Positions 1-64,000 of a stretch of 64,000 nucleotides of DNA are shown piece by piece (position 1 is the stretch's first letter; each line of letters begins with the position of its first letter). Location of the stretch: assembly GCF_041821045.1 (NCBI RefSeq), contig NZ_JBGUAW010000005.1:248001-312000 (forward strand). Direction: 5' to 3'. The notes beneath the pieces were generated by a model, which had not been told where the DNA came from, ran no database searches, and was given only the letters and a program-made list of their open reading frames with translations. The DNA comes from Thiohalorhabdus sp. Cl-TMA. Lineage in GTDB: Bacteria; Pseudomonadota; Gammaproteobacteria; Thiohalorhabdales; Thiohalorhabdaceae. The translations under genes were made by a program, and so were the position numbers.

Positions 1-86
1 AGCACCAGATGCGCAGCGGGCGGGCCAGCAAGAACGCCTGATGCCGCGATAACAGAAAGCATTCGCCATCCAGGGGAGCGGAGGCT
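1..86. other. Left edge, unassigned
   Basis: No gene can be assigned. One plus-strand frame is open from the edge to a TAA at 50-52, so the last 16 codons of an upstream gene may lie here; another frame closes at 39-41. In known XrtA loci the gene before prsT is often the sigma-54-dependent response regulator PrsR, but these few codons cannot confirm that. A purine-rich ribosome binding site (about 72-84) precedes the ATG at 87. Confidence 0.4.
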
Positions 87-2885
87 ATGGAATCGTATGT
101 TCGAAAGGGGCGCCGGGGGACCTCCCTGGCGGGAGCACTGGCCGCCGCGTTGATCGCCGGCTGCGGGGGTGACGGCATGAGCGCCGCGGAGCACCTGGAG
201 CGGGCGGCACACTACCGGAAGGAAGGGGACCAGCGGGCCGCGGTGATCGAGCTCAAGAACGCCCTCCAGCAAAAGCCGGAAAACGCCGAGGCGCGGCTCC
301 GGCTGGGCCGGACCTACGTGGCCCTGGGAGACGGCGTATCCGCGGTGAAAGAGCTGCGACGGGCCGCGGATCTGGGCATGGCCGAGCGGAAGGTGGCCAT
401 GCCGCTCGCCGAGGCGCTGCTCCTGAAGGGCCAGCCCCGCAAGCTCCTGGAGGAGGTCCAGCCCGGGGAGGTGAGCGCGAAGCCGGAACGGGCCGCGGTA
501 CTCGCTTTCCGGTCCCGGGCCCATCTGGCTCTGGGGGAGCCGGAAAAGGCCGCCTCCCTGGTGGAGGAGGCGCTCTCCCTGGATGGGAGCTCGGGGAAGG
601 TGCGCCTGGCCAAGGCCCAGCTGGAGGCCGCCACCGGGGATCCCGAAGCCGCCTCGGAATGGGCGGAACGGGCCCTGGACACCGAAGAGGCGCCCGGCGC
701 CGCCTGGAGCCTTCTGGGCGATATTCATCGCCGGCAGGGACGTCTGGAGGCCGCCGAGAAGGCCTACAGTCAGGCCATCGAGCATCGCACCAACAGCGCG
801 GGTGATCATCTGAAACGCGCCCTGATCCGGATCGCGAATGGGGAAACGAAGGCCGCCCGAACCGATCTGGATGTTCTCGAGGAGGTTGCGCCCGATCACC
901 CCGGGCTCGCCTACGGGCGGGGCCTGGTCCGATTCCAGGAGGGCGACCTGAGCGCCGCCCGCACCGATTTCCAGGAGGCCGTGCGGGCTGCCCCGGGGCA
1001 TGTGCCGGCGCGGTTCTACCTGGGTGTATCCCATTATCTCCAGGAGAACTACAACCAGGCCGAAGTGCAGCTTTCCCGGCTCCTGGAGCGGGCGCCGCAG
1101 CAGAAACAGGCGGCCAAGGTGCTGGGATCGATCTATCTGCGCTGGGAGGAATACGATGCCGCCTCCCGGGTCCTGAAGCGCGTGGTGGAGCACAATCCCG
1201 GGGACCAGACGGCACTGACCCTCCTGGGGCGGGCCTCCCTGGGCGCCGGACGGACCGAGGAGGGCATCCGGTACCTGCGTCGCCTGGTGAAGAATGCCCC
1301 GGAAGATCCGGCGGCGCAGACTACCCTGGCCCTGGGACTGCTCTACAAGGGAGCGCGAAACGAAGGGACCAGGGCGCTGGAAAAGGCCATCGACCTGGCG
1401 CCGGGGGCCAAGCTACCGGAGATGTTGCTGATCCAGCAGCATTTCGCGGCCCGGGAATTCGACAAGGCGCTGGCGGCCGCCAAGCGGTTCAAGGAAAACC
1501 GGCCGGAGAGCATCCGGCCCGAGCTCTACATGGGGCTGGCCTACCTGGGCAAGGACCAGCCCGGAAAGGCGCGGGAGGCGTTCCGCGAGGCCCTGGCACA
1601 GAAGCCGGGGAGTCCCGCCGCGGGCAACAACCTGGCCCGGCTCGCCGCCAAGGCGGAGCGGTATGACGAGGCCCGCGGCTACTATCGGCAGATCCTGGAG
1701 CATAATCCCGGCCACCTGGAGACGCTGCTCTCGCTTGCCCGGCTGGAGGCGGGGCGCGGCAACCGCGCGGAGGCCATCTCCACGCTGCGCAAGGCCCGCG
1801 AGGCCAACCCCGGGGCCACCGAGCCCCGGGTCCTGTTGGCCCGTTTCCATAGACACGCGGGTGAGCACCGAAAGGCCCTGTCGGCGGCCCGGCAGGGACT
1901 GGATGAAGTGCCGCCCGAGCCCAACCTCCTGGCGGAGATCGGCCAGGCCCAGCTTGCCCTGAGCAAGGAATCCGCCGCCCTGTCCACCTTCAAGCGCCTG
2001 ACGGAGGAAGCCGCCGACTCCGCCCGGGCGCGGTTCCTCACCGCCAAGGCCTATGCCCGGATGGGTGCACCCCGGAAGGTGGAGGACCAGCTCCGCGCCG
2101 CCCTGGAAAAGGACGAGGAGTATTTCCAAGCCCGCCTGGTGCTGGCCGAATTGCTGATCGAGACCGGTCAGCTGGACGCCGCGGGTGAACAGGTTCGGAA
2201 ACTGCGGGAGGCGCACCAGGGGCATCCGGAGGTGGCCGTGCGCGCCGCCCGGCTGGCGGCCAGCGAGGGCCGCCCGGAGGACGCCATAACCGCCTACCGG
2301 AAGGCCCTGGATCGGCACGCCAGCTCCAAATGGACCCGCAGCCTGGCGGCCCTGCAGCGCCGCGCCGGGCGTCCGGAAAAGGCCCTGGCGACGCTACGGG
2401 AATGGCTGGCGGACCATCCGCAGGACGCCAAAGCCCGCATGGAGCTGGGCAACCTGCAGCTGGAGCGGGGCAAGTCCGATGCGGCCGTGGCGGCATTCCG
2501 GCATGTGGTGGATGCGCATCCGAACAATGTAGCGGCCCGGAACAACCTCGCCTGGATCCTCAAGGACCGCAGTCCGGACGAGGCGGAGCGCCATGCCGAG
2601 CGGGCCCTGAATTTGGCACCCGGCTCTCCGATGGTTCTGGATACTGCCGGCCTGGTGAAGCTCGCACTGGGGAAAGTGGACGAGGCGGTCCGCCTTCTGC
2701 GCGACGCCGCCGATCGTGCCCCGAAGCGCCCGGTATTCCAGGTCCACCTCGCCCGGGCTTTGCGGGCGCAGGGCCGTGCGCAGGAGGCCCGCGCCCTGCT
2801 GGAGAACCTGCTCGCGGACGGGAAGCAGTTCGCCCGCCGGGCCGAGGCGAAGGGCATGCTGAAAGAGCTCGCCGCCCAGCCCTAG
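87..2885 (+). CDS. prsT: PEP-CTERM system TPR-repeat lipoprotein PrsT
   Basis: A 932-residue lipoprotein made almost wholly of tetratricopeptide repeats. A basic start and a hydrophobic stretch end in the lipobox LIAGC, with Cys26 as the lipidated residue. From about residue 40 to the end, 34-residue TPR units follow each other with the usual A, G, Y and P positions (for example NPGHLETLLSLARLEAGRG). Length and architecture match the PrsT family found with exosortase A systems, where it is thought to act as an envelope scaffold for exopolysaccharide or PEP-CTERM protein handling; its exact role is unknown. The ATG at 87 has a good purine-rich binding site. PrsT usually follows the prsK/prsR two-component genes, which would lie just left of the window. 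Confidence 0.9.
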   Translation: MESYVRKGRRGTSLAGALAAALIAGCGGDGMSAAEHLERAAHYRKEGDQRAAVIELKNALQQKPENAEARLRLGRTYVALGDGVSAVKELRRAADLGMAERKVAMPLAEALLLKGQPRKLLEEVQPGEVSAKPERAAVLAFRSRAHLALGEPEKAASLVEEALSLDGSSGKVRLAKAQLEAATGDPEAASEWAERALDTEEAPGAAWSLLGDIHRRQGRLEAAEKAYSQAIEHRTNSAGDHLKRALIRIANGETKAARTDLDVLEEVAPDHPGLAYGRGLVRFQEGDLSAARTDFQEAVRAAPGHVPARFYLGVSHYLQENYNQAEVQLSRLLERAPQQKQAAKVLGSIYLRWEEYDAASRVLKRVVEHNPGDQTALTLLGRASLGAGRTEEGIRYLRRLVKNAPEDPAAQTTLALGLLYKGARNEGTRALEKAIDLAPGAKLPEMLLIQQHFAAREFDKALAAAKRFKENRPESIRPELYMGLAYLGKDQPGKAREAFREALAQKPGSPAAGNNLARLAAKAERYDEARGYYRQILEHNPGHLETLLSLARLEAGRGNRAEAISTLRKAREANPGATEPRVLLARFHRHAGEHRKALSAARQGLDEVPPEPNLLAEIGQAQLALSKESAALSTFKRLTEEAADSARARFLTAKAYARMGAPRKVEDQLRAALEKDEEYFQARLVLAELLIETGQLDAAGEQVRKLREAHQGHPEVAVRAARLAASEGRPEDAITAYRKALDRHASSKWTRSLAALQRRAGRPEKALATLREWLADHPQDAKARMELGNLQLERGKSDAAVAAFRHVVDAHPNNVAARNNLAWILKDRSPDEAERHAERALNLAPGSPMVLDTAGLVKLALGKVDEAVRLLRDAADRAPKRPVFQVHLARALRAQGRAQEARALLENLLADGKQFARRAEAKGMLKELAAQP

Positions 2886-2918
2886 GCCGGGCGGCGCCGA
2901 AAGGGACGAGCCACCGGG

Positions 2919-4913
2919 ATGCGTGCCGGGTTCCGCTATGAGCAGGCCTTTTGCCGTAACCTCGGATGGGTCACGGAATGGGAGCAGCAGCTCCTTCGGG
3001 ACCGCACCGTGGCCATCGCCGGGCTCGGCGGGGTAGGGGGCAGCCATCTGGTCACCCTGACGCGGTTGGGCGTCGGGGGCTTCCACCTCGCCGATCCGGA
3101 CCATTTCGAGCTTGCCAATTTCAACCGCCAGGCCGGCGCCACCATGTCCCGCCTGGGGCGCGACAAGCTGGGCGTCATGACCGAGGTGGCCCGGGACATC
3201 AATCCCGAGGTGCGCATAGAGGGCTTCCCCGAGGGGCTGACCGAGGACAATCTCGCCGATTTCCTCGCGGGGGTGGACCTCTTCATTGACGGTCTGGATT
3301 TTTTCGTCCTCGAGATCCGGGCCCGGGCTTTCCAGCGCTGCGCGGCGCTCGGCATCCCGGCGATCACCGCCGCGCCCCTGGGCATGGGCGCCGCCCTGCT
3401 CACCTTCCTTCCCGGCGGCATGGGCTTCGAGGACTACTTCCGGCTGTCGGGCAAGCCGCCCGAGCGCAGGCAGGTCAACTTCCTGGCGGGCCTCAGCCCA
3501 CGCGGCCCCCATCGCACCTATCTCAGGGACCCGCGCCAGGTGGATTTCGAGCGCGGTCGGGGGCCTTCGACCCCCATGGCCATCGATCTGTGCGCCGGGG
3601 CCGCGGCAACGGAGGCCCTCAAGCTGTTCCTGGACCGGGGACGGGTCCGGGGGGCTCCGCACTATTTCCATTTCGACGCTTACCGAGGAAGGTGGATCCG
3701 GGGCTGGCTCCCCGGCGGGAACCGCAATCCCCTGCAACAGCTACGGCTCCGGGCCGGGTATCGGGTCTTTTCGCGGTTTGCCCGCCAGGCGCGGAGGACG
3801 GCCCCCGTTCCCGGTCCCGAGGCGCGTACGGACCTCCAGCGCATGGTGGACCGGGCCCGTTGGGCGCCCAGCGGGGACAACCAGCAGCCGTGGCGGTTCG
3901 AGCTGGAGGAGCCCGATACCCTCCGGATATATCTGGAGGAGAAAGGGGAGGGAACCGTTTACGACTTCGCCAGCCTGCCGAACCGGATGACCCTTGGGTT
4001 TCTTCTGGAAAGCTTGCGGCTGGCAGCTTCCGAGCTGGGACGGGACTTCCGCTGGTCCTCCCGGCCCTTGAGCGGCGGCGCCCTCATGGTAGAGGCCGAG
4101 GCGCCAAAAGAGGCCAGCGTGGCGCCCGATCCCCTGGCGCCTTTCCTGCCGGTCCGCTCCGTGGATCGACGGGCCCACCGGCGTTTCCCCCTGGGAGCGG
4201 ACCTGCAAACGGAGCTGGCCTCCTGCCTGGGGGAGGAATTCGAGGTGCGCTGGCTCGCCGCCCCTGGTGAGCGCTGGGAGGTCGCCCGGATCCAGGCGCT
4301 TGCCACCGACATCCGGTTGCGGATTCCGGAAGCCTTCCGGGTGCATCAGGCGGTCCTGGACTGGACGGAGGCCAACAGTGCCGACGGAATACCCGCTCAT
4401 AGCGTCGGCCTGGACCCCCTGACGGCGGCGCTCATGCGCTGGGCCCTGGGGGGATGGCGCCGTATGCGGTGGATGAGCCGGCTGCCCGGAAGCACTCTGA
4501 TTCCGAGGCTGGAAATGGATCTGATCCCCGGTCTCTTCACCGGTGCCCATTTCCTGGTGCTGCGCCGCCATTCTTCGGGGAACGGCCGTGCGGAGACCGA
4601 GCAGCTCCTGCGGCTGGGGGCTGACCTGCAGCGCCTCTGGCTTACAGCCACCCGGAGTGGGCTGGTGCTGCATCCCAACCTCGCGCCGCTGTGCTTCGCC
4701 CATTATGGCCGCCACGGCACGGTCTTCACCGAGGATTCCCGGGCTCCGGCCCGGGCACGCGCCCTGGCGGATCGCGTGCAGGCGCTCGCCCCGGACCGGG
4801 ATCCGGACTCGGTCGTATTCCTCGGCCGGATCGGCTGGCCGCGAAGGCGGACGGCGCCTGGACGCTCCGTTCGGCATGCTTGGTGGGAACTGGTGCGCCC
4901 GCAGTCGGACTGA
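2919..4913 (+). CDS. ThiF/E1-like adenylyltransferase fused to a nitroreductase-like domain
   Basis: A 664-residue two-domain protein. Residues 1 to about 280 form a ThiF/MoeB/E1-type fold: nucleotide loop GLGGVGGSH (35-43), then Arg70, Lys83 and Asp127 in the contexts NFNRQ, GRDK and GLD expected for ATP binding. The paired CxxC zinc motifs of MoeB/ThiF were not seen. From about 305 a nitroreductase-like domain begins with ARWAPSGDNQQPWRFE (313-328), the flavin-binding signature of that family, and runs to the C-terminus. The arrangement resembles the Rv1355c-type fusions of mycobacteria. It lies 33 bases after prsT in the same direction, so it is probably co-transcribed. E1-like domains activate carboxylates as adenylates; the substrate here is unknown, and no ubiquitin-like partner is visible nearby. 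Confidence 0.82.
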   Translation: MRAGFRYEQAFCRNLGWVTEWEQQLLRDRTVAIAGLGGVGGSHLVTLTRLGVGGFHLADPDHFELANFNRQAGATMSRLGRDKLGVMTEVARDINPEVRIEGFPEGLTEDNLADFLAGVDLFIDGLDFFVLEIRARAFQRCAALGIPAITAAPLGMGAALLTFLPGGMGFEDYFRLSGKPPERRQVNFLAGLSPRGPHRTYLRDPRQVDFERGRGPSTPMAIDLCAGAAATEALKLFLDRGRVRGAPHYFHFDAYRGRWIRGWLPGGNRNPLQQLRLRAGYRVFSRFARQARRTAPVPGPEARTDLQRMVDRARWAPSGDNQQPWRFELEEPDTLRIYLEEKGEGTVYDFASLPNRMTLGFLLESLRLAASELGRDFRWSSRPLSGGALMVEAEAPKEASVAPDPLAPFLPVRSVDRRAHRRFPLGADLQTELASCLGEEFEVRWLAAPGERWEVARIQALATDIRLRIPEAFRVHQAVLDWTEANSADGIPAHSVGLDPLTAALMRWALGGWRRMRWMSRLPGSTLIPRLEMDLIPGLFTGAHFLVLRRHSSGNGRAETEQLLRLGADLQRLWLTATRSGLVLHPNLAPLCFAHYGRHGTVFTEDSRAPARARALADRVQALAPDRDPDSVVFLGRIGWPRRRTAPGRSVRHAWWELVRPQSD

Positions 4914-4935
4914 AGCGGAAACGGAGCGCGGACCG

Positions 4936-4963
4936 AAAAAAAGGCCGCCCCATGGGCGGCCTT
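4936..4963 (-). terminator. Intrinsic terminator of the PEP-CTERM gene
   Basis: A perfect 10-base stem (4941-4950 with 4954-4963) and a 3-base loop, read on the minus strand, is followed by a run of seven T (4942-4936). It lies 26 bases past the stop of the minus-strand PEP-CTERM gene. Being symmetrical, it may also slow plus-strand transcription leaving the ThiF-fusion gene. Confidence 0.85.
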
Positions 4964-4988
4964 CGATACGAGGCGAGTGCCGGCGGGC

Positions 4989-5975
4989 TCAGCAGCCCGC
5001 GGTGGTGCGGCTGGGCCGCCGCCGGCCAAAGGCGGCCATGAGCATGAGGCCCAGACCGGTGAGCGCGGCCGTGGCCGGCTCCGGAATCTGCTGGTCCTCT
5101 TCCGGGCCCACGTTGATGTTGGCCTTGTTATAGACGCCGAATCCGCTTTCCGCGGAGGGGCCGAACAGGTCACCGTCGCCGTACAGGCCGACGTTGGCGG
5201 AGCCTCCCGGGGCGAAGGCGATGTTCTGGATCTCGGAGGAACCGAGGTTCTGGCTGAACTCGCTGAAGTCCCGGTCGAAGTTCTCGTACATCCAGCTGGC
5301 GCCGAAGAAGAAGTCCCCGACATCCTCGTTCAGGTCGGCGTCCTGGAAGGCCTGGAGGTCTCCCGGACCCCGGGCGATCCAGAAGTCATCCGAGTCCACC
5401 AAGCCCGCCGCTGCCCGCAGCTGGCCGTCGCTGGCGTCCATCAGCTCCTGCTCCGCATCCCCCGAAGTCCGGTCGAAGGTGGTGTTGGACAGGGAGTCAT
5501 CGTAGAACAGCGCGCTCAGCTGGCCCTTGTCGATGCCCAGGGAATCGGCCGTAGCATCGCTGATATAGGGATCCCAGGCACCGGCGCCGGCGCTCTGGAG
5601 CTCGAAATCCCAGACCTCATAGGTATTGCCGCTGTACTCGGCGGTTTGGCCGGTATCCGATATACCCGCCACCTCCATCTGGAAGAGGGCGGTGAATTGC
5701 CGGCCGGTGGTATTCACGAAGGTGCCCTGACCACCGTCCTCGATCTTGGTGATATCGATGGCACCCCGCATGACATCGCCTTCTTGAATGTTGCCCTGGA
5801 TCTCCTGGCCGTCGCGGTAGACGTTTTCCCCGCTGTCGTCGGTCAGGAGCACCTCCCCGGAAGGCATGATGGAATCCAGGGCGGACGATTGTGCCTGGGC
5901 CGCGCCCGCCGTGGTCAGACCGAAGGTGGTCAGCCCGGCCAGGGCGGCATGCAGCAAAGGGTTACGGATCCTCAT
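4989..5975 (-). CDS. PEP-CTERM sorting domain protein
   Basis: A 328-residue secreted protein and the only exosortase substrate seen in the window. The N-terminus is a signal peptide ending near AGAAQA. The C-terminus has the tripartite sorting signal: PEP at 298-300, a hydrophobic stretch (TAALTGLGLMLMAAF) and an arginine cluster (RRR, 318-320). The mature region is acidic, rich in Asp, Ser and Gly, and matches no domain I can name. XrtA is expected to cleave at PEP; in flocculating relatives such proteins are held at the surface with exopolysaccharide. An unusual tail, PSRTTAGC, extends past the arginines and ends in Cys. GGAGGAA lies about five bases before the ATG. A sigma-54-type promoter is upstream and a terminator downstream, so it is probably monocistronic. 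Confidence 0.9.
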   Translation of the reverse strand: MRIRNPLLHAALAGLTTFGLTTAGAAQAQSSALDSIMPSGEVLLTDDSGENVYRDGQEIQGNIQEGDVMRGAIDITKIEDGGQGTFVNTTGRQFTALFQMEVAGISDTGQTAEYSGNTYEVWDFELQSAGAGAWDPYISDATADSLGIDKGQLSALFYDDSLSNTTFDRTSGDAEQELMDASDGQLRAAAGLVDSDDFWIARGPGDLQAFQDADLNEDVGDFFFGASWMYENFDRDFSEFSQNLGSSEIQNIAFAPGGSANVGLYGDGDLFGPSAESGFGVYNKANINVGPEEDQQIPEPATAALTGLGLMLMAAFGRRRPSRTTAGC

Positions 5976-6023
5976 TCTGGTTCCTCCAAATCGTGTCAGG
6001 TCTTAACTGGGGGCCGTATTGGT

Positions 6024-6039
6024 TGGCACCCGCCTCGCC
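6024..6039 (+). promoter_or_regulatory. Possible second sigma-54 site, plus strand
   Basis: TGGCACCCGCCTCGCC has a perfect -24 half and a GC at the right spacing, but only a partial -12 half. It faces the acyltransferase, 450 bases away, and overlaps the start region of the minus-strand promoter. It could be a weak promoter, or one half of an inverted repeat used by a regulator. Confidence 0.35.
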
Positions 6040-6046
6040 CCGGATG

Positions 6047-6063
6047 TAGCCAGTACTGTGCCA
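6047..6063 (-). promoter_or_regulatory. Putative sigma-54 promoter of the PEP-CTERM gene
   Basis: Read on the minus strand: TGGCACAGTACTGGCTA. The GG (6062-6061) and GC (6050-6049) have the required 10-base spacing, and the -24 half TGGCAC is perfect. Ten of twelve consensus positions of TGGCACG-N4-TTGCW match. A start near 6037 would give a leader of about 60 bases. RpoN control of PEP-CTERM genes is known in Zoogloea-type floc formers, which supports the reading. Confidence 0.7.
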
Positions 6064-6429
6064 AGCCGCAAAAAACCAAAAATTCAGAACGCTAGTGGGG
6101 TCTCTGCTGGCAGGGCGGCGATTTGTGTAAATGGTAATGACGGATCCCGGGTTTTATAAAATTAATAATTATTCTATAAATTATTGAAATACAGGAAATG
6201 TTGGTAACGTTTCATGAGTGTAAAGTGTAAAGGATCATTGCGGGTCGCGGCCATTTGTTACGGCCCCGAATAGGCAGGAGCGATGAGCGGTCCCCGGACT
6301 GAACGAATTAGGTTTGTAAATTTTGCTTTTTGTCAAAGTGTAGGTTGCATACAGTTCATAGGAATTTATCGTGAATCGGAAGTCTTCCTATTAAAAATCT
6401 CGAAAAATATAAGTTTCCCTGTCGTTGCA

Positions 6430-6445
6430 TGGCAACACGGGTGCT
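6430..6445 (+). promoter_or_regulatory. Putative sigma-54 promoter of the acyltransferase
   Basis: TGGCAACACGGGTGCT has GG (6431-6432) and GC (6443-6444) at the 10-base spacing; nine of twelve consensus positions match. A start near 6456 would give a leader of about 40 bases to the GTG at 6497. It lies just downstream of the AT-rich segment that could hold activator and IHF sites. Confidence 0.6.
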
Positions 6446-6496
6446 TTCCAAGGTCCGGAATTCCGCACTCACGGTTTCCGGAAGGGGGGGTAAAAC

Positions 6497-7213
6497 GTGC
6501 ATACGTCCGGTCCAGTACCGAATCACGAGCTCTATGAGGTGTTTCATTCCCTGTTCGAGGTGGTCCCGGCGGATACGGCGGAGCGAATAGCTATTTCCCA
6601 GGCACTGCGGTACCAGGTCTATTGCCTGGAGCAAGGCTTCGAAAGGCCCGAAGCCCATCCCGACGAGCGGGAACGGGATCCGTACGACGGCCGCTCCGTG
6701 CACGCCCTGGTGCGCTGTCGCCGAACCGGGCAGTTTGCCGGTTCCGTTCGTCTGGTTCTGTCGCATCCGCAGAATCGGGATGCCCCGTTCCCCATCGAGG
6801 AGCATTGCCTGGACGTCTTCCACCGTCCTTCCATGCGCTGGGAGCTGCCGCGCCACGCCACGGCGGAGATATCCCGCTTCGCCATTTCCAGGAGGTTTAC
6901 ACGGGTTCCGCACATCACCATCGGACTGTTCGCCGGGATCGTGCAGATGAGCGTTCGGCAGGGCATTACCGACTGGTATGCGGTCATGGAGCCGGCCTTG
7001 CTGCGCCTGCTCACCCGGTTCGGCATCCGTTTCCAGCCCATTGGCGGCATGGTGGCGTACCACGGCCGCAGGCGACCGACTCGGGGGCTGGCTGACAGGA
7101 TATTGGCGGGTATCCACCAGGAGCGGCCGGAGGTCTGGGAGGTGATTACCGATTGCGGAAGGATGTGGCCCCTGACGGGGGAGTCCCGGAAGCCGGGTGA
7201 AGCGCGCTACTGA
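6497..7213 (+). CDS. PEP-CTERM/exosortase-associated N-acyltransferase
   Basis: A 238-residue protein of the GNAT/autoinducer-synthase-like family found with exosortase systems (TIGR03694 type, related to N-acyl amino acid synthases). The segment ISQALRYQVYCLEQGFE near the N-terminus and AEISRFAISRRF in the middle are characteristic. Members are thought to transfer an acyl chain from acyl-ACP to an amino acid or similar amine; the product here is unknown. The GTG start follows a run of seven G at 6484-6490, a strong ribosome binding site. It has a sigma-54-like promoter and a terminator-like hairpin after it, so it is probably a single-gene unit. Sharing regulation with the PEP-CTERM gene fits a signal or lipid made when the sorting system is active. 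Confidence 0.85.
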   Translation: MHTSGPVPNHELYEVFHSLFEVVPADTAERIAISQALRYQVYCLEQGFERPEAHPDERERDPYDGRSVHALVRCRRTGQFAGSVRLVLSHPQNRDAPFPIEEHCLDVFHRPSMRWELPRHATAEISRFAISRRFTRVPHITIGLFAGIVQMSVRQGITDWYAVMEPALLRLLTRFGIRFQPIGGMVAYHGRRRPTRGLADRILAGIHQERPEVWEVITDCGRMWPLTGESRKPGEARY

Positions 7214-7281
7214 GCGCGGGTCATCGCCGGAAAAATCGGAGCCGCCATAGGGAGGCGAGAAAGGCTTCGTTCGGACGCAAT

Positions 7282-7306
7282 AGCCCCGGCCTGTGCCCGG
7301 GGCTTT
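7282..7306 (+). terminator. Terminator-like hairpin after the acyltransferase
   Basis: AGCCCCGG (7282-7289) pairs with CCGGGGCT (7297-7304) around a 7-base loop, followed by a short TTT. It lies about 70 bases after the stop codon. The T run is short, so efficiency is uncertain. Confidence 0.6.
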
Positions 7307-7966
7307 CGTGATGCGGTACGCGGCCGGAATGGGCCCGGGGCATACCCCCCCCGCCTCTCCGGACGTCTGCCTGTGGTATCCGCGTTCTCCCCCGCAGGTC
7401 CGCCGATGGCGGCGCCGGGTCTTCAGGGGAGCGCCGTGGCGCGTGCAAGGATGACGGGGGCTCCGGTAGCTGAAGCCGGGATGACCCGCTGGGGAGGCTA
7501 CCTAGAAAAAATCGCCCGGTCGCCGCCGTACCGCTGTTGGCGGTGACAGATAACCGCTGGCGGACATGGTACCCCTACTTCGGCCCGCATTCCGGACCTG
7601 CCGAGCGCTCCCGCCACGATGAAAGGTCCCTGCGGACGGGTCCGGGTAGCGGCCGGATCTCCAGACCCGGGTTCGCCTGCCTCACCACATCTCCCCCCTT
7701 CCGAATCTTTTACCGGCATCCCGAAGGCGCGCGCCGCCACGTGGCAGCCCCCGGGGAGCATCATTGCGCCCAAAGGCCGGGCAGGGCGCGGGCATCCGTA
7801 CTGCGCGAATGGGTGTCCGGACCGGGCGCCGACGGGCCGGAATTTGCTTTTTTTCGGTTGTTCCTCTTTGCAGCGGATGAGGACATGTGCGAAAAGGGGT
7901 AATTTGCGGTTATTAAAAATAAAATAATATTCAAGTAGTTGTTTTTGAATAAATAATTCAGGATCT

Positions 7967-7984
7967 TGTAAAACTATTTTTACA
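7967..7984. repeat. Perfect inverted repeat, possible operator
   Basis: TGTAAAA (7967-7973) and TTTTACA (7978-7984) are separated by CTAT. The palindrome lies in the AT-rich leader about 130 bases before the start of the exopolysaccharide operon. The form suits a dimeric DNA-binding protein, but no regulator can be named. Confidence 0.5.
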
Positions 7985-8111
7985 GTTTCAAAGCCGGTAT
8001 GGCGCCTGATAGGGGTTCGCCCCAAGAGTATGTTGGTGTCTTTTACGTTATTACTGTCCAAAAGAAAGGAAATTTGCATAAAGGCCCTGCGGGCCGGGGA
8101 GGGGAAAAACC

Positions 8112-8750
8112 TTGAAGGTATGCCTTGGAGTGCCCCGCACTCTCATGTGGATATTCGTGCCACTGGGCGTGATGGGCGTGGCCGGTTGCGGCGGACCGGG
8201 GGTTCCGGAAGGCACCCCGAAAAATTTGGAAAAGGTGGACGAGAGCCCGTACTACCTGATCGGTCCCGGAGATACCGTCAACATATTTGTCTGGCGGAAT
8301 CCCGAGCTTTCCGTAACCGTCCCCGTTCGGCCCGACGGGCGCATAACCACGCCGCTGGTGGAGGACGTAACCGCCAGCGGCCGGACCCCCACGCAGCTGG
8401 CCCGGGTCATGGAAAACCGGCTTAGCACCTACATCAAGCAGCCGGAAGTGACCGTCATGGTCAATCAGTTCCAGGGTCTCCCCACCCGACAGATTCGGGT
8501 GGTCGGAGAGGCCACCGAGCCGCAGGCCATTCCCTTTGAAGACAATCTTTCCCTCCTTGACGTAATGATCCAAGTGGGCGGACTCACCGAGTTTGCCGCC
8601 GGAAATCGGGCGAAATTGGTGCGGACCGTCGACGGGAAGCGCAAGCAGTACAACGTCCGCCTCGACGACCTGGTCCGTGAAGGGGACATCAGCGCCAACG
8701 TGGACATGCTTCCCGGGGACATCCTTTTCATCCCCGAAGCCTATTTCTAG
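8112..8750 (+). CDS. XrtA-system polysaccharide export lipoprotein (EpsE/Wza-type)
   Basis: A 212-residue outer-membrane lipoprotein and first gene of the core exopolysaccharide operon. The lipobox VAGC places the lipidated cysteine at residue 26. From about residue 48 comes the polysaccharide export domain (YLIGPGDTVNIFVWRNPELS), then one SLBB-like domain ending in LPGDILFIPEAYF. It is short, like the PEP-CTERM-associated export proteins (TIGR03027 type), and should form or line the exit channel with the chain-length protein. The frame points to a TTG start at 8112 with a GGGGAGGGGAAA binding site just upstream; a rare start could keep levels low. It lies 29 bases before the chain-length gene. 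Confidence 0.87.
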   Translation: MKVCLGVPRTLMWIFVPLGVMGVAGCGGPGVPEGTPKNLEKVDESPYYLIGPGDTVNIFVWRNPELSVTVPVRPDGRITTPLVEDVTASGRTPTQLARVMENRLSTYIKQPEVTVMVNQFQGLPTRQIRVVGEATEPQAIPFEDNLSLLDVMIQVGGLTEFAAGNRAKLVRTVDGKRKQYNVRLDDLVREGDISANVDMLPGDILFIPEAYF

Positions 8751-8779
8751 CTCGATTACAGGCGGATTGGTAACCGATC

Positions 8780-10393
8780 ATGCATGAAGCAATTTCGCAG
8801 CTTCTATCCTATCTCCGTGGGGTATGGCGATTCCGCTGGACCGCCCTGCTCATGGCGTGGTTCGTGGCGCTGGGCGCCTGGAGCCTGGTGTATTACATCC
8901 CCGACCAGTACGAGGCCAACGCCCGGGTCCATGTGGATACTCATTCCATTCTCAAGCCCCTGCTGGAGGGCATGGTGGTGGAAACCAACACCCAGCAGCG
9001 GCTTCGCCTCATGTCCAAGACCCTCCTCAGCCGGCCCAATCTGGAGAAGGTGGCCCGGATGACCGATATGGACCTGGCGGTGGACAACCGGGTCGAGATG
9101 GAGGCGCTGATCGACAAGCTCCGGGAGCGGATCAGGCTGGAGGCCACGGGCAAGCTCAATCTCTACGAGATCTCCTATCAGGACACGGACCCCAAGCAGG
9201 CGAAGCAGGTGGTTCAGTCCCTGCTGACCCTGTTCGTGGAGAAGAGCCTCGGCGAGAGCCGCGAGGACAACGCGGCCGCCCAGGACTTCCTGAAAAGCAA
9301 GCTCAAGGAGTACGAGCAGCGCCTGGAGAAGGCCGAGCAGCGCCTGATGGAGTTCAAGCGCAAGCACACCGGGGAGATGCCCAACGAGCAGGGGGACTAC
9401 TACCAGCGGCTGCAAAGCAAGATGGCCAAGCTGGAGCGGACCCGGATGAAGCTGGAGAGCGCCCAGCAGCGCCGGGATGCCCTGCAGAAGCAGCTTGCCG
9501 GAGAGAAGCCCACCTACGGGGTCATGGAGCGCACCGTGCAGCCCGCGGCCGGCTCATCGGGCCCGAGCCAGCTGGATCAGCGCATCTCCAAGCTGCAGCA
9601 GGAGCTCGACCAGCTGCGCCTCCAGTACACCAACAAGCACCCCGACGTTCAGAATCTGGTGGCCACCATCGAGAACCTGAAGCAGCAGCGCCAGAGCCAG
9701 CAGCCGCAGCAGGCCCCAGCCAGTAGCCGGACCGCGAGCCGGGGAAGCACCGGCTCCAATCTGGCCACCAACGATTACTACCAGAGCCTGCGAACCTCCC
9801 TGGCCGAGGCCAAGGCCGAGGTGGCGGAGCTGAAGAGCCAGGCTTCCCAGTACGAGAAACAGGTGGAGACCCTGAAGCAAAAGGTGGACACCATTCCGCA
9901 GGTGGAAGCCAAGCTGGCCCAGCTCAACCGCTCCTACCGGGTCAACAAGAAGAACTACGAGAAGCTGCTTGCCCGCCTGCAGAGTGCGCGGATCTCCGAG
10001 GAGGTGGGCCGCAGCACCGACGACGTGAAGTTCCAGGTGGTGGATCCCCCGCAGGTTCCGGTGGAGCCGGTGGCACCCAACCGACCGCTGCTCGTCAGCG
10101 GCGGCCTCTTCGGCAGCGTGGGCGCCGGTCTGGTGCTCGGGGTGCTCATGGCCCAGATCCGGCCCGTTTTCGATTCCCGTCGGAGCCTGTTCGAGGCCAC
10201 CGGTCTGCCGGTGGTGGGAACGGTATCCCAGGTGAACAACCGGGCCACGTCGGCCCGTAAACGAACTGAAGCCCTGCTGTACCTGGTTGGGATGGTCCTG
10301 CTGCTGCTCGCGTACGGGGTGGCCATGGCCATTGCCTTCTGGGGAACGGGCCCCATCGAGACATGGCTCAGCGCGTGGGGAATATCCCTATGA
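8780..10393 (+). CDS. XrtA-system polysaccharide chain-length determinant (Wzz-like)
   Basis: A 537-residue inner-membrane polysaccharide co-polymerase. A Wzz domain with a first membrane segment (about 18-38) is followed by a long periplasmic region of coiled coil (about 140-240 and 330-400) with a Gln/Ser-rich linker near 300-325, then a hydrophobic hairpin (about 435-460) and a final membrane segment near 500-525. This layout is that of the PEP-CTERM chain-length family (TIGR03007 type). It sets polymer length together with the tyrosine autokinase encoded next, whose ATG overlaps its TGA. Confidence 0.9.
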   Translation: MHEAISQLLSYLRGVWRFRWTALLMAWFVALGAWSLVYYIPDQYEANARVHVDTHSILKPLLEGMVVETNTQQRLRLMSKTLLSRPNLEKVARMTDMDLAVDNRVEMEALIDKLRERIRLEATGKLNLYEISYQDTDPKQAKQVVQSLLTLFVEKSLGESREDNAAAQDFLKSKLKEYEQRLEKAEQRLMEFKRKHTGEMPNEQGDYYQRLQSKMAKLERTRMKLESAQQRRDALQKQLAGEKPTYGVMERTVQPAAGSSGPSQLDQRISKLQQELDQLRLQYTNKHPDVQNLVATIENLKQQRQSQQPQQAPASSRTASRGSTGSNLATNDYYQSLRTSLAEAKAEVAELKSQASQYEKQVETLKQKVDTIPQVEAKLAQLNRSYRVNKKNYEKLLARLQSARISEEVGRSTDDVKFQVVDPPQVPVEPVAPNRPLLVSGGLFGSVGAGLVLGVLMAQIRPVFDSRRSLFEATGLPVVGTVSQVNNRATSARKRTEALLYLVGMVLLLLAYGVAMAIAFWGTGPIETWLSAWGISL

Positions 10394-11250
10394 ATAGTAT
10401 CGAGAAGGCAATGGACCAGCTGGGCAGCGGTCCGCCGCTGGAAATGGACCCCGCCCAGACTGAGGACGTCCAGGAGCAGAAGCCCCGATCCGGCCGGCAT
10501 GAACGCCCGCCGGAGGACGTGGACATCGAGCTGCCCTACAAGCGCCTCCGTCGCCGCGGGCTGCTGACCCCCTCCGATTCGGAGAGCCGGCTGGCGGAGG
10601 AATACCGGCTCATCAAGCGGCCTCTGCTTCTGAACGCCTTCCGGGAGGCGCAGCAGGCGCTGCCCCGGGGCAATATGGTCATGATCACCAGCGCCCTGCA
10701 GGGGGAAGGCAAATCCTTCACCGCCTTCAACTTGGCCGTGAGCATGGCCATGGAGCTGGATTACACCGTGCTCCTGGTGGATGGCGACCTGGAGGAGGCT
10801 TCCCTGACCCGCTGGCTGGCGCGCCGGGACATGACCGGGTTTTCGGACCTGCTGGAAGATCCGGACCGGGACGTGAGCGAGGCGCTGCTGCGGACGGACA
10901 TGCCACGCCTCAGCCTGATCCCCGCCGGAAAGCGCCACCCTCAGGCCACCGAGCTCCTGGCCAGCGGCCAGATGGCTCAGGTAACGGAGGAGATCTCGCA
11001 GCGGTATCCGGACCGGATCATCCTGTTCGATTCGCCACCGCTGCTGGTGACCAGCCAGTCCACGGTGCTCGCCGGGGCCATGGGGCAGGTGCTCCTAGTT
11101 GTGGAATCCGGCCGCACGCCGCAGCACCTGGTGCACGAGGCCATGGGTTTGCTCGACACCGAGAGCCAGTGGGTGGGCTCCATCCTCAACAAGGGTGAGC
11201 GGTTTTCCAGCGGCTCCTATTACGGCGGCTACTATGGCCAGTACGGCTGA
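10390..11250 (+). CDS. XrtA-associated tyrosine autokinase (BY-kinase)
   Basis: A 286-residue cytoplasmic bacterial tyrosine kinase of the PEP-CTERM type (TIGR03018). Walker A is SALQGEGKS (101-109), Walker A' is VLLVDGDLEE and Walker B is ILFDSPPLL. The C-terminus is a tyrosine cluster, SYYGGYYGQYG, the usual autophosphorylation tail. It should cycle with the chain-length protein to control polymerisation and export. I chose the ATG at 10390 because it overlaps the previous stop by four bases (ATGA); an ATG at 10363, nine codons earlier, is possible but would overlap by 31 bases. Confidence 0.9.
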   Translation: MNSIEKAMDQLGSGPPLEMDPAQTEDVQEQKPRSGRHERPPEDVDIELPYKRLRRRGLLTPSDSESRLAEEYRLIKRPLLLNAFREAQQALPRGNMVMITSALQGEGKSFTAFNLAVSMAMELDYTVLLVDGDLEEASLTRWLARRDMTGFSDLLEDPDRDVSEALLRTDMPRLSLIPAGKRHPQATELLASGQMAQVTEEISQRYPDRIILFDSPPLLVTSQSTVLAGAMGQVLLVVESGRTPQHLVHEAMGLLDTESQWVGSILNKGERFSSGSYYGGYYGQYG

Positions 11251-12838
11251 GTGCGCTCGTCGTCCCCGGTCTTGTGTCCGCAGCCCTGCCCATCGGCCTC
11301 TGCAACCGCGAAGCAAGGGAGTGGCCCTGTTGGTTCTCGTGGCTTTCGCCGTCCCCGGTCCCGCCCACGGGCAAACCTTCTCCGGCGGGGGCCGGGGCTC
11401 CCTCTTCGGGGAGACGCCCCTGGGGGATGCGCTCGATTCCGGGGAGGGAGAAGAGGAGCAGCGCCGGGGGCAGTGGGTGGTGGAGCCGCGGCTCACGCTC
11501 GGCGAAACCATCACCGACAACTACAGCCTGGCTCCTCCCGGCGAGGAGGAATGGGATTTGGTCTCGCAGATCACGCCCGGGATCGGTATCGAGGGCGAGG
11601 GGAGGCGGGTGCAGGCCTACCTGGACTATCAGGCCCAGAGTCTCTTCTACGTCCGGAATCCCGACACCAACGGGGTATTCCATCAGCTCGACGCCAACGG
11701 TACCGGTGAGCTCCTTCGCAACCATCTGTTCCTGGACGCGAGTGCCGCCTATACCCAGCAGCTGATCTCGCCGGCGGGAACGGTGCCGACCTCCAACTTG
11801 GTGCCCACGGCGAACCGCACGGACGTGGCCAATTTCCGCGTGAGTCCCTATGCGGTGCAGGAATTCGGCAGCTTCGCCAACGGCCAGGTCCGCTATACCT
11901 ACGACCGGACGCAGTACGCCAGCGGCGGGCTGTTCGATACGGAGAGCAACGCCATAAGCGGCTCCCTGAACAGCGGGCGCCGGTTTAACGAGCTGGGATG
12001 GAGCCTGCGGTATTACCGCGAGAAGGAGCAGCTCGAGGAGCTGCCGGACCGAACCTTCGAGCGCTATTCGGGGGAGCTCAGCTACCGGCTGGGGGCCAAG
12101 ACCGAAATTTTCGGGGTCGGCGGCTACGAGGACAACGACTATGAAACGCGGCAGCAGGGAACGGACCTCAGCAGTGACTTCTGGGAAGGGGGGCTGCGCT
12201 ACCACCCGACCCGGCGGACCTCCCTGGAGGGCGCCTTCGGCGAGCGCTATTTCGGTAATACCTGGCGGGTCAACCTCCGCCATCGGGCGCCCGATTCGGA
12301 GTGGTTCCTCCGCTATACGGAGACCGTCGAGACCACCACGCAGGTGCAGGACGATCAGCTCCAGTTCCGCCTGACCGATTCCTCCGGGAACACCATCACG
12401 GATGAACAGGGCAATCCGGTCATCGTCGAGGTGCCGTTCTCGCTGCAGATCCAGGACGTGTTCCTCCGGAAGCGCCTGTACGGGGAGGTAACCGCCCATA
12501 CCGCCAAGGCCCAGATCCGGGTTTCCGGGTACGGCGAAAGCCGCGAGTACCAGCGAACCGGCGTGGAGGAGGAAGGCTACGGGGCCGGTGCAGGGATGAA
12601 CTGGCGCATCGCCCCCCGCACCCGGGCCATCGGCCGGATCTCCTGGGACCGCCACGACCTCGCCTTCCTCGGTGACAGGAATGACGACATCTGGCGGCTG
12701 GGGGTGCGTCTTGCCCGGGAGCTGCGGCGCAAGCTGACCGCGTCCCTGGATTACCAATACCTGCGCCGGGATTCCAACCAGCCCGGCGTAGAGTACCGGC
12801 AAAACTCGGTGAGCCTCCTGCTCACCAAGGTTTTTTAG
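11234..12838 (+). CDS. XrtA-associated outer-membrane beta-barrel protein
   Basis: A protein of about 534 residues with an N-terminal signal (hydrophobic VALLVLVAFAVPGPAHG, cleavage before QTF). Alternating polar and hydrophobic strands rich in Tyr, Arg and Gly follow, and the end is KVF, with the terminal Phe typical of outer-membrane barrels. It matches the PEP-CTERM-associated outer-membrane family (TIGR03016 type), probably the outer-membrane part of the export route. The start is uncertain: ATG 11234 overlaps the kinase gene by 17 bases and gives a basic n-region; GTG 11321 would give a very short signal peptide; an upstream start at 11099 would lie wholly inside the kinase gene. Confidence 0.82.
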   Translation: MASTAECARRPRSCVRSPAHRPLQPRSKGVALLVLVAFAVPGPAHGQTFSGGGRGSLFGETPLGDALDSGEGEEEQRRGQWVVEPRLTLGETITDNYSLAPPGEEEWDLVSQITPGIGIEGEGRRVQAYLDYQAQSLFYVRNPDTNGVFHQLDANGTGELLRNHLFLDASAAYTQQLISPAGTVPTSNLVPTANRTDVANFRVSPYAVQEFGSFANGQVRYTYDRTQYASGGLFDTESNAISGSLNSGRRFNELGWSLRYYREKEQLEELPDRTFERYSGELSYRLGAKTEIFGVGGYEDNDYETRQQGTDLSSDFWEGGLRYHPTRRTSLEGAFGERYFGNTWRVNLRHRAPDSEWFLRYTETVETTTQVQDDQLQFRLTDSSGNTITDEQGNPVIVEVPFSLQIQDVFLRKRLYGEVTAHTAKAQIRVSGYGESREYQRTGVEEEGYGAGAGMNWRIAPRTRAIGRISWDRHDLAFLGDRNDDIWRLGVRLARELRRKLTASLDYQYLRRDSNQPGVEYRQNSVSLLLTKVF

Positions 12839-12847
12839 GAAGCCGCA

Positions 12848-13810
12848 ATGTACGAGTCCTTTTACAACCTTGAAGCGAAGCCCTTCCAGCTCAGCCCGGA
12901 TCCGCGGTTCTTCTTCGGCAGCCGCGGCCACCGCCGGGCCCTGGCCTATCTGCGCTACGGGCTTGGGCAGGGCGACGGCTTCGTGGTGGTGACCGGCGGC
13001 GTGGGCACCGGGAAGAGCACCCTGGTGCAGATGCTGCTCGCCGAGCTGAAGCGACAGCGGAACGTGGTAGCCGCCCAGCTGGTGATGACGCAGCTCGATC
13101 CGGACGATCTGCTGCGCATGGTGGCCGGTGCCCTCGGGCTGGAGAACGAGGGCCTGAGCAAGGCGGCGCTGCTGCGCAAGTTCGAATCCTATCTCCGCAA
13201 GCAGCGCCGCGAGGGCAAGCGGGTGCTGCTGCTCCTGGACGAGGCGCAGAACCTCCCCGCCCGCAGCCTGGAATCGCTGCGTATGCTCTCCAACTTCCTC
13301 GACGGCGAGCAGCCGCTCATCCAGAGCTTCCTGCTCGGCCAGGCGGAGTTCCGGGACACCCTGTCCTCGCCGCGCCTGGAGCAGATGCGACAGCGGGTCA
13401 TCGCCAGCTGCCACCTGACCTCCTTCGAGGAGGAGGAGACCCGCAGTTACATCGAGCACCGCCTGCGCAATGTCGGCTGGAAGGACGACCCCGACATCAG
13501 CGAGGAGGCCTTCCAGGCCATACATCAGTACACCCGCGGGGTGCCCCGCTCCATCAATACCTTCTGCGACCGGTTGCTGCTGTTCGGCTACCTGGAAGGG
13601 CTCCACCAGCTCGACGTGGAGACGGTGGAATCGGTGGCCCAGGAGCTCAACGTGGAGCTTGAAAGCGAGGAAGGGGAGGACGGGGAGGCCGGCTCCACGG
13701 ACGGCCAATCCCGCATGGCGCGCCTGGAGCGGCGCATCGAGCTTCTGGAGGAGGCCCTGAGCGCCACGCGCGACGGCCTCAATCAGGCCCTGGCCGAGCG
13801 GTACGGGTAG
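12848..13810 (+). CDS. XrtA-associated ATPase (ExeA/MshM-like)
   Basis: A 320-residue AAA-type ATPase of the exosortase A family (TIGR03015 type). It begins with the typical MYESFYNLEAKPFQLSPDP, has Walker A GGVGTGKST (50-58) and Walker B LLLLDEAQN, and ends with a short helical tail. Related ATPases (ExeA, MshM) energise envelope assembly; the PEP-CTERM member is a constant part of these loci but its mechanism is not known. It follows the beta-barrel gene by nine bases and precedes the deacetylase by six. Confidence 0.9.
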   Translation: MYESFYNLEAKPFQLSPDPRFFFGSRGHRRALAYLRYGLGQGDGFVVVTGGVGTGKSTLVQMLLAELKRQRNVVAAQLVMTQLDPDDLLRMVAGALGLENEGLSKAALLRKFESYLRKQRREGKRVLLLLDEAQNLPARSLESLRMLSNFLDGEQPLIQSFLLGQAEFRDTLSSPRLEQMRQRVIASCHLTSFEEEETRSYIEHRLRNVGWKDDPDISEEAFQAIHQYTRGVPRSINTFCDRLLLFGYLEGLHQLDVETVESVAQELNVELESEEGEDGEAGSTDGQSRMARLERRIELLEEALSATRDGLNQALAERYG

Positions 13811-13816
13811 TCCGGA

Positions 13817-14674
13817 ATGGAATCGGATCCCGTCATCAGCAATGCCCTGACCGTGGACGTGGAGGACTATTTCCAGGTCTCGGCCTTCGAGGGCCACATC
13901 CGCCGGGAGGACTGGGACCGGCTGCCGCACCGCGTGGAGCGGAATACCGACCGGATCCTTCAGCTTTTCGCGGATAAGGGCGCTCGGGCCACCTTCTTCG
14001 TGCTCGGCTGGGTGGCGGAGCGCTACCCGGACCTGGTGCGGCGCGTGGCCGACAACGGCCACGAGGTGGCGAGCCACGGCTACAGCCACATCCGCGTAAC
14101 CGACCATGCTCCCGAGGCGTTCCGGGCCGATGTGCGGACCACCAGGCGGCTGCTCGAGGAGGTCTCCGGGCAGCCGGTGAAGGGCTACCGCGCGGCCAGC
14201 TTTTCCATCGGGCGCGACAACGCGTGGGCCTTCGACGTGCTGCAAGAGGAGGGATACCGCTACAGCTCGAGCGTCAACCCCATCCGCCACGACCTCTATG
14301 GCATGCCCGACGCGCCGCGTTTCGCCTTCACCGCCAATGCGCAGGGGCTGATCGAGGTGCCCATCTCCACGGTTCCGCTGGCCGGACGCAACAACCCCTG
14401 TGGGGGGGGCGGGTTCTTCCGCCTGCTTCCCTATCCCTATTTCCGTTGGGGGATGCGGCGCATCAACCACATGGAGGGCCAGCCGGGGGTCTTTTACTTC
14501 CATCCCTGGGAGATCGACCCGGATCAGCCCAGGCAGCGCGGCATCGGCTGGCGGACGCGCTTCCGCCACTACGTCAATCTCCACCGGACCGAGGATCGGC
14601 TGAAGCGCCTGCTCGGCGATTTCCGGTGGGACCGCATGGACCGAATTTTCCTGGGGGAAGAGGAGCACGCATGA
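13817..14674 (+). CDS. XrtA-system polysaccharide deacetylase
   Basis: A 285-residue NodB-type (CE4) deacetylase of the PEP-CTERM family (TIGR03006 type with a DUF3473 tail). The first motif is LTVDVEDYF, carrying the metal and catalytic Asp pair, and the second is GHEVASHGYSHIRV with the two metal-binding His. The C-terminal part (YPYFRWGMRRINHMEGQP, then FYFHPWEID) is specific to this subfamily. It should remove N-acetyl groups from the polymer or from a lipid-linked intermediate. No signal peptide is seen. Its TGA overlaps the next ATG by four bases. Confidence 0.9.
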   Translation: MESDPVISNALTVDVEDYFQVSAFEGHIRREDWDRLPHRVERNTDRILQLFADKGARATFFVLGWVAERYPDLVRRVADNGHEVASHGYSHIRVTDHAPEAFRADVRTTRRLLEEVSGQPVKGYRAASFSIGRDNAWAFDVLQEEGYRYSSSVNPIRHDLYGMPDAPRFAFTANAQGLIEVPISTVPLAGRNNPCGGGGFFRLLPYPYFRWGMRRINHMEGQPGVFYFHPWEIDPDQPRQRGIGWRTRFRHYVNLHRTEDRLKRLLGDFRWDRMDRIFLGEEEHA

Positions 14675-15720
14675 CTGTAACCGGGGTAACGGATCCCGTC
14701 ATCCGCGAGATGAGCGCCGGCGACGCGGACCGCTGGGACGCCTTCGTCGATGCGGAGCCCGAGGCGACCTTCTTTCACCGGGCGGGCTGGAAACGGGTGC
14801 TGGAGGAGGGCCTCGGTCACCGTGCCCATTTCCTGTTCGCCGAGCGGGACGGAGAGGTGGACGGGGTCCTGCCGCTGGGCCGGATCCGCAGCCGCCTGTT
14901 CGGCGATTCCCTGATCTCGCTGCCGTTCTGTGTGCGGGCGGGCGTGGTGGGACGCAGCGAGGAAGTCCGTTCCGCCCTGGAGCGGTCGGCCTGCGAGCTG
15001 GCCGACCGGTTGGGGGTGGACCACCTGGAGCTGCGCCAGGAGCGTCCGCGCAACCCCGGGTGGCCCACCCAGAGCGAACGCTACGTCAATTTCCGCCGCC
15101 GGCTGGATCCCGACCCGGACGCCAACCTCAAGGCGATCCCGCGCAAGCAGCGCGCCATGGTCCGGAAAGGCATGGAAGCCGGCCTGGAAGGGGTGATCGA
15201 CGACGACCTGGAGCGGTTCTACCCGCTGTATGCGGAGAGCGTCCGTAACCTCGGCACCCCGGTCTTCCCTAAGCGGTACCTGCAGAAGCTGCGGGAGGTG
15301 TTCGGCGATGACTGCGAGGTCCTGACCATCGAGCACCGGGGGAGACCCATAAGCAGCGTGCTCAGCTTCTACTTCCGAGACGAGGTGCTGCCCTATTACG
15401 GCGGAGGTGGCCCCGGGGCACGGGAGTACAAGGCTAACGATTTCATGTACTGGGACCTCATGCGGCGAGCCACGGAGCGCGGCTACGGCGTCTTCGACTT
15501 CGGGCGCAGCAAGCGGGACACCGGCTCCTATAAGTTCAAGAAGCACTGGGGGTTCGAGCCGGAGCCCCTGCACTACGAGTACCACCTGGTGAAAGCCCGG
15601 GATGTCCCTGACGTGAGCCCGGCCAATCCCCGCTATCGCCTGTTCGTGGATGGCTGGAAGCGACTTCCCCTCCCGGTGAGCCGGGTCCTCGGTCCCATGA
15701 TCGCGCGGAATCTCGGATGA
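14671..15720 (+). CDS. FemAB-family XrtA-associated protein
   Basis: A 349-residue protein of the FemAB/GNAT-like superfamily found in exosortase A loci (TIGR03019 type). Two GNAT-like halves can be seen; PEATFFHRAGWKRVLEEGLG opens the family, and DFGRSKRDTGSYKFKKHWGF near residue 275 is the strongest match. FemAB enzymes move aminoacyl groups from tRNA to peptidoglycan; here an amino sugar of the polymer could be the acceptor, but that is inference. The ATG at 14671 overlaps the deacetylase stop (ATGA). The frame stays open upstream into the deacetylase gene, but that part is a shadow. Confidence 0.88.
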   Translation: MTVTGVTDPVIREMSAGDADRWDAFVDAEPEATFFHRAGWKRVLEEGLGHRAHFLFAERDGEVDGVLPLGRIRSRLFGDSLISLPFCVRAGVVGRSEEVRSALERSACELADRLGVDHLELRQERPRNPGWPTQSERYVNFRRRLDPDPDANLKAIPRKQRAMVRKGMEAGLEGVIDDDLERFYPLYAESVRNLGTPVFPKRYLQKLREVFGDDCEVLTIEHRGRPISSVLSFYFRDEVLPYYGGGGPGAREYKANDFMYWDLMRRATERGYGVFDFGRSKRDTGSYKFKKHWGFEPEPLHYEYHLVKARDVPDVSPANPRYRLFVDGWKRLPLPVSRVLGPMIARNLG

Positions 15721-16979
15721 GCCACAAGGAACCACTGCTCTTTCTCGCCCACCGGATCCCCTATCCCCCCAACAAGGGGGACAAGATCCGCTCCTTTCAT
15801 CTGCTGGAGTATCTGTCCCGCCACTACGAGGTGCACTTGGGCGCCTTCGTGGACGACGTGGCCGATTGGCGCTACGCCGATGAGGTGGGCCGGTACTGCA
15901 CCCGCATCAAGCTGGTCCCCCTGGATCGCGGGCTGGCCCGGGTACGGAGCCTGCGCGGCCTGGTCTCGGGCGACCCGCTTTCCCTGCCGTTCTATCAGGA
16001 CCGGCGCATGGAGGCCTGGGTCCGGAGCACGCTGCGCAGGGTACGGCCCGGCCGGGTGGTGGTGTTCTCCTCCTCCATGGCCCAGTACGTGCCCCGGGAG
16101 CTGGCCCCCGGGGCACGCCGGGTCCTCGACATGGTGGATGTGGACTCCGCCAAGTGGACCCAGTACGGCCGCATGCAGAGCGGTCCCATGCGCTGGGTGT
16201 TCCGCCGGGAAGGGCAGCGCCTGCGGGAGCAGGAGCGCAAGGCCGCGGCCGATTTCGATACCACGGTCCTGGTGACCAGGCCCGAGCTGCAGCTGTTCGC
16301 CGAGGCGGCGCCGGAATCCCGCCAGCGGCTCGCCTGCGTGGGGAACGGGGTGGACGTGGAGTACTTCGCCCCCTCGCCGCAATTCCGCAGCCCCTATCCC
16401 AAGGACCGACCGGTGCTGGCGTTCACCGGGGCCATGGACTATTGGGCCAACGTGGACGCGGTCACCTGGTTCGCTTCCGAGGTCTGGCCGCTTCTGCGCG
16501 AGCAAATCCCCGAGGCGCTGTTCTATATCGTCGGGGCCCGGCCCACGGAGCCAGTGCGGAGTCTCGACAATCAGCCGGGCATCCACGTGACCGGCTCCGT
16601 CCCCGATATCCGGCCCTATCTGGCCCATGCCCACGGCGCCGTGGCGCCCCTGCGGGTGGCCCGCGGAATACAGAACAAGGTGCTGGAGGCCATGGCCATG
16701 GCGCGTCCCGTTGTGGCCACGGGCGCGGCCCTGGACGGCCTGGAGGCGCTGGAGGGCTACCCGCTGCAGGGCGAAGAGCCGGAGTCCCTGGCCCGGGCCG
16801 CCGCGGCCGTGCTCTCCGGCGATTGTCCGGTATCCGGGGCGGACCTGCGCGCCTGGGTGCAGGCGCATTACACCTGGGAAGCGCATCTCGAACGCTTCCG
16901 GGCCCTGCTGGAAGGGGAGCCGTGGCCGGAGTGCCTGGCCGAGACCGAGCGCGACCGGTCCATGGAGGAGGCCGGATGA
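15717..16979 (+). CDS. XrtA-system glycosyltransferase, TIGR03087 type
   Basis: A 420-residue GT4-like glycosyltransferase. The start FLAHRIPYPPNKGDKIRSFH is diagnostic for the PEP-CTERM/XrtA family. The C-terminal nucleotide-sugar domain includes FTGAMDYWANVDAVTWFA and ARGIQNKVLEAMAMARPVV. It adds a sugar to the growing repeat unit in the cytoplasm; donor and acceptor are unknown. It overlaps both neighbours by ATGA. A distant paralogue lies at 31794. Confidence 0.9.
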   Translation: MSHKEPLLFLAHRIPYPPNKGDKIRSFHLLEYLSRHYEVHLGAFVDDVADWRYADEVGRYCTRIKLVPLDRGLARVRSLRGLVSGDPLSLPFYQDRRMEAWVRSTLRRVRPGRVVVFSSSMAQYVPRELAPGARRVLDMVDVDSAKWTQYGRMQSGPMRWVFRREGQRLREQERKAAADFDTTVLVTRPELQLFAEAAPESRQRLACVGNGVDVEYFAPSPQFRSPYPKDRPVLAFTGAMDYWANVDAVTWFASEVWPLLREQIPEALFYIVGARPTEPVRSLDNQPGIHVTGSVPDIRPYLAHAHGAVAPLRVARGIQNKVLEAMAMARPVVATGAALDGLEALEGYPLQGEEPESLARAAAAVLSGDCPVSGADLRAWVQAHYTWEAHLERFRALLEGEPWPECLAETERDRSMEEAG

Positions 16980-18556
16980 CCGTGCAGGGACATGAAGAGC
17001 TCCGATTGCCCGATCCGGTGCGGGGCTGGACGGAGGCGCGCCCCCTGGTTCTGGCGCTGCTCTACCTGGCGGGCCTGGTGGCCGTCTATCACGAAACGGC
17101 CCTGTCCATGGCCGCCATCTGGTGGCGCTCCCAGACCTATGCCCACGGGGTGCTGGTGCTGCCCGTATCCGCCTATTTCCTGTGGCGCCGCCGCCGTCTC
17201 CTCGCCTCGCTACCCCTGGGTCCCGACGCGCGGGGCCTGGTGGCCCTGGGTGCCTTGACCGGTACCTGGTTCCTGGCGCAGCGGGCGGAGGTGCTGTTCA
17301 TGCAGCATCTTGCCCTGGTGGCCATGATTCCCGCGGGGCTCTGGGCGCTGCTCGGCGCCCGCTTCGTGCGGGCCGCGGCGTTTCCCCTGGGATTCCTGAT
17401 CTTCGCCGTTCCCCTTGGGGAGGGCCTGGTGCCCCTGCTCCGGGATTTCACGGCGACCTTCAGCGTCTCGGCACTGCAGATCACGGGAATACCGGTGTAC
17501 CGGGAGGGCCACTACATCTCCATTCCCGAGGGACGCTTCCTGGTGGCCGACGCCTGCAGCGGCATCCGCTACCTCATCGCCTCTCTGGCCATCGGCACCC
17601 TGTTCGCCTACCTGAACTACCGTTCCCTGTGGCGGCGCTTGGCCTTCATCGCGGCGGCCGCGGCGGTGCCGGTCCTGGCCAACGGCGTCCGGGCCTACGG
17701 CATCGTGGTGCTGGCGCACCTCAGTGATATGCGGCTGGCCACCGGGGTGGACCACATTATCTACGGCTGGGTGTTCTTCGGCGTGGTTATGGTGCTGCTT
17801 TTCTGGCTGGGCGGCTTCTGGCGGGATGCCCGGTCCGGCGTTCCGGAGGAGCCGGCGCAGGAGGAGCCGGGCCGGATCGGGAGGGGCGCCAGCAACGCTG
17901 GTCTGGCCCTGGTCGGGGCGCTGGTGCTGGCCGTCGCGGGGGCCGGTCCGGCCGGGGCCGCCTGGCTTAACCGGAGTGCCAGCGGCTTCTCGGCCACCAC
18001 GCTGGACCTTCCGCCCGGTAAGGCCGGCTGGCGGGGCCCCGCCCCCGTCGAGGGCACCTGGCACCCGCGCTATAGGGGCGCGGATCGGATGGTGCATCGG
18101 GCGTACCGCGGCGGCGAAGGGACGGTTCGCGTACTGCTCATTCATTACCGGAACCAGCAACAGGGAGCGGAACTGATTTCCTCCGGAAACAGCTTGCATA
18201 ACGGAAAGCATTGGGTGCGGACCGGGGAAGGGCGGGAGACCGCCGATCTGCCCGGTTCCACGGACGGCTTCGGCGTACGGGAGCTCCTGCTCAAGGGCCC
18301 CGGAGGGCGGCGCTTGGTCTGGCAGTGGTACGACATCGGCGGCCACGTCACCTCCCGTCCCATAGCGGCCAAGCTCTGGGCGGCCTGGGAGGAGATCCGG
18401 AGCGGCCGTCCGGACGCCACCCTGATCGCCGTGGCTACCGATTATGAAGGCCGGCTGGGGCCGGCCCGGAAGCGGCTGTCGCGGTTCCTGGGCGCGTTCC
18501 CCGCCATGACCCGGGGGGGACGGTTGGTTCGCGCCATGCAGGGGGAGGGCTCATGA
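16976..18556 (+). CDS. xrtA: Exosortase A fused to an EpsI domain
   Basis: A 526-residue integral membrane cysteine transpeptidase-like enzyme that processes PEP-CTERM proteins. About eight membrane segments fill residues 22-282. The catalytic triad is visible: Cys194 in DACSGIRYL, Arg239 in ANGVRAYG and His260 in HIIYGWVFFG. After a Glu/Pro/Arg linker and another membrane segment (about 305-325) comes a periplasmic EpsI domain to the end (LDLPPGKAGWRG, then QWYDIGG). The XrtA-EpsI fusion is common in this type. I chose ATG 16976 because it overlaps the previous stop (ATGA); the frame is open much further upstream, but that part is a low-complexity shadow of the glycosyltransferase gene. Confidence 0.93.
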   Translation: MTVQGHEELRLPDPVRGWTEARPLVLALLYLAGLVAVYHETALSMAAIWWRSQTYAHGVLVLPVSAYFLWRRRRLLASLPLGPDARGLVALGALTGTWFLAQRAEVLFMQHLALVAMIPAGLWALLGARFVRAAAFPLGFLIFAVPLGEGLVPLLRDFTATFSVSALQITGIPVYREGHYISIPEGRFLVADACSGIRYLIASLAIGTLFAYLNYRSLWRRLAFIAAAAAVPVLANGVRAYGIVVLAHLSDMRLATGVDHIIYGWVFFGVVMVLLFWLGGFWRDARSGVPEEPAQEEPGRIGRGASNAGLALVGALVLAVAGAGPAGAAWLNRSASGFSATTLDLPPGKAGWRGPAPVEGTWHPRYRGADRMVHRAYRGGEGTVRVLLIHYRNQQQGAELISSGNSLHNGKHWVRTGEGRETADLPGSTDGFGVRELLLKGPGGRRLVWQWYDIGGHVTSRPIAAKLWAAWEEIRSGRPDATLIAVATDYEGRLGPARKRLSRFLGAFPAMTRGGRLVRAMQGEGS

Positions 18557-19755
18557 CGCCGGCAAGAAGCCCCCGGACCGATGCCCCCGTGGTGGCCCAT
18601 GTGGTGCATTCCCTGGGTGTGGGCGGCATGGAGAACGGCCTGGTGAACCTCATCAACCGGACCCCGCACCGGGAGCTGCGCCATGTGGTCATCTGCCTGG
18701 CGGAATACACGGAGTTCGCCCGCCGCATCGACCCGCCCGTGGAGCTGTACGCCCTCAACAAACGGCCCGGAAAGGATCCCGGGCTCTACCTGCGCCTCTG
18801 GCGCCTGCTCCGCGAGCTGCGGCCGGATCTGGTCCACACCCGCAACCTCGCAGCCATCGAGGCCCATCTTCCGGCCACCCTGGCCGGGGTGCGGCATCGG
18901 GTGCACGGCGAGCACGGCTGGGACATGGCGGACCTGTCCGGGGCGAACCGGCGGTATCGGCGCCTGCGGCGGATGCTGCGTCCCCTGGTCCATCACTTCA
19001 TTCCCCTTTCCGGTGACCTGGAGGACTACCTGGCCCGGGGGGTGGGAGTACGGGAGCACCGCATGACCCGGATCTGCAACGGTGTGGACGTCCAGCACTT
19101 CCATCCCGGGAAGGAACGGGAGCGGCTCCCCGAAGAGGCGGGATTCCCTCCGGAGGCGCGCATCATCGGCTGGGCCGGACGCATGGAAGGGGAGAAGGAC
19201 CCCCTGGGGCTGGTGCGGGCCTTCATCCGCCTGGTGGAGGAGGCTGGCGAGGCTGCACGGGCCGCGCGACTGGTGATGATCGGCGGCGGATCCCTCTATC
19301 CCCGGGTGCGCGCGGAGCTGGAAGAGGCCGGCCTGCTGGACCGGGCCTGGCTTCCCGGAGAGCGCGAGGACCTCGCCGGGATCTACCGCGCGCTGGACCT
19401 CTTCGTGCTGCCCTCCTTGGCCGAAGGGATCTCCAATACCGTGCTCGAGGCCATGGCCTCGGGGGTTCCGGTGGTTGTCACCCGGGTGGGCGGCAATCCC
19501 GAGCTGGTGGTGGAGGGGGAGACCGGCGACCTGGTGCCTCCCGGTGATCCCGAAGCCCTGGCCGGGGCCCTGGCCGGGCTGCTGGGGGAGCCGGACCGCC
19601 TGGTCCGCATGGGGTCGGCGGCCCGGAGGCGGGCGGAGGCCCGATACAGCATCGATGCCATGGTGGCGGCCTATCTGGACGTCTATCGCCGGGTACTCGG
19701 CCAGGGTCCCGACTCCCTGGCCGGTCGGACCATGCCGGAAGGGGAGGCGCGCTGA
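18553..19755 (+). CDS. XrtA-system glycosyltransferase, TIGR03088 type
   Basis: A 400-residue GT4 glycosyltransferase. HVVHSLGVGGMENGLVNLIN near the N-terminus is the family mark of the PEP-CTERM/XrtA subgroup. The C-terminal Rossmann half has the E-x7-E type motif in PSLAEGISNTVLEAMASGVP. It should add one residue of the repeat unit. It overlaps xrtA by ATGA and the amidotransferase by one base (TGATG). Confidence 0.9.
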   Translation: MTPARSPRTDAPVVAHVVHSLGVGGMENGLVNLINRTPHRELRHVVICLAEYTEFARRIDPPVELYALNKRPGKDPGLYLRLWRLLRELRPDLVHTRNLAAIEAHLPATLAGVRHRVHGEHGWDMADLSGANRRYRRLRRMLRPLVHHFIPLSGDLEDYLARGVGVREHRMTRICNGVDVQHFHPGKERERLPEEAGFPPEARIIGWAGRMEGEKDPLGLVRAFIRLVEEAGEAARAARLVMIGGGSLYPRVRAELEEAGLLDRAWLPGEREDLAGIYRALDLFVLPSLAEGISNTVLEAMASGVPVVVTRVGGNPELVVEGETGDLVPPGDPEALAGALAGLLGEPDRLVRMGSAARRRAEARYSIDAMVAAYLDVYRRVLGQGPDSLAGRTMPEGEAR

Positions 19756-21695
19756 TGTGCGGTCTGGTGGGCTTGTTCGATACCCGGGAGGAACGGCCGG
19801 TGGGCCGCGCCCTCCTGGAGGCCATGAACGATCGGCTGTATCACCGGGGTCCCGACGGCTCGGGCACCCATCTGGAGCCGGGGCTCGGGCTCGGCCATCG
19901 GCGGCTCGCCATCATCGACCTGGACGGCGGGGACCAGCCCCTGTTCAGCGAGGATGGCTCCGTGGCCGTGGTCTACAACGGCGAGATCTACAATTTCCGG
20001 GAGCTGGCGGAGCAGCTGCGTAACCGGGGCTACCGTTTCCGGACCCGCTGCGACACCGAGGTGATCGTCCATGCCTGGCGGGAATGGGGGAAGGATTGCG
20101 TGCACCGCTTCCGGGGCATGTTCGCTTTCGCCGTCTGGGACCGGGCGCACCGGACGGTCTTTCTGGCCCGGGATCGGATCGGCATCAAGCCCCTCCACTA
20201 CGCCGTGCTGGAGGACGGCACCCTGGCTTTCGCCTCGGAGCTGAAGGCCCTGCTCCTCCATCCCGGGCTGTCCCGCGAGCTGGATTACCGGGCCGTGGAG
20301 GAATACTTCGCCTACGGCTACATCCCGGACCCGAAAACCATCCTGAAGGGGGTGCACAAGCTCCCGCCGGGTCACCGGCTGACGGTCCGTCGCGGGGCGC
20401 CCGTTCCCGCGCCGGAGCCCTACTGGGACGTGCCGTTCTCGGACGGCGGCACCGCGCCGGATGAAAGGGCCGCGGGGGAGGAGCTCGGCGGGTACCTGGC
20501 CGAGGCGGTTTCCATCCGGCGGATAGCCGACGTGCCGGTGGGGGCCTTCCTCTCCGGAGGCGTGGATTCGAGCGCCGTGGTGGCCATGCTTGCGCAGGCG
20601 GACGACGAGCCGGTGCGCACCTGCTCCATTTCCTTCGGCGACCCCCGCTTCAACGAGGCGTCCCACGCCGCCCATGTGGCCGAGCGCTACGGCACCGATC
20701 ATAGCGTCCAGGAGGTGAATCCCCAGGATTTCGACCTCGTGGACCGCCTGGCGGGGATCTACGACGAGCCCTTCGCCGACAGCTCGGCCATGCCCACCTA
20801 CCGGGTCTGCGAGCAAGCCCGGAAGCGGGTCACCGTGGCCCTGTCCGGGGACGGCGGCGACGAGAACTTCGCCGGCTACCGGCGCTATCGGTGGCACCTG
20901 CACGAGGAAGGGGTGCGCCGGCACGTCCCGCAAGCCCTGCGCGGTCCGCTGTTCGGCAGCCTTGCAGCCGTTTATCCCAAGCTCAACCGGGCGCCGCGCA
21001 TCTTTCGGGCCAAGGCCACCCTGGAATCCGTTTCCCGGCCGAGCCTGGAGGCCTACCTGGACAACATGGGCGTGGTGCCCGACAGCATCCGCGCCCGGCT
21101 GTTCACCCCCCGGTTCCGGCAGGCGCTCCAGGGCTATCACGCCGCGGAGGTGCTGCGCGGTCACGCCGAGAATGCCCCGGAGCATCCGCTCTCCCAAGTC
21201 CAATACCTGGACATGAAGACCTATCTGCCGGGCGACATCCTGACCAAGGTGGACCGGGCCAGCATGGCCAATTCCCTGGAGGTGCGGGTCCCGGTGCTCG
21301 ATCACCACTTCGTGGAATGGGCGGCGGGCCTTCCGCCGGAGCTCAAGTACCACAGGGGGGAGGGCAAGTACCTCTTCAAGAAGGCCATGCGACCCCACCT
21401 GCCGGACGAGGTGCTGTACCGGCGCAAGATGGGCTTCGCGGTCCCCCTCGATGAGTGGTTCCGGGGGCCCTTGCGGGACAAGGTGCGCGAGGCCCTGCTC
21501 GGCCCGATTCTCCAGGATACGGGGATCTTCCGACGCGAAGCCCTGGAGGGCCTGCTGGAGCAGCACCAATCGGGGAAATGGGACCACAGCGCCGTCCTCT
21601 GGTCGCTCCTGATGTTCGCTGCCTTCCTGCGTCAGCTGGAGAAGGAGCCGGTGGTCGCCAGGGAGGAGCTCCACGGGGATTACGCGACGCCATGA
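19755..21695 (+). CDS. XrtA-system asparagine-synthase-type amidotransferase
   Basis: A 646-residue class II glutamine amidotransferase with a synthetase domain (TIGR03108 type). The glutaminase half is intact: Cys2 in MCGLVG, then YHRGPDGSG and YNGEIYN. The ATP pyrophosphatase loop is SGGVDSS (267-273), and the late RRKMGFAVPLDEWF also fits AsnB-like enzymes. It should amidate a carboxylate, possibly of a uronic acid in the polymer; the UDP-sugar dehydrogenase at 53103 could supply such a sugar. Compare the protein at 43080, where the glutaminase residues are lost. Confidence 0.9.
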   Translation: MCGLVGLFDTREERPVGRALLEAMNDRLYHRGPDGSGTHLEPGLGLGHRRLAIIDLDGGDQPLFSEDGSVAVVYNGEIYNFRELAEQLRNRGYRFRTRCDTEVIVHAWREWGKDCVHRFRGMFAFAVWDRAHRTVFLARDRIGIKPLHYAVLEDGTLAFASELKALLLHPGLSRELDYRAVEEYFAYGYIPDPKTILKGVHKLPPGHRLTVRRGAPVPAPEPYWDVPFSDGGTAPDERAAGEELGGYLAEAVSIRRIADVPVGAFLSGGVDSSAVVAMLAQADDEPVRTCSISFGDPRFNEASHAAHVAERYGTDHSVQEVNPQDFDLVDRLAGIYDEPFADSSAMPTYRVCEQARKRVTVALSGDGGDENFAGYRRYRWHLHEEGVRRHVPQALRGPLFGSLAAVYPKLNRAPRIFRAKATLESVSRPSLEAYLDNMGVVPDSIRARLFTPRFRQALQGYHAAEVLRGHAENAPEHPLSQVQYLDMKTYLPGDILTKVDRASMANSLEVRVPVLDHHFVEWAAGLPPELKYHRGEGKYLFKKAMRPHLPDEVLYRRKMGFAVPLDEWFRGPLRDKVREALLGPILQDTGIFRREALEGLLEQHQSGKWDHSAVLWSLLMFAAFLRQLEKEPVVAREELHGDYATP

Positions 21696-22903
21696 GCGGC
21701 CGGGACAGTTCGTCACGCACGGGAGCCCGCGGAATGCGGATTCTGTATCACCACCGGACCCGGGCGGAGGATGCCCAGGGGGTCCACATCGAGGCCCTGT
21801 GCCGGGCCTTCGAGCATCTGGGGCACGAGGTGAACCTGGTGGGGCCCGCGACGCCCTCGGGGAACGGCGGGGAGCGAAGCGGATCGCGCGACAACGCCAC
21901 CCTGTTCGGCCGGGCCATGCCCCATTGGCTCTACGAGGTGCTCGCGCTGGGCTACAACGTGCCCGCCTTTTTCCTCCTGGTGGGGCAAATGCTTCGCCAG
22001 CGCCCGGATGTGGTGTACGAGCGCTACGCCCTGTTCAACGTGTCGGGCCGGCTCGCGGCGGCGTTATTCCGCGTTCCCTTCATCCTGGAGGTGAACGCGC
22101 CCCTCAGCGAGGAGATGCAGGAGCACGGCGGCCTAGTGCTCCGCGGTCTGGCGCGGCGGACGGAGAACTGGCTGTGCAGGAGTGCCACCCGGACGGTGGT
22201 GGTTTCTTCGGCCATGCGCGAGGTGTTCACCCGGCGCGGACTCCCGGAGGAGCGTTTCCTGGTCATCCCCAACGCCGTGGACCGGGCGCGCTTCCATCCC
22301 GGCGTCGACGGGGCCCCCGTGCGCCGAGAGCTGGGGCTGGGGGCGCGGTTCACGGTGGGCTTCGTGGGCTGGATCCGGCCCTGGCACGGGGTGGCGGACC
22401 TGCTGGAGGCCTTCGCCCTGCTGGTGCGGAAAAAGCCCGAGGCGGTCCTGCTCCTGGTGGGGGATGGGCCGGCGGTGCCGGAGCTGCGGGAACGGGCGGA
22501 GGCGCTGGGCCTCGCGGAACAGGTGATATTCACCGGCGCGGTAGCCCGGGAAGCCGTTCCCGGGTACGTGGGGGCCATGGACGTGGCGGTTCAGCCGAAC
22601 GTCACCAGCTATGCCTCCCCCATCAAGCTCTTCGAGTACCTGGCGGCCGGGCGTGCCGTGGTGGCCCCGAACCGGCCCAACATCACCGAGGTGGTTCGGG
22701 AGGGGCGCGAAGGGCTGCTATTCCAGCCGGGGAACGTGGAGCAGCTGGCCGGACAGCTTTCCCGGCTGGCGCTCGACGGCGACTTGCGCCGGGAGCTGGC
22801 CCGCAAGGCGGCGAATACCGTGGAAGAGCGGGGCTTTTTCTGGGAGGCGAACGCCCGGCGGGTGCTTGGCGCCGTGGAGCCCCGCGCCGTGGGGGAGGCC
22901 TGA
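21692..22903 (+). CDS. GT4 family glycosyltransferase
   Basis: A protein of about 403 residues with two Rossmann halves. The N-terminal half starts at MRILYHHRTRAEDAQGVHIE and the C-terminal half holds VGFVGWIRPWHGVADLLEAF and YASPIKLFEYLAAGRAVV. Donor and acceptor cannot be told. The ATG at 21692 overlaps the amidotransferase stop (ATGA); the ATG 14 codons later, just before RILYHH, is an alternative. The next gene begins directly after its stop. Confidence 0.85.
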   Translation: MSGRDSSSRTGARGMRILYHHRTRAEDAQGVHIEALCRAFEHLGHEVNLVGPATPSGNGGERSGSRDNATLFGRAMPHWLYEVLALGYNVPAFFLLVGQMLRQRPDVVYERYALFNVSGRLAAALFRVPFILEVNAPLSEEMQEHGGLVLRGLARRTENWLCRSATRTVVVSSAMREVFTRRGLPEERFLVIPNAVDRARFHPGVDGAPVRRELGLGARFTVGFVGWIRPWHGVADLLEAFALLVRKKPEAVLLLVGDGPAVPELRERAEALGLAEQVIFTGAVAREAVPGYVGAMDVAVQPNVTSYASPIKLFEYLAAGRAVVAPNRPNITEVVREGREGLLFQPGNVEQLAGQLSRLALDGDLRRELARKAANTVEERGFFWEANARRVLGAVEPRAVGEA

Positions 22904-24169
22904 ATGCTGATGGAGCGGAGCCCGCGCAGCGCGGCCGCCCGGGCGGTCCCGCGCGAGGAGGCGCCCCGGGTGGTGGTGCTGAGCCACCTGTTCCCCCATT
23001 CCGGCGACCCGGGGGCGGGGCTGTTCATCCGCGAGCGCATGTTCCGGGTGGCCCGGCACATCCCACTGGTGGTGGTAAGCCCGGTTCCCTGGTTCCCGTT
23101 CCAGGGCATTTTGCGGCGTTTCCGGCCCAACTTCCGGCCACCCGCGCCGTATCACGAGCAGCAGGGCGGTGTGGACGTCTATTTCCCCCGCTATTTCTCC
23201 GTTCCCGGGTTCGGCAAGAGCCTGGACGGCCTGTTCGAAGCCCTGGGGGCCCTGCGCCTGCTGCGCAGGCTGCGTCGCGACTGGGGGGCGGAGATCATCG
23301 ATGCCCATTTCGCCTACCCGGACGGCTATGCCGCCGGGCGTCTCGGGCGCTGGCTCGGGCTCCCCGTAACCGTGACCCTGCGCGGCACGGAGCCGCCGCT
23401 GGCGCGAACCCGGTTTGGGCGGGTCCTGCTCCGGGGTGTCCTGAAGCGGGCCGACCGCATCTTTTCCGTATCCGCCTCCCTGCAGGCCCTGGCCCGGCGA
23501 ATGGGAGCGTCCCGGGAGCGGACCCGGGTAATTCCCAACGGCGTGGACACCGAAAAGTTCCAGCCCATTGACCGGGGCACGGCCCGCCGTGACCTGGGCA
23601 TCCCCGAGACGGCCCCGGTGATCGTCTCCGTGGGGGCCCTGGTGGAGCGCAAGGGGTTCCATCGGGTCATGGAGGTCCTGCCGGCCCTCAGGGAGCACTT
23701 CCCGGGCCTGCGCTACCTCATCGTCGGCGGTCCGGGACCGGAGGGGGATATGGGCGCTTACCTGCGGGAACGCGTCCAGAGCCTCGGGCTGGAGGACACC
23801 GTGCATTTCCTCGGCCCCATGGCCCCGGAGGCGCTGTGCCGGCCTCTGTCCGCGGCCGACCTGTTCGTATTGGCCACCAGCCACGAGGGCTGGGCGAACG
23901 TCTTCCTGGAGGCCATGGCCTGCGGTCTGCCGGTGGTTACTACCGACGTGGGCGGCAATCGGGAGGTGGTCTCGGAGTCGACCGTGGGAAGGATCGTTCC
24001 CTTCGGAAGCCCGGAGGCCCTGGAGGCGGGACTGCGGGAAGCCCTCGCCACTTCCTGGGATCACCGGGCAATCCGCGAATACGCGGTCCGGAACGGCTGG
24101 GATGCGCGGATCGCCACCGTGGTTGATGAGCTCACCAGTCTCGTTTCCTCGGCTAGGAAAGGTAGCTGA
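22904..24169 (+). CDS. GT4 family glycosyltransferase
   Basis: A 421-residue glycosyltransferase. VVVLSHLFPHSGDPGAGLFI marks the N-terminal acceptor domain, with IIDAHFAYPDGYAAG in the middle, and LATSHEGWANVFLEAMACGL carries the donor-binding E-x7-E motif. The family includes enzymes that build exopolysaccharide repeat units. It starts immediately after the previous stop and overlaps the sulfotransferase by one base, so it belongs to the core operon. Confidence 0.87.
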   Translation: MLMERSPRSAAARAVPREEAPRVVVLSHLFPHSGDPGAGLFIRERMFRVARHIPLVVVSPVPWFPFQGILRRFRPNFRPPAPYHEQQGGVDVYFPRYFSVPGFGKSLDGLFEALGALRLLRRLRRDWGAEIIDAHFAYPDGYAAGRLGRWLGLPVTVTLRGTEPPLARTRFGRVLLRGVLKRADRIFSVSASLQALARRMGASRERTRVIPNGVDTEKFQPIDRGTARRDLGIPETAPVIVSVGALVERKGFHRVMEVLPALREHFPGLRYLIVGGPGPEGDMGAYLRERVQSLGLEDTVHFLGPMAPEALCRPLSAADLFVLATSHEGWANVFLEAMACGLPVVTTDVGGNREVVSESTVGRIVPFGSPEALEAGLREALATSWDHRAIREYAVRNGWDARIATVVDELTSLVSSARKGS

Positions 24170-25080
24170 TGTCGTTCCCGCCGGACGTATATCTGATCGG
24201 AGCCCCAAAGGCCGGCACCACCACGCTGGCGGAGATCCTGGAGACCCATCCGGAGGTAACGGTTTCCACTCCCAAGGAGCCCCACTACTTCACCCAGAAC
24301 TGGGACCGGGACCTGGACTGGTACCGGGCGCGCTTCCCGGCCGGAGTGGGGGGGATGCTGGTGGACGCCTCCACGAGCTACGCCGCCGATCCTCTGGGGA
24401 CGGTTGCGGAAAGCCCGCTTTCGGGTGTTCCGGAGCGAATCCGGCAGGTGAATCCGGACGCCCGGTTCATCTACGTGGTGCGCGAGCCCGTGGCCAGGAC
24501 CTACTCGGCCTATTGGCACGATGTACGGCTCGGGTACGAGCGGCTCCCCTTCTGGGAGGCCATCACCGAGGACCCCACCTATCTGGCCACCAGCGACTAC
24601 GCGGCCCAGCTGGAAAAATACTTACCGTATTTTGATCCGGACAGATTCCTGATTCTTACCGCGGAAGCGCTGTGGAAGGATAATTTGGAAGTGGCCAACA
24701 AATGCTTCGCTTTCATGGGGCTGGAAGCAATGGAGGAGGCCTCCCTGCCTTCCCTGCACAAGAACAAATCATACGCCTACAACGGACTGGGCCGCTATGT
24801 CTTCGGGCTCTTGAACAGCGACAGCAACCTGAAGAGGGCCTCGGATCTGGCGAAGAAAATCCTGCCCGATAGCGCCTATAAAGCCCTGGGCCGCGCTTTG
24901 ACCAAGGAAATCCCACCCATCCGCCCGTGGCAGCGGGCCCGGCTGGAGGAGCTTTTCGCCGCCAAGAATGAAAGATTCCGGGAGCTTACCGGGGTGGAGA
25001 CAGGGTACAAGGAGCCCGGAGACCTGCGTGAGGAAACCGCCGGTTCCGGGGCGAACGGGCCCGTGCGGGAAGAAGGCTGA
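24169..25080 (+). CDS. PAPS-dependent sulfotransferase
   Basis: A 303-residue cytoplasmic sulfotransferase. The 5'-phosphosulfate loop is GAPKAGTTTL (11-20), and the 3'-phosphate loop is in YVVREPVARTYSAYWH. It should transfer sulfate from PAPS to a sugar hydroxyl, making a sulfated polysaccharide. It overlaps the preceding glycosyltransferase by one base (TGATG). The stretch around 24610-24860 is less GC-rich than the core genes, and spacing to later genes is looser, so it may mark the start of a strain-variable glycan cassette. Confidence 0.88.
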   Translation: MSFPPDVYLIGAPKAGTTTLAEILETHPEVTVSTPKEPHYFTQNWDRDLDWYRARFPAGVGGMLVDASTSYAADPLGTVAESPLSGVPERIRQVNPDARFIYVVREPVARTYSAYWHDVRLGYERLPFWEAITEDPTYLATSDYAAQLEKYLPYFDPDRFLILTAEALWKDNLEVANKCFAFMGLEAMEEASLPSLHKNKSYAYNGLGRYVFGLLNSDSNLKRASDLAKKILPDSAYKALGRALTKEIPPIRPWQRARLEELFAAKNERFRELTGVETGYKEPGDLREETAGSGANGPVREEG

Positions 25081-25152
25081 GCCGCCCATGCGGGATCGAG
25101 GCGTAAAGGCATTGAAGAATCTCCACCTGTATCGGAGGGCCCGAGAGGAAAC

Positions 25153-26628
25153 ATGACCTATCTAGGGGGGAAAATCGCGTCTGGGGCGGCATGGATGGTG
25201 TCCATGCGGCTGGTGGTCAGAAGCATCGGTCTCCTGAGCACAATCATCGTGGCCCGGTTGCTTTCCCCCGCGGATTTCGGGCTGGTGGCCCTGGCCACTT
25301 CCATATATGCCTTGGTGGAGTTCCTGGGGGCCTTCGGGTTCGGGGAGGCCATCATCCAGCGGCACGATACCGACCGCAGCCACTACGACACCGCCTGGAC
25401 CCTGAATCTCGCCTTCGGCGTGCTGGCGGCAACCGCAATGGCCCTGATGGCGGGGCCGGTGGCGGGCTTCTTCGATGAGCCGCGCCTGGAGCTGATCATC
25501 TATGTCCTGGCCCTGACCGCCTTCATCGATCAGGCCCACAACATCGGCGTGGAGGCCCTGCGCAAGGAGCTGGAGATGCAAAAGATCTTCCAGCTTCAAG
25601 TGGTCGAGAAGGTGGTGGCGTTTTTCACCACGGTCACGCTGGCGTATCTGTACGAGAGCTATTGGGCGCTCGTGGCCGGAATGGCCATCGGAACTGTCGC
25701 TTTCTCCGTTACCTCCTTCCTGATCACCCCGTTCCGGCCGCGTTTTTCCCTGGCGAGGTTCCAGGAGCTCTTCGTGTTTTCCAGGTGGCTGTTCCTCACG
25801 AACATCCTTTCCTACGGGGACAGGAAATCCGGTTCGATCATCATCGGCAAGCTCGCCGGGGCCTCCTCCATCGGCATCTTCAGCGTGTCCCAGAACATCG
25901 CCCATATCCCCGCCGTGGAGCTGGTAAAGCCCTTGAACCAGGCCCTGTTCCCCGGCTACTCCAAGGTCAAGAACGAGCCCGGCACCCTGCGCCGCTATTA
26001 CCTGAAGTCCCTGTCCCTGGTTTCCCTGGTGGTGTTCCCGACGGCAACGGGACTGGCCATTACCGCCCCTGGCCTGATCCCCCTGTTATTGGGTGAGCAA
26101 TGGGAACAGGCCATTCCGGTGATGCAGGTGCTTGCCGTCGCGGGCATCGCCCAGGCCCTGGCCATCGTGAACATGAGCATCCACTTGGCCATTAATCAGC
26201 CGCACCTTACCACCGTTTTCAACGGCGTGAAGGTGCTGCTGCTGATCCCGTCCATGATCTACGCGGTTTTCCATTGGGGGGCCATCGGCGCCGCCTGGGC
26301 CTATCTGTGCGTGAACCTCCTGCTGGCGCCCACACGCATCTGGGTGGTCAAGCGCTCCCTGGCGCTCCGGGGGCGGGGGATCGCTGAGGCCTTGTGGCGT
26401 CCGATCACCGCCACGCTGGTCATGGCGGCGGCCGTCTACGGCATGGGCCTCTATCTCGGCGATGCCCCGGTAGCCGTCCGTCTGCCGGGCCAGATCACGG
26501 CCGGTGTGGTGGTTTTCTCGGCCATGGTGCTGGGCCTCTGGAGACTGGCGGGACGTCCGGAAGGCGGAGAGGAGTTCGTGATGCACCAGCTACGCGGGCT
26601 CCTGCCGGGTCGGGTCCGGTTCGGCTGA
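25153..26628 (+). CDS. Wzx-type polysaccharide flippase (MOP superfamily)
   Basis: A 491-residue membrane protein with about 12-14 hydrophobic segments. The beginning, YLGGKIASGAAWMVSMRLVV then LLSPADFGLVALA, is typical of the polysaccharide transporter/oligosaccharide flippase family. It should move the lipid-linked repeat unit across the inner membrane. A 72-base gap separates it from the sulfotransferase; GAGAGGAAAC before the ATG is the binding site. Confidence 0.9.
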   Translation: MTYLGGKIASGAAWMVSMRLVVRSIGLLSTIIVARLLSPADFGLVALATSIYALVEFLGAFGFGEAIIQRHDTDRSHYDTAWTLNLAFGVLAATAMALMAGPVAGFFDEPRLELIIYVLALTAFIDQAHNIGVEALRKELEMQKIFQLQVVEKVVAFFTTVTLAYLYESYWALVAGMAIGTVAFSVTSFLITPFRPRFSLARFQELFVFSRWLFLTNILSYGDRKSGSIIIGKLAGASSIGIFSVSQNIAHIPAVELVKPLNQALFPGYSKVKNEPGTLRRYYLKSLSLVSLVVFPTATGLAITAPGLIPLLLGEQWEQAIPVMQVLAVAGIAQALAIVNMSIHLAINQPHLTTVFNGVKVLLLIPSMIYAVFHWGAIGAAWAYLCVNLLLAPTRIWVVKRSLALRGRGIAEALWRPITATLVMAAAVYGMGLYLGDAPVAVRLPGQITAGVVVFSAMVLGLWRLAGRPEGGEEFVMHQLRGLLPGRVRFG

Positions 26629-26724
26629 CCCGATGGGGTGGGGCCGGCCCTCGATTCATTCCGGAAACCGGGAAGGCTTCGGAGGGTCGCGCGGATAAGT
26701 GGGCAAAGGGGGGGAGGAACATGG

Positions 26725-27909
26725 ATGACGCGTATTGCCTATGTCCTGGATGCGTTTCCGGCCTGGTCGGAAACCTTCGTGCTGAACGAACTGCTGGAGA
26801 TGCAGCGCCGGGGGCTCGAGCCCTGGGTGTTCGCACTCGACGAAGGCGAGCAAGGGGTTAGCCACCCGGGTGTCGACGAGGTTCTCCCCCGTACGGCGTA
26901 TCTGGGCCCGCGGGCGGGAGGGTGGACCGGGCTGCTGGAAGCTTCCGGCGCCCTTCTGACTAGGCCCGGGGGATGGATGAGGACGGAGCGCTGGGCGCGG
27001 GCCCTGGGCCCTCCGTATCCGTGGCTGCATCGCGCGACCGCTCCCGTGGCCAAGCGTCTCCAGGCATTGGGCATCTCGCGGATCCATGTGCATTTCGGGG
27101 GACCCGCCCTGCGGTGGGCGGTGCTCATGGCCCGGGAAAGCGGAATACCGCTGTCCGCCACCCTGCACCGCTATGACCTGTTTTCCCGGCCACTCCCGGA
27201 GCTGCGGGCGGTGGAAGAAGGCGTGGACTTCTGGGTAACGGTTTCGGACTTCAATAAGCGGTTCATGACCGAGCGTCTGGGGCTCAGGGGCGAAAAGATC
27301 GAGGTCCTGCCCTGCGGAGTGGACACGCAGTATTTCTCGCCGGCGGCCCGGGTGGAAGTGCGGTCGGGGAAAATCCTAACGGTGGCCCGCCTGGCGGAGG
27401 AGAAGGGCCTATTTTACCTGGTTGAGGCCGCGCACCAGCTCCGGACACAGGGACACGATTTCGAGTGGATCGTTCTGGGGGGCGGACCGCAGAAGGAGGC
27501 CGTGGAGGACGCGATCCGCGACAGGGAGCTGCAGGGCCGGGTAAAGCTGGTGGGACCGGGAAACAGCGCCGACGTCCGCCGTCACCTACGGGAGTCCCGG
27601 GTCTTTGTGCTGCCGAGCCTGTCCGAAGGCGCCCCTATTTCCTATATGGAGGCCATGTCCGTAGGGGTGGCGGTGGTAGGTACGGATGTTCAGGGCGTCC
27701 CGGAACTGGTATTGGATGGGAAAACGGGTTTTCTCGTACCGCCACGCAGCGGGCGGGCCCTGGCCGAAAAGATCGGCTATTTACTCGAAAATCCGGGTGT
27801 CGCGGACAGATTGGGCTCGGAGGGGCGGCGACATGCGGTATCGAATCTCAGTCTCCGCGTCCAGGGCGGCAAGCTGGCAGGAATGTGGCAAGACAGCCGG
27901 TCCCGGTAG
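26725..27909 (+). CDS. GT4 family glycosyltransferase (colanic-type)
   Basis: A protein of about 394 residues. The N-terminus, RIAYVLDAFPAWSETFVLNE, is like WcaL/AmsK-type exopolysaccharide glycosyltransferases, with HVHFGGPALRWAVLMA in the acceptor domain and PSLSEGAPISYMEAMSVGVA in the donor domain. I chose the ATG at 26725 since GGGGGGAGGAAC precedes it; the frame is open 29 codons further to a GTG at 26638, but that extension is not family-like. Confidence 0.87.
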   Translation: MTRIAYVLDAFPAWSETFVLNELLEMQRRGLEPWVFALDEGEQGVSHPGVDEVLPRTAYLGPRAGGWTGLLEASGALLTRPGGWMRTERWARALGPPYPWLHRATAPVAKRLQALGISRIHVHFGGPALRWAVLMARESGIPLSATLHRYDLFSRPLPELRAVEEGVDFWVTVSDFNKRFMTERLGLRGEKIEVLPCGVDTQYFSPAARVEVRSGKILTVARLAEEKGLFYLVEAAHQLRTQGHDFEWIVLGGGPQKEAVEDAIRDRELQGRVKLVGPGNSADVRRHLRESRVFVLPSLSEGAPISYMEAMSVGVAVVGTDVQGVPELVLDGKTGFLVPPRSGRALAEKIGYLLENPGVADRLGSEGRRHAVSNLSLRVQGGKLAGMWQDSRSR

Positions 27910-28038
27910 GCCCGCTGCGTGCGATCGGGACAGTCGCCCGGGGACCGATGCTCCGTGCGCCTTTGGAAGGCCGGGAGGCCGGCTTCCGGGGGCTAAGCCC
28001 CTCCGGTACCCCGTCGACAAAAGGGCTCCGCGTTTACG

Positions 28039-29364
28039 GTGAAAATTTCCATCACCAATGCTGTCGCTCTGAACGGCGGGGACGCGGCCATCCTCACCGG
28101 CATGCACGAGATGTTCAGGGAGGCCTTCGGGCCGGAGGTGCGCATCACGGTATTCGACAAGAATCCGGAGGTTTCGGCCGTTCTGTTTCCGGACATGGAA
28201 TTCCGGGAGTCCCCGTATTTCCTTCTGGAGCGCGAGCCTGCCTGGGCCGCGGTGATCCCCAGCTGGAAAGTGCAGCGGTTCGTGACCGGCCTATTGAGAC
28301 GGCTGAGAAAGGCGGGCTTCTGGGCCTCCGTCTGGAAGGTGCGGATCTTCGGGGGCGGGGCTCCGCATTGGATGCCGGGCCCGGCGCTCCGGCGGAGCCT
28401 AGAGGCCTATCTCGATTCCGACGCCGTGGTGAGCGCCGGGGGAACCTATCTGGTGGAAAGCTACTCCATGGCGCCGCAGCTGTTCGATTACCGGCTCGCG
28501 ATACGCCTTGGCAAGCCCCTGTATTTGTTCACGCAATCCATGGGTCCCTTCCGGTCCCCGTGGAACCGGAAAAAGCTGTATGCGGCATTCCGGCACGCCC
28601 GGCTCATCTTTCTCCGGGATCCGGTCTCCCTGGAGCATGTGAGAAGCCTGGGGAAGCTGGAAACCCCGCTTGTCCAGGCGGCAGACGCCGCCTTCGTGCT
28701 CCGGGAGCAGGCGCCGTTGCCCGGGGAGCGAGCCCCTTCGCCACCGGGCCGCTTCAAGGTGGTTGTCTCGGTAAGGGAATGGGGCAATTTCTCCCACCTG
28801 GGCAGCGAGGCCGGAATGGAGAACTATAAAAAGGCGATCCGGGACGCGGTTTCGCACCTGGTGACTGACCATGGGGCGGAAGTGCTGTTCCTGTCCACCT
28901 GTCAGGGTGTGCCCCAGTACGCTACCGATGACGCGAAGCTGGCGACGGAGATCGTCCTCATGCTGGGAGAGCGAGAGCGGAGGCAGGTGTCCGTGCATGC
29001 GGATTTCATTGCGGCGCAGGGAATCAGGGAGATGCTGTCGGACTGTGATTTCGTCATCGCCACCCGGCTCCACATGGCCATTCTGGCGCTGACCATGGAA
29101 GTCCCCGTTCTCCCGGTGGCCTACGAATACAAGACCGCGCAGCTGTTCGAAAGGATGGGGCTCGGCGAGTGGGTTACCGGGATCGAGGATATGGACGACG
29201 CGTTTTGCGGCCGGGTCGACCGGTTCATCGAGAGGCTGCCCGCATTGCGGCGGACCATGCTCGATTTCGCGCGTGAGGAATCGGCCCGGGCCAGGATGCC
29301 CGCGTATATGGTCCGCGAGGACCTTGCCGGAGGGCGGTTTCCACAAATTTTCGCATCCTCCTAG
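28039..29364 (+). CDS. Polysaccharide pyruvyl transferase family protein
   Basis: A 441-residue protein of the CsaB/WcaK-type pyruvyltransferase family. Marks are ITNAVALNGGDAAILTGMHE at the start, VSAGGTYLVES, LFTQSMGPFRSPW and a C-terminal ATRLHMAILALTMEVPVLPV carrying the conserved RxHxxI. Family members add ketal-linked pyruvate from PEP to hexoses, giving the polymer negative charge. The start appears to be a GTG at 28039 with a weak binding site; 129 bases without a gene precede it. Confidence 0.85.
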   Translation: MKISITNAVALNGGDAAILTGMHEMFREAFGPEVRITVFDKNPEVSAVLFPDMEFRESPYFLLEREPAWAAVIPSWKVQRFVTGLLRRLRKAGFWASVWKVRIFGGGAPHWMPGPALRRSLEAYLDSDAVVSAGGTYLVESYSMAPQLFDYRLAIRLGKPLYLFTQSMGPFRSPWNRKKLYAAFRHARLIFLRDPVSLEHVRSLGKLETPLVQAADAAFVLREQAPLPGERAPSPPGRFKVVVSVREWGNFSHLGSEAGMENYKKAIRDAVSHLVTDHGAEVLFLSTCQGVPQYATDDAKLATEIVLMLGERERRQVSVHADFIAAQGIREMLSDCDFVIATRLHMAILALTMEVPVLPVAYEYKTAQLFERMGLGEWVTGIEDMDDAFCGRVDRFIERLPALRRTMLDFAREESARARMPAYMVREDLAGGRFPQIFASS

Positions 29365-29378
29365 AAGGTCGGACGCCG

Positions 29379-30173
29379 GTGTACAGGTCGTGGGAAAGAA
29401 TCAAACGGTTGGGGCGGACGGATGAATCCGGCACGGAGCCGGTTGCGCGGGATTTCGAGCGTCAGTGGCGGAAACGCTTCGAGCGCTTCGCCGACAACGA
29501 GGATGACGCCGGAATCGCCGGCTGGAGCGAGAACGGCCTCGATGCCCGATTTTCCCATTTCAGGAACCATTGGCGTCCCGGAGCCCCGGGAGGCTTCTGG
29601 CTGGATGTGGGCTGTGGCGCCGGAACCTACACCCGGTATATGCGTGAGAACGGCAAGGAGGTGCTGGCCCTGGATTACTCTCTCCCCACCTTGAAGAAGG
29701 CCCGGGCCAGGGTGGGGGGCGGCGCCCACTGGGCCCTGGGGGATGCCTCCCGGCTTCCCCTCCGGCGGAATAGCCTCGACGGCGTGCTCTGCTTCGGCGT
29801 AACCCAGGCCCTGTCCGAATCCGGGCCCCTGGTGTCCGAGCTGAACCGGGTGGTCCGGGGCGGTGGCGAGGTCTGGGTCGACGGGCTGAACCGGGGGTGC
29901 GCCTTGGATTTCTGGGCCCGAGCGCTCCGCAAGATGCGGGGCGAGGAGGAAAACGTGCGTTTCGAGTCGCCACGGGGTCTGGCGGAGGAGCTTCGGCGGG
30001 CCGGGGCCGAAAGGGTCGAGCTGTACTGGGTGCCGGTTTTCCCCTCCGGGTGGCATCGGCTTCAGCGTTTCTTCAACCGGTACTGGGTGGGCCGCGTCCT
30101 GGACCGCACGCCTTTCCTCGGTGCCCTGGTCTGCCACGCGTTCGTCCTCAAGGGGGAAGCCCCCCATGGGTAG
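29379..30173 (+). CDS. Class I SAM-dependent methyltransferase
   Basis: A 264-residue methyltransferase. SAM motif I is LDVGCGAGTYTRYM, followed by VLALDYS (acidic ribose contact), and the post-motif LPLRRNSLDGVLCFGV is that of the Methyltransf_11 family. The C-terminal part is hydrophobic and amphipathic. In this cassette it may methylate a sugar or the reducing-end lipid; the target is unknown. GTG start at 29379. It overlaps the next gene by eight bases. Confidence 0.8.
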   Translation: MYRSWERIKRLGRTDESGTEPVARDFERQWRKRFERFADNEDDAGIAGWSENGLDARFSHFRNHWRPGAPGGFWLDVGCGAGTYTRYMRENGKEVLALDYSLPTLKKARARVGGGAHWALGDASRLPLRRNSLDGVLCFGVTQALSESGPLVSELNRVVRGGGEVWVDGLNRGCALDFWARALRKMRGEEENVRFESPRGLAEELRRAGAERVELYWVPVFPSGWHRLQRFFNRYWVGRVLDRTPFLGALVCHAFVLKGEAPHG

Positions 30174-31683
30174 GGACCTGAATATCGCGCGGGCCCACCG
30201 GCGCGATTATGCCGGCTGTCCGGAGGACAGCGGTACTGGCGAACTGCGAGGCGCCCGGCTCCCCGAAGAGCAAGGTGCCCGACCGTCGGCATCGAAAGGG
30301 CTCCTGGTGATCGCATCGGACTTCCCGCCGCTCACCGGCACCAATACCCAGCGGGTGCAGAGCTTCGTGCGCCATCTTCCGGACTTCGGCTGGAACTGCC
30401 GGGTGGTTACCCAGGCCGTGGAGGACATGGGCTGGATCGATTCCGGGGAGCTCGAGCACATCCCCGAATCCGTGATCGTCGACCGGGTACCAAGCCCCGA
30501 TCCCTTCGCGGTACGCCGCAGGCGGCTGGGTATGCGGCCGTTGGATATCCATGCCGCCGAGGCCCATCGCCCGGATCCGGGGAATGGGCCGCACGAGGGG
30601 AAATCCGCACGCGGCTTGATCCCCTTGGGCCGGCGCGTGATCAGCGGTCTGCTCTTCATGGCCCTGGATTACGGTTGGTACATCCCGGACTCCACGCGCC
30701 CCTGGGCGGACGCGGCGGTCCACCGGGCGAGGGGGGTGATTGCGGAGGAGGCCCCGGACGCGCTGCTTACGAGCTGTCCGAGCTACTCCAGCCATGTGGC
30801 CGGTTTGAAGGTGAAGCGGCGTACGGGGGTCCCCTGGGTGGTGGACTTCCGTGATCTCTGGGTCAACCGGCCGGGCCGGGAGCTGCGAACCCGGTTCCAT
30901 GCCCTCCGGGACCGGCGCCTCGAGGCCCTGGTGCTGCAGGAGGCGGACGGAGTGGTCGTAGCCTCCCCCGCCTGGGAGGAAGAGCTCGTCCGGCGCTACG
31001 GCGACTGGGTCCGGAAGAAGATGGTCTGGGTATCCAATGGCTACGATCCTGCCAAGGATCCATTCAGCCGCGTCCCGAACAAGGGCCGGGAGAGGCGGGG
31101 CGCGGGGGCGGGTATCCGGTTCGTCTACACGGGCGCCATGGATTCCTCGGTGTCCCCGGCGCCCTTCCTGGAGGCCCTCGGCCTGTTCAAGCAGCGCAGC
31201 CCCGAGGCGGTCGCGCGCTTCGAGGTGCGCTTGATCGGCCACGGGGAGAGCGAAAAAGACCGGCTCGCCGCCATCGTTCGGGAATACGGTCTTCAGGAGC
31301 AGGTGGCGATATCCGGCCCGCAGAGCCACGAGCGGTGCCTGGAAGAGCAGGCGGAAGCGGACGTCCTACTGCTCTTCAGCGCGCCCTGCCATCAGCACAC
31401 CATCACCGGAAAATCCTTTGAATACATGCGCTCCGGTAAGCCCGTCCTCGCCATGCTCCCGGAAACGGGTATCCAGGCCCAGCTTCTCCGGTCGGCGAAC
31501 ATGGCCTGGATCTTCGATTACCGAGATACGGATGGGGTCCAGGGAATCCTGGGGTGGCTGGCAAGGGGCTCCGGATCGCCCCGGGTGAATCCGAATTGGG
31601 AATACATCCGGCAGTTCGATCGGCGGGCGCTGTCGGCGAAATTGGCCCGCCTGCTGGACACCGTGACGGGCGCCGATGGCTGA
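30166..31683 (+). CDS. GT4-like glycosyltransferase
   Basis: A protein of about 505 residues. After roughly 45 poorly conserved residues the acceptor domain begins at LLVIASDFPPLTGTNTQRVQ. VDFRDLWVNRP and the donor domain (RFVYTGAMDSSVSP, then GKSFEYMRSGKPVLAMLP) follow. It is longer than usual because of an insertion near residues 105-150. The ATG at 30166 overlaps the methyltransferase; an upstream ATG at 30121 would overlap it by 53 bases. Confidence 0.8.
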   Translation: MGRDLNIARAHRRDYAGCPEDSGTGELRGARLPEEQGARPSASKGLLVIASDFPPLTGTNTQRVQSFVRHLPDFGWNCRVVTQAVEDMGWIDSGELEHIPESVIVDRVPSPDPFAVRRRRLGMRPLDIHAAEAHRPDPGNGPHEGKSARGLIPLGRRVISGLLFMALDYGWYIPDSTRPWADAAVHRARGVIAEEAPDALLTSCPSYSSHVAGLKVKRRTGVPWVVDFRDLWVNRPGRELRTRFHALRDRRLEALVLQEADGVVVASPAWEEELVRRYGDWVRKKMVWVSNGYDPAKDPFSRVPNKGRERRGAGAGIRFVYTGAMDSSVSPAPFLEALGLFKQRSPEAVARFEVRLIGHGESEKDRLAAIVREYGLQEQVAISGPQSHERCLEEQAEADVLLLFSAPCHQHTITGKSFEYMRSGKPVLAMLPETGIQAQLLRSANMAWIFDYRDTDGVQGILGWLARGSGSPRVNPNWEYIRQFDRRALSAKLARLLDTVTGADG

Positions 31684-31793
31684 TGCGGCCGGGTGCGCCG
31701 GTCTGCGGCCAGCTTATCACCCATGAAATCCTGCCCCTCAATTTCCGAAAAAGGGCTCGGCATGCAGCTCGATAACTTCCCGGTGAAGCGGCC

Positions 31794-32981
31794 ATGAGGA
31801 TCCTGGTACTGGCGGACGCGATGCCGTATCCCCTTTCGCACGGTCAGCACCTGCGCATCTTTCACTATGTCCGGACGCTAGGCGAGCGCCACGAATTCGA
31901 TCTTCTGTGTCTGGACGACCGTCCGTTGCCGCAGCCGGTGAAGGAGATCTTTCGACGGATCGAAACTATCCCGCCAACGGAACCGGCGCGGTCCGCAAAG
32001 CGGGGTTGGCGGGAGCGGTTCGCCCTGGAGGAAATGCTTCCCGAGGATCAGCGCATTACGGACCGTCTGCAACAATTCCTGACGGAAATCGACTATGACT
32101 TGATCTGGATGACCGGGGAGCGGGTGATCCCCAGTGTCCCTTTCCGTCGTATTCCTGTCCTAATGGACTTGGTGGACGACAACGTGCTCACCCTCCTGCG
32201 CGAGGCGAAGAGCTCCGTGCCGCTCCGCCGCCGTCTTCAGGCGCTTAAACGGGCGTTCATGCACTTCCAGCTCGAACGCCGGTATTACGGTCAGGGGGAC
32301 GGCTGCCTGGTGGTTGCCGAGCCGGATGCCCGCATGTTCAGCCGCATCTGTCCCTGGATGCCGGTGCGGGTGGTGAAGAACGGCGTGGATCCCGAGTACT
32401 TCGCCCCCCGGGAAGGCGAGTCCAGGGACCCCGTCCTGGTTTTCGAGGGGAACATGTCCTTCCCGCCCAACGTGGATGCCGTGCTTTTCTTCGCCCGGAA
32501 GGTCCTGCCCCGAATCCGGCAGGAGGTTCCCGAGGCCCGGTTCCTGGTGGTGGGCAAGGATCCCGCGGAGGAGATCCGGCGCCTGGAGGGACCGGAAGTG
32601 GAGGTGACCGGTTTCGTGGATGATCTGCGTCCCTATATCCGGCAGGGGGCGGTCTTCGTGTCGCCCCTGCGCAAGGGGGCCGGAATCAAGAACAAGGTTT
32701 TGCAGGCCTGGGCCATGGGTCGTCCGGTGGTGGGGACCCGGTTGAGCTTTGGCGGTCTCCAGGTCCGCGAGGGCGAGAACGCGCTGGTGGCGGACGGGCC
32801 CAGCGAGCTGGCGGCCTCCGTGGTGCGACTCCTCAGGGATCCGCGGAAGCGCGCGGCCCTCGGCCGGGAAGGCCGGCAAACGGTGCTTAGCCACTATACC
32901 TGGGACCAGAAGGGCAGGGAGCTGGAAGCCGTGATGCTGGAAGTGGCTGCCAAGGACGAAAAGCGAAGCGCGTATGCGTGA
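31794..32981 (+). CDS. GT4 glycosyltransferase related to the XrtA TIGR03087 family
   Basis: A 395-residue glycosyltransferase. LADAMPYPLSHGQHLRIFHY and GAGIKNKVLQAWAMGRPVVG parallel the corresponding segments of the protein at 15717, so the two look like distant paralogues. It probably adds another residue of the repeat unit. It overlaps the ligase-like gene by eight bases. The 110 bases before it hold no gene. Confidence 0.86.
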   Translation: MRILVLADAMPYPLSHGQHLRIFHYVRTLGERHEFDLLCLDDRPLPQPVKEIFRRIETIPPTEPARSAKRGWRERFALEEMLPEDQRITDRLQQFLTEIDYDLIWMTGERVIPSVPFRRIPVLMDLVDDNVLTLLREAKSSVPLRRRLQALKRAFMHFQLERRYYGQGDGCLVVAEPDARMFSRICPWMPVRVVKNGVDPEYFAPREGESRDPVLVFEGNMSFPPNVDAVLFFARKVLPRIRQEVPEARFLVVGKDPAEEIRRLEGPEVEVTGFVDDLRPYIRQGAVFVSPLRKGAGIKNKVLQAWAMGRPVVGTRLSFGGLQVREGENALVADGPSELAASVVRLLRDPRKRAALGREGRQTVLSHYTWDQKGRELEAVMLEVAAKDEKRSAYA

Positions 32982-34323
32982 CGTCGCACTGATCATCATT
33001 TTCGCCAGCCTGATCCCTATGGTTCTGGTACGGCCCTGGACGGGGGTCCTGGTCTGGTCCTGGATAGGTTTCATGAACCCCCACCGCCTGGGCTGGGGCA
33101 TAGCCGACCAGCTTCCGGTGGCCATGGTCTTCGGCTCCCTGACCCTGGTGGCCATGTGGTTCCAGTCGGACCGCAAGCTGGTGCCACTCACCCGGGAAAC
33201 GGTCCTGATCGTCCTTATGATGATCCTTTTCACGGTCACCACCTTCACAGCATGGGTACCCAGCGCGGCTTGGCCTCAATGGGAAAAGGTTATAAAGATC
33301 CTGGGCTTCGCTCTGGTGACCGGCATGCTCATCTACGGCAAGAAGCGGATCGTTGCCCTGATGGCGGTCATGGCCGGCTCCATCGCTTTCTACGGGGTGA
33401 AGGGGGCCGCGTTCGTGGTGGAAACGGCGGGCCAGTATCGGGTCAAGGGGCCCGAGCATTCCTTTATCGGGGCCAATACATCGCTCGGGCTGGCCATGCT
33501 CATGGTGATTCCGGTTTTGGCGGCGTTGGCCCAGGAGGTGGAAAGGAAATGGGCGCGCATGGCCATCTATGGGGTCATGGCGCTGACCGTGGTGGCCACG
33601 GTTTTCACCTACTCCCGGGGCGCCCTGCTAGGGCTGGCCGTGGTGATCCCGCTCATGCTCATCAAGGCGAACAAGAAGCTCCTGCTGTTCCTGTTCATGA
33701 TCCCGGTTGCCGTGAAGGCCCCGGACCTGATCCCCACCAAGCTCATCGAGCGGGCCGAGACCATGGAAAACTACCAGCAGGACCGCTCCGCCATGCAGCG
33801 TATCCAGGCCTGGGGTGTGGGGTGGAACGTCGCCGTGGAACGGCCGCTCGTAGGTGCCGGGTTCAAGCTGGAGCGGGCCCCGAATGATCTGTGGCTCAGA
33901 TACGCGAACTGGCAGGACGAGCATTTCGACAGCTCCCGGGCCGCCCATTCCAACTACTTCCAGATGCTGGGCGAGCACGGATTCCTGGGGCTTGGGCTGT
34001 ACCTTCTGTTGCTGTTTTTCACCTTTGACAGCCTGCGCAAGATCAAGAAGCAGGCACCCGGGGTGGGGCTGGGCTGGATGCGGAAATACGCCGACGGGCT
34101 CCAAGTTGGACTCGTGGCCTACGCCATATCGGGGGCCTTCCTGAGCCTGGCCTATTTCGATCTGTTCTACACGTTCGTGATCCTGGCGGGGATCATGCGC
34201 CGGGAGATCGCCGAGGCCACGGATACCGCCGCATCCCAGGCAGAGGGAAGCAAGAAGGTCGCGCCGGGGGCCCCCACCCGCCCGATCGCTCCAGCACCCG
34301 CGCAGATGGCACGGGAGGGCTGA
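32974..34323 (+). CDS. Putative O-glycosylation ligase, exosortase A system
   Basis: A 449-residue membrane protein with about ten or more hydrophobic segments and a large periplasmic loop, as in the O-antigen ligase/polymerase (Wzy_C) superfamily. The N-terminus (VRPWTGVLVWSWIGFMNPHR) and QWEKVIKILGFALVTGMLIY are diagnostic of the XrtA-associated subgroup (TIGR03097 type). In the loop, AAHSNYFQMLGEHGFLGLGL carries the conserved His. It may polymerise the repeat unit or move the glycan to a protein; the idea that PEP-CTERM proteins are glycosylated by it is a hypothesis from the literature. Confidence 0.9.
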   Translation: MRDVALIIIFASLIPMVLVRPWTGVLVWSWIGFMNPHRLGWGIADQLPVAMVFGSLTLVAMWFQSDRKLVPLTRETVLIVLMMILFTVTTFTAWVPSAAWPQWEKVIKILGFALVTGMLIYGKKRIVALMAVMAGSIAFYGVKGAAFVVETAGQYRVKGPEHSFIGANTSLGLAMLMVIPVLAALAQEVERKWARMAIYGVMALTVVATVFTYSRGALLGLAVVIPLMLIKANKKLLLFLFMIPVAVKAPDLIPTKLIERAETMENYQQDRSAMQRIQAWGVGWNVAVERPLVGAGFKLERAPNDLWLRYANWQDEHFDSSRAAHSNYFQMLGEHGFLGLGLYLLLLFFTFDSLRKIKKQAPGVGLGWMRKYADGLQVGLVAYAISGAFLSLAYFDLFYTFVILAGIMRREIAEATDTAASQAEGSKKVAPGAPTRPIAPAPAQMAREG

Positions 34324-34324
34324 C

Positions 34325-35365
34325 ATGAAGCGTCCCGAGCTCCTGGGATTGCGCGGCCTCACCACCCTGGCTTCGCCGGGCAGCGGCAAGGCCCGGCTGG
34401 CCATCCTGATCTATCACAGGGTGCTTCCGGAACGGGACCCGCTCGATCCCGATATCCCGGACCAAGCCAGCTTCGACTGGCAGATGGGCCTGCTGGCGGA
34501 GGAATTCCACCCGGTCTCCCTTCTGGAGGGGGTTCGCGGGCTGGTCCGGGGATCCCTGCCCCCGCGGGCGGTTGCGATCACCTTCGACGACGGCTACCGG
34601 GACAATTACTCGGTGGCACTCCCCGTGCTCGAGAAATGGGGACTTCCCGCCACTTTTTTCATCGCCACGGATTATCTCCACGGCCGCTGGATGTGGAACG
34701 ACCTGATCACCGAGACGGTGCGCCGCTGGCCGAATTCTCGGATGGACCTTACGCCCATGGGGCTGGGGAACTGGTCACTCGCGGACGACGGTTCCCGCCG
34801 GGATGCCCGGCTGGGGCTCATCAACGCCTTGCGGTATCTCCCCTTCGACGATCGGGAACGGAACGTGAAAGCCCTGTGGGAGATGCTTGATGTCTCCCAA
34901 GAGCCCCGACTGATGATGGCGCCCCACGAGGTGCGCGCGCTGGCTGGTGCAGGCATGGAAATCGGCGCCCACACGCGCAGCCATCCGATCCTGTCCAACT
35001 TGGAACCGGGCACGGCCCGGGAGGAGATCGCCGGGAGCAGGGCCGCTCTGGAGGATTTGGTGGGGGGACCTTGCCGGCTGTTCGCCTATCCCAACGGATG
35101 CCCGGGGCGGGATTACGGAGCGGAGCACGTGCGCATGGTCCGGGAGCTCGGGTTCGAGGCCGCCGTATCCACCCAATGGGGCGCGGCGGGCCGGAGGACG
35201 TGCCCCTACCAGCTGCCCCGTTTCACCCCCTGGAACGAGACGCCCAAGGGCTTCTACCTGGGGCTGTTGCGCAATCTGCTGCGGGGAACCGGGCCGGTGG
35301 CCTCAGGGGCGTCCGGTCCGGCCGTCCGGGGATCCGCGGAGGATACCCGGTCCCCGGGTCACTGA
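34325..35365 (+). CDS. Polysaccharide deacetylase family protein (CE4)
   Basis: A 346-residue NodB-type deacetylase, second of this fold in the locus. The catalytic and metal Asp pair is in AITFDDGYRDN, and the His motif is EIGAHTRSHPILSN. LAILIYHRVLP near the start is typical of this CE4 branch. No signal peptide is clear. It may act on a different sugar or stage from the XrtA deacetylase at 13817. It starts one base after the ligase stop. Confidence 0.87.
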   Translation: MKRPELLGLRGLTTLASPGSGKARLAILIYHRVLPERDPLDPDIPDQASFDWQMGLLAEEFHPVSLLEGVRGLVRGSLPPRAVAITFDDGYRDNYSVALPVLEKWGLPATFFIATDYLHGRWMWNDLITETVRRWPNSRMDLTPMGLGNWSLADDGSRRDARLGLINALRYLPFDDRERNVKALWEMLDVSQEPRLMMAPHEVRALAGAGMEIGAHTRSHPILSNLEPGTAREEIAGSRAALEDLVGGPCRLFAYPNGCPGRDYGAEHVRMVRELGFEAAVSTQWGAAGRRTCPYQLPRFTPWNETPKGFYLGLLRNLLRGTGPVASGASGPAVRGSAEDTRSPGH

Positions 35366-35380
35366 GCCAGCTGAGGAAGC

Positions 35381-36109
35381 ATGCTGAAACGGATGCGCTC
35401 CATTCGAGATCAGCTGGGTCCCCTGGAGGGGGGCCTGTACTTGCTCTCCAGGGGACTCGGCGGGCTGACCGGAGACCGGGCCCGGCTCATCCGCTATTAC
35501 CTCTTCTGGCAGCCCACCCCGCAAGCGGAGCTCACACCCCCGGGGCGGAAGGGCCGCTTCGAGGTGCGGCCCATCGGGCGGGGGGATCCGGCGCTGGAGC
35601 AGATGCCCCGGCCCGCGGAGGTGCTGGAACGGCGCCTGAGCTCCGGGGACCGGTGCCTCGGGGCCTTCCGGGGCGAGGAGCTGGCGGGCTTCCTCTGGTA
35701 TGCGGAGGAGGCCTATCGGGAAGACGAGGCCCGGTGCACCTACCGGCTGCCGGACGGTGGGGAGGCGGTCTGGGATTACGACGTCTATGTGGATCCCGCC
35801 CGGCGCCTGAGCCCGGTATTCGCCCAGCTCTGGGACGAGGCCGCCGCCCGGTTCCGCAGGGCGGGGGTACGGGGGTCATTCAGCCGGATTTCCGCCTTCA
35901 ATACCGCTTCTCTGGCATCGCAGTATCGCCTGGGCGGGCGCAAGCTCGGCTCGGTGACCTTTCTGGCCCTGGGGCGCCTGCAGCTCGCCCTCTCTTCCTA
36001 TCGGCCCCATCTGCACCTGAGCCTTTCCCGGGAGCCGATCTTCCGGCTCGCCCTGCCCGAATCCGAGGAGGAGGGCACGCCCGCCGTGGAACAGCGGAAC
36101 GGCTCCTAA
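35381..36109 (+). CDS. GNAT-like acyltransferase
   Basis: A 242-residue protein. The first 50 residues are helical and basic; then VRPIGRGDPALEQ and GDRCLGAFRGEELAGFLWYA look like the beginning of a GNAT fold, and ISAFNTASLASQYRLGGRKL near residue 170 is like the acetyl-CoA-binding and closing strands of the family. Its place at the end of the glycan cassette suggests acylation of an amino sugar or lipid. Assignment is by fold-like pattern only. The next gene is on the other strand, with a shared hairpin between. Confidence 0.6.
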   Translation: MLKRMRSIRDQLGPLEGGLYLLSRGLGGLTGDRARLIRYYLFWQPTPQAELTPPGRKGRFEVRPIGRGDPALEQMPRPAEVLERRLSSGDRCLGAFRGEELAGFLWYAEEAYREDEARCTYRLPDGGEAVWDYDVYVDPARRLSPVFAQLWDEAAARFRRAGVRGSFSRISAFNTASLASQYRLGGRKLGSVTFLALGRLQLALSSYRPHLHLSLSREPIFRLALPESEEEGTPAVEQRNGS

Positions 36110-36130
36110 TTTCCGGTGGCCGGCCCGGCC

Positions 36131-36158
36131 AAAAGAAAGCCTCCCGGCGCGGGAGGCT
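36131..36158 (-). terminator. Terminator between convergent genes
   Basis: AGCCTCCC (36138-36145) pairs with GGGAGGCT (36151-36158) around a 5-base loop. On the minus strand it is followed by TTTCTTTT, giving a fair terminator for the TPR gene; the plus-strand side has no T run. Confidence 0.75.
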
Positions 36159-36189
36159 GGGTGGGCAAGGAGCCGGCGGGCGTGGCGGC

Positions 36190-36909
36190 TTACAGTCCGT
36201 ATCCCGCCTCGGCGAGCTTCTTACGGAGGCCCGGGAGGGGATAACCCCGTTCGTAGGCCTTGTGGGCGGCTTTCCGGGCTTCTTTCGGTTTGCCCACATC
36301 CAGGTAGGCCAGGCCCAGGTTGTACCAGGCTTCCGAGAACTTCGGCCGGATCTCCAGGGCCTTCCGGTATTTCTCGATGGCCTTGCGGGGTTTTTCCAGC
36401 CGGTGCAGGTAGATGCCGTACAGGAGGTATACGTCCGCGTCCTCGGGGGTGAAGGCGGCGGCCCGCTGCAGGAAGCACTCGGGCGTCGGTCTGGCCGAGA
36501 ACTGCTTGAACGAGGACCACTTTTCCCGGGCCCCGCCGGTATGAAGCTGGATCATGGCATACAGGGCCCGGTGGTGGTTGGGAAAGGCCATGAGTGTGTA
36601 GTTCAGGTCCCCCACCGGCGTCTCGCTGCTCTCTCCGTCCTTCAACCGCTTCACCTCGGTGGTGAAGTGGTGGCCCTCCACGATCTTCAGCTTGCGGTCC
36701 TTGGAACGGTATTTCCGGTAATCATAGGGCCCGTAGCCCTGGGTGGTTCCCTGAAAACTGGAGCACGGACGCCCGTCCAAGGCTTGGCCGACATAGGGAG
36801 CCGCTTTCTGCTGGGCATGGGCCTGGGAGGCCAGACCCATGCCCAGGAACAAGGAGCCGAGGAGGGTCAGCCGGAGGCTTCGGGATCGATAGGCGCTTGG
36901 GAGATGCAT
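36190..36909 (-). CDS. Secreted TPR-repeat protein
   Basis: A 239-residue protein with a signal peptide (cleavage about after GLASQAHA). Residues 30-130 have no clear domain but contain LNYTLMAFPNHHRALYAMIQ; two or three TPR units follow (YLLYGIYLHRLEKPRKAIEK and AWYNLGLAYLDVGKPKEARK). It should be periplasmic, perhaps a small assembly factor of the export machinery. The first half is probably an unnamed family found with exopolysaccharide loci. Confidence 0.75.
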   Translation of the reverse strand: MHLPSAYRSRSLRLTLLGSLFLGMGLASQAHAQQKAAPYVGQALDGRPCSSFQGTTQGYGPYDYRKYRSKDRKLKIVEGHHFTTEVKRLKDGESSETPVGDLNYTLMAFPNHHRALYAMIQLHTGGAREKWSSFKQFSARPTPECFLQRAAAFTPEDADVYLLYGIYLHRLEKPRKAIEKYRKALEIRPKFSEAWYNLGLAYLDVGKPKEARKAAHKAYERGYPLPGLRKKLAEAGYGL

Positions 36910-37325
36910 GCGGGTTCACCTCTACGGGGAAAGTTTACTGCCGGGCGGGGGTGTCCACCCCTGAATCCATAGTAACTTCCCGCACGGGTACGGGCAGCGG
37001 GTGCTGCTGGAAATAGGCGGTCACTTGATTGATATCAGATCAATCTTCTAAAACATATAGTTTTAAATCCGATAACAGGGTTAGTGAGCCTGAAAAAGTA
37101 ATATTTTTTGACACATTCAATGCAGGTTATGCGCAGCTTTTCAGAGTGCTCTTGACCCCGCCCGGTGGGATTCCTTGGAAGCGCGCCGGATTGATAATAC
37201 TTTGGTTTGGTAGTGCTTTCCGGGCTGCGCCCCGGTCCCCGAAGCAGCAAGCAAATAGGATAAAACCATTTCTAGATAAAGGTCCGGTCCCGCTCCTACG
37301 CAGACCGGGCGCATAGGGAGACAGC
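36910..37325. other. Divergent intergenic region
   Basis: No convincing gene. It carries the promoters of the minus-strand TPR gene and the plus-strand ACP gene. The middle (37020-37130) is AT-rich and holds a 19-base inverted repeat at 37027-37045. A TTGACA word near 37107 lacks a good -10 at normal spacing, and a -24/-12-like pair near 37200 is one base too short, so no promoter is claimed. Confidence 0.5.
37027..37045. repeat. Inverted repeat, possible operator
   Basis: GATTGAT (37027-37033) and ATCAATC (37039-37045) are separated by ATCAG. It sits between the divergent TPR and ACP genes, where a dimeric regulator could act on either side. Confidence 0.45.
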
Positions 37326-37571
37326 ATGGCTAGTGTCGAGGATGTCCGTCAGGTGGTGGGTGAAGTCCTTCAGCTGGGGAACCGGACCACCTCCCTCGAG
37401 CGGGACACTCCCCTGATCGGGAATATTCCGGAATTCGATTCCATGGCGGTGGTATCCGTGATTACTTCCATCGAGGACCAATTCGGTGTGGTCATCGAGG
37501 ACGACGAGATCACCGCCGAGACCTTCGAAACGGTGGGAAGCCTGGTGGACTTCGTAAACAGCAAGCTTTAG
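37326..37571 (+). CDS. Acyl carrier protein, exosortase A module
   Basis: An 81-residue acyl carrier protein. The phosphopantetheine site is Ser39 in IPEFDSMAVV, and the four-helix pattern with acidic helix II (ITSIEDQFGVVIEDDEIT) is complete. It begins the small-molecule module commonly seen in XrtA loci, in which an ACP, two hydrolases, an AMP ligase and a PLP decarboxylase occur together. It likely carries an aminoacyl or acyl group activated by the ligase at 40558. Confidence 0.88.
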   Translation: MASVEDVRQVVGEVLQLGNRTTSLERDTPLIGNIPEFDSMAVVSVITSIEDQFGVVIEDDEITAETFETVGSLVDFVNSKL

Positions 37572-38438
37572 ATGCGCGCTCCCATGATCACTCCCTTCTT
37601 CCTGGACAGTGCCGGTGGCCGAATATTCTGCACGGCCTTCCATTCCGGACCCCGGCCCGGCCCCGGACCGGGCCTGCTCTTCCTTCCCCCCTGGGCGGAG
37701 GAGGCGAACAAGGCCCGGCGCATGATGGCGCGGCTTGGCCACGCGCTGGCCGAGTCGGGGTTCACCACCCTGGTCCCGGATCTGTTCGGTACCGGGGACA
37801 GCCACGGGGACTTCAGCGAGGCCCGGTGGCCCATCTGGCTACGGAACGCGGCGGATGCCCGGGCCTGGCTGCGGGAGTGGTGCGGCGGCCCGGTCTACGC
37901 CGGGGGGCTCCGTCTGGGGGCCCTGTTGGCCCTGGAGGCCGCCCGGGACTTCAAGGATCCGCCCGCGGGCTTTCTCCTGTGGAGCCCCGTGACCAACGGG
38001 CAGCAGGCCCTCAAACAGTTCCTGCGGCTGCGGCTGGCCGCAGGAATGGGCATGGGCGGTGACCAGGTTCGGGAGACCACGCGGGAGCTCCAGGACCGGC
38101 TGGATGCCGGAGAAACGCTGGAAGTGGCCGGCTATGAGCTGCATCCCGAGCTGGCCGGAGCCCTGGCCGATCGGTCGCTGAAGGATCTGCCGCCCCCCAA
38201 GGGTGCGGATGTCCACTGGCTGGACCTGGTTTCCGGACCGGACGCCGGCCCGCCGCCCGCCTCCCGGACCGTCGTCGAGGCCTGGTCCGCGCAGGACGCG
38301 CACGTTCACCAGGAGACGGTGGCGGGCGAGCATTTCTGGGCCACCCAGGAGCTCGTCGACGTGCCGGACCTGATCGAATCCTCCCGAGACACGCTGGCCG
38401 GATATGACAATGCAGAACCTTCCGCCCCCATCCTCTGA
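37572..38438 (+). CDS. Exosortase A-associated hydrolase 2 (alpha/beta fold)
   Basis: A 288-residue alpha/beta-hydrolase-fold protein (TIGR03101 type). LLFLPPWAEEANKARRMMAR, LVPDLFGTGDSHGDFSEARW and GGLRLGALLALEAAR are family marks. The usual nucleophile elbow GxSxG is here GLRLG (112-116), with Arg in place of Ser, so ordinary esterase chemistry is doubtful. It may instead act as a thioesterase-like or binding partner of the ACP. Starts directly after the ACP stop; an ATG four codons later is possible. Confidence 0.87.
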   Translation: MRAPMITPFFLDSAGGRIFCTAFHSGPRPGPGPGLLFLPPWAEEANKARRMMARLGHALAESGFTTLVPDLFGTGDSHGDFSEARWPIWLRNAADARAWLREWCGGPVYAGGLRLGALLALEAARDFKDPPAGFLLWSPVTNGQQALKQFLRLRLAAGMGMGGDQVRETTRELQDRLDAGETLEVAGYELHPELAGALADRSLKDLPPPKGADVHWLDLVSGPDAGPPPASRTVVEAWSAQDAHVHQETVAGEHFWATQELVDVPDLIESSRDTLAGYDNAEPSAPIL

Positions 38439-39285
38439 AACGCCGCTTACCTTCCCATGCCGCGACCGGATCCTCTGCGGCATCCTCCATCCCGCCCGCT
38501 GCAGCGGATCCCGGCGCGGGGTGGTGATCGTGGTGGGCGGCCCGCAATACCGCGTGGGCAGCCATCGCCAGTTCGTGCTCCTGGCCCGGCACCTCGCCGA
38601 ACGGGGGGTGCCGGTACTCCGGTTCGATTACCGGGGTATGGGGGACAGCGAGGGCGGCCTGACGGATTTCTCCGAGATCGAGGACGATATTCGGGCGGCA
38701 GTGGATACGTTCACCGCGTTCTGTCCCGAGCTGGAAGAGGTGGTCTTGTGGGGGCTCTGCGACGCGGCCTCCGCGACCGCCTTCTACGGGTTCCAGGACG
38801 ACCGCGTCGGCGGGCTGGTTCTCCTCAATCCCTGGGTCCGCACGGACAGCGGGGAGGCCCGGACGCGCTTGAAGCATTACTACCTGGCCCGGCTGGGCGA
38901 GGGGGCCTTCTGGAAAAAGCTGCTTACACTCCGCTGGGAGCCCCGGCGCTCCCTTGCGCATCTTCTGGAGTCCATGCGGGAAGTGCTCCGCTCGGAGGAA
39001 AGGGGAAGCGCCGATGAGGCCGACTGGCGACAATATCCGCTTCCGGAGCGGATGCTGTACGGCCTGCAACGGTTCAGCAAGCCCGTGCTGGTGATCCTGA
39101 GCGGTCAGGATCTAACGGCCCGGGAATTCGAGGACGCCGTGGCCGCCTCCACGCGGTGGCGGGAGTGGATGGCCGCGCCCTGCGTGACGACGCACAGGAT
39201 CGAGGAGGCGGATCACACCTTCTCGCGGCGGGCCTGGCGGGATCAGGTGGCGGAGCGCACGGAGGCTTGGCTCCGCTCCTGGTGA
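38404..39285 (+). CDS. Exosortase A-associated hydrolase 1 (alpha/beta fold)
   Basis: A 293-residue alpha/beta-hydrolase-fold protein (TIGR03100 type). VVGGPQYRVGSHRQFVLLAR and RFDYRGMGDSEG are diagnostic. The nucleophile elbow reads WGLCDAAS, with Cys119 where Ser is usual. The late ILSGQDLTAREF carries the acid and ADHTFS the His. A Cys nucleophile would suit acyl or thioester transfer. It overlaps hydrolase 2 by 35 bases. The next gene converges on it. Confidence 0.88.
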   Translation: MTMQNLPPPSSETPLTFPCRDRILCGILHPARCSGSRRGVVIVVGGPQYRVGSHRQFVLLARHLAERGVPVLRFDYRGMGDSEGGLTDFSEIEDDIRAAVDTFTAFCPELEEVVLWGLCDAASATAFYGFQDDRVGGLVLLNPWVRTDSGEARTRLKHYYLARLGEGAFWKKLLTLRWEPRRSLAHLLESMREVLRSEERGSADEADWRQYPLPERMLYGLQRFSKPVLVILSGQDLTAREFEDAVAASTRWREWMAAPCVTTHRIEEADHTFSRRAWRDQVAERTEAWLRSW

Positions 39286-39328
39286 GGCCCCGCCCGGCTC
39301 CTTGGCCGGGGGAAGGCGGACCGCCCGT

Positions 39329-40561
39329 CTAGACCAGGACCTCCAGCGGCGGCGGATGGCCCAGGAAGCGGTGGGGGCTGGCGCTGTACCCGTAGGCGCC
39401 GGACTGGAGCACCGCCACCAGGTCGCCTTCCTCCGCCCGTCCCATCTCCACGCGGTCGGCAAGCAGATCCAGCGGGGTGCATAAGGGCCCGACCACGCTC
39501 ACCGTTTCCCGGGCTCCCCCTTGGACATGATCAGGAGTGACCACCGGATAGTTCTTGCGGATGATCTGGCCAAAGTTGCCGGAAGCCGCCAGGTGGTGGT
39601 GGAGACCGCCGTCGGTGACCAGGAAGATTTGTTCCCGGGAAATCTTCCGGTCCAGCACCCGGCACGCATAGACCCCGGCTTCGCCCACCAGATACCGGCC
39701 CAGCTCCAGCACCACCTCGGCATCTCCCAGGCGCCGCCGGCATTCCGCCATACGCCCCGCCAGGTTATCCGTGCATGCGGCCAGGTCCAGCGGCTGCTCC
39801 CCCGGGAAATAGGGAATGCCGAAGCCGCCGCCGATATTCAGCAGCTCCACGGGGCCGGGTGCATGCTCCGCGAGCCGGTAGGCCAGGGCGAAGGTGGCGT
39901 CCTGGGCCTCGCGGATGCTTTCCGCGCTCAGGTTCTGGGAGCCGCTGAAGATGTGGAAACCGCGGAAGTGCACGTCCAGCTCGCCGAGTCGGCGCAGCAC
40001 CCCGGGAACCTGTTCGGCGTCGATGCCGAACTGCTTGGGGCCGCCGCTCATCTTCATGCCCGAGGATTTGAGCTCGAAATCCGGATTCACGCGGACGGCC
40101 GCAAGGGGCCGCTTCCCGGTCTCCGCGCCCGCCCGCGCCAGCCGCTCCAGCTCCCCGGGCGACTCCACGTTAACGGTCACCCCGGCGGCCACCGCCGCCT
40201 GCAGCTCCTCCGGCCGCTTTCCGGGCCCGGCGATACTCACCTGCTCCGGGGGCGCCCCGGCATCCAGGGCCACCCGCATCTCCTGGAGAGATGCCACGTC
40301 GAAGCCGTCCACACGGGGGCGGAGGTAGTCCACTACAGCGGGCATGGGATTGGCCTTGACCGCGTAATGCAGGCTCACGGCCTTCGGCAGGGCCTCCCGG
40401 AGCGTATGGACCCGGCGCGCCATGGCGTCGCGGTCATAGGCATAGAAGGGCGTCCCGCCCACCTGCTCGGCCAGGTCGGGGAGCGGCCTGCCCCCCACGA
40501 GCAGCTGGTCGTCCTCCACGGGGAATTGGGATAGCGGCGCGTGCCGGGAATTGGCGGTCAT
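39329..40561 (-). CDS. PLP-dependent decarboxylase, exosortase A module
   Basis: A 410-residue fold III PLP enzyme related to diaminopimelate and ornithine decarboxylases (TIGR03099 type). The PLP lysine is Lys69 in HYAVKANPMP, the phosphate-binding glycine loop is NIGGGFGIPYFPGE, and the late SGAYGYSASPHRFLGHP closes the active site. It probably decarboxylates an amino acid, free or ACP-linked. Its start overlaps the ligase stop by four bases (ATGA). In this window it lies convergent to the ACP/hydrolase arm. Confidence 0.9.
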   Translation of the reverse strand: MTANSRHAPLSQFPVEDDQLLVGGRPLPDLAEQVGGTPFYAYDRDAMARRVHTLREALPKAVSLHYAVKANPMPAVVDYLRPRVDGFDVASLQEMRVALDAGAPPEQVSIAGPGKRPEELQAAVAAGVTVNVESPGELERLARAGAETGKRPLAAVRVNPDFELKSSGMKMSGGPKQFGIDAEQVPGVLRRLGELDVHFRGFHIFSGSQNLSAESIREAQDATFALAYRLAEHAPGPVELLNIGGGFGIPYFPGEQPLDLAACTDNLAGRMAECRRRLGDAEVVLELGRYLVGEAGVYACRVLDRKISREQIFLVTDGGLHHHLAASGNFGQIIRKNYPVVTPDHVQGGARETVSVVGPLCTPLDLLADRVEMGRAEEGDLVAVLQSGAYGYSASPHRFLGHPPPLEVLV

Positions 40562-42153
40562 GATTCGCGGGCCTGGTCCTGGAACAGGTTGTTGAATTCC
40601 TCCGCCAGAGCGCGGCGGTCGATCTTGCCGTTGGCGTTGTGCGGCAGAGTGTCCTTGAACCGCACGGAGCCGGGCACCATGAAAGGCGGAAGCTCGCGCT
40701 TACAGTGACCCAGGAGGCTTTCCCCGGTCAGGCTCGGGTCTTCGGCCTGGATGACCACCACGATGGCCTGCCCGAGGTCGGGGTGGGGAACGCCGAGGGC
40801 CACGGCCTGCGCGATGCGGCCGTGGCCGTAGAGGGCCTCTTCCACCTCCGTGGGACTGATCCGGTAGCCGGAGGATTTGATCATCTCGTCCTGACGCGTG
40901 ATGAAGTAGAGAAAGCCGTCCTCGTCCTTGCGGACCTGATCCCCCGACCAAACGGCGATCTCCGGATTGGGCAGCTCCCGCGGTTGCCCGGGTGCCGGTC
41001 TAAAGCGCACGGCGGTCTTCTCCGGATCGTTCCAGTAGCCCATGGCCACGAGCGCCCCGCGGTGGACCAGCTCGCCCGGCTCGCCGGGGGCGCATTCCGT
41101 GCCATCCTCCCGCACCACCTGGATCTCCGCGTTGGGAATGGCTTTACCCATGGAGCCGGGGCGCCGCTCCAGCTCCTCGGGCGGCAGATAGGTGGATCGG
41201 AAGGCTTCGGTGAGCCCGTACATGAGATAGATGCGCGTCCGGGGCAGGGTCTGCTGGAGGGAGCGCAGCGTAGCACCGGGCATGGCCCCGCCGGAATTGG
41301 TCACGTAGCGCAGGGTGTCACGAGCCTCCTGCGGCCATTCCAGGGTGGCCAGCTGGTTCCACAGCGGCGGCACCGCGGCGAGGCCGGTAATCCCGTGCCG
41401 GGATACGGCCTTCAATACATCCCGGGGAAGCAGGTAATCCATCAAGACCACGCCGGCGCTGCTGGAGAAGGCGGTGGTCAGCTGGCTCAAGCCGTAGTCG
41501 AAGCTGAAGGGCAGGGCGGCCAGCAGCCGGTCTCCGGGATGGTTCTCCAGGTAGCGGGCCACGCTGTCCGCTCCGGCCACCATGTTGCGGTGGGAAAGGA
41601 TCACCCCTTTCGGCCGCCCGGTGCTTCCGGAGGTGTACAGGATTGCGGCCATGTCCGCGTCGATGCCGCGCCCGGGAGCGTCCGCACCGTCCCCTTCGAG
41701 CAGGGACGGCCAGGCCATCCCCCATCCCTCCAGGGCGGCGGGTAGCGCTTCCGGGGCGCGGTCGGTTATCACCGCGCGACGCAGATCCGGGCAATCCGCC
41801 AGGGTCTCCGCGAGCAGATCGCCGCGGTCCGCGGTGGTGACCAGGAAACGCGCTCCGCTGTCTCGCAGGATATGCGCCACCTGGTGCGGTTTGAGCAGGG
41901 GATTGACGGGCACGAATGCGCCCCGCGCCGCTGCGGTCCCGAACATGGCGTATACCGCCTCCGGCACCTTGGGCAGGTAGACGGCCACGCGCTCGCCGGG
42001 GGCGAGGCCCTGAGCCCGGAGTCCGCCTGCCACCGAACGGACGGTCCGGTCCAGCTCCCGGTAGGGAATCTCCCGGTCCCGATGCACCAGGGCCACGGCC
42101 TCCGGACGGGACGCCGCGCTCGATTCGATGAAATCCTGCAGCAGGTCTGCCAT
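40558..42153 (-). CDS. AMP-forming acyl-CoA/ACP ligase, exosortase A module
   Basis: A 531-residue ANL-family enzyme (TIGR03098 type). The ATP loop is YTSGSTGRPKG (173-183), and MYGLTEAFRSTYLPPEEL and NANGKIDRRALAEEF near the C-terminus hold the A5 and A10 motifs with the catalytic Lys. It should activate an acid as adenylate and pass it to the ACP at 37326 or to CoA. I chose the ATG at 42153 where the family starts (MADLLQDFIESSA); the frame stays open upstream into the methyltransferase region but is low-complexity there. It overlaps the decarboxylase by four bases. Confidence 0.9.
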   Translation of the reverse strand: MADLLQDFIESSAASRPEAVALVHRDREIPYRELDRTVRSVAGGLRAQGLAPGERVAVYLPKVPEAVYAMFGTAAARGAFVPVNPLLKPHQVAHILRDSGARFLVTTADRGDLLAETLADCPDLRRAVITDRAPEALPAALEGWGMAWPSLLEGDGADAPGRGIDADMAAILYTSGSTGRPKGVILSHRNMVAGADSVARYLENHPGDRLLAALPFSFDYGLSQLTTAFSSSAGVVLMDYLLPRDVLKAVSRHGITGLAAVPPLWNQLATLEWPQEARDTLRYVTNSGGAMPGATLRSLQQTLPRTRIYLMYGLTEAFRSTYLPPEELERRPGSMGKAIPNAEIQVVREDGTECAPGEPGELVHRGALVAMGYWNDPEKTAVRFRPAPGQPRELPNPEIAVWSGDQVRKDEDGFLYFITRQDEMIKSSGYRISPTEVEEALYGHGRIAQAVALGVPHPDLGQAIVVVIQAEDPSLTGESLLGHCKRELPPFMVPGSVRFKDTLPHNANGKIDRRALAEEFNNLFQDQARES

Positions 42154-42221
42154 GTTCGTTTGCGGCCTTTCCGATGCGGACTGCGGTTGGCTTGGCGGCC
42201 CCGGACGGCGATCCGTTCCGG

Positions 42222-43076
42222 TCAGCCGCCGGTATCGCGGCGGTGGCCCTCCTTGACGGCCACGATCCGGGTATAAGGGGTCAGGGCATGGGCGAGGAAG
42301 CGCACCGGCGGGACACGATCGATGGCGGTCAGCGCCATGCGGCCCGCTGTCCCCTTCTGTGAGGCGTCGCTGGTATCGAAGCGGTCGTAGGAGCGGAAGC
42401 CCCGTTCCCGCAGGTCGCGGCGCAAGCCGTAGAAGGTGAACCAGTTGACCGCGGGGTAGGTGGCGTAATTGGCGAGATCCGGGCGCGTGGTCTGCGCCAG
42501 GTTCTCGAAATGGCGCTGTAGGGGCCGCGGATACCAGCTGTAGAAGGGGAGGTTGAACTCCTCCTGGACCGGGCAGAGCCGGTTGTTGGTGCTCAGGAAC
42601 AGGACGCCGCCGGGCCGCAGGATCCGGGCGAACTCGTCCAGGCAGGCACGCCAGAAGGGAACGTGCTCCAGAAGCTCGGGCACCAGGCAGACGTCCATGG
42701 AGCCGCTTTCCCAGGGAAGCTCCGTGGCGCTGCCCACCACGAATTCGATGTCCTGACCTTCGGATTCGGCGCGCTTGCGGGCCAGGTCCACGAGCTCCTC
42801 GTTGACGTCGAGGCCGTGCACGGAATGGCCGGAATCCGCCCACATCTGGCTTTGCGCCCCGGGCCCACAGCCGATGTCCACCACCTCCAGAGGCCCCCCG
42901 CGGGCCTGCCGCGGAAAGGCCCAGAGCACGTCATCGCGGATGCGCTCCAGCCGCTCCCGGTTCTCCTCCGTGAGGCTCTGCCGGGCGTAGTAGTCCACGA
43001 ATCGGGGGTCGCTGGAATGGTCCCAGTCCGCCCCAACGGAGTCCGTGCGGCGCGTTTCGGTATGCTCCTCGCCCAT
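42222..43076 (-). CDS. Class I SAM-dependent methyltransferase
   Basis: A 284-residue methyltransferase. Motif I is VVDIGCGPGAQSQMW, the acidic contact is VHGLDVNEE, and LPWESGSMDVCLVPELLEHV is the Methyltransf_11 signature. Placed three bases after the synthetase-like gene and 68 before the ligase, it likely tailors the small molecule of this module, but the target is unknown. Confidence 0.83.
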   Translation of the reverse strand: MGEEHTETRRTDSVGADWDHSSDPRFVDYYARQSLTEENRERLERIRDDVLWAFPRQARGGPLEVVDIGCGPGAQSQMWADSGHSVHGLDVNEELVDLARKRAESEGQDIEFVVGSATELPWESGSMDVCLVPELLEHVPFWRACLDEFARILRPGGVLFLSTNNRLCPVQEEFNLPFYSWYPRPLQRHFENLAQTTRPDLANYATYPAVNWFTFYGLRRDLRERGFRSYDRFDTSDASQKGTAGRMALTAIDRVPPVRFLAHALTPYTRIVAVKEGHRRDTGG

Positions 43077-43079
43077 GGT

Positions 43080-44942
43080 TTATCCCGTTCCCGTGAGGAA
43101 TTCGGTATTGGCGGTCGGTTCGGAAAGATGGGTCCGAAACCATTGCTCCAGCATCATCAGCACCCAGGTGAGGGTGCCGAAATAGTCGGCATGCTCTTGG
43201 AGACGGGAGCTGGTCAGCTCGTCGATCATCTCCGTGCGAATGATTCCGCGGTGCCGGAGCCCGTCCAGACTGTCCCGGGCCAGCTCCCGCAAATCCGGGT
43301 CCTCCTGCATCCAGACGCCGAAGGGAAGCCCGAATCCCTGCTTTTCCTTGTCCAGGATCTCCCGGGGCAGGTAATCCGCCAGCGCCTCCTTGAAGAAGTG
43401 GCGGAGGCGGGTGCGCCGCATTTTGTGCTGGGGCGGCACCCGGGCGGCGAGGCTAACCACGGAATCGTCGAGAAAGGGGAACCGGGGCTGAACCCCGCCC
43501 AGATCCCCGGCCAGGGTGACCTTGCGCAGGTCGTCGTCGGCCAGGGTGAATTTCAGGTCCATCCCCAGGAGACTATTGATCAGGGAATATGCCCGCAGGT
43601 CCTCGAATTCCCGCCGCAGCTCCGCCAGGGGCTGGGTACGGTCCACCTCGGACAAAAAGTCCTCGGTGAAGACCCGCTCGGGGCCGAGGTGCTCCAGCAG
43701 GTTGTAGGTCTCCAGCCGGTCGGGGAGAGGCAGGCTGGCCTGCTCGATGTAGCGCCGCAACTTCCGAACAGGGGGGACGCTGTTCCCGCCGGGCAGGGTG
43801 GCTACGGGGTTCAGCAGGCTGCTCCGCAGCCAGCCCGGTATCTGGTCATAGAGGGAAAAGATCCATTGCTTGGCGTAGCGGACGTTCCCGGCGAAGAGCT
43901 CGTCACCGCCATCCCCGCCGAGCAGGACCTCCACGCCGTCCTCCCGGGCCAGCCGGGCGCAGTAATAGGCCGGCACCACGGAGGCATTGCCGTAGGGCTG
44001 GTCGGAGGCGGCCGCAACCTCGGGAATGGCCGCGACCACGTCCCTGGGAGTGACGAAATATTCGTGGTAATCGGCGCCGAACCGTTTGGCGGCGATGCGG
44101 GCGTATTCGGTCTCGTCATAGCCCGGGGCGTCGAAGCCGATGGCGTAGGCCTTCGGTGCCTCACCGGTGACCTCTCCCAACATGCCCGTCAGGGTGGAGC
44201 TGTCCGTGCCGCCGCTCAGGAAGGCGCCCGCCTTGCCCTGCCTGGCCGCCCGGTCGACGGCGCCGCGCAGGGTTGTCCGGAACTCTTCCTGCAGCGCCTG
44301 GATGGAAGCGGAATCCTTCTCCTGGAAGGTCGGACGCCAATAGGACTTTGTTTCCAGCTGATTGTTCGCGAAGATCACCACCTCCCCGGGTCGCAGGCGG
44401 TGGACCCCCTGGAATACCGTGCCCGGCCGGGGAATCACATGGTGGTACAGGTAGTTGAACAGGCTTTGGGGGTTCAGCTCCGCCCCGCAACGAGGATCCT
44501 GGGCGAGCAGGTCCGCCCGTGGCCCGAAGATCAGGGTATCGCCGCTTATGGTATAGGCGAGATCCGAGACCCCCATGCGGTCCACGGCGAGCATCCCCTC
44601 CCGGTTCCCGGGGTCCAGAACGGCCAGGGCGAAGGAGCCGGAGAGCTCGCGCAGGAGCGCATCTCCGGTCCCCTGGTAACGGTCGGCGATCCGGTCCGCC
44701 AGTTGCTCCCCGTCCTCGGTGCCGCCATAGGAATCCCGGGGCTGCCCCGCGTAGGCGATCAGCAGGCCGCCACGCTCGTAGACCCGGGCGCCGCTTTCCG
44801 GGTGACAGGACAGAGCGCCATTTTCCGCATGGACCTGGTCCGGAATCTGGCCGTCCTGGCTGCTCCGGGGAGCCAGCCCCGATAGCAGCGCCTCCCGGTT
44901 CTGGTTCCCTTGAGGCCCTACCCAGCCCCAAATGCCCTGCAT
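43080..44942 (-). CDS. Asparagine-synthetase-like protein lacking the glutaminase cysteine
   Basis: A 620-residue protein with the two-domain AsnB fold. The N-terminus is MQGIWGWVG, so Gln stands where the catalytic Cys2 should be; the RGPDG and NGEIYN glutaminase motifs are also missing (NGALSC and AYAGQPRDSYGG occupy those regions). The synthetase half is intact, with the ATP pyrophosphatase loop SGGTDSS (243-249) and DKEKQGFGLPFGVW near the end. It may use free ammonia or an internal amine, like beta-lactam synthetase, which also lacks the cysteine. A good AGGAG site supports the ATG at 44942. It leads the minus arm of the small-molecule module. Confidence 0.85.
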   Translation of the reverse strand: MQGIWGWVGPQGNQNREALLSGLAPRSSQDGQIPDQVHAENGALSCHPESGARVYERGGLLIAYAGQPRDSYGGTEDGEQLADRIADRYQGTGDALLRELSGSFALAVLDPGNREGMLAVDRMGVSDLAYTISGDTLIFGPRADLLAQDPRCGAELNPQSLFNYLYHHVIPRPGTVFQGVHRLRPGEVVIFANNQLETKSYWRPTFQEKDSASIQALQEEFRTTLRGAVDRAARQGKAGAFLSGGTDSSTLTGMLGEVTGEAPKAYAIGFDAPGYDETEYARIAAKRFGADYHEYFVTPRDVVAAIPEVAAASDQPYGNASVVPAYYCARLAREDGVEVLLGGDGGDELFAGNVRYAKQWIFSLYDQIPGWLRSSLLNPVATLPGGNSVPPVRKLRRYIEQASLPLPDRLETYNLLEHLGPERVFTEDFLSEVDRTQPLAELRREFEDLRAYSLINSLLGMDLKFTLADDDLRKVTLAGDLGGVQPRFPFLDDSVVSLAARVPPQHKMRRTRLRHFFKEALADYLPREILDKEKQGFGLPFGVWMQEDPDLRELARDSLDGLRHRGIIRTEMIDELTSSRLQEHADYFGTLTWVLMMLEQWFRTHLSEPTANTEFLTGTG

Positions 44943-45199
44943 ATCGTTTCTCCTAGCTAAGCCGGCCTTGGCGGGACGCCCCGCCCCGTCCCCGGCCGAT
45001 GTTCGTTGCATTGACAGCGCAAGCGCCCGTCAGCGGAAGGGAATTCCCGGTGGATCCGGCAGGACGCGGACAGTCGGCGGTTGGCACATGCATTTCCATT
45101 CAGACCATCACAGAAACTTTTGGGGTGACGAGGTGGGAAATGCCGCTTTGATCAATTCCGGCCTATAAATTGGTCGGTGGCCTTGCGGGGTGACCGGGA

Positions 45200-45586
45200 C
45201 TAGAAGCGGAGCGTCCGAGCGGACTGGATCAGGCCCAACGTAAGGCCCATCAGGGCGCCTACCCCGTCCAGCATCAGGTCCGCTCCGGATGGATAGCGAC
45301 CCGGGACCCAGCTCTGGTGCCACTCGTCGAAAAGTCCGTAGCCGAGCGTCAGGCCGAGGGCCGTGATGGTCGCGGGCCCCCTTCCGAGGGGGAGCCGAAC
45401 GAGCGCCCGTTGCCAAAGCCAGGCGAGAAGGCCGTAGGCGGGAATATGGAGAAAGTTCTGCAGACCCGAGGAGAGCCAGGAAAGGCTCCAGGCGAGGCCG
45501 GCGGGATCGGGTCTCGGGGTGCCGGGAATGGAGGAAAGCTGATAGAGGCCGAGCATACAGAGCAGCGGCCAGAGAAACGCGCGCAT
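45200..45586 (-). CDS. VanZ family membrane protein
   Basis: A 128-residue membrane protein with three or four hydrophobic segments. The family marks are FLHIPAYGLLAWLW and GLFDEWHQSWVPGRYPSGADLMLDG-like sequence (shortened: DEWHQSWVPGR). VanZ proteins are often near exopolysaccharide genes; their function is not settled. The ATG at 45586 fits the family start; longer in-frame starts upstream are not family-like. 257 bases without a gene follow before the synthetase-like gene. Confidence 0.85.
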   Translation of the reverse strand: MRAFLWPLLCMLGLYQLSSIPGTPRPDPAGLAWSLSWLSSGLQNFLHIPAYGLLAWLWQRALVRLPLGRGPATITALGLTLGYGLFDEWHQSWVPGRYPSGADLMLDGVGALMGLTLGLIQSARTLRF

Positions 45587-45850
45587 GGTCGGTCGTCCTG
45601 GTCTGAAACCGTGGTCGGCGGTACCCGGAGACCGGTCGGGCCCGGAAGGAAATGGGCTTCCTTCTTTCAGGCCTATCAATTCCGGGAGGAGGAGACAAGG
45701 CAGCGGGACGGAAATACGACGGTCCCGGGTACCGGCGGTCTTCTTGCCCGGGGGGGCGTTTGGTGTTTGGTTGGTTATTGGGACCGTTTCGCCATTTCCG
45801 GGGCGGAAAGGGGAAGTCCAATCAGCCAGCCATACGATTTCGGAGCAGAA

Positions 45851-48052
45851 ATGATTCGTACTTTTTGGAAAGCCGCAAGGATCCTGGCAAGCCTTCTGGC
45901 CCTGGCGGTACCAGCAGCGGCCCTGGCGGAAATTCCTCCGGACACCTGGGTAAAGAGGGACCCGGAGGGGGCAGGCAAGGAGGAGAACGAGCCGGACTAT
46001 CGCCCGTATAGCGGTGTGGCAGCCGGCGCCGGCTATGTTTTCTACTGGGGCGGCGGCCACAAAACCCACGGCGGCAACGACGTGGATGCCTACCTCCCCG
46101 AGGAGGACCGCTGGGTCCAGCTGACGGAGGAGGAGAATTGGGAAAATGCGGGCTCCTGGAGCCATCTTACTCCGGAAGAGAAGAAAAAGCTGGAAAAGGC
46201 ACGGGGCGGAGGATGGCACGTGGACTACCTGAGTCCCAGAGGGCGGCCGCTAACGGCCCATTCCTATACCCAGGTGGCGTGGTTCGCGAGCGCGGACAGG
46301 TTCTGCATTTCCAAATTCGGGATCTGGTGCTACGCCCCGGAAAAGGGCGACCAGGAAGGCGCCTGGGAACAGGTCGGAGAGCGCATTCCGGTGAGCAAGA
46401 ATGCTATCGCGCCCTGGAACCTTACCTACGATCCGGACCTGAAAGCCCTGGTTTCCTTTACCGGCACCGGGAAGGTGACCGGCTATCTGCTGAACGACAA
46501 GCTGGGCACTTGGGAAAAGCGGGTGGAGGCCGCCGGTGAGAGCTGGGAAACCTGGTCACAGGTGTTCTCCGCCTATGATCCCGTTCACGGGGAGCATATC
46601 GTCTACGGCGCGGGCCGATGGGTGCGTGTGGATCTCCGGGACATGCAAGCGGAGGAGATGACCCAGCTCAAGGAAATCGCCGGCTCGCAGCCGCATACCT
46701 TTTCGCTGGAATGGGCGCCCGAGCTGGAGAAAGTGCTGCTCGCCGGGCACATGGACGGCGAGCTACAGCTCTGGACTTACGATCCCGAAAAGGATGTGTG
46801 GGGCCGGTTCTACATGAACGGCAAGGGCCCGGTGAATGCCCACGCCAGATGGGACACCCTGGCGCGCGAGCCGGAAACGGGGCTGTACGTCTTTGTGGCG
46901 GCGGACGATGAGGATGCCGCCCAGATTCCGGAAACCTGGGTTTTCCGTCTGTCCGGGGCGGAAAAGCAGCTCGCCCGCTGCCCCTATGACGCCTGCGTGG
47001 GCGGGAATCACCTCCACGGCAGCCTCCAGGCGGCCCTGGACGCCGTTCCCGCGGGCGCAACCGTGGGTCTGGCCGAGGGCACCTACCGCCAGTGTGCGGT
47101 GATCAAGAAACCGGTCACCCTTCGGCCTTTAAGCGGTCGGCCCCATTTGCGGGGAAAGATCTGCGACCGGAAGGGGATTCTCGTCTCGAGGGCTCCGGGA
47201 CGGGTGGTAATAAAGGGTCTCGAAGTCAGCGGTGCGGAGAACGCCAAGGCCATCTGGGCGCATGAGGGCGGCGGGGAGCTGGTGCTGAGGAACATGAAGG
47301 TCCACGGCAGCGGCATGGGGATACTGGCGGCTAGCGATGCGGGCTCCCTGCAGATCTATAACTCCGAAATCTATGACATGCACGATCCCGACGAGTACGC
47401 CCATTTCGTATACGCGGGGGAAAACGAAGAGCTGATCATGGAGGGAAATTACCTGCATGGGGGAACGGACGGCCATTTCATCAAGGCCAAGGCCGTGGAC
47501 GTGCGCCTGCGCTACAATTACATCCGCCAGGAAAACCGCACCGACGCCAACATAATCAATATCTGGGGGTGCGGCGATAACCGGGTTCTGGGTAACGCCA
47601 TCCTCAGCGAAGTGCATGGACATCCGGCTGTGGCCATGGATCTGACCGCCCGGCGGAATTACGGAAAGACCATCCCCTGTCCGGTGGATAGAGAACGGGC
47701 CTTTATCGCCTACAACAGTTTTCTCAAGGAGGGAAAGCGCGGCTGGTCCGCCCTGCTGCTGGAGAAATACGGTTCGGATCTGGTGCTGAAGAACAACGTG
47801 GTGGCCGGGGCAGATCTCGTCCGGGGCCAACAGGAGGTCGGTGTACTTTTGGAGCAGTACAACGCCCGTGTCCGGGATTTCCAGGATGCGCTGCTGCATC
47901 CCGGGCGATCCATTCCCGCGGTGCACACCACTGTCAAACCCGCCCGACAGTATGCGCCCGTCGGCACCGAGCCGCGGGCCAACGCCCGGGACATGGGCGC
48001 GTATGCGGTGGCCCGGGATAGCGCGGCTGGCCTTTCCGGAAAGCGGCCGTAG
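45851..48052 (+). CDS. Secreted right-handed beta-helix protein with a Kelch-like N-terminal half
   Basis: A 733-residue secreted protein. The signal peptide is MIRTFWKAARILASLLALAV and on to ALA. Residues 40-370 have repeated blades with conserved Trp and Gly (YVFYWGGGHKTHGGND, LWTYDPEKDVWGRFYMNGKG), suggesting a beta-propeller of the galactose-oxidase/Kelch type. From about 376 (CPYDACVGGNHLHGSLQAAL) a parallel beta-helix follows (PLSGRPHLRGKICDRKG, ELVLRNMKVHGSGMGILAAS). Such helices occur in polysaccharide lyases and epimerases, and it may modify or bind the exopolysaccharide. No PEP-CTERM tail is present. The ATG at 45851 matches the signal peptide; the frame is open further upstream. 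Confidence 0.78.
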   Translation: MIRTFWKAARILASLLALAVPAAALAEIPPDTWVKRDPEGAGKEENEPDYRPYSGVAAGAGYVFYWGGGHKTHGGNDVDAYLPEEDRWVQLTEEENWENAGSWSHLTPEEKKKLEKARGGGWHVDYLSPRGRPLTAHSYTQVAWFASADRFCISKFGIWCYAPEKGDQEGAWEQVGERIPVSKNAIAPWNLTYDPDLKALVSFTGTGKVTGYLLNDKLGTWEKRVEAAGESWETWSQVFSAYDPVHGEHIVYGAGRWVRVDLRDMQAEEMTQLKEIAGSQPHTFSLEWAPELEKVLLAGHMDGELQLWTYDPEKDVWGRFYMNGKGPVNAHARWDTLAREPETGLYVFVAADDEDAAQIPETWVFRLSGAEKQLARCPYDACVGGNHLHGSLQAALDAVPAGATVGLAEGTYRQCAVIKKPVTLRPLSGRPHLRGKICDRKGILVSRAPGRVVIKGLEVSGAENAKAIWAHEGGGELVLRNMKVHGSGMGILAASDAGSLQIYNSEIYDMHDPDEYAHFVYAGENEELIMEGNYLHGGTDGHFIKAKAVDVRLRYNYIRQENRTDANIINIWGCGDNRVLGNAILSEVHGHPAVAMDLTARRNYGKTIPCPVDRERAFIAYNSFLKEGKRGWSALLLEKYGSDLVLKNNVVAGADLVRGQQEVGVLLEQYNARVRDFQDALLHPGRSIPAVHTTVKPARQYAPVGTEPRANARDMGAYAVARDSAAGLSGKRP

Positions 48053-48105
48053 CCGGCCGTTCGGACGGGCTTTCCTGCAACGCACGAGAATCGGGAGCGG
48101 CGATC

Positions 48106-48897
48106 ATGAATACAATCCGCGCACGGCGGCGTTCCCCGGCGCCATGGCGTGTGCTGCTCGGCGTGTGGCTCCTGGTCTGGGGGGCGGCCCATGCCGGACT
48201 GGCGCAAAAAATACCGCGGATCAAGGAGTCCATAGTGGGCGTGGGCACCTTGATGCCCACGCGGCAGCCTCCGGGAGAATTCCTGGGAACCGGTTTCGTG
48301 GTCGGAGGCGGCCGCCTGGCGCTCACCAATGCGCACGTACTGCCGAGCTCGCTCGATACCGATCGGAAAGAGCGTCTGGTCCTGTTCGTGGGCGAGGGGC
48401 AGGACGGGGAAGTCCGCCGCGCTCGGAAAGTGGCCTTGGACGCCCGGCACGACCTGGCCCTGCTACGGTTCGAGGGGCCAGCCCTTCCTTCACTGTCCCT
48501 GGGCGATTCCGACAGGGTCCGGGAAGGGGAGCGATATGCCTTCACCGGCTTTCCCATCGGCATGGTCCTGGGATTGCATCCCGTAACGCACCGGGGCATC
48601 GTATCCGCCGTAACTCCCATCGCGACGCCCATGGGAAAGGCCCGTCAGCTGGATCCCGCCCTGGTTGAACGGCTCGGCGATCCCTACGAGGTCTTCCAGC
48701 TGGATGCTACGGCCTATCCGGGGAACAGCGGCAGCCCCCTGTACGACCCCGAGCGGGGAAGGGTGGTGGGCGTGGTGAACATGGTGTTCGTCAAGGAGAG
48801 CAAGGAAGCCATGCTGGAGAAGCCGAGCGGCATCACCTACGCTATCCCCATCAAGCACGCCCTCCGGCTGCTGCGCCGCAAGGGGGCCCTTGATTGA
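48106..48897 (+). CDS. Secreted trypsin-like (S1C) serine protease
   Basis: A 263-residue protease. A signal peptide (about 1-33, ending AGLAQ) is followed by a chymotrypsin-like domain with His77 (LTNAHVL), Asp116 (ARHDLALL) and Ser208 (YPGNSGSPL), as in DegP-type enzymes, but no PDZ domain. It should act in the periplasm or outside the cell, perhaps processing the neighbouring beta-helix protein. It follows that gene by 53 bases and overlaps the VanZ gene by four. Confidence 0.87.
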   Translation: MNTIRARRRSPAPWRVLLGVWLLVWGAAHAGLAQKIPRIKESIVGVGTLMPTRQPPGEFLGTGFVVGGGRLALTNAHVLPSSLDTDRKERLVLFVGEGQDGEVRRARKVALDARHDLALLRFEGPALPSLSLGDSDRVREGERYAFTGFPIGMVLGLHPVTHRGIVSAVTPIATPMGKARQLDPALVERLGDPYEVFQLDATAYPGNSGSPLYDPERGRVVGVVNMVFVKESKEAMLEKPSGITYAIPIKHALRLLRRKGALD

Positions 48898-50258
48898 GCA
48901 TGGGATGGTGGTGGCCAGCTCCGGATCGTACTCCGGCCGGTCCTTTCCGCATCCCCCTTCTGGGGGCATGGCTCTTCTACCTCCTGGTGATCGTCTACAT
49001 CAGCTTGGCCCCCTTCCAGCTAGAATGGCGCCCGCTCTGGGAGGCGTGGACGGCCTTCATGAACGCGCCGGACATGCGGTCGCCCTTCGGTTCCCGCGTG
49101 GACTGGGCCACCAACGTCCTCCTGGCGTTCCCCGGCGCCCTGCTCCTGGCCGCGGCCCTCGGAAAAGGGGCGCGATCCGGCACGAATCTGTTGCGCCTTT
49201 CTCTGGCCCTGGGAATTAGCCTCGGCGTGGCGCCGCTGGTGGAATTCCTCCAGGTTTTCGTACCTGATCGGGTTCCGGCCCGGAACGACATCGCCGCCCA
49301 GTGGCTGGGCAGCCTGCTCGGTGTCCTGACCTGGGGCCTGCTCGGGGGGTGGCTCCGGGAAGTGGCGACCCTGTACCGGGGCGGTTTGCGCAGCGGCATG
49401 GAGATCCTGGGTGCGGGCTATCTGCTGGGATACCTGGCCTTTTCCCTGTTCCCCTTCGATTTCAGCTTGCCGTCCACCGCCCCCGAGGCGAGCGACGGAT
49501 TTTGGCTTCCCTTCCTGGCCGCTCATCCCTGCGGGCCGGGCTGCCTGGCCGTCCTCGTATCGGAGGTGGCCGCCGCCTTGCCGCTCGGCTGGGTGCTGGG
49601 GGTGTTCCTGCAGGATCGCGGTAGGGAAGGGGCAAGAAAGGTGCTGGCGGCCGGCCTGCTTTTCGGCGCATTGGTGGAGCTGGCACAGGCGTTCCTTCCC
49701 TTCGAGTCCACCCAGGCCGCATCCATCCTGACGCGCGCTCTGGGCATCCTGGGCGGATACGGGCTGGTGCTGGTCGGCTTCGCTCCGGGAACGGGCTGGC
49801 TTCGGCGGCACGGCCGGGCCCTGGCGGCTTTCGCCATGGGGCTGTATCTGGTCTTTCTGGCCTTCTTGAACGGCTGGTTCGCCGGTCCCTTGCGGGATCC
49901 GGAGCAGGTCGCCGGCGCGCTGCTCAAGCTGGATTTCACCCCGCTCCATTACTACGGGCCGGAAATGGGGCTTTTGGTTACCCTGCTGGGACAGGCGATA
50001 ATGTATGCGCCGGTGGGGGTCATCTGCTGGCTGTGGGGCTACCTCCGGCACAGGAGGGCTACCCTGGCCAGTCCGCTGATCTGGGGGGTGGTGGTGGCCA
50101 TGCTGATGGAAACGGGGGCACTTTTCTTTTCGGGGCAGGGGCCGGATCCCTCGAGCTTGGTGATTTCCCCGGCCGCTTCCGTCTTGGCCCTCGTCGGCAT
50201 GCGCGCCTTATCCCGCACCCTGACGGGAGGGGGGCCGGAGATTCCGCAACTGAGATGA
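48894..50258 (+). CDS. Large VanZ-domain membrane protein
   Basis: A 454-residue protein with about ten or more membrane segments. Two VanZ-like units can be seen: RVDWATNVLLAFPGALLLAA with LVEFLQVFVPDRVPARNDIA, and a second with LVELAQAFLPFESTQAASIL. A third partial segment (LLVTLLGQAIMYAPVGVICW) follows. VanZ proteins near exopolysaccharide genes may help exosortase-type or lipid-linked steps, but this is unproven. The start may be the TTG at 48894 (overlapping the protease stop, better spaced to AGGGGG) or the ATG at 48900. Confidence 0.8.
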   Translation: MSMGWWWPAPDRTPAGPFRIPLLGAWLFYLLVIVYISLAPFQLEWRPLWEAWTAFMNAPDMRSPFGSRVDWATNVLLAFPGALLLAAALGKGARSGTNLLRLSLALGISLGVAPLVEFLQVFVPDRVPARNDIAAQWLGSLLGVLTWGLLGGWLREVATLYRGGLRSGMEILGAGYLLGYLAFSLFPFDFSLPSTAPEASDGFWLPFLAAHPCGPGCLAVLVSEVAAALPLGWVLGVFLQDRGREGARKVLAAGLLFGALVELAQAFLPFESTQAASILTRALGILGGYGLVLVGFAPGTGWLRRHGRALAAFAMGLYLVFLAFLNGWFAGPLRDPEQVAGALLKLDFTPLHYYGPEMGLLVTLLGQAIMYAPVGVICWLWGYLRHRRATLASPLIWGVVVAMLMETGALFFSGQGPDPSSLVISPAASVLALVGMRALSRTLTGGGPEIPQLR

Positions 50259-50286
50259 TGCGTCCGCAGGGTCGGCGCCCGGGGGC

Positions 50287-51273
50287 CTACGCATGGGCCC
50301 CGCAGAGCTTCTGCTCCCAGGCCAGCGCACTGCGCACGATCTCGTCCAGATCGTCATAGCGGGGCTCCCAGGCCAGCTCGGTGCGGATCCGTCCCGTGTC
50401 CGCAACCAGGGCCGGCGGGTCTCCCGGACGCCGGTCCGCTTCCCGGACCGGCAGCTCGGCGCCGTGGACCCGCTCCACGGCCTCCAGGACCTCCCGAACG
50501 CTGTAGCCGTGCCCGTAGCCCACGTTGTAGGTGGCGGCCTGTCCGCCGGACCGCAGGTGGTCGAGGCATTGGATATGCGCGGAGGCCAGGTCCTCCACGT
50601 GGATGAAATCCCGGACTCCGGTCCCGTCAGGGGTGGAATAGTCGGTGCCATAGATGGCCACCTCCTCCCGCAGCCCGATGGCGGCCTCGCAGGCCACCTT
50701 GATCAACAGCGTGGCCTCGGGGGTGGATTGGCCGATACGGCCTCCGGGGTCGGCCCCGGCCACGTTGAAGTACCGGAGCGAGACGGGGCGCAGGGCGCCC
50801 GAGGCGGCCACGTCCCGGAGCATCCATTCGCTCACCAGCTTGGAGGAACCGTAGGGGTTGATGGGGTAGAGCGGTGCGTCCTCTTCCACCGGTATGCTGG
50901 GCGGGATGCCGTAGACAGCGGCCGAGGAGGAAAAGATGAAGTTTTCCACGCCGGCCTCCAGGGCGGCCTCCGCGAGGGCGCGGGTCTTCTCCGAATTCTC
51001 CCGGTAGTATTTCAGGGGGTCGCTGACGGATTCGGGCACCACCGTCCGCGCGGCGAAATGCATGACGGCGTCCAGGCGGTAGTCCTGGAGCAGCTCCCGG
51101 ATCAAGGTGGCGTCCCCGGCGTCCCCCAGGACGAGCTCCCCGTGGAGTACCGCCCCCGCGTGCCCGGTGCTCAGGTCGTCCAGAACCACCACCTGCTCAT
51201 GGCGCTCGCCGAGCTGGCGGACCACGTGACTGCCGATGTAGCCTGCTCCGCCGGTAACCAGGACTCCGCCCAT
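50287..51273 (-). CDS. galE: UDP-glucose 4-epimerase
   Basis: A 328-residue short-chain epimerase. The NAD loop is VTGGAGYIGSHV near the N-terminus, the catalytic set is SSSAAVYG and YGSSKL (YxxxK), and VRDFIHVEDLA with the C-terminal GDPPALVAD are typical of GalE. It interconverts UDP-glucose and UDP-galactose, supplying UDP-Gal for the polysaccharide. It is convergent with the VanZ gene, with 28 bases between. Confidence 0.92.
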   Translation of the reverse strand: MGGVLVTGGAGYIGSHVVRQLGERHEQVVVLDDLSTGHAGAVLHGELVLGDAGDATLIRELLQDYRLDAVMHFAARTVVPESVSDPLKYYRENSEKTRALAEAALEAGVENFIFSSSAAVYGIPPSIPVEEDAPLYPINPYGSSKLVSEWMLRDVAASGALRPVSLRYFNVAGADPGGRIGQSTPEATLLIKVACEAAIGLREEVAIYGTDYSTPDGTGVRDFIHVEDLASAHIQCLDHLRSGGQAATYNVGYGHGYSVREVLEAVERVHGAELPVREADRRPGDPPALVADTGRIRTELAWEPRYDDLDEIVRSALAWEQKLCGAHA

Positions 51274-51605
51274 ATTGTCTACCTTCCGATTTTGGATGGG
51301 TGGATGGGAAGGAAAGGCCTTTTATCCAGATATCCCGATTGCCGGCCGTGGGCGTCAATTGGGCGGACTCCCCAATTTGTCCCGGATCAAGAGGCATCTG
51401 CTGAAATGCCTGGCCCTTGTCCCGCCGGACGGGTGCCCCGGCCGGCTTCGGTGATCAAGGGCGCACGGGCGGGGGACAAGACCTAGCCATGGGTCGCTTG
51501 GGGATATAACTTGGACACAGGGGAGCGGGCTCCGTCCCGCTTCCGGACGAGACGAAGCCAGTGACCGACAGCGGACGGCAGCGGCGCAAGAGCGGAGAAA
51601 GCCCG
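51274..51605. other. Divergent intergenic region of galE and manC
   Basis: About 330 bases without a convincing gene. It should hold promoters for galE (minus) and the mannose-phosphate gene (plus). A weak -24/-12-like match at 51411-51426 (TGGCCCTTGTCCCGCC) has the right spacing but poor halves in a GC-rich region, so it is not claimed. No terminator or repeat stands out. Confidence 0.4.
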
Positions 51606-53030
51606 ATGGCAGCCGAGAAGGTGGTACCCGTACTGCTCTCCGGGGGAGTGGGAAGCCGGTTATGGCCCCTTTCCCGGGAGCTGTATCCCAAGCAGTTCAT
51701 GGCCCTCACCGGAGAGGGAACGCTTCTTCAGGAAACCTACCGTCGGGTGGCCGCGCTTGAGGGCCTCTCGAATCCCGTGGCCGTTTGCCACGAGGATCAC
51801 CGCTTCCTGGTGGCCGAGCAGCTTCACCAGGCGGGAGCGGCGGAATCCAGCGTTCTTCTGGAGCCCAAGGGACGCAATACCGCTCCGGCCGTGGCGGTGG
51901 CCGCGCTGGAGGCCATGGTCCGGGAGGAGGATCCGCTGATCCTGGTGATGCCGGCGGACCACCTCATGGAGCAGCCGGAGCAGTTCGTGAAGTCGATTCG
52001 AATGGGCCGGGAGCGCGCAGCGGCGGGCGGTCTGGTAACCTTCGGGGTCCCGCCCACGGTGCCGGAAACCGGCTATGGCTATATCCGCGCGCGGTCCCTG
52101 GACGGCGTCGGCGGGCCGGCGGAGGTGGCCCAGTTCGTGGAAAAGCCCGATCAGGCCACGGCGGTGGAATTCCTGAATTCGGGAGATTACCTTTGGAACA
52201 GCGGAATTTTCCTGTTCCGGGCCAGCCGTTATCTCGAAGAGCTCGGCATCCATGCCCCGGAAGTCCTGGAAGCGTCTCGCCGGGCCCATTCGGAGGCGGT
52301 TCGCGATCTGGACTTCCTGCGCCTGGATGCCGACGCCTTCGGCGAGTCCCCCAGCAATTCCGTGGACTATGCGGTCATGGAGCACACCGATTCCGCCTAT
52401 GTGGTCCCCATGGAAGCCGGCTGGAGCGACGTGGGATCCTGGAGCGCCCTGTACGACTGCGGACCCCGGGACGAGGACGGCAACCTGCTGTTGGGCGACG
52501 TGCTGAGCCACGACAGCCGCAACAACTACATCCGTTCTGAGAACCGCCTGGTGGCGACGGTGGGCCTGGAGGACCATCTGGTGGTGGAGACCTCCGATGC
52601 CGTGCTCGTCGCTCCCCGGGGGCGGGCCCAGGAGATCAAGGGCCTGGTGGAGGAGCTGCGGGAGTCGGGCCGGGAGGAGGCGCTCAATCATAGGCGGGTC
52701 CTGCGGCCCTGGGGCTCCTATGAAACCATCACCGTCGCCGAGCGTTTCCAGGTGAAGCACCTGCTGGTGAATCCGGGCTGCAGCCTCTCCATGCAGCTGC
52801 ACCACCACCGCGCCGAGCACTGGGTGGTGGTGCGCGGCACGGCGCGGGTGAGCCGGGACGGCGAGGAATTCCTGCTGACCGAGGACCAGTCTACCTACAT
52901 CCCCATCGGCACCCGGCACCGCATCCTTAATCCTGGCGCTATCGCCCTGGAGCTCATCGAGGTACAGACCGGAAGCTATCTGGGCGAGGATGACATCGTC
53001 CGTTTCCAGGACGAGTACAACCGCGAGTAA
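51606..53030 (+). CDS. manC: Mannose-1-phosphate guanylyltransferase/mannose-6-phosphate isomerase
   Basis: A 474-residue type II bifunctional enzyme (AlgA/CpsB/ManC). The nucleotidyl domain starts with VLLSGGVGSRLWPLSRELYP and holds EKPDQATAVEFL and YLWNSGIFLF; the C-terminal cupin has RPWGSYE and QLHHHRAEHWVVVRGTA. It makes GDP-mannose, likely for the polysaccharide. I chose the ATG at 51606, which has a GGAGA site; a GTG at 51561 is possible. Confidence 0.92.
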   Translation: MAAEKVVPVLLSGGVGSRLWPLSRELYPKQFMALTGEGTLLQETYRRVAALEGLSNPVAVCHEDHRFLVAEQLHQAGAAESSVLLEPKGRNTAPAVAVAALEAMVREEDPLILVMPADHLMEQPEQFVKSIRMGRERAAAGGLVTFGVPPTVPETGYGYIRARSLDGVGGPAEVAQFVEKPDQATAVEFLNSGDYLWNSGIFLFRASRYLEELGIHAPEVLEASRRAHSEAVRDLDFLRLDADAFGESPSNSVDYAVMEHTDSAYVVPMEAGWSDVGSWSALYDCGPRDEDGNLLLGDVLSHDSRNNYIRSENRLVATVGLEDHLVVETSDAVLVAPRGRAQEIKGLVEELRESGREEALNHRRVLRPWGSYETITVAERFQVKHLLVNPGCSLSMQLHHHRAEHWVVVRGTARVSRDGEEFLLTEDQSTYIPIGTRHRILNPGAIALELIEVQTGSYLGEDDIVRFQDEYNRE

Positions 53031-53102
53031 CCCGCCGGGTCATGCCCGGCATGGCGGGGGCCCCTGGGAAGTGCTTCCCGGGTGCCCGCTGCCGGTTGTT
53101 GC

Positions 53103-54389
53103 CTAGAGGCTCCAGTAGAGGGAGCCCTCCGGCAGGGCCGCCGGGTCGAGCCGGGCTTTCAGGTCGACCACCACGCCGCCCGGGGACAGGGATCCCAGCA
53201 GAGCGGAAGGATCCTCTAACAGGTAGGTACGATGGGGCACCGCGAGAATCACCGCGTCCATGTCTCCGAGATCCCCCCGGTCCACCAGCTCCACCCCGTA
53301 TTCCTCCCAGGCGGCGCGCGGATCGGCCAGCGGGTCCGAAACCGACGGCTGAATGCCGAACTCCGAAAGCTCCGAGATGATGTCCGGCACCCGGCTGTTC
53401 CGGATATCCGGGACGTTCTCCTTGAAGGTGAGGCCGAGGATGCCTACCCGGGAGCTCTTCACCCGCCGCCCCGTCTGGATCAGCAGCTTCACGGTTCGCT
53501 GGGCGATGTACTCCCCCATGTCGTCGTTCACCTGCCGCCCGGCCAGGATGACGTGCGGATGGTAGCCCAGCGCCTCCGCCTTGGCGGTTAGATAGTAGGG
53601 ATCCACGCCGATGCAGTGCCCGCCCACCAGCCCCGGGGAAAAGGGCAGGAAGTTCCACTTGGTGTTGGCTGCCTCCAGGACATCGCTGGTTCGTATGCCG
53701 ATGCGGTCGAAAATCAGGGCCAGCTCGTTCATCAGGGCGATGTTGAGATCGCGCTGGGTGTTCTCGATGACCTTGGCCGCCTCCGCGGTCTTGATGGAGG
53801 GTGCCCGGTGGATGCCGGCGGTGATGATGGCTCCGTAGGCCGCCGCCAGCCGCTCTGTGGTTTCCGCGTCCTCACCGGCCACCACCTTCACGATCCGGTC
53901 CAGGGTATGCTCCCGATCCCCGGGGTTGATCCGCTCCGGAGAGTAGCCGAGCTTGAAGTCGAGCCCCTGGCAGAGGCCGGAGGAAGCGGCGAGGATCGGA
54001 CCGCAGACCTCCTCGGTGACGCCCGGATACACCGTGGACTCGAATACCACGATGTCCCCCTCCCGTAGACGGGGACCGAGGGTTTCACACGCGCGGCGTA
54101 AGGGCGTCAGATCCGGCTGCCGATTGTCGTCGAGCGGTGTGGGCACCGTGACCACATACAGCGTGCAGGGCGTCAGGTCCTTCGGGTCGGCGGTAAGCCA
54201 CAGGGAGGAATCCATCAGCTCCTGCGCGTCCACTTCCCCGGTTTCATCCCGCCCCTCCCGGAGCGCGGAGATCCGGCTGGAGCTGACATCGAAGCCCACC
54301 GTTTCCGGGAATTCCCTGGCGAAGCCTAGTGCCACGGGCAGCCCCACATAGCCAAGTCCCACGACGCCGATCCGCTCTTCCACGTTCAT
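53103..54389 (-). CDS. UDP-sugar 6-dehydrogenase (TviB/WbpO-like)
   Basis: A 428-residue nucleotide-sugar dehydrogenase. The NAD loop is GVVGLGYVGLPVA (8-20), the oxidised-carbon cysteine is Cys259 in GGHCIGVDPYY, and the C-terminal domain follows with GLTFKENVPDIRNSR. It is closest in feel to the UDP-HexNAc dehydrogenases (VipA/TviB, WbpO), so the product would be a UDP-HexNAc-uronic acid, a good substrate for the amidotransferase at 19755. GAGAGG before the ATG at 54389 fixes the start; the open frame further up is not family-like. Confidence 0.9.
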   Translation of the reverse strand: MNVEERIGVVGLGYVGLPVALGFAREFPETVGFDVSSSRISALREGRDETGEVDAQELMDSSLWLTADPKDLTPCTLYVVTVPTPLDDNRQPDLTPLRRACETLGPRLREGDIVVFESTVYPGVTEEVCGPILAASSGLCQGLDFKLGYSPERINPGDREHTLDRIVKVVAGEDAETTERLAAAYGAIITAGIHRAPSIKTAEAAKVIENTQRDLNIALMNELALIFDRIGIRTSDVLEAANTKWNFLPFSPGLVGGHCIGVDPYYLTAKAEALGYHPHVILAGRQVNDDMGEYIAQRTVKLLIQTGRRVKSSRVGILGLTFKENVPDIRNSRVPDIISELSEFGIQPSVSDPLADPRAAWEEYGVELVDRGDLGDMDAVILAVPHRTYLLEDPSALLGSLSPGGVVVDLKARLDPAALPEGSLYWSL

Positions 54390-54929
54390 TCCTCTCTCCA
54401 AGCCATGCCCGCCGCGGGACGGCGGGGTTCCTGCGATTCCGTGACGGGACGCCGCGGCATCCCTTTTCCATTGCATAGCAGTCGGAAGAGCGGGCTAGGA
54501 ATCACTAAAGGTCCTGTACTTGACCTTTAAAGGGTGCCGCGGCCTCTTGTTACGGAAAATTGAAACGGGCGGAGGGGTAGGTGGCTTCCCTGATTAAAAA
54601 ATGGGGAGGGTGGTTTTATTCTTTCTAAATAGTGCAAACCGTTTTTTCTGTTTGTCTTTGTTGGGTTGCGGTTATTGCCTATCCGGATTGGGGTTTTTCT
54701 GAAGTGCTATGAACGATATGGGCCGATAATTTGTTCGGGGGGATCTGTAAATAAATTCGACACTTCTTGGTGGTGCTCCATTCTTGTTGGGCAAGGGGCG
54801 GAGCGGTACGGAAACAGGTCGGCATAACCAGCGCAGGTCCGTTCGGTCCATGGAGCACCCCGGTTACATGGTCTGTCCCCAGTCGACTTCCCGCGCCAAG
54901 TTCTTTCGCGCCCCGGTACGCCCCTACCC
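54390..54929. other. Divergent AT-rich intergenic region
   Basis: About 540 bases without a convincing gene between the dehydrogenase (minus) and the putative outer-membrane protein (plus). The middle (54540-54760) is AT-rich. It holds the inverted repeat at 54506-54529. A sigma-54-like pair near 54661-54677 is off by one base in spacing. Short open frames near the right end overlap each other and look like chance. Confidence 0.5.
54506..54529. repeat. Inverted repeat, possible operator
   Basis: TAAAGGTC (54506-54513) and GACCTTTA (54522-54529) are separated by 8 bases. It lies about 117 bases upstream of the dehydrogenase start, in a position for a dimeric regulator of that gene, and overlaps a second short palindrome CCTTTAAAGG. 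Confidence 0.5.
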
Positions 54930-56075
54930 ATGCCCGGCCCCCATGCATTGATCGCCCCGTTTCCCCGGAGAGCAAGGGTGCACGGGATCGCGGCCGGGAT
55001 CCTGCTGCCCCTGTCGGTGCTGGTTGGACCGGGGGGCGCCTGCGCGGCGGAACGGCCACCGCTCCGGACCGCTGTCAATGAGCTGGCAGTCGGAGCGGGT
55101 GCACGGCTGCCCTTTTCCGCCGCGCGCTCCTATCGGGCAGCGGAGGAGCACCCGGAGCGGAATGCGGAGAAAGAGGGTTCCGATGGCCCTTCCTTGCTGG
55201 CGACCCTGGAGGATACCCACGCGTCCATCACGCGGAATCTCGAATATTCGGTACGCCGGGTGGACGCCTTTTTCGCCAACGAGCGCGTCTTCCAGGAGGC
55301 CACCGACAGCTATCTGCGGGTGGAGGGGTCCAGCTCCTGGCAGGAGGGCAAGGGAGCGGACCTCGGCGGGGATATCAAGGCCCGGGCGGAGCTCCCGCGC
55401 CTGGAGAGGAAATGGGCCCTGCTCCTGGAGTCGGATGAGCAGGCCCTGCGGGAAGAGAAGGATGACAGCATCCGCAGGCGTCCCAAGGAAGCGGTGCGCC
55501 AGAACAACTATTTCCTTTCCATCCAGAAGCGGCTGAACGGCGATTCCCGTTGGGATATCCGGCCCGCCGCCGGAGTCAAGCTTAAGATACCGCCCGACCC
55601 CTTCGCCCGGCTGAGCGCCTATCGCTATTACGGGCTCGGGGATTGGCTGGGGCGGCTGTCCGGCGATGTCTCCTGGTTCGTATCCGATGGGCTCGGTACG
55701 GAGGCCCAGTGGGAATTAGACCGGGCCTTCAAGCACAACATGCTGTTCCGGTCCTCCTCCATCATCGGCTGGGAGGAAAAGGACGACCATTTCAAGGCGG
55801 AGCAGAAGCTCACGCTATTCCACGATTTCGGCGACAAGGACGCCTTCGCCTACGAGGTGGGGACCAAAGCCGCCAATTCCCACCTCTGGGCGATTACGGA
55901 GTACTACTTGCGGGCCAATTACCGCAGGGAGCTCGCCCGGCGGTGGCTCTATCTCGACATCGCCCCCGAGATCACCTATCCGCGGGAAAAGGCGTTCGCG
56001 CCCCGGCCTGCCCTAACCGTATCCTTGGGGATCATATTCGGTCGGGAGTATCTGGAGCACTCGGAGGGTCGATGA
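54930..56075 (+). CDS. Putative secreted/outer-membrane protein, unknown family
   Basis: A 381-residue protein that I do not recognise. A signal peptide is likely (GIAAGILLPLSVLVGPGGACA). After a charged region (about 40-90), the rest has alternating hydrophobic and polar strands with aromatic residues (YRYYGLGDWLGRLSGDVSWF, RWLYLDIAPEITYPR), in keeping with a beta-barrel. The tail is VSLGIIFGREYLEHSEGR, not a typical barrel end. The start may be the ATG at 54930 or the GTG at 54978, which has an AGAGCAAGG site and gives a more normal signal. It is a single gene convergent with the peroxiredoxin. Confidence 0.7.
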   Translation: MPGPHALIAPFPRRARVHGIAAGILLPLSVLVGPGGACAAERPPLRTAVNELAVGAGARLPFSAARSYRAAEEHPERNAEKEGSDGPSLLATLEDTHASITRNLEYSVRRVDAFFANERVFQEATDSYLRVEGSSSWQEGKGADLGGDIKARAELPRLERKWALLLESDEQALREEKDDSIRRRPKEAVRQNNYFLSIQKRLNGDSRWDIRPAAGVKLKIPPDPFARLSAYRYYGLGDWLGRLSGDVSWFVSDGLGTEAQWELDRAFKHNMLFRSSSIIGWEEKDDHFKAEQKLTLFHDFGDKDAFAYEVGTKAANSHLWAITEYYLRANYRRELARRWLYLDIAPEITYPREKAFAPRPALTVSLGIIFGREYLEHSEGR

Positions 56076-56164
56076 CCGGAGAGGATTCGGAGCTCGGGGT
56101 GAATCTCGCCCGACCCCGGGCGACGCCGCCGGACGGGCGGCAGGGGCGGCACTCAAAAGCCCGT

Positions 56165-56743
56165 CTAGCCCGGCTCTTCGCGTAGCGCTTCGAGGGCATC
56201 GATCACCCGGCTGCTGTGCTGCTTGGGCTTTACCTCCCGATAGATGCGGGCGATCCGCCCGTCCGGGTCGATAAGGAAGGTATGCCGTTTGGAGAACTGT
56301 ACCGGGCCCAGGGAGAAACGGGCGCCGTATTGCGCGGAGACGTTGCCTTCCCGGTCGGCCAGCAGGGGAAAGGGAAGGTGATACTTCTCCGCGAACTCCT
56401 CGTGGCTTTCCGTGCTGTCGATACTGACCCCGAGAACCTGGGCGTTCAGGCGATGCAGCAGGTGTATGTCGTCGCGGAAATTGCAGGCCTCGGTGGTGCA
56501 GCCCGGGGTGTCGTCCTTCGGGTAGAAGTACAGGACCACCCATTGGCCACGGTAGTCCGCCAGCCGCTGTACCCGGTTTTCCTGATCCCGCAGGCTGAAA
56601 TCGGGGGCCGTCTGGCCCACCTTCAAGGCGCCGGAATCGGAGCCGCGGGACAGTCCGAAGAGGGTCATGGCGATTATTCCTCCCAGCAGGATGATAAAGG
56701 TTCGTGCAGGGTGCTGCCGAACCGCCGTGGTGATCCTGCGCAT
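56165..56743 (-). CDS. Membrane-anchored peroxiredoxin (BCP/PrxQ-like)
   Basis: A 192-residue thiol peroxidase. Residues 13-32 form a membrane anchor, so the domain should face the periplasm. FYPKDDTPGCTTEACNFRDD holds peroxidatic Cys82 and resolving Cys87, five apart as in BCP/PrxQ. It ends the lipid operon, 37 bases after the methyltransferase, and could protect unsaturated or modified lipids from peroxides. The ATG at 56743 gives the anchor; the longer open frame upstream is a shadow of the methyltransferase gene. Confidence 0.87.
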   Translation of the reverse strand: MRRITTAVRQHPARTFIILLGGIIAMTLFGLSRGSDSGALKVGQTAPDFSLRDQENRVQRLADYRGQWVVLYFYPKDDTPGCTTEACNFRDDIHLLHRLNAQVLGVSIDSTESHEEFAEKYHLPFPLLADREGNVSAQYGARFSLGPVQFSKRHTFLIDPDGRIARIYREVKPKQHSSRVIDALEALREEPG

Positions 56744-56780
56744 GGCCTTCCTCCAGTATTCCGGTGCCCGCCCCGGCAGG

Positions 56781-57833
56781 TCAGTTCGGGCGTTCCAGCA
56801 GATAGTGGCCGACCCACCATTCGCCGCCGTCCTGGTAGCTGAACAGCTCCGCGCAGGCCATGAAGAAGACCCGCCACCGCTGGAGCCAGCGCTCTCCTTC
56901 CGCATCCCCATAGGTGTCGGCCAGCACCGGGCGAAGGCTGTCCTCCGCGCGGTCCAGGCGGTCCAGCCAGGCCTCGGCGGTGGCCCCATAATGGCGGCCG
57001 TTCCAGCGCCATCGATCCACCAGGGTGAACGGTCCCATGCAATGCAGCAGCAGGTCGTCACTCGGCATGATGCCACCGGTGAAAAAGTGCAGTCCCATCC
57101 AATCCGTGGCGCCTTCGGTGGTGAACGTGTAGGGCTGCTCCCGGTGGCAGAAGACGTGCAGGAACAACCGGCCCCCCGGACGCAGCCAAGTATGGATCCG
57201 GGCCAGCAGCGCTTCCCAGTTGCGCATGTGCTCGAACATCTCCACGGAAACCACCCGGTCGAATCGCTCCTCCGTCTGGAAGGCATTCATGTCGGCGGTG
57301 ATCACCGTGAGATTGTCCAGGCCTCCCCGGCGGGCCCGCTCCAGGATGTGCGCCCGCTGCGAGGCCGAGTTGGAAACGGCAGTGATGCGGCTGGCGGGGT
57401 AGCGCTCCGCCATCCAGAGGGAAAGGGAGCCCCACCCGCACCCAAGCTCCAGGATATCCTGGCCGTCGGCCAGATCGGCGTGGGCGCAGGTGGCGGCGAG
57501 GGACGCATCCTCGGCCTCGTCCAGCTCGCTGGTTCCCGGCTCCCACAGGCAGCCGCTGTATTTCATGCGGTGTCCGAGGACCCGCTCGAAGAAGTCCGCC
57601 GGAAGCTCGTAGTGCTGCTCATTGGCTTTCTCGGGCACGGGTGCCACCGGGCTCGCCCGCATTTCCCGGAGAAAGGCGCGTTTTCGGTCCAGGCGCTCTT
57701 CGGGGCTGCCCGCGGTTTCCTGGGCCAGGCGCTGGCGGAGCAGGCGGCGGATGCCTGCCCGAATCATGGAATCGGGCAGGCGGCCCCGTTCCATCCAGTC
57801 GATGGCGGAGCGGTACAGCGGGGCGGTGGCCAT
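56781..57833 (-). CDS. Cyclopropane-synthase-family methyltransferase (second copy)
   Basis: A 350-residue SAM-dependent methyltransferase of the CFA/mycolic-acid synthase family. SAM motif I is [20 protein letters not shown], preceded by [20 protein letters not shown], the equivalent of the lipid-substrate segment of CFA synthase. It lacks the long N-terminal domain of true CFA synthases and differs from the copy at 59196, so it may methylate rather than cyclopropanate. It overlaps the DUF1295 gene by one base (TAATG). Confidence 0.87.
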
Positions 57834-58633
57834 TAGGGGTTACCTCCGGAGGTTTTCCTGGGCGGGCCCGGGAAAAAGGCATTCGTGGTTTGCTGATAGC
57901 GCCGGTAGGCCTCTCCCCGGCTTTCCAGGGCCCGTGCCTCGGTGGGTGGAATCCCAGTCACCTTGAGGAGGAAGACCAGCATGACGGCAGGACCCAGCAG
58001 GGTGATCCAGCCGTAGGGGCCCGGCAGCCCCAGGCACACGTAGGCCCACCAGTGGAGCCACTCGAAGAAGTAATTGGGGTGCCTGCTGTAGTGCCACAGG
58101 CCCTCCTGGCACACCCGGCCGCGGTTCCCGGGTTTCGCGCGGAAGCGGCGCAGCTGATGGTCCGCCAGCATTTCCCCGCCGATGGCCAGGCCCCATATGG
58201 CCAGGCCCAGCCAGTCCAGCCAGGTGGGCCCGGGGACGGGATTGCGGGCGGCCACCAGGATGGGGATGGCGAACATCACCGCCCACAGGGCCTGAACCTG
58301 GAAGAACAGGAACATGTAGGGCTGCGTGCGGCTGCCCCAGGACGCCCGCAGGGCCCGATAGCGGCCGTCCTCCGCTTCGCCTCGCACCCGCCTGGCCAAG
58401 TGCCCGGCCAGACGCAAGCCCCAGAGGCCGGCCATGAGGCCGATGAGCATACGCCGCGCGGGGTCGCCGCCGGTGCTCGATAGGGCGAAGAGCACCCCGA
58501 GCAGGCCCACTCCGGCGGCCCAGGCCACGTCGACGATTCCCGCGTTCCGCGTCCGCCACTGCACGAGCCAGAGGGCGAGCATCAGGGCCGCCATGACCGC
58601 CCAGCCATAGCCCAGGACATGCCACGCGCTCAT
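57833..58633 (-). CDS. DUF1295 (steroid-reductase-like) membrane protein
   Basis: A 266-residue membrane protein with about seven hydrophobic segments. [20 protein letters not shown] is the DUF1295/isoprenylcysteine-methyltransferase-like core, and [20 protein letters not shown] is the family end. Relatives are linked to fatty-acid or sterol double-bond reduction; here it may act on an unsaturated or methylated acyl chain. Its start overlaps the DUF2878 stop by four bases. Confidence 0.87.
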
Positions 58634-59199
58634 CGCGGCTCCTCCAGGTGCACCGCCCCGGGACCCGGCCGGAGTCTGCCCAGGGCGGCGTTAAGGGTCA
58701 GAAGGAGGGGCATGGCCACCGTCCACCCCAGGGCGACGAGTCCCAGTCCCCATAATGCGCCGCCGGGAAGGGCGAGCGCGCCAAGCTGGACGCCGCCGTA
58801 GTAGGCCATGGGGCCGCCCACCGCGCCGAGGGCCGCGGCCAGCGCCGGGCGCCCGGCCAGCCAATACAGGGCCAGGTTCAGCCCCGTGGCGAAATTCATC
58901 CACAGGGCCACCATCCACAGCTTGGTGGGCGCCAGAGGCCCGCTCCCGGCATCGAAGCCGATGGCCCCGGCCAGCACCAGGGCCGAGTCGAGCGCGAAGC
59001 CGACCAGCGCGGCGCCGAGCAGAAGCGCCGCCTCCCGGTCCCGCCGGGGTACCATGGCGAAGTGCAGGGCGAGGAGCGCGGCAACCACCAGGGGGCCGGC
59101 CAGCGGCCTCCCCCAGGCATCCCCCAGCACGCAGGCGAACCAGCCCACATTCAAGGCCGCGGCGTTCACGAGCATCTTCCAGCTTTCGGGGCGGGTCAT
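58630..59199 (-). CDS. DUF2878 membrane protein
   Basis: A 189-residue membrane protein with about five or six hydrophobic segments (NVGWFACVLGDAWGRPLAGP, LWMVALWMNFATGLNLALYW, GPMAYYGGVQLGALAL). It belongs to the DUF2878 family often seen beside CFA synthase and DUF1295 genes; function unknown. The ATG at 59199 overlaps the CFA synthase stop by four bases. The frame stays open far upstream over the CFA gene, but that part is low-complexity. Confidence 0.83.
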   Translation of the reverse strand: MTRPESWKMLVNAAALNVGWFACVLGDAWGRPLAGPLVVAALLALHFAMVPRRDREAALLLGAALVGFALDSALVLAGAIGFDAGSGPLAPTKLWMVALWMNFATGLNLALYWLAGRPALAAALGAVGGPMAYYGGVQLGALALPGGALWGLGLVALGWTVAMPLLLTLNAALGRLRPGPGAVHLEEPR

Positions 59200-60497
59200 G
59201 ATCCCGGCTCCTCGGGTATGGGTAGGTCCGGCAACGGGGCCCCCCGCCGGTGCTCCGACTTGGCGAGGAGGATCTGCAGGTCGCCAATGTGCCGTTCGGC
59301 GAAGCCAGCCTCGCAATACTGCAGATAGAAGTCCCAGAGCCTGATGAACCGCTCGGGATACCCCAGCTCCCGCACCCGGGTCAGCTGGGCCAGGAAACGG
59401 GCCCGCCACTCCTGTAGGGTGCGGGCGTAATGGGCGGTAAGGTCCTCCAGGTGGACCACCCGCAGGTCCGTGGATTTGCCGCTGGCGGCGATCAGCGCCC
59501 CGAGGGAGGGGCAATGGCTGCCGGGGAAGACGTAGCGCTGGATGAAGTCCACGGAGCGCCGGTACGCCTCGTAGTACTGCTCGCCGGTGGTAATCACCTG
59601 TATGGCCATGCGGCCGTCGGGCTTCAGCAGGTCGGCGCAGCGGCTGAAGAAGATGCCCAGGTGGTCGGCGCCCACCGCCTCGATCATCTCGATGGCCACC
59701 AGCTTGTCGTAGGTCCCGGACAGCGCCCGGTAATCCTCCTGCACCACCGTAACCCGGTCGCTCAGTCCGGCTTCCCGGACCCGGCGCACGGCTACTTCGT
59801 ATTGCGCGGGCGACAGGGTGGTTGTGGTGACCCGGCAGTCGTAGGTGCCGGCGGCATGGAGGGCAAAGCTGCCCCAGCCGCTGCCGATCTCCAGCACGTG
59901 GTCCCGGGGGCCCAGCTCCAGCTTGCGGCAGAGCCGATCCAGCTTGGCCCGTTGGGCCTCCTCCAGGGTGGCTCCGGGATGCTCGAAGATTCCGGCGGAG
60001 TAGGTCATGCCCTCGTCGAGGAATAGGGCAAACAGGTCGTTGCCCAGGTCGTAATGGTCGCGGATGTTGCGGCGGCTGCCCCGGAGGGTGTTGCGCCGCA
60101 GCCAGTGGCCCATTCGCGCTGCGGTGGTGGTGGGGATGCTTCCGCGATCCAGGTCCGTCCTTCCCAGCCCCCGCAAAGTGCACCGAAACAGCGCCGTCAG
60201 GTCGTCGCAATCCCAGTCGCCGTCCAGGTAGGCCGCCGCCGCGGCCAGGGTTCCCCCGGTCAGCAGGCGCCGGTAGAAACGGGGCCGGTTAACCGTAATG
60301 CTGCAGCCAAGGGGGCCGGCATTTCCGGCGGCCCCGAAAACCGCCGTACCGTCCCCGTCCCGGATCTCAATGCGCCCCTCGACGAGGCTGTTTAGCCGGC
60401 CGAACAGCACCTGGCGGGCGAGGCGGTTGATGCGCCGCGGCGGGGTGGCTGCGGGACGTTCAATGGAGAGGGTGGAATCCATGCCCATGGTCGTCAT
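59196..60497 (-). CDS. cfa: Cyclopropane-fatty-acyl-phospholipid synthase
   Basis: A 433-residue enzyme with the full CFA synthase layout: an N-terminal lipid-binding region (about 1-125) and the catalytic domain with DHYDLGNDLFALFLDEGMTY, SAM motif LEIGSGWGSFALHAAG, and DFIQRYVFPGSHCPSLGAL. It uses SAM to add a methylene across a double bond of membrane phospholipids, or a related methylation. The ATG at 60497 overlaps the DUF1365 stop (ATGA); a start seven codons upstream is possible. Confidence 0.92.
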   Translation of the reverse strand: MTTMGMDSTLSIERPAATPPRRINRLARQVLFGRLNSLVEGRIEIRDGDGTAVFGAAGNAGPLGCSITVNRPRFYRRLLTGGTLAAAAAYLDGDWDCDDLTALFRCTLRGLGRTDLDRGSIPTTTAARMGHWLRRNTLRGSRRNIRDHYDLGNDLFALFLDEGMTYSAGIFEHPGATLEEAQRAKLDRLCRKLELGPRDHVLEIGSGWGSFALHAAGTYDCRVTTTTLSPAQYEVAVRRVREAGLSDRVTVVQEDYRALSGTYDKLVAIEMIEAVGADHLGIFFSRCADLLKPDGRMAIQVITTGEQYYEAYRRSVDFIQRYVFPGSHCPSLGALIAASGKSTDLRVVHLEDLTAHYARTLQEWRARFLAQLTRVRELGYPERFIRLWDFYLQYCEAGFAERHIGDLQILLAKSEHRRGAPLPDLPIPEEPGS

Positions 60498-61267
60498 TTG
60501 CCCTCGGAGCGTGCCCACTTGGGGTGGGGGTGGAAATGGGCGCCCTTGCGCCAGAGCCGGAATGCCTGGGCGTAGATGCCCGCGACCACGCGGCCCGTCA
60601 TGAAGGGGTGTCGCGCCAGCACTCGCGCCAGGTTAGAGCCGTCCAGGGGACGGCGTCTCAGGCCCATGGCGGCCTCGAAATGGCAGCCTTCGCCGCCCTC
60701 GTTGCGCATGACCACGGCCAGCCGGGTGCCCGGTTCCGTGAAGCGCCAGTCGTAGGTGTCCTCCATGCCCATGAACGGCGAGACATGGAAGTCCTTGGGG
60801 AAGCGGAAGTGGTGTCGCCGACCGGTATCCTTCTGCCCGGCGGCATCCAGGACGTAGCAGTGCCGCTCTCCCCACGGGGTGTTGCTTACCTCGGCGACGA
60901 TGGTCTCCAGGTGCGCATCGGCGGGGTCCCAGCAGTAATAGAAGCTCACCGGGTTCATGCAGTAGCCGAAATAGCGCAGGTGGGTGAGCAGGCGGATGGC
61001 ACCGGCGGGGCGCCTCCCGGTCCGCACCTCCACCAGGTCCCGCACGGAAGCGTCCAGGGGCTGCTCCGACGGCCCCAGGTGGTCGGCCCGCCGGAAGGAG
61101 GCCAGGTTGGGTCGTTCCACCGACCATAGCCACCGATGCCGGAACACCGTGTCCAGCTCCGCCAGGTCCAGGTAGAGAAGGAAGAGGCGGTAGCGGAAGG
61201 CGTGGTAAACCGGCCGGTACCGGCGATGCACCACCGTGCCGGCGTAGATGGCGCTGTGGACGCTCAT
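60494..61267 (-). CDS. DUF1365 family protein
   Basis: A 257-residue protein of the DUF1365 family. Family marks are GTVVHRRYRPVYHAFRYRLF, LLTHLRYFGYCMNPVSFYYC and KDFHVSPFMGMEDTYDWRF. It is nearly always found between an FAD oxidoreductase and a CFA synthase, and is presumed to act with them on membrane lipids. Both ends overlap neighbours by four bases. Confidence 0.9.
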   Translation of the reverse strand: MSVHSAIYAGTVVHRRYRPVYHAFRYRLFLLYLDLAELDTVFRHRWLWSVERPNLASFRRADHLGPSEQPLDASVRDLVEVRTGRRPAGAIRLLTHLRYFGYCMNPVSFYYCWDPADAHLETIVAEVSNTPWGERHCYVLDAAGQKDTGRRHHFRFPKDFHVSPFMGMEDTYDWRFTEPGTRLAVVMRNEGGEGCHFEAAMGLRRRPLDGSNLARVLARHPFMTGRVVAGIYAQAFRLWRKGAHFHPHPKWARSEGK

Positions 61268-62529
61268 GACGCCACCCCGAAGGCGTCCGCCACGGCCTCC
61301 GCGCTGCGCACACCGTCCTCGTGGAAGCCGTAGCCCCAATAGGCGCCGCAGTAGGAGGTGCGGTGGCGCCGGATCACCTCGCCGTGGCGGTCCTGGGCAT
61401 GCCGGCGGTTCGCGGTGAAGCGGGGATGGGCGTAGGACATGCGCCGGATGACCCGCCCCGGGTCGATGCCGTCCACGTCGTTGAGGGTCACGCAGTAGAC
61501 CGACCGGGAAGGCAGGCGCTGCAGGATATTCATGTTGTAGGTGATGGCCACCTCCTCGTCCCGGACGGTCCGGCGGTGCACGTTCCAGGCCGCCCAGGTG
61601 CGGCGCCGTCGGGGCAGCACCGAGGTGTCCGTGTGCAGAACCGCGTCGTTTACGGTGTAGGGGAAGGCGCCCAGCAGCTCCGCCTCCACGGCCGTGGGCC
61701 GATCCAGCAGGCGCAGCGCTTGGTCTGCATGGCAGGCGAGGATCACCTCGTCGAAGCGCTCCCGGCCGCCGGTATCGGTGCACACCGTGACACCCTGCTC
61801 GTCCCGCTCGACCCTTCGCACGGGCGTGGCGAGGCGCAGGGCTCCGGGAAACCGGTGAAGGATGGCCGAGACGTAGCGGTGGGAGCCGCCGGGAATGGTT
61901 CGCCACACCGGGCGCCCCCCGAGCGGATCGAGCATGGCATGGTTATCCAAGAACTCGGCCACGAAGCGGATGGGGAATTCGGCGAATCGCCCTTCCGGAC
62001 AGGACCAGAGGGCGGCCCCGAGGGGAAGCAGGTAATGCCGCACGAAATCGGGGCCGTAGCCGCCGTCCGCCAGCAGCTCCGCCACCGTGCGTCCATCCGT
62101 CGGATTGGAGAGCACGGTGCGGGCTTCCCGTCCGAAGCGCCGGATATCCGCAAGCATGCGGTAGAAGGCGGGACGCAGGAGATTGCGGCGCTGCCCGAAG
62201 ATCCGGTTCAGGGAGCCGGAGCCGCACCATTCGATGCCGGTGGCCTCGCAGTGCACCGAGAAGCTCATATCGCTGTCCCGGGCGGGGATCCCGAGCTCGC
62301 TCAGAAGAGCGCAGAAACGCGGATAGTTCACCGGGTTGAAAACGATGAAGCCTGTATCCACGCCGTGTATGCCGTCCTCGTCCGACACCGTCACGGTATG
62401 GGTATGTCCGCCGGGGCGGGAATCGGCTTCGAACAGGGAAACCGCGTGGTGGGGGCCGAGCCTATGAGCGGCCACCAGCCCGGAGATACCGCTGCCGACG
62501 ACGGCGATGCGGAGGGGGGCGGCGTTCAT
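61264..62529 (-). CDS. FAD-dependent oxidoreductase of the lipid operon
   Basis: A 421-residue flavoprotein of the amine-oxidase-like family. The FAD loop is VVGSGISGLVAAHRL (GSGISG, 12-17), followed by LFEADSRPGGHTHTV and VDTGFIVFNPVNYPRFCALL. Relatives in CFA-type clusters, including those of the singlet-oxygen response, are implicated in unusual fatty acid formation. The ATG at 62529 overlaps the desaturase stop; upstream in-frame starts are not family-like. Confidence 0.9.
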   Translation of the reverse strand: MNAAPLRIAVVGSGISGLVAAHRLGPHHAVSLFEADSRPGGHTHTVTVSDEDGIHGVDTGFIVFNPVNYPRFCALLSELGIPARDSDMSFSVHCEATGIEWCGSGSLNRIFGQRRNLLRPAFYRMLADIRRFGREARTVLSNPTDGRTVAELLADGGYGPDFVRHYLLPLGAALWSCPEGRFAEFPIRFVAEFLDNHAMLDPLGGRPVWRTIPGGSHRYVSAILHRFPGALRLATPVRRVERDEQGVTVCTDTGGRERFDEVILACHADQALRLLDRPTAVEAELLGAFPYTVNDAVLHTDTSVLPRRRRTWAAWNVHRRTVRDEEVAITYNMNILQRLPSRSVYCVTLNDVDGIDPGRVIRRMSYAHPRFTANRRHAQDRHGEVIRRHRTSYCGAYWGYGFHEDGVRSAEAVADAFGVAS

Positions 62530-63491
62530 GGAGCGCCCCCCTTTCTTCCGCCGGCCGGCCGGGCGGCGAGCACGGAGGCGGGCACCGGCCGCAGGTCCCA
62601 TATCAGCGCCAGCCGTTCCAGGGCGCGCAGGGCGTAGTAGGTGGGGTCGACCTCCCACCACAGGAACCCCTGCCGCGCCGAGCCGGGGTAGAAATGGTGA
62701 TTGTTGTGCCAGCCCTCGCCGAGGGTCAGCAGGGCGAGGATCCCGTTGTTTCGGCTGTCATCGCCGGTTGCGTAAGGACGGCGTCCCCAGCTGTGGGCCA
62801 GGGAGTTGATGGTGTAGGTGGCGTGGTAGAGCACCACCGTGGAGATCAGGAAGCCCCAGACGAACAGCTGGGGCCCGTCGGTGCCGAGCGCCGGCGCCGC
62901 GGTCTCCAGCCAGGCGCCCAGTCCGTAAAGGCCGGCACCCAGGAGCAGGAACGGCACCATGTCGAAGCGGTTCACCCAGCGCAGCTCCGGGTAGGCGGCC
63001 CAATCGCGCACGTATTTCCAGGGCGTGGCGTAGCTCTCGGGCCGCATGAACCAGCCCATGTGGGCGATGAACATGCCACGGCCCGCGGGGGAATGGCGAT
63101 CCTCGGACGTGTCGGAATGGGCGTGGTGGAAGCGGTGGTGGCCCGCCCACCAGAGGGGGCCGCGCTGCCCGGCGGTACAGCCGGTCACCGCCATGGCCAG
63201 CTGGAACCAGCGGGAGGCACGGAACGCCTTGTGGGAAAAGTACCGGTGGTAGAAGGCCGTGATGAAGAACATGCGGCCCAGGTAGAGGGCTACCGCCAGG
63301 GCCACCGCAAAGGGTGATATCCCCACCCAGAAGACCGCCAGGCAGGCGGCGTGGAGTCCGAGGAAAACCCCCCAGCGGCTGATCTCCACCAGGCGGTCGG
63401 CCCGGGGCGAGGGGGCCTCCTCCGGCAGGTCGCTGATAAGGAGCCGCCACCAGGAGGAGGTGGTCGAATGGGAAGGGGAAGACCTGTTCAT
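62526..63491 (-). CDS. Acyl-CoA/phospholipid desaturase
   Basis: A 321-residue membrane di-iron desaturase of the delta-9 type. The three His boxes are HRYFSH (82-87), HRFHHAHSD (119-127) and GWHNNHH near residue 260; four membrane segments surround them. It should place a double bond in acyl chains, making the substrate for the CFA-type methyltransferases. Its start overlaps the regulator stop by four bases (ATGA), and its stop overlaps the oxidoreductase start. Confidence 0.92.
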   Translation of the reverse strand: MNRSSPSHSTTSSWWRLLISDLPEEAPSPRADRLVEISRWGVFLGLHAACLAVFWVGISPFAVALAVALYLGRMFFITAFYHRYFSHKAFRASRWFQLAMAVTGCTAGQRGPLWWAGHHRFHHAHSDTSEDRHSPAGRGMFIAHMGWFMRPESYATPWKYVRDWAAYPELRWVNRFDMVPFLLLGAGLYGLGAWLETAAPALGTDGPQLFVWGFLISTVVLYHATYTINSLAHSWGRRPYATGDDSRNNGILALLTLGEGWHNNHHFYPGSARQGFLWWEVDPTYYALRALERLALIWDLRPVPASVLAARPAGGRKGGAP

Positions 63492-64000
63492 CCTGTGGAT
63501 TCCTCATGGGCCGGTCCCGGCCCGTCGGGGTCATTGCGGGCATGGAGTCCCTGGGCGAAGGCGGCCAGCTCGCCCATAGAGGTCACGAGCTGCGCCCCGC
63601 TGAGGCCGCTGATGTCCGCACCCCGGAAGAAGGGACCGCCCACGGCCAGACTGACGGGGGTGGATTCCTCCTGCAGCGCGGCGTGGTAGTCGGCCACCAG
63701 ACGACGGATCTGATTGCCCGGCTCCAGCAGCGTCACGGCTACCCAGGCGAGTCGGGCGCCGTTTTCCGAGACGGCGTGGCGCAGCGTGGAAGGCGGGGTG
63801 AAGGCGCCTAGGTTGACCACTCGCCAGCCTTGCTCGTGCAGCACCGTGGCCGCCATGCGGGAGGGCAGGGAATGGGCGTCCCGGGCGGAAGAGCCGCCTA
63901 CCGCCACCGGGGCGTCATCGGGCAGGGGCGGGGCCAGCTCCCGGAATTGGTCCAGGGCCCGCTCGCAGATGTCCGCTGCGCGGTGCTCGATGAAGATCCC
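63488..64000 (-). CDS. B12-binding regulator, 5' end beyond window (LitR/CarH-like)
   Basis: The last 170 residues of a protein that runs off the right edge. GSSARDAHSLPSRMAATVLH then GWRVVNLGAFTPPSTLRHAV is a cobalamin-binding domain with the DxH motif (ligand His) of CarH/LitR photoreceptors, although the usual Gly of DxHxxG is Pro. HRAADICERAL just before fits the helical bundle of that family. An N-terminal MerR-type DNA-binding domain would lie outside the window, so the identity is inferred. It overlaps the desaturase gene by four bases, so it leads the operon, probably as its regulator. Confidence 0.75.
   Translation of the reverse strand, partial: GIFIEHRAADICERALDQFRELAPPLPDDAPVAVGGSSARDAHSLPSRMAATVLHEQGWRVVNLGAFTPPSTLRHAVSENGARLAWVAVTLLEPGNQIRRLVADYHAALQEESTPVSLAVGGPFFRGADISGLSGAQLVTSMGELAAFAQGLHARNDPDGPGPAHEESTG

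Follow-up and report, generated by a model that had tools for sequence, protein, structure and literature searches.

In this work we analysed a 64,000-nucleotide stretch of DNA from Thiohalorhabdus sp. Cl-TMA, referred to below as the window, and found at positions 2919–4913 (+ strand, ATG start, 664 aa) an oxzB-like gene that encodes a ThiF cyclase fused to an Acg-type flavin-dependent oxidase. We consider it likely, with a probability of about 0.77, that this protein is an oxazolone synthetase of the OxzB/TrzS type, acting with the acyltransferase encoded at 6497–7213. Enzymes of this kind, which turn fatty-acyl amino acids into reactive ring lipids (oxazolones), are already known; the part that may be new is their wiring, across many Proteobacteria, beside the exosortase machinery by which surface proteins are sorted.

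Domains and catalytic residues of the fusion protein

The protein is composed of two domains. The ThiF/E1-type adenylation domain (residues about 1–290; 2919–3788, + strand) matches PF00899 at residues 13–259 (E 4e-38, Pfam), and in a predicted model of the whole fusion (mean pLDDT 79) this half matches the fold of E. coli ThiF with a Z score of 23.2. The second domain is a nitroreductase-fold flavin-dependent oxidase (residues 302–664; 3822–4910, + strand), whose predicted model covers the whole of the monomeric Acg oxidase 2YMV (Z 26.7, 299 residues aligned), with a profile match to the same structure at E 1e-14. The second-best fold match of the fusion model is structure 9EGB (AclA), on which a literature search found no papers. 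The oxidase half is just under the cut-offs of the general nitroreductase models of Pfam (22.6 vs 23.5 bits), and its family relations are given by the Acg family (E 3e-22) and by the Rv1355c family, which spans residues 299–643 (whole-protein E 1e-36). An earlier note, made from the letters of the window, had described the gene as a ThiF/E1-like adenylyltransferase fused to a nitroreductase and had proposed modelling its structure; the Pfam match and the two fold matches bear this description out.

The coordinates of the gene and the residues that the same note had listed (the nucleotide loop, Arg70, Lys83, Asp127 and the flavin signature) were read correctly. In 17 aligned fusions the loop GxGGVGG (G35–G41) and residues D59, R70, K83, D124 and D127 are invariant, as are R413, R417, R466 and Q571 in the oxidase half and most positions of the flavin signature APSGDNxQPWRF, which in the window protein reads APSGDNQQPWRF (residues 316–327). 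Because the loop, R70, K83, D127 and most of the flavin signature are kept in all 17 proteins, the catalytic pockets are not degenerate; degenerate pockets would have been the outcome that the note had named as counting against itself. D127 falls on the Asp position of the ThiF motif and is probably the counterpart of TrzS D217; R466 and Q571 have a spacing similar to that of TrzS R540 and Q651, to which they may correspond. The features of the OxzB/TrzS type found here are both domains in one polypeptide, the conserved adenylation Asp and a neighbouring acyltransferase. The fusion is not an orthologue of TrzS, since it scores 126 bits on the Rv1355c (TrzS) equivalog model NF005901, for which the curated cut-off is 476.

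The acyltransferase gene and the surrounding XrtA locus

The gene at 6497–7213 (+ strand, 238 aa) encodes a probable N-acyl amino acid synthase, an OxzA/TyzA/TrzA-like partner. It scores 227.9 bits on TIGR03694 (curated cut-off 111.95) and is above the cut-off of FeeM PF21926. Residues R38, D61, D64, R85 and R192 are invariant among its relatives, of which the nearest with a solved structure is an acyl-homoserine-lactone synthase.

The oxzB-like gene is the last of a row formed by a TIGR03013 glycosyltransferase gene, prsK (TIGR02916), the response regulator gene prsR (TIGR02915) and prsT. The genes prsK and prsR lie upstream of the window and were found in locus L086, while prsT, which encodes the XrtA/PEP-CTERM TPR protein (87–2885, + strand; TIGR02917, 756 bits), ends 33 bp before the start of the fusion. 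After this row come a PEP-CTERM gene on the opposite strand (4989–5975, − strand), the acyltransferase gene, the gene for the XrtA system exopolysaccharide export protein (8112–8750, + strand; TIGR03027, 239 bits) and the XrtA core (8780–14674, + strand), which comprises a chain-length determinant, a tyrosine autokinase, the outer membrane protein TIGR03016, an ATPase and a polysaccharide deacetylase. Exosortase XrtA itself is at 17051–18556 (+ strand; TIGR03109, 342.8 bits; G000:C5:265051-265827), where the start given is that of the exosortase domain and not the true start codon. The position of the fusion between prsT and a PEP-CTERM gene is thus as first described, but the latter is not the only PEP-CTERM substrate, as the family cut-off is exceeded at 11 places in the genome.

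Two further features of the locus were observed. A c-di-GMP gene of the GGDEF-EAL type (L086:1734-3482) lies upstream of the glycosyltransferase–prsK–prsR row, and c-di-GMP genes are also found beside trzAS (PMC12856293). Two sigma-54-like sites on opposite strands are present at 6023–6064, between the PEP-CTERM and acyltransferase genes; across the window such sites are about as numerous as chance predicts, and we do not claim sigma-54 control from them.

Association with XrtA and the acyltransferase across genomes

The co-occurrence that the earlier note had proposed to score is clear. In a sample of 369 genomes of the class, 40 carry the ThiF domain, and XrtA is over its cut-off in 36 of these 40 compared with 37 of the 329 others (Fisher p 4e-25), while the acyltransferase family is over its cut-off in 30/40 vs 17/329 (p 1e-23); these tests treat genomes as independent and correct for shared ancestry only in part. 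Counted by family (182 families in all, a total taken from the highest label seen), the XrtA link holds in 25/28 vs 21/154 (p 4e-15). Within XrtA genomes the fusion and the acyltransferase also co-occur (p 6e-8). The association has exceptions on each side: 37 of the 73 XrtA genomes have no fusion, four of the 40 ThiF-domain genomes have no XrtA, and both XrtA and the fusion are missing from 13 genomes with the acyltransferase.

The genes are also physically linked. Among 45 distinct loci (including that of the window, and with L037 and L069, which are the same locus, counted once), the flanks of about 10 kb contain an acyltransferase gene at 34 and an exosortase-locus gene at 30. For the fusion loci alone (n = 16) the figures are 14 and 10, respectively, so that the fusion is not found mostly away from exosortase loci, a distribution that would have counted against its first description. 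As controls we took 40 other regions of the same genomes: the acyltransferase was never found there and an exosortase-locus gene was found three times, one of the three being a prsT pair that shares its contig with a fusion. These controls rule out chance linkage. The exosortase-linked copies do not form one clade but are scattered over the whole ThiF tree.

A congener (G001) provides a natural empty site. Its locus is syntenic with that of the window (61–91% protein identity) and keeps the orthologous PEP-CTERM gene, but lacks both the fusion and the acyltransferase, the interval from prsT to the PEP-CTERM gene being 0.2 kb instead of 2.1 kb (L089:7354-9963, compared with 2885–8780 of the window). 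As both genes are missing while the rest is kept, the two genes of the module are gained or lost together, and the module is required neither by the exosortase system nor by that PEP-CTERM substrate. The module is accessory to the XrtA locus and dispensable there in the congener; given also its absence from about half of the XrtA genomes (the 37 mentioned above), the fusion does not belong to the XrtA/PEP-CTERM core.

Related arrangements occur elsewhere. In another phylum, an XrtA locus on plasmids of Nitratidesulfovibrio vulgaris encodes a single 989-aa protein that joins FeeM, ThiF and nitroreductase domains; its gene has that of a PrsT-like protein on one side and two PEP-CTERM genes on the other (L082:14062-17031, NC_008741.1); the host is a sulfate reducer, whereas the known relatives use O2 for the last step. 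In Skermanella (Alphaproteobacteria) the fusion adjoins the acyltransferase, with an XrtA match 6–8 kb off. At four loci (L037:13458-14816, L054:15854-17116, L064:11372-12610 and L070:5710-7221) a FeeM-type acyltransferase beside the ThiF gene is fused to a cyclic-nucleotide-binding domain, which suggests second-messenger control. No flavin oxidase of this family accompanies the ThiF gene in about 14 loci (within the fetched stretch: L035, L053, L055, L060, L061, L063, L065–L068, L070, L071 and L073–L075). Most of these loci have an acyltransferase or prsT close by, and they represent either a cyclase without a desaturase or an oxidase located elsewhere in the genome. Genes for LolA-like outer membrane lipoprotein sorting lie near the ThiF gene in L057, L062 and L075, where the fetched stretch contains no recognised acyltransferase; this neighbourhood is possibly a second genomic context of this family.

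Discussion

The chemistry of the characterised relatives provides a model for the window proteins. As described in PMC10404671 and PMC12856293, OxzB (from Pseudoalteromonas rubra) and TrzS (Rv1355c) are ThiF-like cyclases joined to a flavin-dependent oxidase, and Mycobacterium tuberculosis also has a split version, TyzB plus TyzC. Together with an N-acyltransferase, such enzymes make N-acyl oxazolones of Tyr, Phe or Trp, ring closure requiring ATP and desaturation requiring O2 (PMC10404671, PMC12856293). By analogy, the acyltransferase encoded at 6497–7213 would attach a fatty acyl chain to a probably aromatic amino acid; the ThiF half of the fusion would then activate the carboxylate with ATP, so that the amide oxygen could close the ring to an oxazolone (azlactone), and the flavin half would use O2 to remove two hydrogens, yielding the conjugated oxazolone. 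Substrate, product and step order are all inferred from these relatives. The suggestion that a carboxylate is activated and then subjected to flavin redox chemistry thus gains support from OxzB and TrzS, and of the substrates first proposed, the product of the nearby N-acyltransferase is the likely one, while a peptide or a polymer end is disfavoured by the congener that lacks the fusion.

On the chemistry, the alternative that we take most seriously is that the same enzymes release an open-chain N-acyl dehydroamino acid of the thalassotalic acid, kyonggic acid or stieleriacine type, with the oxazolone as an intermediate only. N-acyl dehydrotyrosine producers do carry the acyltransferase, ThiF and nitroreductase genes, with no oxazolone seen (PMC12479983), and oxazolones are acid labile (PMC12856293). 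Nevertheless, purified or heterologous TrzS and TyzBC yield oxazolones, and in the fused TrzS cyclisation precedes desaturation (PMC12856293, PMC10404671), so we regard release of an open-chain product as unlikely. A substrate within the exosortase pathway (a PEP-CTERM protein, a peptide or a polysaccharide end) would fit both the place of the gene, between prsT and a PEP-CTERM gene, and the strong linkage to XrtA loci. This is very improbable, as the congener retains the orthologous PEP-CTERM gene and a syntenic locus without the fusion, 37 of the 73 XrtA genomes lack it, and the constant partner is an N-acyltransferase, sometimes within the same polypeptide. The empty site in particular disfavours a PEP-CTERM protein as the substrate. 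The ThiF fold by itself would also suit an E1 enzyme for a ubiquitin-like or sulfur-carrier protein, but we reject this as having next to no chance of being correct: the fusion is far below the cut-offs of the curated ThiF (77.8 vs 275.25 bits) and MoeB (67.2 vs 266 bits) models, residues 1–290 contain no CxxC zinc motif and, as the earlier note had remarked for ubiquitin-like partners, no carrier protein is seen beside the gene.

The meaning of the XrtA link is a separate matter. It might be indirect, both traits being typical of aquatic and soil lineages with large surface-polysaccharide loci, with no shared regulation or function. Oxazolone genes do occur without XrtA (4 of the 40 ThiF-domain genomes, and Mycobacterium), as does the acyltransferase in the 13 genomes that also lack the fusion; proximity within about 10 kb (30 of 45 loci; controls, 3 of 40) and the spread of linked copies across the whole ThiF tree make an indirect link unlikely. 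We favour a direct one, in which the oxazolone synthetase and its acyltransferase likely make an accessory lipid (a signal, a surfactant or a matrix component) under a shared surface and exopolysaccharide programme, and in which the module would not be a protein-sorting step. In a more specific version, the LuxI-fold acyltransferase and the oxazolone synthetase, encoded by the last gene of the prsK–prsR–prsT row, would produce a compound resembling a homoserine lactone, which would act back on the surface regulon of PrsK/PrsR as the signal of the exosortase programme. This we hold to be improbable, and PrsK must in any case have another input too, since prsT and XrtA are present in the congener although the module is not.

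In PMC12856293, what N-acyl oxazolones do physiologically is called a major unresolved question. Linkage to XrtA/PEP-CTERM loci in many families provides a concrete hypothesis for this role, as part of the surface and exopolysaccharide programme. It also suggests what an acyltransferase long filed as exosortase-associated makes, and what some proteins whose annotation is still just hypothetical (PRK08223, PRK14851, PRK14852) are likely to do. The earlier note had presented the fusion as an undescribed modifying step of PEP-CTERM systems. Its chemistry is in fact already described, for OxzB and TrzS; a link between oxazolones and exosortases was not found in the searchable papers, among which the founding OxzB paper is not included, so priority is not certain.

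Among known systems, OxzAB of P. rubra, as described in PMC10404671 and PMC12856293, combines like the window locus an N-acyltransferase with a single ThiF–nitroreductase fusion; these two papers do not mention an exosortase context. TrzAS (Rv1356c–Rv1355c), which makes tryptazolones in mycolic acid bacteria, likewise has both domains in one polypeptide, and the two oxidase halves are detectably related, although the window fusion is far under the equivalog cut-off of Rv1355c, as noted above; TrzS and OxzB themselves fall in different subclusters (PMC12856293). TyzACB (Rv2336, Rv2337c, Rv2338c), which makes tyrazolones, has the three activities expected of the window acyltransferase and fusion, but its ThiF protein and its oxidase are separate, as in the split loci found in our survey. 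The window acyltransferase is by score a member of the PEP-CTERM/exosortase-associated family TIGR03694, and Craig 2011, as cited in PMC4897644, reported that N-acyl amino acid synthases are genetically linked to PEP-CTERM systems, a report that as cited does not include the ThiF–oxidase step. Finally, the PRK14852 protein of the N. vulgaris plasmids, like that of the window, places ThiF and oxidase domains in an XrtA locus adjoining PEP-CTERM genes, and differs from it by an additional N-terminal FeeM acyltransferase domain, which accompanies a length of 989 instead of 664 aa.
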